Below are positions 1-24,581 of a stretch of 24,581 nt of DNA, piece after piece (positions within the stretch are counted from its first letter, which is position 1; each line of letters opens with the position of its first letter). The translations under genes and the position numbers were made by a program. The stretch lies in the IMG/VR virus record IMGVR_UViG_3300025853_000622, positions 1 to 24,581 of that record, one strand, 5' to 3'. The notes beneath the pieces were generated by a model that saw only the letters and a list, made by a program, of their open reading frames with translations, ran no database searches and had not been told where the DNA came from. The stretch comes from a virus.

Positions 1-180
1 AAACATCATAAGCAAATTATTATTTGTGATGCTCTTGAAGGCTCAATTTTTAATGGTGATATAGAGACTGACTTAAATCTAGTTGTTGGCTGGCAATCAG
101 TTACCGACTTCATAAACCAACAAGAACAAACCACAAAGAAAGTAGCGGAATTAGAGAAATTAATTAAGGAGAAACTATGA
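1..180 (+). CDS. hypothetical protein, C-terminal part (partial)
   Basis: The frame is open from the first base of the window to a TGA at 178-180, giving the last 59 residues of a protein whose start lies upstream. The visible part begins with a short hydrophobic strand (QIIICDAL) and ends in a Lys/Glu-rich, probably helical tail (VAELEKLIKEKL). The stop overlaps the start of the next gene as ATGA, so the two are probably translationally coupled. I do not recognise the family. The overlap and uninterrupted frame are the only evidence that this is a real gene. Confidence 0.6.
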   Translation, partial: KHHKQIIICDALEGSIFNGDIETDLNLVVGWQSVTDFINQQEQTTKKVAELEKLIKEKL

Positions 181-548
181 AACAAGAATACAGCGAAAAA
201 GAATTTAAAGAATGGGATGGAAAAACCCCTTTAGTCCTCCGTGGAACTGATGAGTATTTCTTCGACTGTCATCAATTATTGGATTTTATGGCTGATACAC
301 TTACGCCTATAGATAATTTTGAATTCATGTTATGTGAGCCGCAATACGCTTCAGGGTACGAAGTTGATCCTGATGACATATTTTTTGACATTCTGCCTCA
401 AGATATGAGTTTAGCTGAGATGGCCCCTAAATTATGTGATGCTTTCGCAGCTCTTAATAAAGCAATTGATGATTCAGAGGAGGTTATTTCTTGGACTGAA
501 AGTTGTTTTAGAACTACTGTAACAAGAGAAATGGCTGAGAGATTTTAG
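177..548 (+). CDS. hypothetical acidic phage protein
   Basis: A 123-residue soluble protein of unknown function, rich in Asp and Glu, with no membrane segment, signal peptide or recognisable catalytic motif. The start is well supported: AAGGAG lies at 167-172, just upstream of the ATG, and the ATG overlaps the previous stop. It ends at TAG (546-548), and the same frame meets a TAA ten codons later. TAG as a terminal codon appears only in this left-hand group of genes; the late genes to the right all end in TAA or TGA. It may belong to the end of an earlier-expressed block, but nothing in the protein shows its role. Confidence 0.75.
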   Translation: MKQEYSEKEFKEWDGKTPLVLRGTDEYFFDCHQLLDFMADTLTPIDNFEFMLCEPQYASGYEVDPDDIFFDILPQDMSLAEMAPKLCDAFAALNKAIDDSEEVISWTESCFRTTVTREMAERF

Positions 549-570
549 AACAAACCATTAACCAAACAAA

Positions 571-774
571 ATGAAACATAAATACAACGTAGAAGATTAC
601 TTACAAATCCCAATACCTTGGAAAGTAGGCGATGCTGTGAAAAGAAAAGGAGACGACACAATTTATATCATAGAAGAGTTCTTGGATAAAGGAGATATTA
701 GATTAAAATATTTCGGTCATAACTTTGAAGATAAATTTAAAATACTTAATTCGGGAAAACTCGAGAAGCAATAG
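571..774 (+). CDS. small hypothetical protein
   Basis: A 67-residue protein. The sequence alternates short hydrophobic strands with charged turns (DAVKRKGDDTIYIIEEF, then DIRLKYFGHNFEDKF), which suggests a small beta-barrel, perhaps SH3- or KOW-like; that is inference only. No Shine-Dalgarno sequence precedes the ATG, only an A-rich stretch. The stop is TAG (772-774), with an in-frame TAA two codons further on. It sits 22 bases after the previous gene in the same direction. I do not recognise it. Confidence 0.6.
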   Translation: MKHKYNVEDYLQIPIPWKVGDAVKRKGDDTIYIIEEFLDKGDIRLKYFGHNFEDKFKILNSGKLEKQ

Positions 775-813
775 AGTTCTTAACTAATTATATTAATAAA
801 AAGGAGTAAGATC

Positions 814-1047
814 ATGAAGATAATCTGCGCAAAATGTGATAAAGAGGTCGATTATTAGGAATATTCCGATGAGCCAATGAATAACAACAGAATAATTACT
901 GTGAAATGCCACGGCGAAACCGAGACAAGGGCTTTAGATTTATTGCTGTTCGGCAATGAGTTTAATTCGATTGATATTAAACATATGCCATTAGTAGCTT
1001 TTAATGAATTTCAGACCAAACAACTTGAATCAAATAACAGTGACTAA
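814..1047 (+). pseudogene. small Cys-rich (zinc-binding-like) protein, interrupted by in-frame amber codon
   Basis: A strong ribosome binding site (AAAGGAG at 800-806) precedes an ATG at 814. The frame reads MKIICAKCDKEVDY and then meets TAG at 856-858. Beyond the TAG the same frame stays open for 62 codons to TAA at 1045-1047 and looks like the rest of one protein, including a second CH pair (ITVKCHGETE). The spacing CxxC plus a later Cys-His resembles small zinc-ribbon-like phage proteins that I know from memory. An internal in-frame ATG at 877 could restart translation but has no good ribosome binding site and would lose the first CxxC. The options are nonsense mutation, regulated readthrough or a sequencing error; the tRNA beside it does not read UAG. 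Confidence 0.55.
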
Positions 1048-1079
1048 AGACCAAAATAATTATTAATAACAAGAAATAC

Positions 1080-1155
1080 GCTGGATTAGCTCAATTGGTA
1101 GAGCACTTCACTTGTAATGAAGGGGTTGTCAGTTCAAATCCGACATCCAGCACCA
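1080..1155 (+). tRNA. tRNA-Thr (anticodon UGU)
   Basis: A complete cloverleaf of 76 bases including an encoded CCA. The acceptor stem GCTGGAT/ATCCAGC is perfect; the D stem is GCTC/GAGC; the anticodon stem CTTCA/TGAAG encloses the loop CTTGTAA, giving anticodon TGT (codon ACA); the variable loop has five bases; the discriminator base is A. The T stem GTCAG/CCGAC has one A-C mismatch at its fourth pair. ACA is common in the late genes, so the tRNA probably supplements decoding of this codon. It stands alone between the small left-hand genes and the packaging module. No other tRNA is visible. Confidence 0.95.
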
Positions 1156-1174
1156 ACTAAAACAAAAAACTAAA

Positions 1175-1345
1175 ATGAGAATATTATTGACTTTAATATT
1201 AATTCTAATATCTACTAACGCTTACGCATTATACGAAGATCAAAAGAGAAATGAAGAACTCTTTCGACAAACAAAAGAAATGCACAAGAATAACTTAATA
1301 AATGACATAGATCAATATGAACGTGGGAAGACCAGCCAGTTTTAA
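1175..1345 (+). CDS. small secreted peptide (predicted), overlapping terminase small subunit
   Basis: A 56-residue frame that begins with a classical export signal: MR, then a run of Leu/Ile/Thr to residue 12, then STNAYA followed by LYEDQ, so signal peptidase I could cut after Ala-18 (motif A-Y-A). The remaining 38 residues are hydrophilic (KRNEELFRQTKEMHKNNL). It starts 19 bases after the tRNA without a Shine-Dalgarno sequence and overlaps the small terminase start by 29 bases in another frame. Function is unknown; a periplasmic peptide could act on the cell envelope or in superinfection exclusion, but that is a guess. Chance occurrence cannot be excluded, although the signal sequence is convincing. 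Confidence 0.5.
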   Translation: MRILLTLILILISTNAYALYEDQKRNEELFRQTKEMHKNNLINDIDQYERGKTSQF

Positions 1346-1685
1346 ATCAGTAGAAGAGTTACAAGAGAAAATATATCAGTATTTCGAAGAGTACAAACTA
1401 CTTGATAAACCATTGACAGTCGAGATGTTAGCTTGGAGATTAGGGACTAACAGACAAACGATATTAGAGTATGAAAACAAAGATGAATATTCTGACACAA
1501 TAAAAAGTGCTAAGGAGTATATACTAGCTACTAAGATGGAGAATTTGAACACTAGAGACGGTAACACAGCAGGTATAATATTTGACTTGTGTAACAATGG
1601 GAAATACAGCAATAAACATGCAAACGAAGATAAAGGAATAAGCATCACAATCAATGATAAATCAAAAGAGGTTCTTCATGACTAA
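1317..1685 (+). CDS. terS: terminase small subunit (P22 gp3-like)
   Basis: Recognises phage DNA and hands it to the large subunit for headful or concatemer packaging. The 122-residue sequence has the GRPASFKSVEEL opening, a helix-turn-helix-like segment (about 38-57, LTVEMLAWRLGTNRQTILEY) and a middle helix (TIKSAKEYILATKMENL), then TRDGNTAGIIFDLCNNGKYSNK. This matches the order in the DNA-packaging gp3-type small terminases (GRP, HTH, 'aii..L.n..gY'). It lies two genes before the large subunit, the usual place. No Shine-Dalgarno sequence is visible before the ATG. Assignment rests on motif order and context, not on a search. Confidence 0.8.
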   Translation: MNVGRPASFKSVEELQEKIYQYFEEYKLLDKPLTVEMLAWRLGTNRQTILEYENKDEYSDTIKSAKEYILATKMENLNTRDGNTAGIIFDLCNNGKYSNKHANEDKGISITINDKSKEVLHD

Positions 1686-1935
1686 AGAGAAAAAGATAAA
1701 AACACCAACAAAAAAGAAAGCAGTAAAGAAAAAGACTTTCAAGCAACAATTAATTGAATCAAATATTAGTAAAAGAATAAGCCCTACCGCTCTTGGCTTA
1801 ATTGCCAATAGATTTGAAAGGGACGAAGTGCTAAAAGAGATAATAATCAGATTAAACCCATTCTTTGCAAAATGCTCAATTGAAGATTTCCTTGAAATAT
1901 CAAAAGCAATTGAAGAGCTGAGAAAAGGTAAATAA
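1678..1935 (+). CDS. hypothetical Lys-rich protein between the terminase subunits
   Basis: An 85-residue protein. The first 30 residues are dominated by Lys and Thr (KKIKTPTKKKAVKKK), which would bind nucleic acid or acidic surfaces; the rest is helical (SPTALGLIANRFERDEVLKEIIIRL). I chose the ATG at 1678 rather than the one at 1654 because AAAGAGG lies at 1665-1671 at a proper distance, and because this start overlaps the small terminase stop by only eight bases. The position between terminase subunits suggests a packaging role, but no family is recognised. Confidence 0.7.
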   Translation: MTKEKKIKTPTKKKAVKKKTFKQQLIESNISKRISPTALGLIANRFERDEVLKEIIIRLNPFFAKCSIEDFLEISKAIEELRKGK

Positions 1936-2022
1936 CTCGAAAAAATGTTAAATCATCACTAATTTTTGAGAAAATTCATTAAAAATTGAAACCGCATAAA
2001 TAAAGGGTTGAGGCAACTTCGC

Positions 2023-2035
2023 CCACGCGGTGGAG
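2023..2035 (+). promoter_or_regulatory. hairpin overlapping the ribosome binding site of the large terminase gene
   Basis: CCAC (2023-2026) and GTGG (2030-2033) can pair around a GCG loop. The only purine-rich Shine-Dalgarno candidate for the terminase, GGAG at 2032-2035, is partly inside this stem and lies 13 bases from the ATG at 2049. A second possible pairing, GGC/GCC at 2012-2023, competes. Partial occlusion of the ribosome binding site is an inference; it is a weak four-base stem. Confidence 0.3.
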
Positions 2036-2048
2036 ACAAAAAAAATAT

Positions 2049-3338
2049 ATGGAAATTGACATCCCTTTTAACTGGACACCAAGAGACTACCAAAAACCCC
2101 TTTGGGCAGCTTTACAGGAATATAAAAGAGCAATATATGTCTGGCATCGAAGAGCTGGAAAAGATTTGTTGGGCTTAAACTACTTAATTAAAAGCGCAAT
2201 ACTAGATACGCCCGGGACATACTGGCATGTATTCCCAACTTACAATCAAGGCAAGAAAGCAATCTGGACAGAAACTGACATCAATGGCCGCAAATATCTT
2301 GACTATATCCCGAAAGAGCTAATAGCGTCGAAGAACGATCAAGAAATGAAGATTAAATTCTTTAACGGTTCTGTGTATCAAATTGTAGGCTCTGATAATG
2401 TGGATGCTTTAAGGGGAGCGGGTATCAAAGGAGCTGTATTTAGTGAGTACGCAGAGCAGAGGCCGACAGCTTGGCAAGTGATCCAACCTATGCTTATGGC
2501 AACGAATGGCTGGGCATTGTTTAACTTTACGCCCAAAGGTCACAATCATGCTTACGAGTTATGGGAGATGGCAAAGAAGAATGATAATTGGTTTACTCAA
2601 ATATTAACGGTTGATGATACAAATGGACAAGTATTTACCACCGAGCAAATACAACAAATAAAACAAGAGTTTATAGAGCAAGGAAAGACTTTAGACTTGT
2701 TTAATCAGGAATATTACTGTTCTTTTAATTCAGCGGTCGAGGGGGCTTTTTATAGTGAGCAACTAAACGAGGCTAAAAAAGATGGTAGAATTACTTCAAT
2801 GCCTCATGAATCTAATTTACTAGTTCAAACGTGGTGGGATCTTGGGGTAAGTGACGCAACGGCGATTTGGTTTACTCAGCAAGTAGGAAATGAGATTAGA
2901 ATTATTGACTTCTTGGAAGACTCAGGCAAAGGGCTTGATTTCTATATCAAAGAAGTAAAAGCAAAACCCTACATATACGAGCAACACAACGCACCACATG
3001 ATATTGCTGTCAGAGAGTTTACTAGCGGTAAAGCAAGAATTGATATTGCACATGACTTAGGAATTGATTTTGACATTGTGCCAAATATCCCCGTTCAAGA
3101 CGGCATCAACGCTGTACGATCCGTATTCAATAGATGCGTCTTTGATGAGGATAAATGTAAACAAGGGCTACTAGCTTTGCGTAACTACAAAAAACAATTT
3201 GACGAAATGAAAAACACGTTTAAACTCAAACCACTACACGACTGGTCTTCTAACGCTGCTGATTCGTTTAGATATATGGCAGTAGGTATAAGCGAAAGAA
3301 AACCTAAATATTATCAACCTGAATACGCAATTAAGTAA
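2049..3338 (+). CDS. terL: terminase large subunit
   Basis: The DNA-packaging motor: an ATPase that pumps DNA into the prohead and a nuclease that cuts it. In the 429 residues I see Walker A HRRAGKD (33-39; the RAGKD form is usual in this terminase group), a Walker B-like strand GAVFSEYAE (128-136), and the coupling motif NFTPKGHNH (159-167). The RNase H-like nuclease has its first acidic position at WWDLGVSDA (Asp-264) and a last one at SNAADSFR (Asp-405). The length is at the short end for terminases but complete. It is followed without a gap by a small gene (stop TAA, then ATG) and then the portal. Confidence 0.95.
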   Translation: MEIDIPFNWTPRDYQKPLWAALQEYKRAIYVWHRRAGKDLLGLNYLIKSAILDTPGTYWHVFPTYNQGKKAIWTETDINGRKYLDYIPKELIASKNDQEMKIKFFNGSVYQIVGSDNVDALRGAGIKGAVFSEYAEQRPTAWQVIQPMLMATNGWALFNFTPKGHNHAYELWEMAKKNDNWFTQILTVDDTNGQVFTTEQIQQIKQEFIEQGKTLDLFNQEYYCSFNSAVEGAFYSEQLNEAKKDGRITSMPHESNLLVQTWWDLGVSDATAIWFTQQVGNEIRIIDFLEDSGKGLDFYIKEVKAKPYIYEQHNAPHDIAVREFTSGKARIDIAHDLGIDFDIVPNIPVQDGINAVRSVFNRCVFDEDKCKQGLLALRNYKKQFDEMKNTFKLKPLHDWSSNAADSFRYMAVGISERKPKYYQPEYAIK

Positions 3339-3631
3339 TGGGAGCAAGTAAGACATTTAATAAAGTGGTAAATACTGGGATCCTTGGCCTTCCAGGTACT
3401 GTTTTAAGGAAGCAAAGGCTAGCTTCTGAGAGAAAAGGAAGGGCTGAAGGTATAGCAAGAGAGCAAGCTAGATCAAAAGAAGAGATTGCAAGACAAAAAG
3501 CCATTGCTGATGAATCAGTGCGCAAACAAAAAGAAAAAGCAAGAAGGCAACTTATATTTGCTGGCAATGCTCAAAATAATTTATTTTCTCCAACTCTTGG
3601 CGGAGTAGGTGGACAACAAACACTAGGCTAA
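3338..3631 (+). CDS. hypothetical coiled-coil protein between terminase and portal
   Basis: A 97-residue protein with a short hydrophobic N-terminus (VVNTGILGLPGTVLRK), a long highly charged helix (about 27-70, rich in Arg, Lys, Glu, Ala and Gln) likely to form a coiled coil, and a Gly-rich tail (TLGGVGGQQTLG). The start overlaps the terminase stop by one base (TAATG). Many podoviruses carry a small gene at this spot. A structural or assembly role is plausible from context; no function is recognised. Confidence 0.7.
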   Translation: MGASKTFNKVVNTGILGLPGTVLRKQRLASERKGRAEGIAREQARSKEEIARQKAIADESVRKQKEKARRQLIFAGNAQNNLFSPTLGGVGGQQTLG

Positions 3632-5274
3632 TGGACATCAACACTTTATTAAAAAAAGCAGAATTATTAAAATCTGGTCGCTCTAACTTTGAGACGGAAT
3701 GGCAATATGTTGCTGATATATTTAGGCCAATCAAAGCTAATATAACAAGTCAAAGATCACAAGGTGATAAGGAGCAATTAAGACGTATCTTTGATTCTTA
3801 TCCTGTGAATGCCGTACACACACTAAAATCAATAGTTATCGGCTTATTCTTTAATCGCTCAATCAAACCAATAACTATTGTTTCACCTATTGAAGAAGTA
3901 AATGAAGATATTGAAGTCAGTGAGTGGTTGACAGATTTCACTAATTTAATCTTAAAGACCATGTTTGACCCTAAGAGCGGGTTTGAACGTTCTTTAAGTG
4001 AAGCCGTGGCCGATGATATTGTTTTTGGTACAGTTGCCACTTTGATTGAGAAGGGTAATTTTCCTATTAAGTACCACACTTTACACATCAAAGATTATTG
4101 CATTGCTGAATCAAAGGATGGAGATATTGATTATATTGTCTTGGATGTTAAAAAAACAGCTAGACAAATTATTCAAGAATGGGGCAATAATCCCGACGCA
4201 CAAATAAATGAAAAAATTAAAAAAGCAGCAAACAAAGAGCCTTTTAAAGAATTTCACTTACAATTACACATTCTTCCTCGTGAAGAAAGAGAAGAGCAAA
4301 AGATTGATATATTAAATAAACCTATCGCTGGTTACTGGATAGACGTTGCCAATAAACAACTAATAGAAGAGACTGGTTGGGATACAATGCCAATCGCAAT
4401 AGGTAGAAGCGAAAAAGCATCCGATGAAGTTTATGGAACTTCTCGCGCAATGATGGCTTTAGCCAGTGCCAACCAATCCAACGAGATGTGGAAGCAGTTA
4501 AATGAAGCAACTGAACTTGCTTTACGCCCCCCAATGAATGTAAACGCTAACTATTCGAGAGTGCTCAACCTAAAATCTGGTGCATTAAACTACCCTGAGC
4601 AAAAGAATTTAGCCAACGGACGCGCGGCAGTAGAACCGATTAATCTAGTCGGTAGTATTGCGGCAAATAAAGACTTAATTCTTGAGATTAAAGAAACTAT
4701 CAAGGACACGTTCTTTATTGATAAGTTAAAAGTGTTTGAAAATCCCAATGCAACAGCGACTCAAGTTCTGGAATTAAGAGCAGAAGGCTTTAGGATTATG
4801 GGCGACTTTGTAACCTCTTTGGTTGATTATATGGATAAAGTCCTGACTAGAACATTTAGCTTGCTCTACTCGCAGGTTTATGATCTAAACAACGACCTTA
4901 TTCCTGATAACGGCTTATTCAATAAAGATCTTCCTAACCTTTTAAAGGAAAACAGAGAGTTAAAGATTGAGTACATTAACCCAATTGCACAAAGTCAGAA
5001 GTTAAGCGAATCCACTTCAATTGATAAATGGCTGACTGACGTTGCTAACCTAGCTCAATTCAACCCTGATGTATTAGACCTTGTTAATTTTGATGAGGTT
5101 ATTAGATATAAAAGAGAGATCTTAAACATTGAACCTGAATTAATTAACAGCAAAGCAAAGGTTCAAAAACTAAGAGAGCAAAAACAAACTCAACAAGAGC
5201 AACAAGAGCAAATAATGCAAGAACAAGAGGCGGTTAAAACTGCCGCAATGGCAAAACAAGCGGAATTAGTATGA
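3631..5274 (+). CDS. portal protein (head-to-tail connector)
   Basis: Forms the dodecameric ring at one capsid vertex through which DNA enters and leaves, and to which terminase and tail attach. The 547 residues match the usual length of T7-type connectors (about 500-560). Recognisable stretches are the N-terminal helix with SNFETEWQYVADIFRP, then FDSYPVNAVHTLKSIVIGLFFN, PIAIGRSEKASDEVYGTSRAMMALAS, and NPNATATQVLELRAEGFRIMGDFV. The C-terminus is Gln/Glu-rich (QKQTQQEQQEQIMQEQEA). The start overlaps the previous stop as TAATG, and the TGA stop overlaps the next ATG. The family call is firm from motif order and synteny. Confidence 0.93.
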   Translation: MDINTLLKKAELLKSGRSNFETEWQYVADIFRPIKANITSQRSQGDKEQLRRIFDSYPVNAVHTLKSIVIGLFFNRSIKPITIVSPIEEVNEDIEVSEWLTDFTNLILKTMFDPKSGFERSLSEAVADDIVFGTVATLIEKGNFPIKYHTLHIKDYCIAESKDGDIDYIVLDVKKTARQIIQEWGNNPDAQINEKIKKAANKEPFKEFHLQLHILPREEREEQKIDILNKPIAGYWIDVANKQLIEETGWDTMPIAIGRSEKASDEVYGTSRAMMALASANQSNEMWKQLNEATELALRPPMNVNANYSRVLNLKSGALNYPEQKNLANGRAAVEPINLVGSIAANKDLILEIKETIKDTFFIDKLKVFENPNATATQVLELRAEGFRIMGDFVTSLVDYMDKVLTRTFSLLYSQVYDLNNDLIPDNGLFNKDLPNLLKENRELKIEYINPIAQSQKLSESTSIDKWLTDVANLAQFNPDVLDLVNFDEVIRYKREILNIEPELINSKAKVQKLREQKQTQQEQQEQIMQEQEAVKTAAMAKQAELV

Positions 5275-5462
5275 ACGAACTAGAAAAAATTTATTCTGAA
5301 GTATTTAATAACGAGAATGGAAAAACGGTAATAAAGGAGTTGGAAGCTTTTATTATGACGAGCTTTCCTTTTCATGTTGACGATATAGCAAAAGATGCTC
5401 TTTTAAGAGAAGGCGCATTACTTTTACTTAACCACATTTATGCCCAACTCCCTAATAACTAA
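5271..5462 (+). CDS. small Bbp19-like phage protein
   Basis: A 63-residue protein directly coupled to the portal gene (ATGA overlap). The layout (a short helix, then 'NGKTVIKELEAF', an aromatic Pro stretch, and 'REGALLLLNHI') matches from memory the small conserved ORF found after the portal in many podoviruses (Bbp19-like: f....G..vl..L.......REG.r.v...I). Its function in those phages is unknown; a prohead-associated role is inferred from position. Confidence 0.6.
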   Translation: MNELEKIYSEVFNNENGKTVIKELEAFIMTSFPFHVDDIAKDALLREGALLLLNHIYAQLPNN

Positions 5463-5473
5463 ATAAAAAAAAC

Positions 5474-6313
5474 ATGACAGAAGAAACAAACGTGTCTCCA
5501 AATGAGATAGCACAAGAAACTTCAACCGAAGAATCTTCAACAGCATTTAACTTTGCTGATTATTTCCCCGAAGATGTAAAGAGCGACCCCGACTTCGAGA
5601 GAATTAGCTCTAACTTACCACTAGATAAACCAGAAATGCTTGCTAAAGAGCTTTACCACAAAACTAAACACTTTGGTAAAGTCAAAGACGAAGTAAGAAA
5701 AGAACTTGAAGGAGAATTTAACAAAGAGTATGCTCCAGAGGATTACTCTTACGAAGCCCCTGAAAACTACGAACCAAACGAAGAGATTTTAGGAGCTATC
5801 AAATCTAAAGCTCAAGAGTTAGGGATTAATCCAGATTCATTTAAAGCCCTAGCAGAAGAGTATATGGGATTGGAACAAGGTGTTATGACAAAGAGTCAAG
5901 AAGAATCCGAGGCTCAATTTCAAGCTCAAGTAAAAGAAGAGTCGGATTTTTTAAAACAAAAGAATGGTATTGAGTCTGAAAAACTAATCGAGCAATCAAA
6001 GACCACTTGGAATAACTTTGTTGACCCAAGATATAAAGATATATTTGATAATTTTGACAAAGGAACCCAACTTGTTTTGGCTGATATGTTAAATAATATC
6101 TCTAACAGGGTGAGCGAGCCATCGACTGGCAAACAAGAATCCTCTTATACCATGAGCAGAGACACTGCGCTGTCTAGAATTGCTGAAATAAGAGCGGATT
6201 CAAAAATCCCTGAACATCAAAAGACATCAATGCTTTCTGAGCTATACCCCATTGCTTATCAAGACCAAGATGCAAAATCACTAGGCATTGTGTCAAATTT
6301 AAGCAAGTTATAA
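5474..6313 (+). CDS. capsid scaffolding / assembly protein
   Basis: Scaffold proteins guide capsid shell assembly and then leave. The 279 residues are strongly acidic with few aromatic clusters: an unstructured Glu/Ser/Thr N-terminus (1-25), a helical middle (LAKELYHKTKHFGKVKDEVRKELEGEFNKEY), a Glu/Gln-rich stretch (130-165), and a C-terminal region ending in helices (SRDTALSRIAEIRAD, SMLSELYPIAYQD). A composition like this between portal and major capsid genes is typical. The start at 5474 has no Shine-Dalgarno sequence, only an A-run. It is followed by the long leader before the capsid gene. Confidence 0.88.
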   Translation: MTEETNVSPNEIAQETSTEESSTAFNFADYFPEDVKSDPDFERISSNLPLDKPEMLAKELYHKTKHFGKVKDEVRKELEGEFNKEYAPEDYSYEAPENYEPNEEILGAIKSKAQELGINPDSFKALAEEYMGLEQGVMTKSQEESEAQFQAQVKEESDFLKQKNGIESEKLIEQSKTTWNNFVDPRYKDIFDNFDKGTQLVLADMLNNISNRVSEPSTGKQESSYTMSRDTALSRIAEIRADSKIPEHQKTSMLSELYPIAYQDQDAKSLGIVSNLSKL

Positions 6314-6321
6314 ATATATAC

Positions 6322-6349
6322 TTGACAATAATTTGTTATTTAGTATTTA
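6322..6349 (+). promoter_or_regulatory. sigma70-like promoter for the capsid genes
   Basis: A perfect -35 TTGACA at 6322-6327 is followed, after 16 bases, by TATTTA (6344-6349). A one-base shift gives ATTTAT with a 17-base spacer. The upstream stretch is AT-rich, like an UP element. It lies immediately after the scaffold stop and about 170 bases before the capsid ATG, so it would give extra transcription of the most abundant virion protein. The -10 is imperfect. Confidence 0.55.
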
Positions 6350-6355
6350 TCTAAG

Positions 6356-6370
6356 TACCTATTTTAGGTA
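6356..6370 (+). repeat. perfect inverted repeat in capsid leader
   Basis: TACCTA and TAGGTA form a perfect six-base inverted repeat around TTT. It sits just downstream of the -10 element and directly before the strong hairpin at 6373-6399, so it could be an operator, or the first of two stacked stem-loops in the leader RNA. No protein is known to bind it. Confidence 0.5.
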
Positions 6371-6372
6371 TG

Positions 6373-6399
6373 TGGGGCTAGAAACGAACCCTAGCCCCA
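6373..6399 (+). terminator. strong stem-loop in the scaffold-capsid gap (terminator or processing hairpin)
   Basis: TGGGGCTAG (6373-6381) pairs perfectly with CTAGCCCCA (6391-6399) around a nine-base loop. The sequence after it (TTTAGATG) has only three Ts, so termination would be weak or partial. Because a promoter lies just upstream, the hairpin may instead protect the 5' end of capsid mRNA or be a cleavage site. The stem itself is unambiguous. Confidence 0.7.
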
Positions 6400-6518
6400 T
6401 TTAGATGATTGTCCGCACACGAAGTAAAGGGTAGCCTTGTAAGGTCTTTGAAAAGTTAAGGGTAGCAATTCTGGGAGTGATCCTGTTTTTTCTATTTTTA
6501 ATTTAAATCAAACTTACA
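6400..6518 (+). promoter_or_regulatory. structured capsid leader with a 31-base-spaced repeat
   Basis: This stretch has no convincing gene. It contains AAGGGTAGC twice (6427-6435 and 6458-6466), exactly 31 bases apart, with small self-complementary elements between (CCTT/AAGG at 6435-6444, CTTT/AAAG next to it). The last part is a T-run and an AT-rich lead-in with no Shine-Dalgarno sequence near the capsid ATG. It could be a structured 5' UTR or hold promoters for a phage RNA polymerase (see findings). It does not match an RNA family that I recognise. Confidence 0.4.
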
Positions 6519-7385
6519 ATGACTGATTCTCAAAATCAAATTCATGTTAAGCAGTTTAAAGATGATATTATCCAAGCTGTTCAACAAAACAATTCACGCC
6601 TTGATGGCACTGTTAGAAGAAAAGAAGCTGTAAAAGCTGAAGAATTTTTCTTTCACAAGTTAGGATCTTTTAACCTACTTGAAAAAACTTCTCGTAACGG
6701 AACTACTCCTTTTATTGATCCAGTACACACTAGAAGAAAAATGACTACTGCCGCTTTTCATGGCGCTTTATTTATTGACGACTTCGACACTGATCGTTCA
6801 ATCATTTCTGGTTTAGATTCTGACTACATGCAAGGCTTGATCAAAGCTGCAAAACGCAAAAAAGATGATGTGATCATCGCTGCTGCAACTGGTACTGCGT
6901 ATGAAGGTAAAGACGGCACAACTGCTTCTGCACTTCCTTCTTCTCAAAAAATCGTACACGGTTCTGCTGGTCTATCTTCTACTAAGCTTTTAAATGCTAT
7001 GGAAATCATCAAAGGCAACGATGTTGACCCTGAAGAAATGGTTTACTGTGCAATTACTGCTTCACAAGAAAACGACTTAATGCAAGACGAAAAAATCATC
7101 AATGCTGACTATACGGCAGGCGCGGTTCTTGATAAAGGCATTATTGGTAAATGGAACAATATCAACTTTATCCGCTCTGAAAGACTAGGTCTTGATGGCG
7201 ATTCTAATAGACAAGTCCTTCTTTATACTGAAAACGCTTTAGGTTTCGGTATGGCTAAAGATATTACTATGAAAGTTGGCGAAAACGCAGAACGTTCATT
7301 CACTAAAACTCTTTACCTTAAATTAGACGTTGGTGCTACTCGTATTGAAGACGAAAAAATCGTTGAAATCGCTTGTACTGAATAA
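6519..7385 (+). CDS. major capsid protein
   Basis: The main shell protein of the head. The 288 residues fit the short capsid proteins of podoviruses that have a separate scaffold, and recognisable stretches are KAEEFFFHKLGSFNLLEKTS, HTRRKMTTAAFHGALFIDDFD, DYMQGLIKAAKRKKDDVIIAAATGTAYEG and CAITASQENDLMQDE. The C-terminus has the GIIGKWNNINFIRSERLG strand region seen in this family. An HK97-type fold is expected from family knowledge, not from a visible motif. It follows the scaffold gene and a promoter-bearing leader. Synonymous codons differ from its neighbours (many GCT, ACT and CTT; fewer rare codons), consistent with very high expression. Confidence 0.92.
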   Translation: MTDSQNQIHVKQFKDDIIQAVQQNNSRLDGTVRRKEAVKAEEFFFHKLGSFNLLEKTSRNGTTPFIDPVHTRRKMTTAAFHGALFIDDFDTDRSIISGLDSDYMQGLIKAAKRKKDDVIIAAATGTAYEGKDGTTASALPSSQKIVHGSAGLSSTKLLNAMEIIKGNDVDPEEMVYCAITASQENDLMQDEKIINADYTAGAVLDKGIIGKWNNINFIRSERLGLDGDSNRQVLLYTENALGFGMAKDITMKVGENAERSFTKTLYLKLDVGATRIEDEKIVEIACTE

Positions 7386-7409
7386 TTAACCTTTAAATAA
7401 ATTAATATT

Positions 7410-7892
7410 ATGGCTGTTGTTACAACAAAAGGTTCAATCAACATTGACAATCTAGATTCAGATCCAATTGTTTTGAACTCAAAACTTTTTAACTCTCCTG
7501 TTTTAAGACAAGTAGAAACTGTTGCCATCGCTGCTGCTGATGACGATACTTCAACTTATACTATTGCAAGAGTTCCTTCTAACGCTGTATTGTCTAATCA
7601 ATCAGAAATCGAAAATGACGCTATCACTGGTGGTACTGACTTCAATGTGGGGTTCTACTACACTGATGGTACCGTTATTGATGATAACGCTTTATTAGAC
7701 GCTTTAGACTTAAGTTCAGCAACTTCAACTAAACTTCTAAGCGGTGTAGATAAAAACATCCGCAACCAAGAAGTTTGGCAGTTAGCTGGTCTTTCTTCTG
7801 ACCCTAAGAAAATGATTGACATCGTTTTGACTTCTGTAACAGTTGGTACTGCCGCAGGTGACATCACTATGGAAACTTTCTACACAGTTTAA
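7410..7892 (+). CDS. capsid-associated structural protein
   Basis: A 160-residue, beta-rich, acidic protein. Features include YTIARVPSNAVLSNQSEIENDAI, a G-T-D-F-NVGFYYTDGT strand pair, and near the end NQEVWQLAGLSSDPKKMIDIVLT followed by AGDITMETFYTV. This pattern (arrangement of 'RVPSNA', 'D..vG.Y', 'vWql.G...DP') is known to me from the gene that follows the capsid gene in related podoviruses, usually called a hypothetical structural or decoration protein. It shares the capsid gene's codon style, and the terminator right after it makes the pair one transcription unit. The exact role is unproved. Confidence 0.75.
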   Translation: MAVVTTKGSINIDNLDSDPIVLNSKLFNSPVLRQVETVAIAAADDDTSTYTIARVPSNAVLSNQSEIENDAITGGTDFNVGFYYTDGTVIDDNALLDALDLSSATSTKLLSGVDKNIRNQEVWQLAGLSSDPKKMIDIVLTSVTVGTAAGDITMETFYTV

Positions 7893-7899
7893 ACTCCAG

Positions 7900-7929
7900 T
7901 AGGGGGTGTAAAAGCCCCCTATTTCAATT
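7900..7929 (+). terminator. intrinsic terminator after the capsid unit
   Basis: TAGGGGGT (7900-7907) pairs with GCCCCCTA (7914-7921) around GTAAAA; seven Watson-Crick pairs plus one G-T pair. It is followed by TTTCAATTT. It lies eight bases after the stop of the capsid-associated gene, which is where a factor-independent terminator would separate highly transcribed capsid genes from the tail genes. The T-tract is broken, so read-through into the tail genes is likely. Confidence 0.8.
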
Positions 7930-7938
7930 TATAAGATT

Positions 7939-8241
7939 ATGACTAGAGGATTATCCGAAGCTACAATTACAGCTCAAAATACAGGAACAGAAGCCATAAG
8001 AGCAAATCAAACAGAAATAAACGCAACTGGTGATTTTGAAACTGGTTCTTTTGCTGGCACAGTTCATTTACAAAGACGTTTTATTGATAATGGTGTAGCT
8101 GGCAACTGGATTGATGTTGAAAGCTATATTGCTACATTTAATAAAATTATAAAAGAAGTAGAAACAGATGTTGAGTATCGTTTGTTTGTTAAAACTGGAA
8201 ATTTTTCTGGTACTTCTGCATATTTAAGACTTAGCTTCTAA
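7939..8241 (+). CDS. small beta-rich structural protein
   Basis: A 100-residue protein starting MTRGLSEATITAQNTGTEAI, then GDFETGSFAGTVHLQRRFIDN, a turn, and VEYRLFVKTGNFSGTSAYLRL. The alternating strands and the 'G-F-GTVHLQRR' to 'YRL...GNFSGTSAYLRL' pattern resemble small Ig-like or jelly-roll-like virion proteins found near tail genes. The function is unknown. It starts after the capsid terminator, and its TAA overlaps the next ATG by one base (TAATG). Confidence 0.65.
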   Translation: MTRGLSEATITAQNTGTEAIRANQTEINATGDFETGSFAGTVHLQRRFIDNGVAGNWIDVESYIATFNKIIKEVETDVEYRLFVKTGNFSGTSAYLRLSF

Positions 8242-8840
8242 TGACTTCTAAAACTTCTATTTGTAATAAAGCATTAAGAAAAATTGGCGTAAGTACATCA
8301 ATCAACATTGACACTGATACTTCGCCACAAGCTACTGCCTGCAAAGCAGTATATGACGATCTTCTTTTAGAAGTTTTAAGAGAACATGAATGGAACTTTG
8401 CTATTTTCAGAAAGAATTTAGCACAAGATTCCACAACTCCTGCTTACGAGTACTCTTATCGTTTTGTTTTGCCAACTTTCCCGATTATAGTTAGGTTGTT
8501 AGATGTGTATAACAACACTAACTATAAGATTGAAAATGGTTACTTACTAACCAATGAAACAACTGCAAAAATTAAATATGTAGGAAAAGAAACAGACCCT
8601 AATAAGTATGATTCTTTATTTATCGAAGCTTTCTCCTTAAGAATAGCTCAAGAAGTTTGTTTCGAACTTACTGGCGATAAAGGTTTAAATTCCTCTATGT
8701 TTGAATTGTATAATGTTGCATTACAGAACGCTAAAGACAAAAACTATCAAGAGGACAATCTAACACCAATCACTGGCAGTAAATACAACGATGCCAGAGA
8801 AACTTATTTTAGTAACGATATATCACAATTAGTTGAATAA
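8241..8840 (+). CDS. tail tubular protein A (T7 gp11-like)
   Basis: Forms the upper ring of the short tail, joining the portal to the nozzle. The 199 residues are the expected length, and the N-terminus TSICNKALRKIGVSTSINID, the helix ATACKAVYDDLLLEVLREHEWNFAIFRK and the later FIEAFSLRIAQEVCFELTGDKGLN are hallmarks of the gp11/adaptor family. It overlaps the previous stop by one base (TAATG) and ends one base into the next start, as expected for co-translated tail parts. I am confident of the family from pattern and position. Confidence 0.92.
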   Translation: MTSKTSICNKALRKIGVSTSINIDTDTSPQATACKAVYDDLLLEVLREHEWNFAIFRKNLAQDSTTPAYEYSYRFVLPTFPIIVRLLDVYNNTNYKIENGYLLTNETTAKIKYVGKETDPNKYDSLFIEAFSLRIAQEVCFELTGDKGLNSSMFELYNVALQNAKDKNYQEDNLTPITGSKYNDARETYFSNDISQLVE

Positions 8841-11269
8841 TGCCTAGAGTCTCAGAACTAAGGACAAATTTTACCGCTGGCGAACTTAGCAAGTTAGTTA
8901 ATGCAAGAGTTGACTTCGGTAGATATTATAACGGAAGTGAGACCGTAGAAAACTTCCTGCCCCTCCCCCAAGGACCATTATTCAGAAGAAAAGGCTTTAA
9001 ATTCATAGCTGAAACTAAAGACTCATCAAAGCAATCCTATCTAGTCGAATTTGAATTTAGCGACAGCCAATCTTACGCAATAGAGATGGGAGAAACCTAT
9101 ATGAGGTTTTTCAAAGATATTGCAAGAGTTTTAGAGAACGAAACAACAATCACAGGCGCAACACAAGCTAACCCTGTTGTTATAACAGATGCTGGACATC
9201 CCTATGCCAACGGAGATGTCATTATTATACAAGATGTAGCTGGAATGACAGAACTCAACGATAAGGAGTTCACAATTGCAAACAAAGCGACAAACACTTA
9301 TGAGCTACAAGGGATAGATGGCACAGGTTACACAGCTTATTCATCTGGCGGAACTTCTTCAAGAATACATGAGGTTGCTACGCCTTACCTAGAAAGCGAA
9401 ATACCTGATGTTAGATATGTGCAAGATTCTGATGTTATGTATTTTGTGCATCCTAACCACCCAATCTACAAACTAACCAGACTTGCGACTAATTCGTTTA
9501 ATTTCTCTGAACTTACTTTACTTAAGGGTCCATTTGTTGCCGAAAATATCGTATCAACCGATTTAGTAGCTTTAACTGGCGGCTCTCCATGGGGTGAAGG
9601 GGATAGTGGAACATTAACAGCAAGTGGCGGCCATACGCCTTTTACCTCTGATCACGTAGGCGGACTATGGAAAATAAGAAGCGGCACAGATATTGCTTTT
9701 CTTAAAATAACCGCCTTCACAAGCTCAACAATAGTTACCGTAGAGTTTCAAGCTGCAATTCCTGCATCTTTACAAACAGGTACTCATTTTACTTGGAGTG
9801 AGGGAGAGTTTAGCGATGCTAGATCACATCCCTCTTGCATTGCTCTACACGAACAAAGAATGATACTTTCTGGCACTTCTTTTAACCCTCGCAAAGTGTT
9901 CTTCTCACAATCAAACGCTGATTATGAAAACTTTGAGGCTGGTACAGAAGACAATGACGCATTTAATATTAAAACTGCTTCCCAAAAAGGTGATATTAAA
10001 TGGCTATTCTCCGATGAGGTCTTGTTTATTGGAACGACTAACGGCATATTTAGAGCTACTAGCTCATCAAATGGATCTGTACTAACACCTAGCGACATCG
10101 ATGTAAAAAGACATATATCTTTCGGCTGCTCAAACATTCCACCTAGATTAGTAGGAAGTTCGCCACTTTATCTTCAAAAAAGCAACAAGAAGATTAGGTC
10201 TATTAATTACAATATTAATAGCGATAAATATGCAGCGCAAGATCTAACTGTTGACGCTAATCATATCACAGGAGATGGTATAGTTCAACTATCATATCAG
10301 CAAGATCCGCTTTCGAATCTATGGGCTGTGCGTAGCGATGGCCAACTAGCCTTGTTAAGTAGTGAGCAAGATCAAGAGGTTTTGGCTTGGTATAGGTTTA
10401 CTACACAAGGTAGTTTTGAGTCCATAGCGGTAATTAACAGCGCAGATGATACTGATGAAAATTACGCTATAGTAAATAGAACAATTGATGGCTCAACTAA
10501 GAGATATGTTGAAGTACAAGATCCTAATTTTTTAGTCTCTAACTTTTATAGAACTTATCTTGATTCATTTTTAACATATAACGGAACTCAATCTATAGTT
10601 TTAACACTAGATTCTTCTAACGCAGAAGCTGCTAGCTCCTTATTCACATCAGATGATATAGGAAAGGAAATTCACGACTTAGACGGAAACGGCAGAGGCT
10701 TGATCACTGCTTATGTTGATGATCAGAATGTCACCTTAGATATACTAGAGCCATTCGCAAATGACAGCCTAACTAATTGGGCTTTTGCAGTAAAAACCAT
10801 AACTGGATTAGACCATTTAGAAGGTGCTACAGTATCTATATGTTCGGATGGAGCGACTATTCCTGACCAAGTAGTCTCTAATGGAGTTGTTACTTTAAAC
10901 CTAGCTGGTGCCATAGTTCATGTAGGTTTATCTTACACCTCTACGCAAAAATCAATGCCTATCGAGGCAAGAGCCTTAGCTCAGACGATAGGATCGACAC
11001 AAAGTAAATTAGATCGAATTGATACAGTTTCTATACGACTTGAGGACACAAACGGTGGCAAAATTATATCTAGTGAAAATACAGTTGTAATTCCTGCAAG
11101 ATCAACTAATAATAACATGAATGAAACACCTCCTCTATTTGAAGGTGACAAAGAAATCAGAACTGGTGGAACTTGGGGAACGATTAGTCAAATTTCAGTT
11201 GTCCAAGATGGGCCACAACCAATGACTATCAAAGGTATAACTTATAAAGTAACGGTAAATGATAAGTAA
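8840..11269 (+). CDS. tail tubular protein B (T7 gp12-like nozzle)
   Basis: Makes the nozzle that closes the tail until DNA is ejected. The 809 residues match the nozzle family, which opens with FTAGELSKLVNARVDFGRYYNGSETVENFLPLPQGPLFRRKG (residues 11-52) and later has HPSCIALHEQRMILSGTSFNPRKVFFSQ. Residues of about 104-173 look like an inserted FCCH-type domain (GATQANPVVITDAGHPYANGD to GIDGTGYTAYSSGGT), which is common in phage tail proteins. A second strand-rich insertion lies near 590-660. It overlaps the next gene by 11 bases. No enzymatic motif is visible. Confidence 0.92.
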   Translation: MPRVSELRTNFTAGELSKLVNARVDFGRYYNGSETVENFLPLPQGPLFRRKGFKFIAETKDSSKQSYLVEFEFSDSQSYAIEMGETYMRFFKDIARVLENETTITGATQANPVVITDAGHPYANGDVIIIQDVAGMTELNDKEFTIANKATNTYELQGIDGTGYTAYSSGGTSSRIHEVATPYLESEIPDVRYVQDSDVMYFVHPNHPIYKLTRLATNSFNFSELTLLKGPFVAENIVSTDLVALTGGSPWGEGDSGTLTASGGHTPFTSDHVGGLWKIRSGTDIAFLKITAFTSSTIVTVEFQAAIPASLQTGTHFTWSEGEFSDARSHPSCIALHEQRMILSGTSFNPRKVFFSQSNADYENFEAGTEDNDAFNIKTASQKGDIKWLFSDEVLFIGTTNGIFRATSSSNGSVLTPSDIDVKRHISFGCSNIPPRLVGSSPLYLQKSNKKIRSINYNINSDKYAAQDLTVDANHITGDGIVQLSYQQDPLSNLWAVRSDGQLALLSSEQDQEVLAWYRFTTQGSFESIAVINSADDTDENYAIVNRTIDGSTKRYVEVQDPNFLVSNFYRTYLDSFLTYNGTQSIVLTLDSSNAEAASSLFTSDDIGKEIHDLDGNGRGLITAYVDDQNVTLDILEPFANDSLTNWAFAVKTITGLDHLEGATVSICSDGATIPDQVVSNGVVTLNLAGAIVHVGLSYTSTQKSMPIEARALAQTIGSTQSKLDRIDTVSIRLEDTNGGKIISSENTVVIPARSTNNNMNETPPLFEGDKEIRTGGTWGTISQISVVQDGPQPMTIKGITYKVTVNDK

Positions 11270-11675
11270 AGAATTTAAGTTAGATCATTTAGACTTGGTT
11301 AATTTTAAGATAAATTATCCTAATTTAAACGAATTAAAAGGCGAAGTATACCCTTTTGACGAGGATAAAGCTTTGACTTATATAAAAGACGACAAGATTA
11401 TATTTTGTTGCGGATTAAAGCTAGTTAGGAGGGGTGTGGCGCATTGCTGGGTGATTCCTAGTGTTTATGTGGATAATTACGCAAAAAGCTTCTACAAAGA
11501 GATTAATAATCTCTTAGAGAGTTATGTAAAAAAAATGAATATTCATCGGGTGCAAACCACAATTACCGATGAGTTCGTGAAGTGGATAGAAATGTTAGGG
11601 TTTGAAAAAGAATCCACATTAAAACAAATGACCTTCGATAAGAAGGATGAATATTTTTATACTAAATTTTATTAA
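11259..11675 (+). CDS. T7 gp13-like / GNAT-like internal virion protein
   Basis: A 138-residue protein. The strand-helix order, with AHCWVIPSVYVDNYAKSFYKEINNLLESYVKKMNIHRVQTTI followed by FVKWIEMLGFEKESTLKQMTFDKKDEYFYTKFY, resembles the acetyltransferase (GNAT)-like fold attributed to T7 gp13, a protein needed for assembling the internal core. The last part 'wie.lGFe.E..l' is a common GNAT C-terminal element. Whether it binds acetyl-CoA cannot be told; a glycine-rich acceptor loop is not evident. It starts inside the end of the nozzle gene and sits first in the internal protein series, like gp13. Confidence 0.7.
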   Translation: MISKEFKLDHLDLVNFKINYPNLNELKGEVYPFDEDKALTYIKDDKIIFCCGLKLVRRGVAHCWVIPSVYVDNYAKSFYKEINNLLESYVKKMNIHRVQTTITDEFVKWIEMLGFEKESTLKQMTFDKKDEYFYTKFY

Positions 11676-11677
11676 TT

Positions 11678-12115
11678 ATGGCAACAGGCGCAGTAATTGG
11701 TGGAGCGGTCTTATCTGGCGGAAGTCAAATATATGGCGGTATTCAAGCTAGAAAAGCAGCAAAAGAACAACAAGCAGCTTTAGACGCTAGGGCAAGACTA
11801 GAAAGAGAATCTGCGGAGTTTGAAGCTATTCAAGCTGGTCGTAAGTTTGATAAGTTGCTAGGTACGCAGAAAGCTAGAATATCTGGAAGCGGCATAATGC
11901 TTGAAGGGTCGCCGATGATGCTAATTGAAGAGACTTTAAGAGATAAAGCGGAAACTATCGCTAACATAAAAAGACATGGACAAGCAAGATCTGATGCTTT
12001 AAAAGCTCAAGCTGGCAACGTTAGAGATGCTGGAAGAGATGCTTTAACCTCTTCTATTATCGGAGCCTTTGGCACTGGATTAAAAACAGCAAGTAAATTT
12101 GGAGGCTCTAAATAA
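11678..12115 (+). CDS. internal virion protein (T7 gp14-like position)
   Basis: A 145-residue protein with a Gly/Ala-rich, small-residue N-terminus (ATGAVIGGAVLSGGSQIYGGIQA) that may insert in membranes, a long charged helix (RKAAKEQQAALDARARLERESAEFEAIQ), and a second amphipathic region ending in SSIIGAFGTGLKTASKFGGSK. In T7, gp14 is the ejected protein that enters the outer membrane; size, composition and location agree. It begins two bases after the previous stop and its own stop overlaps the next ATG as TAATG. Confidence 0.75.
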   Translation: MATGAVIGGAVLSGGSQIYGGIQARKAAKEQQAALDARARLERESAEFEAIQAGRKFDKLLGTQKARISGSGIMLEGSPMMLIEETLRDKAETIANIKRHGQARSDALKAQAGNVRDAGRDALTSSIIGAFGTGLKTASKFGGSK

Positions 12116-13704
12116 TGGTAATGATTCCAAGAAGTCAGGGTGTAACAGTAGGAAAGACAACCGAAACTGGCCTTGCGCCAAAATCTATAGCGCAAACTCA
12201 AATAATACCTAACGCACTAGCTAATCTAGGCGGCACTATTTCATCAATAGGTATTAATAAACTCCAACAAGAACAAGCCGAGCAAAGAAAGGCTCAAGAA
12301 GAGTTTCAAGCGACACAAGCTTTGGATTTTAGAAATAAGCTTAGAGAGTTTGATAATCAAGCAAAAATTAGATTATCTGAATCAGCTAACGATCCAGAGA
12401 TTATAAACGGTGCAAAAGAAAAAATAAGCGAAGAAAGGAAGAATTATTTTGAAGAGTTAAGCGCATCTTACGGTGACGACAAAAGACTCCAAAAGGTTCT
12501 TCAACAAGAATACGAAACCAGTCAGGTAAGCTTAGATTTTAGTGTCGATAAAGAGCTATCTAACAAGAGAAAGACTTATGCAAAGAACGCTCTTTATAGC
12601 ACGGTTTTCGACTTAGAAAATAGGTTTAATAACGCCAAAAGAGAAGAAGATTTAATTCAAGTAAGTCAGGATTTAAGCGACACATTAAATTTAGGTTTAA
12701 AGCAAAACCTTGTGAGTGTAAAGGAGATAAACTCTATTGAAAATAGGATAAGAGAGTCAAGGAAGAGAAAAGAGAAGGTGCAGGCCGATTTACTAGAAAA
12801 GGCTCAAAAACTAAGGTTTAGCGATCCGTGGAAGTTTGTCGATACCTTCGATAAAGAAGATGTGCCAGAAATTGATTTAGTAAACGTTGAAAACTCCGCT
12901 GAGAGCCTAGAAAAAAGAATTGAATTTGTTTCAAAAAAAAGCGAGCAATATCAAATTGATATGCCCCTGCTTAATAAAAATGAATCCGAAGCTTTAATTA
13001 AAACACTAGAATCAGCTACCCCAGAGAATGCAACAGGTTATTTAAATAGTTTAACGAGCAATATCACGGAAGAGCAAAAAGACTTATTAGCTAAAAACAT
13101 ATTTGAAGAAAATAAATCACTTGGTTTAGCGATTACCCTTGCCAATGAGGACGGCAAAACATCTTCGGAAATACTATCTGGTAGTAAAGCTATAAAAAGT
13201 AAAGTGGTTACAATGCCTAGTCCTAATACTATGAGGAATAAGTTCTTAGATATCGCTGGAGACGCTATTGTTCAACAGGATTATAGGGAGGCTTCAATAG
13301 AGGCTATAACAAATATATACGCTCACAAAGCCGTTTCTAATAATATCAATGATACTAACACAGATCAAGAACTAATAGAGAAGTCAATTAAACAAGTTTT
13401 TGGTGATATAATCGAAGTCAACGATTCGAAGGTTGTGGGTTTTAGAAAGAATGACGGTAAATTTATCAGTGAAAGTGAGTTTGAGGATCTTTTTGATGGA
13501 CTAGACAGGGCTACTATTATGAGTGTGCAAGGTGATGTTCCTAGAATAGCTAATGGTAGTGAATTAAGTGAGGATGCCTTAAAAGATGCCCAGCTTGTTG
13601 TCGTGGGTGATGGGCTTTACACTATAAGTTTATATGACGAATTTGCCGTAGATAAACAAGGGAATCCTTTTGTGCTTAACCTTAAAGAAATTTATAACAG
13701 ATAA
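12115..13704 (+). CDS. internal virion protein (T7 gp15-like position)
   Basis: A 529-residue, largely helical protein with coiled-coil stretches (KLQQEQAEQRKAQEEFQATQALDFRNKLREFD; KRKEKVQADLLEKAQKL). The N-terminus IPRSQGVTVGKTTETGLAPKS and the distal helices resemble ejection-core proteins. There is no signal, membrane or enzymatic motif. T7 gp15 is ejected to form part of a trans-envelope channel; the same role is inferred here from order and helical content. It overlaps both neighbours by one base (TAATG), which favours co-translation. ATG at 12115 is preferred, though ATG at 12121 is possible. Confidence 0.75.
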   Translation: MVMIPRSQGVTVGKTTETGLAPKSIAQTQIIPNALANLGGTISSIGINKLQQEQAEQRKAQEEFQATQALDFRNKLREFDNQAKIRLSESANDPEIINGAKEKISEERKNYFEELSASYGDDKRLQKVLQQEYETSQVSLDFSVDKELSNKRKTYAKNALYSTVFDLENRFNNAKREEDLIQVSQDLSDTLNLGLKQNLVSVKEINSIENRIRESRKRKEKVQADLLEKAQKLRFSDPWKFVDTFDKEDVPEIDLVNVENSAESLEKRIEFVSKKSEQYQIDMPLLNKNESEALIKTLESATPENATGYLNSLTSNITEEQKDLLAKNIFEENKSLGLAITLANEDGKTSSEILSGSKAIKSKVVTMPSPNTMRNKFLDIAGDAIVQQDYREASIEAITNIYAHKAVSNNINDTNTDQELIEKSIKQVFGDIIEVNDSKVVGFRKNDGKFISESEFEDLFDGLDRATIMSVQGDVPRIANGSELSEDALKDAQLVVVGDGLYTISLYDEFAVDKQGNPFVLNLKEIYNR

Positions 13705-15554
13705 TGTCTTTAGCTACGTTTATAAAAAAAGAGACAGCCCCAATAGGCAATCAACCAATCCAGCAAGAGCCTTCATCTTTTACAGATGTATTATCTAAGC
13801 AGTTTAGGTCTTTTAGGGATAATTTCATCACAACATCTAGATCAAACCTTATCAACGATCAAAAATCAGAGCGGGCTAAACTGTTCGAGGAAATAGAGGG
13901 TGGAAAATTAGACCCAGCGAGAGCTAGTAATTATAAGCCTTTTGAGGAACCAAGTGCGCAAGCCGTTTTGGAGTTGGGGCCTATTCACATTTCTAACATG
14001 AGGAAGAAGCACGATGAAAAATATATAGAAGATTATATTGCCGAGCTAAAACAAAAAGAGCCTGAGAAATACAAGAATATTTTGACAAAAGAAGAATTAG
14101 AAGACCAAGCGAGGAAAACGGCCAAGTTGTCAAAGTTAGAAGCTCAACAAGCCTCGGCAAGATCTGGTACATTTTCTGGCGTTTCTGCTAATTTATTAGG
14201 TGGTATAGGGGCAGTTGCTACCGATCCTATTAATATTGCTGTACTGCCATTTGGGGCGGCTAGAGGTGCTGGGGTGTTAAGAACAGTTTTAATTGAGGCT
14301 GGAGTTAATGCAACAGCAGAATTGGCAACCCAGCCATTCGTGTCTAAGTGGCAAAAAGAATTGGGCGAAGATTATGGGTTTAAAGAGGTGGTGGAAAATG
14401 TCGGATTTGCCGCTTTATTTGGCGGCTCTATGGCTGGAGCGTTGAAAGGAGCTAAACCGTCTGCTATGCTTATTTATAATAAGATGTCTAAAATTAAAAA
14501 TCTAAAACCTTCTCAAAAGATAGCGGCATCTTATATGTCAAAGGTAGCTCATTTAAAAGAGGCTATGCCGTTCGTTAGAAGTAAAACACTTGTTGAAACC
14601 AAGAAGCATTACGACAGCGTAAAAGCAGCGTCAGAAGCTCTTGAAAATGGAAAAAAAGTGAAGCCTGATGATATTAAAGTCACGGAGTCAGAATTTCTTG
14701 CTTTAGATACAAAGCCAAAAAGAGGCGACACACAAATTGAAAAAGCCAGATTAGCAGAGCTTGAAAGGTTTAAAAAAGATAAAGACCCTTTGGTTTTAGA
14801 AGCCTCTAAATTTGATAATGTTGATGATTTTATAGAATCTGTTCCAATTAAAAAAGGATCTTTAGATGGCGCTATGGGGCATAGACCAACAAAAACAGGT
14901 GCAAACGCTAGTAATATTACACAAGAAGTTTCTGAGATGGGTTTTCCTGATGATTTTTATAAAAATCCTCAATACTACGAGGATATGAGTGATAAATCTG
15001 TCAAAGAATCTTTTAACGCATTAACGAATGTTAAAGGAAGTCCTGATGCGGAGATAACGATTTACAGAGCATCACCAAAAAAAGAATTAAGAACGGGAGA
15101 CTGGGTTACTTTGTCGAAAGAATATGCAAAAGGCGAAAGTTTAGCAGAAGGGGTAAAGGTTCATTCTTTTAAAGTAAAGGCCAAAGAGATAGAGTTTGCA
15201 GGAGATAGTATTAATGAGTTTGGATATTGGGGTCATAACAGTAAAACAAAAGAACAGCTAACAGAAGCATTTAATAAAGCCAAAAAAGAACCAACCCAGA
15301 ATCAACCCAGAGTCAACCCAGAGTCATCCAATAAAGACGTATTAGAACCCGACTTTATGGATAGGTTGTTAGATGAAAGCAACAACCCTCAATTCATACA
15401 AGCTGAAGATATTAATTTTAGAGCATTAGCAGAAGAAAACCCGGACTTGCTAATTTCCTTAGAAGATGGAGAATTTAGGATAGGAGAATTACTAGAAAGA
15501 TTCGATAATGACGAAAACTTTTTAAAGCAAATAACAACTTGTACAATAGGATAA
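13704..15554 (+). CDS. internal virion protein with a possible ADP-ribosyltransferase-like domain
   Basis: A 616-residue member of the ejection-protein series. Residues 150-255 form Gly/Ala-rich helices (SGVSANLLGGIGAVATDPINIAVLPFGAARGAG) typical of internal virion proteins. A distinct region at about 388-515 contains GHRP (392-395), PDDFYKNPQYYEDMSD, DAEITIYRASP (Arg-455), GDWVTLSKEYAKG (467-477), and NEFGYW (Glu-505). The order R, then T-S with Y-A, then E resembles the R-S/T-E signature of ADP-ribosyltransferases; similar GHRP regions occur in other phage proteins from memory. An 11-bp triple repeat follows at 15292-15324. Catalysis is an inference; the structural role is likelier. The start overlaps the preceding stop (TAATG). 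Confidence 0.7.
   Translation: MSLATFIKKETAPIGNQPIQQEPSSFTDVLSKQFRSFRDNFITTSRSNLINDQKSERAKLFEEIEGGKLDPARASNYKPFEEPSAQAVLELGPIHISNMRKKHDEKYIEDYIAELKQKEPEKYKNILTKEELEDQARKTAKLSKLEAQQASARSGTFSGVSANLLGGIGAVATDPINIAVLPFGAARGAGVLRTVLIEAGVNATAELATQPFVSKWQKELGEDYGFKEVVENVGFAALFGGSMAGALKGAKPSAMLIYNKMSKIKNLKPSQKIAASYMSKVAHLKEAMPFVRSKTLVETKKHYDSVKAASEALENGKKVKPDDIKVTESEFLALDTKPKRGDTQIEKARLAELERFKKDKDPLVLEASKFDNVDDFIESVPIKKGSLDGAMGHRPTKTGANASNITQEVSEMGFPDDFYKNPQYYEDMSDKSVKESFNALTNVKGSPDAEITIYRASPKKELRTGDWVTLSKEYAKGESLAEGVKVHSFKVKAKEIEFAGDSINEFGYWGHNSKTKEQLTEAFNKAKKEPTQNQPRVNPESSNKDVLEPDFMDRLLDESNNPQFIQAEDINFRALAEENPDLLISLEDGEFRIGELLERFDNDENFLKQITTCTIG
15292..15324 (+). repeat. three 11-bp tandem repeats inside the internal virion protein gene
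   Basis: The unit CAACCCAGAGT occurs at 15303-15313 and 15314-15324, and the unit CAACCCAGAAT with one change at 15292-15302. Three copies make 33 bases and keep the frame, whereas loss or gain of one unit would shift it. It encodes the linker TQNQPRVNPES between the ART-like region and the C-terminal part of the protein. Confidence 0.85.
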
Positions 15555-17999
15555 ATGTCTTTTATAAAATGTTTACAATCAAAGGTCGATGAAGGCTTGC
15601 TAAGTAAAGGTCAATTAAAAACCCTTGAAAAGAAATTCGAGTCTCAAAAAGAAATATATGCTGACACAATGGGGGACGCTGATGCCGCCAATAAGGCAGC
15701 TTTAGACATAATGACTGCAGAAGCTAATCTGATTGCTGAGAAAAAACGAAATACTATTAAAGCCGCTTTAACACAAAACGCCATCAGAAAAAGTCTATTA
15801 GAAAAAGTTGAAAAAGGACAGGCTTTTGACGCTGCGGTAAGAGATCTGTTAGAGGATTCGTATTTAAGAAAAGGAACTATCCTTAAACAATATTTTGCCA
15901 ATATGGATAAATTCGCTGATGAATACAGAAGTAAATTTGCAGGACTTCACAGGAGGCAGGATGGTATAAGAGATGTTGTTGGTGAGTTGTTAGGCAAAAA
16001 TACAAGCAATGCAGAGGCAAGGCAGTTTGCGACTTCAATAAGAAAAACCTTTGAGCAAGCTAACAAAAGATATAAAAACGCTGGCGGTATAATGGGAGAC
16101 TTAGAAAACTATTTCCCCACAGCTCACAAAAAAGAACTACTAGAAAAAACATCTTTTGAGGATTGGTATAATCACCTAGAGCCGCGACTAGATAAAAGCA
16201 AAATGATAGACCGTGAAACAGGGTTGCCATTTACAAAAGAAAAACTACTTGCTGAGATGAAAGAGGATTACGATGGCATAATAACTAACGGAAGAAGTAA
16301 CATCTTAAGAGACATAGAAGCTGGCAAATCTTCTATTGGGAAATCTAAGGAAATATCAAACAAGAGGATCTCTAGCAGGTTTTACAGATTTAAAGATGCT
16401 GACTCTTTCCTTGAATATAACGACCTCTATGGCGTTGGTGATGATGGTTTATATGACTCTGTTATAAATCACCTCGAATCTTTAGCGAGAGATACAGCTA
16501 TTCTGGAAAAAATGGGGCCAAAACCAAATGCTTTAATGAGAAGTTTAGATTTAGAAATGCTCGCAAGAGACACCAAAGACTTCAAAAGAAAGTGGACTAA
16601 TGGAATGTATCAAGTTTTAAACGGCTATGTTGACTCTTCGGTTGGTGAAGGGTGGCTGTTCAGAACAATTGGCAACACTAAAAACTTACTAAGTGCCGCC
16701 TTACTAGGTGCAGCGCCTATATCAGCTATATCAGACACAGCATTTACAGCGGCAGCGGCTAATATAAATGGATTGTCTGCAACAAAAACACTAAAGAGAT
16801 ACGCAAAACTACTTAACCCGACCAACTCTAAAGATAGAAAATTAGCAAAAAGAAGCGGTTACATTGCTGATATAGCTAGAGGCTCAGCATTAGCAGATGT
16901 CAGGTTTACTGGCGAGAATATGGGCGGCAAGGTGACTGGATGGCTGGCTCAGTTTACAAATAGAGCCAGTGGATTACAGGCGATGACAAAGGCGGCCGCA
17001 GATGCAGCGTCAATGGAGCTAGAAGCTACTCTAGCAGAGCTTGTTTTGGCCAAAACAGATTGGGTTAATATAAATAAGGACTTTAAAGCAGGTTTAAAAC
17101 TTCATAATATCACCAAAGATGACTGGGATATAATAAAGAAGGCTAAAACCTTCTCTCCAGAGGAGGGTGTTAATTTTCTAAGAAGTGAAGACTTGTTAAG
17201 GGTTAAAGGTATTGCAGCAAGTAGACTCTTAGAAGTTGGAAATAAAATTGATGACTTTTCTCAATCTTTAAGAATGATCGCCACCAATGAACCAACCTTA
17301 AGAACAAGGGCAATCAATACTGGAGCTATCTTAAGTGATGACGCAAGAAGAGGGACGGCAGTTAGGGGTTTAGCAGCTACATTCTTGCAATTTAAGTCAT
17401 TCCCTATGACTGTTATGTTTAACCACATGATACCATCTATTAAATCCGCCAAACAAGGAAAATATGGACACGCTGCATACTCCTTCGTTGGAGCTTCTTT
17501 ATTGGGTGGTGGCGCCATGATGTTAAAAGATATAGCCAAAGGCAGAGACCCGCGAGACCCTGAAGATCCTAGATTTTGGGGGGCGGCTATTCTTCAAGGT
17601 GGTGGTTTAGGTATTTTTGGCGATTTCCTTTTTGGCAGGGCTGGTTTAGCTGAGTCCATTGGGGGCCCAGTGGTTGGTTTAGCTGAGGATGCGAGAAACA
17701 CTTTAATTGGCAACTTAGATAAATTGGCTGACGACCCAACATCGGACACGGTAGAAAAAATAAGAAGGGACGCTTTTAACTTAGCTAAAAGAAATATCCC
17801 AGCCTCTACCCTCTGGTATTCTAGGCTAGTTGTCGAAAGGCTTATACTAGATCAATTGGAGGAGATGGTGGACCCTGATTATAAAAAAAGAGTTAGGAGG
17901 TTGGAAAACAGGCTGGAAAGCCAAACTGGACAGCGTTATTTTTGGAGGAAGGGAAAAAGTTCCCCAAGTAGAACTCCAAGAATAACGAATAAAAAATAA
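15555..17999 (+). CDS. large internal virion protein (T7 gp16-like position)
   Basis: An 814-residue protein, the last of the internal virion series. It begins with helical segments (CLQSKVDEGLLSKGQLKTLEKKF; DADAANKAALDIMTAEANLIAEKKRN), has LENYFPTAHKKELLEKTSFEDWYNHLEPRLD in the middle, then Ala/Gly-rich stretches (SAALLGAAPISAISDTAFTAAAA; AAYSFVGASLLGGGAMMLKD) that may enter membrane, and a basic tail. I do not see a lysozyme or transglycosylase N-terminal domain like that of T7 gp16. It is probably ejected with the DNA to complete the envelope-spanning channel. The start follows the preceding stop directly (TAAATG). Confidence 0.75.
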   Translation: MSFIKCLQSKVDEGLLSKGQLKTLEKKFESQKEIYADTMGDADAANKAALDIMTAEANLIAEKKRNTIKAALTQNAIRKSLLEKVEKGQAFDAAVRDLLEDSYLRKGTILKQYFANMDKFADEYRSKFAGLHRRQDGIRDVVGELLGKNTSNAEARQFATSIRKTFEQANKRYKNAGGIMGDLENYFPTAHKKELLEKTSFEDWYNHLEPRLDKSKMIDRETGLPFTKEKLLAEMKEDYDGIITNGRSNILRDIEAGKSSIGKSKEISNKRISSRFYRFKDADSFLEYNDLYGVGDDGLYDSVINHLESLARDTAILEKMGPKPNALMRSLDLEMLARDTKDFKRKWTNGMYQVLNGYVDSSVGEGWLFRTIGNTKNLLSAALLGAAPISAISDTAFTAAAANINGLSATKTLKRYAKLLNPTNSKDRKLAKRSGYIADIARGSALADVRFTGENMGGKVTGWLAQFTNRASGLQAMTKAAADAASMELEATLAELVLAKTDWVNINKDFKAGLKLHNITKDDWDIIKKAKTFSPEEGVNFLRSEDLLRVKGIAASRLLEVGNKIDDFSQSLRMIATNEPTLRTRAINTGAILSDDARRGTAVRGLAATFLQFKSFPMTVMFNHMIPSIKSAKQGKYGHAAYSFVGASLLGGGAMMLKDIAKGRDPRDPEDPRFWGAAILQGGGLGIFGDFLFGRAGLAESIGGPVVGLAEDARNTLIGNLDKLADDPTSDTVEKIRRDAFNLAKRNIPASTLWYSRLVVERLILDQLEEMVDPDYKKRVRRLENRLESQTGQRYFWRKGKSSPSRTPRITNKK

Positions 18000-18034
18000 C
18001 TTGTTTATAATAATATTTTTTTTAAATTAAAATC

Positions 18035-19498
18035 ATGACTATCGCAGAGAAAACAACATCAGCAAGAAACGACTACACAGGAAATGGAGTTCAAACAGAA
18101 TTTTCATTTACCTTCGAAGTCTTAAACGAAGCTAATTCTTCGACTGGGAAAGACTACACCCTTAAAGTTTTGGTTGATGACGTTGAGCAAACAGAGGACA
18201 CGGACTACACAGTAGACTATGATTCTTCAACAAGGTTGGGATCTGTTACATTCACTACAGCACCAGCATCAAGTGCCGTAATCACACTATTAAGTCAAAT
18301 AGCATTAACACAAAGCACTGACTATATTAACATAGGGACAGGCGCCTTTCCTGCTAATTCTCATGAAGATACAGTTGATAAACTAACTTTAATTTCAAGA
18401 GAACTAGACGAAAAGATTGATAGATCAATTTTACTACCCGAAAGCTCGACTCTTTCTAATGTAACAATACCTGTATCAAGTGCGAATGCGGGGAAATTTA
18501 TCACAGTAAATGGCGATGGTGACGACCTGACAGCAAGCGAAATAGCTGATACAGTGGGTTCACCAGTATCAACATACATAAAAACCTTACTAGACGATGA
18601 AACAGCTTCAGAAGCAAGAACAACTCTTGGAGCGCAAGAAGATGTTATTACTACAAGGGGCGATATTATTAGAGGTTCTTCTCCTGGAGTTGCTGAAAGA
18701 TTAGCTTTAGGATCATCAAATCAAATCCCTGTTAGTGATGGAACTGACCTTGTTTATAGTGACAACCAGGCTACAACATCCGCATTAGGTAGAGTTTACC
18801 TAAATGACAGAATAACCGTCTCCAACAACGGAACTGACTCAGACCACGACATCGACTTTGCGGCAGGCAACTTCCAATTTGATGATGGAAGTGGGCAAGC
18901 TGTAGCAAGCGCCTTAACTAAGCAAATTGATGCTGTATGGGCAGAGGGTGATGCCGCTGGCGGCTTAGATACTGGTTCGGTTGCGGCAGATACGACTTAT
19001 CATATGTTTGCTATATGGAATCCAACAACTGAGACAGCTGACTTTTTATTTTCAGCATCTTATGTAAGCCCAACGCTTCCAAGCGGATATACCAAGAAAG
19101 ATTGGGTGATGGCTGTTATAACCGATGGCAGCAGTAATATAAGAGACTTTAAGCAAGACGGCAGATTTATTCAAGGGGGACTAACAGAATATAACAGCAC
19201 CACTGTTCCTACTGCTTTTACAGACTTAGCTATAAATTTAGTGCCAACTGGCATTAGAATTAGAGTTGTTTTAGTGATTGGTTTGATAGACAATGTTCCA
19301 AATCTTATAACTTTTAAAGATAAAGTGACAGATTTCAATTATAACGTATCAAGGGTTGAATCTAATGCCAATGTAGTGAATTGGGTTTCATTTTATACAG
19401 ACACTAATTCAACTATTCAGCATAAAGGCACTGCAACGCCAGCAAGTACCTATGTTATATCTTCAGCAGGTTGGTTTATTCCTGACGAGCTTTATTAA
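18035..19498 (+). CDS. tail fibre with T7-type N-terminal domain
   Basis: The receptor-binding fibre. Residues 1-165 form the virion-attachment domain seen in T7 gp17 and relatives: NDYTGNGVQTEFSFTFEVLNE, DDVEQTEDTDYTVDYD, SVTFTTAPASSAVITLLSQIAL, and FPANSHEDTVDKLTLISRELDEKIDRSILLP. The rest (166-487) is strand-rich with repeated Thr/Ser/Asp and no recognised enzymatic domain; the tail (ASTYVISSAGWFIPDELY) may be the receptor-binding head. A 35-base AT-rich gap precedes the start; there is no Shine-Dalgarno sequence. It is followed by a possible fibre partner gene. Confidence 0.9.
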   Translation: MTIAEKTTSARNDYTGNGVQTEFSFTFEVLNEANSSTGKDYTLKVLVDDVEQTEDTDYTVDYDSSTRLGSVTFTTAPASSAVITLLSQIALTQSTDYINIGTGAFPANSHEDTVDKLTLISRELDEKIDRSILLPESSTLSNVTIPVSSANAGKFITVNGDGDDLTASEIADTVGSPVSTYIKTLLDDETASEARTTLGAQEDVITTRGDIIRGSSPGVAERLALGSSNQIPVSDGTDLVYSDNQATTSALGRVYLNDRITVSNNGTDSDHDIDFAAGNFQFDDGSGQAVASALTKQIDAVWAEGDAAGGLDTGSVAADTTYHMFAIWNPTTETADFLFSASYVSPTLPSGYTKKDWVMAVITDGSSNIRDFKQDGRFIQGGLTEYNSTTVPTAFTDLAINLVPTGIRIRVVLVIGLIDNVPNLITFKDKVTDFNYNVSRVESNANVVNWVSFYTDTNSTIQHKGTATPASTYVISSAGWFIPDELY

Positions 19499-19515
19499 TA
19501 TTGATAATTATAAAA

Positions 19516-20079
19516 ATGACTCCTTTTTACATTAAAAACACAGACACAAGCGAAATTCTAGAACTAGAAGCAGATTCTTACGAATCACTATCTAAAAACT
19601 TTCGTCAAGCCCCTTTTGAATTAATCGAAGGCAAAGAAAGAGATGCGCTTATTTTAAAAGAAAAGAAGGCATCTAAAATTTCACAAATGAAGGCTAACAG
19701 AGATGCTTCATTAGATAAACCAATGGTCTCAATCAAAGCCCTAGAGTATGGAACTGATAAAAAGGTTTACTTTAAATTCAAAACCAAAGCAACAGGTAAC
19801 ACAGCCACAGAGCCTTCTACTATTTTAGATAGGGCTCTAAATAGCTCAAGTGTCAAGTATAGTTGCTCTATCATAGAAGGCGAAAAAGAAAGAAAGGGTT
19901 ATGTTGAAATAACTAAAGATGTGGCTCAAAGCTTAAGTTCGCATTTACAGGTTAGAGCTATAAGCTCTATACAACATTCTAATGATTTAGCTGAAGAAAT
20001 TAACGCTATAAAAATTGAGGACTTTAAATCTTTAGATGATGCGCTAGATAAATTGAATAACATTAATATAAATTTCTAA
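19516..20079 (+). CDS. DUF4376-like protein, possibly a tail-fibre partner
   Basis: A 187-residue protein from the ATG at 19516; an upstream in-frame TTG at 19501 is possible but less likely. The N-terminal part (FYIKNTDTSEILELEADSY) is followed by a Lys/Arg helix (KASKISQMKANRDASLDKPM), strands, and a C-terminal pattern YVEITKDVAQSLSSHLQVRAISSIQHSNDLAEEINAI. The 'K..K...R' to 'lt....L..hl..R......n.l..eI..i' order resembles DUF4376, often found with fibre and fibre-assembly genes. A chaperone or fibre accessory role is inferred from that and the location. The TAA overlaps the next ATG by one base. Confidence 0.6.
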   Translation: MTPFYIKNTDTSEILELEADSYESLSKNFRQAPFELIEGKERDALILKEKKASKISQMKANRDASLDKPMVSIKALEYGTDKKVYFKFKTKATGNTATEPSTILDRALNSSSVKYSCSIIEGEKERKGYVEITKDVAQSLSSHLQVRAISSIQHSNDLAEEINAIKIEDFKSLDDALDKLNNININF

Positions 20080-21626
20080 TGGCTTTAACTAGAGGGTTAA
20101 CAAGCGGAATAACAAGAGATATAACAGAAGGAATTGTATCTATCCCTAACTTCATCTTCACAGTAAAAACAGACAACGCAGGAACGTCAAACAATGATCA
20201 ATTCACAGTTCCAACTGTATCAGGCGGAACCTATGATTGCACTGTTTACTGGGGAGATGGGACTTCTGATGATATAACAACTTGGAATGACGCAGCATGG
20301 ACGCATACCTATCCGAGCGCAGGAACCTACACAGTTAGAATCGTGGACACTATCACTGGTTGGAGATTCAATAACGCCGGTGATGAAGAGAAACTAATTA
20401 CTATCAGTCAATGGGGTAGCTTAGATTTAACAAATGAAAGCGGAGCATTCTTTGGGTGCAATAAATTAACAGCAATAACAGCAATAGATATTCCTAAGTT
20501 CCTTAGTAATTCTGGCGGGGCTGAACTTCTTTCTCTATTCTTCAACTGCAACAACCTAACTTATATCACTAATTTAGAGCAATGGACGGCACCTAATATT
20601 AATAGCCGTCAGAATATGTTCTTAAATTGCAACAAGTTAAACCAAGATATCTCCAATCTTATTACGGGTAATGTACACACTATTACAAACATGCTTAGAA
20701 ATTGCACTTTGTTCGATCAAGATTTATCGGGTGCTGATTTTTCTAGTATTATCGCAGCTACCAACTTTATGGAAGGAACAACAACAATATCAACAGCTAA
20801 TTATGACGCTTTATTAATTAGCCTAGACGGTCAATCTTTACAATCAGGGGTGAATATCCATTTTGGCAATGCAACATATACAGGATTCTCTGCCGCTGGC
20901 ACAGCGCATACAAAACTAAGAAACCAGTTAAGCTGGACAATAACAGACAATGGCGCAGATATTGATGCTGACACTGTTCTCTGGCTAGATTCTTATGACT
21001 CTACCACAGTTACAGAAGCTTCAGGTTTAGTAAGTCAATGGGATGATAAATCTGGCCTAAGTTATGACGTGACGCAGGCTGTAACAGCTGAAAAACCTTT
21101 ATACACAGCAAACAGTTATATGACTTTTGACGGTACGGATGATGAGTTAATTAAGGCAACAACAGCATTTAGATACGATGAATATACCGTACTTTCAGTT
21201 ATAAGAAACTCAACTACTAACACTAACTCTAATGTATCTTATTTCAGTACGCCAGGTGGCAGCAATCCAGCTATTTGGTGTATAGCAAGAAGCACAGGAA
21301 GGGTAGGTGTAACAGTGAAATTAGATACCGAAGCAATTCAATCTACCCAAGAGAATAATGATCAAGATGTCGACTTATTACTTAGCAGCTATTCGGGGAG
21401 CAGTTCAGATGCACAATATATTCGTATAAATGGGACACAAAAAACAGGTTCAGTTTTAGCTTCAGCGATTGCGAAGGATTCAACAGAGATAGCTATAGGA
21501 AGACAGAAATCTACTAGAAACTTTGGCGGTAGAATATATGAGATTATCGTACTTAAAAAAGTATTAACATCAGGTGAATTAAGCTTTATTGAGTCTTACT
21601 TGAATGATAAATGGGGGGTGTATTAA
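20079..21626 (+). CDS. multidomain adhesin: PKD, BspA-like repeats, LamG-like domain
   Basis: A probable second receptor-binding protein of 515 residues. It begins with a short repetitive lead (TRGLTSGITRDITEGI). Residues 27-90 look like a PKD domain (VYWGDGTSD; AWTHTYPSAGTYTVRIVD). Residues of about 110-245 carry BspA/DUF285-type repeats, each with an aromatic-F-C/N-C-x-L turn (GAFFGCNKLT, LFFNCNNLT, MFLNCNKLNQDIS, MLRNCTLFDQDLS). From 299 on, LWLDSYDSTTVTEASGLVSQWDDKSG and the FDGTDDELI strand suggest a concanavalin/LamG-like lectin domain. The combination fits binding to a host surface glycan or protein. It sits directly after the fibre genes, and the next gene begins at its stop (TAATG). 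Confidence 0.8.
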   Translation: MALTRGLTSGITRDITEGIVSIPNFIFTVKTDNAGTSNNDQFTVPTVSGGTYDCTVYWGDGTSDDITTWNDAAWTHTYPSAGTYTVRIVDTITGWRFNNAGDEEKLITISQWGSLDLTNESGAFFGCNKLTAITAIDIPKFLSNSGGAELLSLFFNCNNLTYITNLEQWTAPNINSRQNMFLNCNKLNQDISNLITGNVHTITNMLRNCTLFDQDLSGADFSSIIAATNFMEGTTTISTANYDALLISLDGQSLQSGVNIHFGNATYTGFSAAGTAHTKLRNQLSWTITDNGADIDADTVLWLDSYDSTTVTEASGLVSQWDDKSGLSYDVTQAVTAEKPLYTANSYMTFDGTDDELIKATTAFRYDEYTVLSVIRNSTTNTNSNVSYFSTPGGSNPAIWCIARSTGRVGVTVKLDTEAIQSTQENNDQDVDLLLSSYSGSSSDAQYIRINGTQKTGSVLASAIAKDSTEIAIGRQKSTRNFGGRIYEIIVLKKVLTSGELSFIESYLNDKWGVY

Positions 21627-22099
21627 TGTATAAATTAGGAACTTTAAAACAATTTGAGCTGGAAGACCAAGAAGCTAAAAAAGCTGCTGGTTGGACTAGT
21701 GAAGAAATCAAGAATGGTAAAGTCACTGTAATAGAGGATGAGGGTGAGACTTATGAAAATAAACAGACTCAGGTTTTAGCTAAGAGACAGAATCCTAATG
21801 GATCTGATGAATATCTATGGGAAAGTATAAGTGGGGATATTAAAGATCCATTTAACATAAAATCTTCATGGAAAAAGCAAATTAAGGGTCATAAATTCGC
21901 AAAATACTATGTAGCCCAAAAGTCAATCTGTAGCGTATCTAATTCTGGCGAGAAGGATTGTTATCTATATAGGGAAGTGAAAGTTGGTCAAGTTGTCAGT
22001 TTCGGGTCTAATGTTTGCTCTATTGAAATCTTTGATACAGAGGCGCAGTATTTAGGTAGGTTGAAGGAATTAGACATTGCGATGGAAGAGGCGATATGA
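21626..22099 (+). CDS. hypothetical protein after the adhesin
   Basis: A 157-residue soluble protein with no recognised family. I chose the ATG at 21626 over the in-frame ATG at 21611 because GGGGGGTG at 21613-21620 is a fair ribosome binding site at the right distance and because the start overlaps the adhesin stop (TAATG). The sequence has a helix (EDQEAKKAAGWTSEEIKNGK), a central region with WKKQIKGHKFAKYYVAQ, and four Cys. Strand-rich end: KVGQVVSFGSNVCSIEIFD. It may be an accessory to adhesion or lysis, since the next gene starts the membrane cassette (ATGA overlap). Confidence 0.7.
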   Translation: MYKLGTLKQFELEDQEAKKAAGWTSEEIKNGKVTVIEDEGETYENKQTQVLAKRQNPNGSDEYLWESISGDIKDPFNIKSSWKKQIKGHKFAKYYVAQKSICSVSNSGEKDCYLYREVKVGQVVSFGSNVCSIEIFDTEAQYLGRLKELDIAMEEAI

Positions 22100-22482
22100 G
22101 CAGAGCGGTGGAATCTTTAACAGCTACGTTAAACCACTTAATGACTGAAACATGGGGTGGTATAATTGGATTCTGGGGGCTGCTTGTTGCAATACTCTTC
22201 AAGTTCTTCGTGTTTCTTGGTGAATGTATGGCCGCCGGAGCTATTAAAAAAAGCATAGACAGCGCAATGCCTCAAATAATTAAATTGATTAAAGAGGAGA
22301 TAGCGCCACTTAAGAAAGATGTTACGCATTTAAAAGAGGTTATACCCCAATACAGACAAGAGAAGCACGCAATAGAAGGGGAGCTAAAAACCATAAAACG
22401 CACCATTGTAGATGATGACAAAGAAATATTAAAAGACCTAAGAATCTTAATTAAAAAACAAAATGAGAACCACGAATCTTAA
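22096..22482 (+). CDS. membrane-anchored coiled-coil protein (holin-like candidate)
   Basis: A 128-residue protein with one membrane segment at about 20-43 (GGIIGFWGLLVAILFKFFVFLG) and a long charged helical domain afterwards (KKSIDSAMPQIIKLIKEEIAPLKKDVTHLKE, then further heptads to the end). It is the first gene of the lysis cassette and overlaps the previous stop as ATGA. Single-span phage proteins here are often called holins, but the long coiled coil is unusual for one and could instead be a lysis regulator or spanin partner. Family not recognised. Confidence 0.65.
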   Translation: MSRAVESLTATLNHLMTETWGGIIGFWGLLVAILFKFFVFLGECMAAGAIKKSIDSAMPQIIKLIKEEIAPLKKDVTHLKEVIPQYRQEKHAIEGELKTIKRTIVDDDKEILKDLRILIKKQNENHES

Positions 22483-22612
22483 ACTTATACTAGATTTTTT
22501 AAAGTGGTACACTGAAAACAGAAAATGGCAATCTAGGCTAATTTTAACAAGTTTCTGCCTCTCGATTGTTAAAGGTGACGTAATGATAATAATAAAATAT
22601 TTAGTACAATGA
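22463..22612 (+). CDS. tiny overlooked ORF bridging two membrane-protein genes
   Basis: A 49-residue frame starting at ATG 22463 inside the end of the previous gene (20-base overlap) and ending with TGA at 22610-22612, which overlaps the next ATG (22609). It fills the otherwise empty 126-base gap exactly and is coupled on the downstream side. The sequence has a basic aromatic part (FLKWYTENRKWQSR) and a moderately hydrophobic end (LILTSFCLSIV, MIIIKYLV), so it may be membrane-associated. Function unknown; no ribosome binding site is obvious. Confidence 0.5.
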   Translation: MRTTNLKLILDFLKWYTENRKWQSRLILTSFCLSIVKGDVMIIIKYLVQ

Positions 22613-23223
22613 TATTTATAATACTAGGCGCAATATTCAATAGAATCAGAGGCGGCTGGCTAACTGACTTAGTCGATAAAACCACAACCACAAAAAAGAT
22701 CCTAATCAAGCTGAAGATATACAGAAAGAACGAGGTTCAGCACGTAAGAGATTTAAACGCTACTATATTCGCCATTACCTACTGTTTATACTTTAACATT
22801 GATATAAAGTATATAATAATATTTTACCTCTCTATGAGACTTGCTGCATCATTTGGCTGGGGTGGTTACATAGAAGGGATGATAAGCAAAGAAATACAGC
22901 ACAATAGAGATGATGTTGGCCTCTTGGATAAGTGGTTCAGAAGCGATAGACATCCAGTCGCTAGTAGTTGTGCTGCCTTAAGCTTTAGGGGTGTTATGTG
23001 GTCAACCTCAATCTACTTGGCTTTTCTATCATTAACTTACTTCGGATATGAATTTAACCCTTCATATCATTATATCCCACTACTTGGCTTCGCTATGGGT
23101 TCTATCTATCTTGCTTCTTGCGAGATAATGCAAAGAATAACTATCAGAGGTAATGGCTGGCAGTTAGGCGAAGTTCTTTTTGGGGCCTATATTTGGTTTA
23201 CACCTTGTTTATTAATCAATTAA
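22609..23223 (+). CDS. multi-pass phage membrane protein (NRIRGGW family)
   Basis: A 204-residue membrane protein with about five hydrophobic segments: the N-terminus (IFIILGAIFNRIRGGW), LNATIFAITYCLYFNI with IKYIIIFYLSMRLAASFGWG, GVMWSTSIYLAFLSLTYFGY, YIPLLGFAMGSIYLASCEIM, and LFGAYIWFTPCLLIN. The motifs NRIRGGW near the start, SFGWGGYI in the middle and SFRGVMW are conserved in uncharacterised phage membrane proteins I know of. It overlaps the preceding small ORF (ATGA). Its place between lysis genes suggests a role in lysis or in membrane alteration, but no function is established. Confidence 0.75.
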   Translation: MIFIILGAIFNRIRGGWLTDLVDKTTTTKKILIKLKIYRKNEVQHVRDLNATIFAITYCLYFNIDIKYIIIFYLSMRLAASFGWGGYIEGMISKEIQHNRDDVGLLDKWFRSDRHPVASSCAALSFRGVMWSTSIYLAFLSLTYFGYEFNPSYHYIPLLGFAMGSIYLASCEIMQRITIRGNGWQLGEVLFGAYIWFTPCLLIN

Positions 23224-23230
23224 AAAAGAA

Positions 23231-23431
23231 ATGAAGTATTTAAAACCAATTTTAGCAATTTTAGGTTTGCTATTTAAAATGATTCCACTACAAGTCAGGA
23301 TAAATATGGCTATCCTTATTTTAAGGGAAACAGCAAAAAAAACTGATAATGAACTTGACGACAAGATTGTTGACGAGGTTGAAATTAAAGCGAAAAAATG
23401 GACGAAGATTCTGAAATCGAATTACAAATAA
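23231..23431 (+). CDS. small membrane protein, holin-like candidate
   Basis: A 66-residue protein with one N-terminal membrane segment (YLKPILAILGLLF) followed by an amphipathic basic region (MIPLQVRINMAILIL) and then a charged tail with TDNELDDKIVDEVEIKAKKW. Small phage proteins with a similar 'T-D-N-x-L-D-D' element occur near spanin and endolysin genes in my recall. It starts eight bases after the previous stop behind an A-rich sequence. It could be the holin, but this is inferred from size and place only. Confidence 0.6.
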   Translation: MKYLKPILAILGLLFKMIPLQVRINMAILILRETAKKTDNELDDKIVDEVEIKAKKWTKILKSNYK

Positions 23432-23444
23432 ACATGACTGGCTG

Positions 23445-23681
23445 GTGGTAATATTCAAGTACATTAAAACAGCACTAATATTTATTGCTGGTGGCTTTTT
23501 ATTCTACTTTGGCGGGTTAATGACCAAGTCAAAGCACCAGAAGAAAAAGCAGCGAGAAAAAGATTTGATTATAAAAAACTTAAAGAGCGATGCAAAAATT
23601 AAAGAGCGTATTTCTAAGCTTAGTTTTAATGAGCTTAGTAGCAAGTTGCTATCCAAGCAAAGAAATAATCGTATCAAGTGA
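23445..23681 (+). CDS. inner-membrane spanin (Rz-like), GTG start
   Basis: A 78-residue protein with a single N-terminal membrane segment (TALIFIAGGFLFYFGGLM, about 9-26) and a charged periplasmic helix (KHQKKKQREKDLIIKNLKSDAKIKERISKL). The spanin pair connects inner and outer membranes and fuses them at lysis. The frame has no ATG after the upstream stop at 23412, so translation probably begins at GTG 23445; CTG 23442 is also possible. The second half overlaps the outer spanin gene by 92 bases in another frame, the classical Rz/Rz1 arrangement. The helix is short for an Rz. Confidence 0.75.
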   Translation: MVIFKYIKTALIFIAGGFLFYFGGLMTKSKHQKKKQREKDLIIKNLKSDAKIKERISKLSFNELSSKLLSKQRNNRIK

Positions 23682-23907
23682 TTTCTGTTACTCTTACATT
23701 AGGTTGACCGATAGCCTGTCAGAGGTTGTGATTAGGCATTGGAAAATCAATCAAGAGATTATAACAAAAAAAGAAAAGAATTTAGAGGCTTTAACGCCAA
23801 ACGAAGCATTGCTGAAAGTATTTATTGAAAATATATCACGCAATGATGAGTTTTGGGAAGATAAATGCAAAAACCGCAGCACTCATAAAATAAATTATTG
23901 GTCATGA
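23590..23907 (+). CDS. outer-membrane spanin lipoprotein (Rz1-like)
   Basis: A 105-residue lipoprotein. Residues 1-19 form a signal sequence (MQKLKSVFLSLVLMSLVAS) and Cys-20 completes the lipobox (V-A-S-C). The mature part has SDFCYSYIRLTDSLSEVVIRHW and ends ISRNDEFWEDKCKN, a pattern I know from phage Rz1-like proteins (Cys pair around an N-D-x-x-W element). It is nested out of frame in the inner spanin gene and its TGA overlaps the endolysin ATG (ATGA). It marks a host with an outer membrane. Confidence 0.85.
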   Translation: MQKLKSVFLSLVLMSLVASCYPSKEIIVSSDFCYSYIRLTDSLSEVVIRHWKINQEIITKKEKNLEALTPNEALLKVFIENISRNDEFWEDKCKNRSTHKINYWS

Positions 23908-24362
23908 ATAGATTAAAAAGAAAAAACTTTTCACCTAATGAATTTTTTGTTAGCGATACAGCTAGAAGATTAGGTATAGAAAACTATCCAACTGAAAACG
24001 TTAAAGAAATACTGGATAATTTAGAATCAACGGCGGACATGATGCAGGAGGTAAGGGAGGAATTAGGTCACCCTATTATCATAACTTCAGCATATAGGTG
24101 CAAGGCTGTTAATGATGCTGTAGGTTCAAGCGACAAATCTCAACACTTACAGGGCTTGGCTTGTGATTTTGTCTGCGAGGGTTTCGGAGAGCCGAAAGAC
24201 ATAGTAAGGTTTTTAAAAGGAAAGGGCTTCAAAATTGACCAATGTTTTAATGAGGGGTCTTGGGTTCATATTAGTAGAATAAGAGAAGTGAGAAATAGAA
24301 TGATGTATGGTCACTATCTACCTAACGAATCAGGCAAAAGAGTATTTAAGCCATTACCTTAA
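23904..24362 (+). CDS. endolysin, M15-type zinc peptidase
   Basis: Cleaves peptidoglycan peptide bridges at the end of infection. The 152 residues match the Peptidase_M15_3 family: TSAYRCKAVNDAVGSS (61-76), then SQHLQGLACDF with zinc ligands His-81 and Asp-88, and EGSWVHIS with the third ligand His-122. There is no signal peptide, so it needs a holin to reach the wall. I chose ATG 23904 (overlapping the spanin stop as ATGA) over the in-frame TTG at 23898. The 3' end overlaps a converging minus-strand gene by three codons. Confidence 0.92.
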   Translation: MNRLKRKNFSPNEFFVSDTARRLGIENYPTENVKEILDNLESTADMMQEVREELGHPIIITSAYRCKAVNDAVGSSDKSQHLQGLACDFVCEGFGEPKDIVRFLKGKGFKIDQCFNEGSWVHISRIREVRNRMMYGHYLPNESGKRVFKPLP

Positions 24363-24527
24363 ATCTGGTTCACCTATATTATACTGATATATATAATTAG
24401 ATTCTGCGCGCTCCACTGGCATGCCAAGCAGGATAGCATCTATAATAAAAGCTAAAGCACCAGCAAAAAATAAACCTACAATCAAATAGAATAATCTTCT
24501 ATATAATTTAGTATTTAAAATAGTCAT
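24354..24527 (-). CDS. small membrane protein on the minus strand
   Basis: A 57-residue frame from ATG (24527) to TAA (24354-24356 on the minus strand) with one clear membrane segment (LFYLIVGLFFAGALAFIIDAILLG, about 12-35) and a polar C-terminus (ERAESNYIYQYNIGEPDLR). It converges on the endolysin and overlaps its last nine bases including the stop region. The frame stays open upstream to the window edge, so a longer start is possible; another short frame ends just before the ATG, suggesting a minus-strand operon. Function unknown. Confidence 0.55.
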   Translation of the reverse strand: MTILNTKLYRRLFYLIVGLFFAGALAFIIDAILLGMPVERAESNYIYQYNIGEPDLR

Positions 24528-24581
24528 AATTAAACCATTGGCGATACAACTAACAACACTAACATTACAACGACTAATTCC

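What the first reader, a model, noticed from the sequence alone, without database searches (positions are those of the whole stretch)
14865..15248. Ejected virion protein carries an ADP-ribosyltransferase-like region
Within the internal virion protein, residues 388-515 look unlike the rest: GHRP, then ITIYRAS (Arg-455), WVTLSKEYA (467-475) and NEFGYW (Glu-505). The order Arg, Thr/Ser-Tyr-Ala, Glu is that of ADP-ribosyltransferase signatures. Internal proteins of T7-type phages enter the host with or before the DNA, so an enzymatic domain here would act at once on infection, as Alt of T4 does. The motifs are seen; the fold, activity and ejection of this part are inference.
Basis: partly seen in the sequence, partly recalled or inferred. 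Interest (0 to 1): 0.6.

Follow-up and report, generated by a model that had tools for sequence, protein, structure and literature searches.

The report
Enzyme-like module in phage ejection protein
A short-tailed phage's DNA-injection protein carries a swappable module of about 125 residues whose conserved residues and predicted fold resemble, without proving, an ADP-ribosyltransferase, an enzyme type some phages inject to hijack the host; the same module turns up in many unrelated phages.

Summary
Residues 388-516 of the 616-aa protein (14865-15251) form a discrete domain shared with hundreds of phage proteins but absent from Pfam. In 71 non-redundant homologues Arg455 and Glu505 are invariant (71/71); the position of Thr469 is T/S in 70/71 and that of Ser471 is S/T in 67/71. 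AlphaFold2 folds it confidently (pLDDT 90-94). Fold and profile tests point to the R-S-E clade of ADP-ribosyltransferases (ARTs), but none is individually significant. In Foldseek, 9 of 49 PDB matches are ARTs, including rank 1, all with E>0.1. hhalign to the T4 Mod family scores 24.4, against at most 21.2 in 400 shuffles, Arg strands in register; its probability is only 7%. The ExE/QxE motif is missing. The carrier resembles the T7 gp16 ejection protein; by T7 topology the module would face the host cytoplasm. In a sister phage the same module (88% DNA identity) sits in a different gp16-like backbone. Elsewhere it is fused to lysozyme, zeta toxin, LPD38 or ART-PolyVal domains, or stands alone. 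Best reading: an injected, compact ART-like effector module, unnamed in Pfam and labelled 'ParB C-terminal domain' in PHROGs. Activity, target and ejection are inferred.

The parts
13704..15554 (+). 616-aa gp16-like internal (ejection) protein that carries the module
   Evidence: phrog_342 'internal virion protein with endolysin domain' matches aa 118-418, E=4e-8; N-terminal part 27% identical to the L007 carrier; late podovirus gene order around it
14190..14444 (+). hydrophobic stretches aa 163-247, candidate counterpart of T7 gp16 first membrane region
   Evidence: Kyte-Doolittle peaks at 163-197 and 229-247; similar peaks upstream of the module in L002 and L007; T7 gp16 TMH I is residues 243-410 (PMC8954989)
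14799..15274 (+). mobile module: DNA segment 88% identical to the sister phage L002, where it lies in a different gp16-like backbone
   Evidence: blastn: 88.0% over 476 bp, against 77-81% in the shared tail and internal-protein genes and no match in the rest of the carrier gene
14865..15251 (+). ART-like domain, aa 388-516
   Evidence: alignments A1-A3; AF2 pLDDT 89.7 for the window and 93.9 for homologue L045
14880..14882 (+). His393, conserved in 69/71
15066..15068 (+). Arg455, 71/71, on the TIYRA strand; putative NAD-binding Arg
   Evidence: aligned with the Arg strand of the T4 Mod family
15099..15101 (+). Asp466 of GDWV, 71/71
15108..15116 (+). Thr469-Leu-Ser471, [ST]x[ST] motif (STS-like) before the YA helix
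   Evidence: T/S 70/71 and S/T 67/71; strand then helix in the model
15216..15218 (+). Glu505, 71/71; putative catalytic Glu. Residue E-2 is hydrophobic, so there is no ExE/QxE
15261..15551 (+). C-terminal tail, aa 520-616, after the module
   Evidence: not part of the conserved domain
15555..17999 (+). 814-aa virion protein directly downstream, possible remainder of a split gp16-like protein
   Evidence: phrog_684 E=3e-139; homologue next to the L007 carrier, 28% over 857 columns
12115..13704 (+). 529-aa upstream virion protein, gp15-like by position
   Evidence: phrog_992 'head protein' E=1e-24
11678..12115 (+). 145-aa internal virion protein, gp14-like
   Evidence: phrog_418 E=3e-19

Best explanation
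Residues about 365-525 of the gp16-like internal virion protein are a mobile effector module: a compact ADP-ribosyltransferase-fold enzyme of the R-S-E type (Arg455; Thr469/Ser471; Glu505) lacking the classical E/QxE pair. The carrier would be ejected with the phage DNA, cross the inner membrane with its hydrophobic region, and expose the module to the host cytoplasm. There it would use NAD+ to ADP-ribosylate a host macromolecule, or else hydrolyse NAD, at the very start of infection, by analogy with T4 Alt. Shown: a discrete, conserved, mobile domain with enzyme-like invariant residues in a gp16-like virion protein. Inferred: ART fold (weak but convergent evidence), catalysis, target, ejection and cytoplasmic exposure.
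For: Invariant Arg and Glu and near-invariant [ST]x[ST] in 71 diverse homologues. Confident AF2 models with Arg strand, [ST]x[ST] strand, helix, strands, Glu. Foldseek PDB with the trimmed homologue: rank 1 is Vis ART (highest probability, 0.25), and CTA1, ExoS, ART2.2 and RES bring ART-superfamily chains to 9 of 49 matches; with the window model KptA/Tpt1, also an ART-superfamily enzyme, recurs in the list. hhalign to the T4 ModA/ModB family: score 24.4, pairwise E=0.005, catalytic Arg strands in register; 0 of 400 column shuffles reach it (max 21.2), nine unrelated real families score at most 16.1, T4 Alt against Mod 19.7. The module is fused to canonical ART-PolyVal (L014; L181), zeta toxin and lysozyme, LPD38 and gp16-like backbones, and is swapped between backbones of sister phages. 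T7 gp16-C after TMH I is thought to be cytoplasmic (PMC8954989). ARTs are the commonest protein-modifying domains of injected phage polyvalent proteins (PMC5512222).
Against: No PDB fold match with E<0.1; TM about 0.3 and large rmsd. hhalign probability is only 7% and the confident part covers 27 columns. No Pfam or PDB sequence-profile hit; no match to a second R-S-E-looking domain from L004 (only two sequences). E-2 position hydrophobic in essentially all members. Catalytic cluster geometry not measured. No virion proteomics.
Confidence: 0.66

Rival explanations
1. ART fold, but the enzyme destroys or phosphorolyses NAD (as RES toxins do) or modifies nucleic acid or nucleotides rather than protein; the effect would be NAD depletion or blocking of a host defence signal.
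For: The E-2 position is I/L/V rather than E/Q, unlike classical arginine- or asparagine-specific transferases; RES chains are among the Foldseek matches; phage ARTs include NADases, phosphorylases and nucleic-acid modifiers (PMC9503650).
Against: RES catalytic residues differ from R-S-E (PMC9503650). No target information either way.
Confidence: 0.25
2. A new enzyme fold with its own Arg/Asp/Ser/Glu (plus His393) active site; resemblance to ART signatures is convergent.
For: No significant fold or profile match to any ART. Additional near-invariant residues (His393, Asp466, Pro447) are not ART hallmarks.
Against: ART enrichment in the fold list, Arg-in-register hhalign score above all shuffles, and the order of motifs and secondary structure.
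Confidence: 0.22
3. A non-enzymatic structural or docking domain used inside ejection proteins.
For: It sits in virion proteins and is often internal in the ORF (77 of 158 ORFs).
Against: Invariant polar residues; stand-alone 129-aa protein in a mycobacteriophage non-structural region and next to DNA-replication genes in a Vibrio T4-like phage; many unrelated fusion partners.
Confidence: 0.06
4. A ParB C-terminal (DNA-binding or partition) domain, as PHROGs and RefSeq label it.
For: phrog_2579 is called 'ParB C-terminal domain' and all 53 members of A2 match it.
Against: The match is only to the last 130 of 472 profile positions; Myrna gp78 and Pumpkin gp129, which bear the label, show no ParB Pfam domain; the 129-aa stand-alone protein has no room for a ParB core.
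Confidence: 0.03

Closest known systems
T4 Alt / ModA / ModB (R-S-E clade phage ARTs)
   Same: YR[GA] strand, then S/T motif with following helix, then invariant Glu; hhalign aligns the Arg strands. Alt is packaged and injected, as proposed here.
   Different: About 125 rather than about 200 residues or more; no ExE/QxE; fused into a gp16-like ejection protein; sequence similarity marginal.
ART-PolyVal (PF18760), HYD-type ARTs of phage polyvalent proteins
   Same: Same kind of delivery context; found in the same polypeptide in L014 and L181.
   Different: H-Y-D active site by Iyer et al.; the window domain does not match PF18760.
phrog_2579 'ParB C-terminal domain' (mycobacteriophage Pumpkin gp129, Myrna gp78, Gordonia and Vibrio phages)
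   Same: Same domain family: all 53 members match.
   Different: The label appears wrong; no ParB domain found in the labelled proteins tested, and no function is assigned.
T7 gp16 / phrog_342 ejection protein
   Same: Carrier backbone aa 118-418, and in L002 aa 55-498 with E=3e-43; hydrophobic region before the module.
   Different: No N-terminal transglycosylase detected; gene split from an 814-aa downstream partner; extra ART-like module.

Membership tests
ADP-ribosyltransferase superfamily, R-S-E clade | Conserved Arg on the first core strand | tested here: met
   Arg455 71/71 on a predicted strand; in register with the T4 Mod Arg strand
ADP-ribosyltransferase superfamily, R-S-E clade | STS-like motif on the second strand, followed by a helix | tested here: met
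   [ST]x[ST] in 70/71 and 67/71; strand then helix in both models
ADP-ribosyltransferase superfamily, R-S-E clade | Invariant catalytic Glu at a late strand | tested here: met
   Glu505 71/71, directly before a strand
ADP-ribosyltransferase superfamily, R-S-E clade | ExE or QxE in classical protein mono-ARTs | tested here: not met
   Position E-2 is I/L/V in 69/71
ADP-ribosyltransferase superfamily, R-S-E clade | ART split beta-sheet fold | tested here: inconclusive
   9/49 Foldseek PDB matches are ARTs, rank 1 included, but best E=0.17 and TM about 0.3; earlier model weaker
ADP-ribosyltransferase superfamily, R-S-E clade | Arg, Ser and Glu cluster in an NAD cleft | not testable with these tools
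   Model coordinates are not released to the scripts
ADP-ribosyltransferase superfamily, R-S-E clade | NAD-dependent catalysis | not testable with these tools
   Needs a bench assay
ART-PolyVal (PF18760) | Match above the Pfam cut-off; H-Y-D active site | tested here: not met
   No match
T7 gp16-type ejection protein (carrier) | Sequence homology to the gp16 family | tested here: met
   phrog_342 E=4e-8 for the window and 3e-43 for the sister carrier
T7 gp16-type ejection protein (carrier) | Located after gp14/gp15-like genes in the late operon | tested here: met
   Order TerL, head-tail adaptor, MCP, tail proteins, internal virion proteins, carrier
T7 gp16-type ejection protein (carrier) | Packaged and ejected into the host | not testable with these tools
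   By analogy with T7 only
ParB C-terminal domain | ParB core in the same protein | tested here: not met
   No ParB Pfam domain in the window protein, Myrna gp78 or Pumpkin gp129

The most novel reading that the evidence does not exclude
A previously unnamed clade of minimal (about 115-130 aa) R-S-E ARTs without ExE/QxE, carried as an exchangeable effector in gp16-type ejectosome proteins, so that the DNA-injection channel itself delivers an NAD-using enzyme into the host cytoplasm, and also circulating in polyvalent proteins and as stand-alone genes of mycobacteriophages.
Probability: 0.5. Interest if true: 0.72.

Novelty: new variant of a known kind. Interest (0 to 1): 0.58.

Why it matters
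ARTs were recorded in only about 3% of podoviruses by an earlier sequence survey (PMC9503650). A divergent ART-like family found in at least 245 viral contigs and missed by Pfam would add to the set of injected host-modifying enzymes, show that ejection-channel proteins can carry effector modules, and correct a misleading 'ParB' label on many actinobacteriophage genes. Pumpkin gp129 (129 aa, phage of the laboratory host M. smegmatis mc2 155) offers a small, testable member.

Tried and rejected
Pfam and NCBIfam scans of the domain and Pfam scans of 53 members: no family. Profile searches of PDB sequences with A1, A2 and A3: only chance hits or none. hhalign against the R-S-E-looking domain of L004: no signal, but only two sequences and no further relatives found, so uninformative. 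PF03496 search in 101 genomes plus controls rang nowhere, uninformative. LPD23 hit in L181 lies outside the domain. A T4 ModB scan of viral contigs gave only copies at 95% identity or more, so the Mod alignment was built from annotated phages instead. The search for relatives of the 814-aa downstream protein, to see the slot without the module, found only the same phage. Literature searches found no description of this domain.

Full report
Observation. Residues 388-516 are a discrete domain: BLAST and tblastn hits in other phages cover this stretch and little else, and phrog_2579 matches exactly aa 390-517.

Family. A scan of viral contigs with a 10-sequence alignment gave 245 relatives, of which 80 were kept, and a second query 58 loci. 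Bacterial genomes hold few: four loci in the GTDB scan and one of 101 genomes of one phylum, the seed genome itself; the pattern-based scan is not exhaustive. In 71 non-redundant members (A3) Pro447, Arg455, Asp466, Ala475 and Glu505 are invariant, and Tyr454, Thr/Ser469, Ser/Thr471, Tyr474 and His393 nearly so. Invariant polar residues in such a divergent set are what an active site gives. L014 is the odd one out: it keeps Arg but has lost the [ST]x[ST] stretch and the Glu.

Fold. AlphaFold2 with the family alignments gave pLDDT 89.7 and pTM 0.81 for the window domain, and pLDDT 93.9 and pTM 0.87 for homologue L045. The order is helix, strand with Arg, short strand with [ST]x[ST], helix with Tyr-Ala, long strand, short strand, Glu and strand: the order of R-S-E ARTs. 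Foldseek against PDB gives no significant match. With the compact model the best match by E-value and probability is the ART Vis (E=0.17, probability 0.25); cholera toxin A1, ExoS (four chains), ART2.2 and RES (two chains) bring ARTs to 9 of 49 listed chains. Alignments are poor (TM about 0.3, rmsd above 5 A), so this is a hint, not proof. The first, longer model gave mainly unrelated matches, with KptA/Tpt1 (ART superfamily) recurring at low probability and a CNFy fragment at 0.21 whose matching region I did not verify. Against BFVD, family members from mycobacterial, Gordonia and uncultured phages match with TM of about 0.5-0.78, which confirms family membership only.

Profile test. Against an alignment of eight T4 ModA/ModB-type ARTs (A5), hhalign gives score 24.4, pairwise E=0.005, probability 7%, aligning the TIYRA strand with the catalytic LYRG strand. 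None of 400 column-shuffled controls reaches it (mean 12.1, max 21.2); nine unrelated phage families reach at most 16.1; T4 Alt as a single sequence against Mod gives 19.7. The signal is above controls but short.

Departure from the classical pattern. Two residues before Glu505, where classical R-S-E transferases have E or Q, this family has I/L/V in 69 of 71. Either the target differs, or the enzyme is closer to an NAD-consuming type.

Carrier and delivery. The late genes run TerL, head-tail adaptor, scaffold/protease, major head protein, tail proteins, internal virion proteins, carrier, 814-aa virion protein, tail fibre, a T7-like order. The carrier matches the gp16-type family phrog_342 over aa 118-418, at profile positions 271-456 of 1235. 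In T7 gp16, TMH I is residues 243-410 and the part after it is thought to lie in the host cytoplasm (PMC8954989). Hydrophobic stretches at aa 163-247 precede the module, as in L002 and L007. By this analogy the module faces the cytoplasm, where NAD is. Packaging and ejection were not tested.

Mobility. L002 is a sister phage, 77-81% identical in DNA up to about 12.56 kb. Its carrier backbone is another gp16-like protein (phrog_342, E=3e-43) with no detectable DNA similarity to that of the window, yet it contains the module at 88% DNA identity with sharp limits, 14799-15274. Elsewhere the module is joined to lysozyme (L006), zeta toxin (L007), ART-PolyVal (L014, L181), LPD38 (L027, L089), a metallopeptidase family (L101) and a UvrD-like helicase segment (L096), or stands alone (Pumpkin gp129; Vibrio phage L103). 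In L181 it lies in a P22-like virion gene block. This is the behaviour of effector domains of polyvalent proteins (PMC5512222).

Verdict. An exchangeable, probably enzymatic module with ART-like signatures in an ejection protein. Works like an injected ART: likely. Member of the R-S-E ART clade: probable, with the ExE/QxE feature tested and not met and fold significance not reached. I therefore call it ART-like rather than an established ART. The 'ParB C-terminal domain' label in PHROGs and RefSeq is not supported by the proteins tested.

Noticed in passing
window 15552-15557: The carrier gene ends with TAA immediately followed by an in-frame ATG of the 814-aa virion protein; together the two are about the size of T7 gp16, suggesting a split gp16 (or a stop that could be read through).
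   Followed up: partly
window 11259-11675: 138-aa protein matching phrog_308 'internal virion protein' and phrog_4177, between the tail protein and the gp14-like gene; no Pfam family.
   Followed up: no
L004:4203-9410: 1736-aa phage protein with at least two copies of a domain that looks like a canonical R-S-E ART (YRG ... SSWTS ... GEQE) but has no Pfam match and no relatives found, plus one copy of the present module.
   Followed up: partly
L007:6525-9683: Gp16-like protein with the present module followed by a zeta-toxin kinase domain (E=1.7e-31): a second effector type in the same ejection protein.
   Followed up: no
phrog_2579; L102 (Pumpkin gp129), L183 (Myrna gp78): Many actinobacteriophage genes labelled 'ParB C-terminal domain' are this module; no ParB Pfam domain was found in the two tested, so the label seems wrong.
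   Followed up: partly
L014:332-2359: Copy that keeps the Arg strand but has lost the [ST]x[ST] motif and Glu, beside an ART-PolyVal match: probably a decayed module.
   Followed up: no
L103:3968-4621: Stand-alone 217-aa version in a Vibrio T4-like phage with a long insert between the Arg strand and GDWVSLS.
   Followed up: no
L181:4674-6713: P22-like environmental phage: protein annotated 'DNA repair protein' in the virion gene block carries the module plus ART-PolyVal (two stretches).
   Followed up: partly
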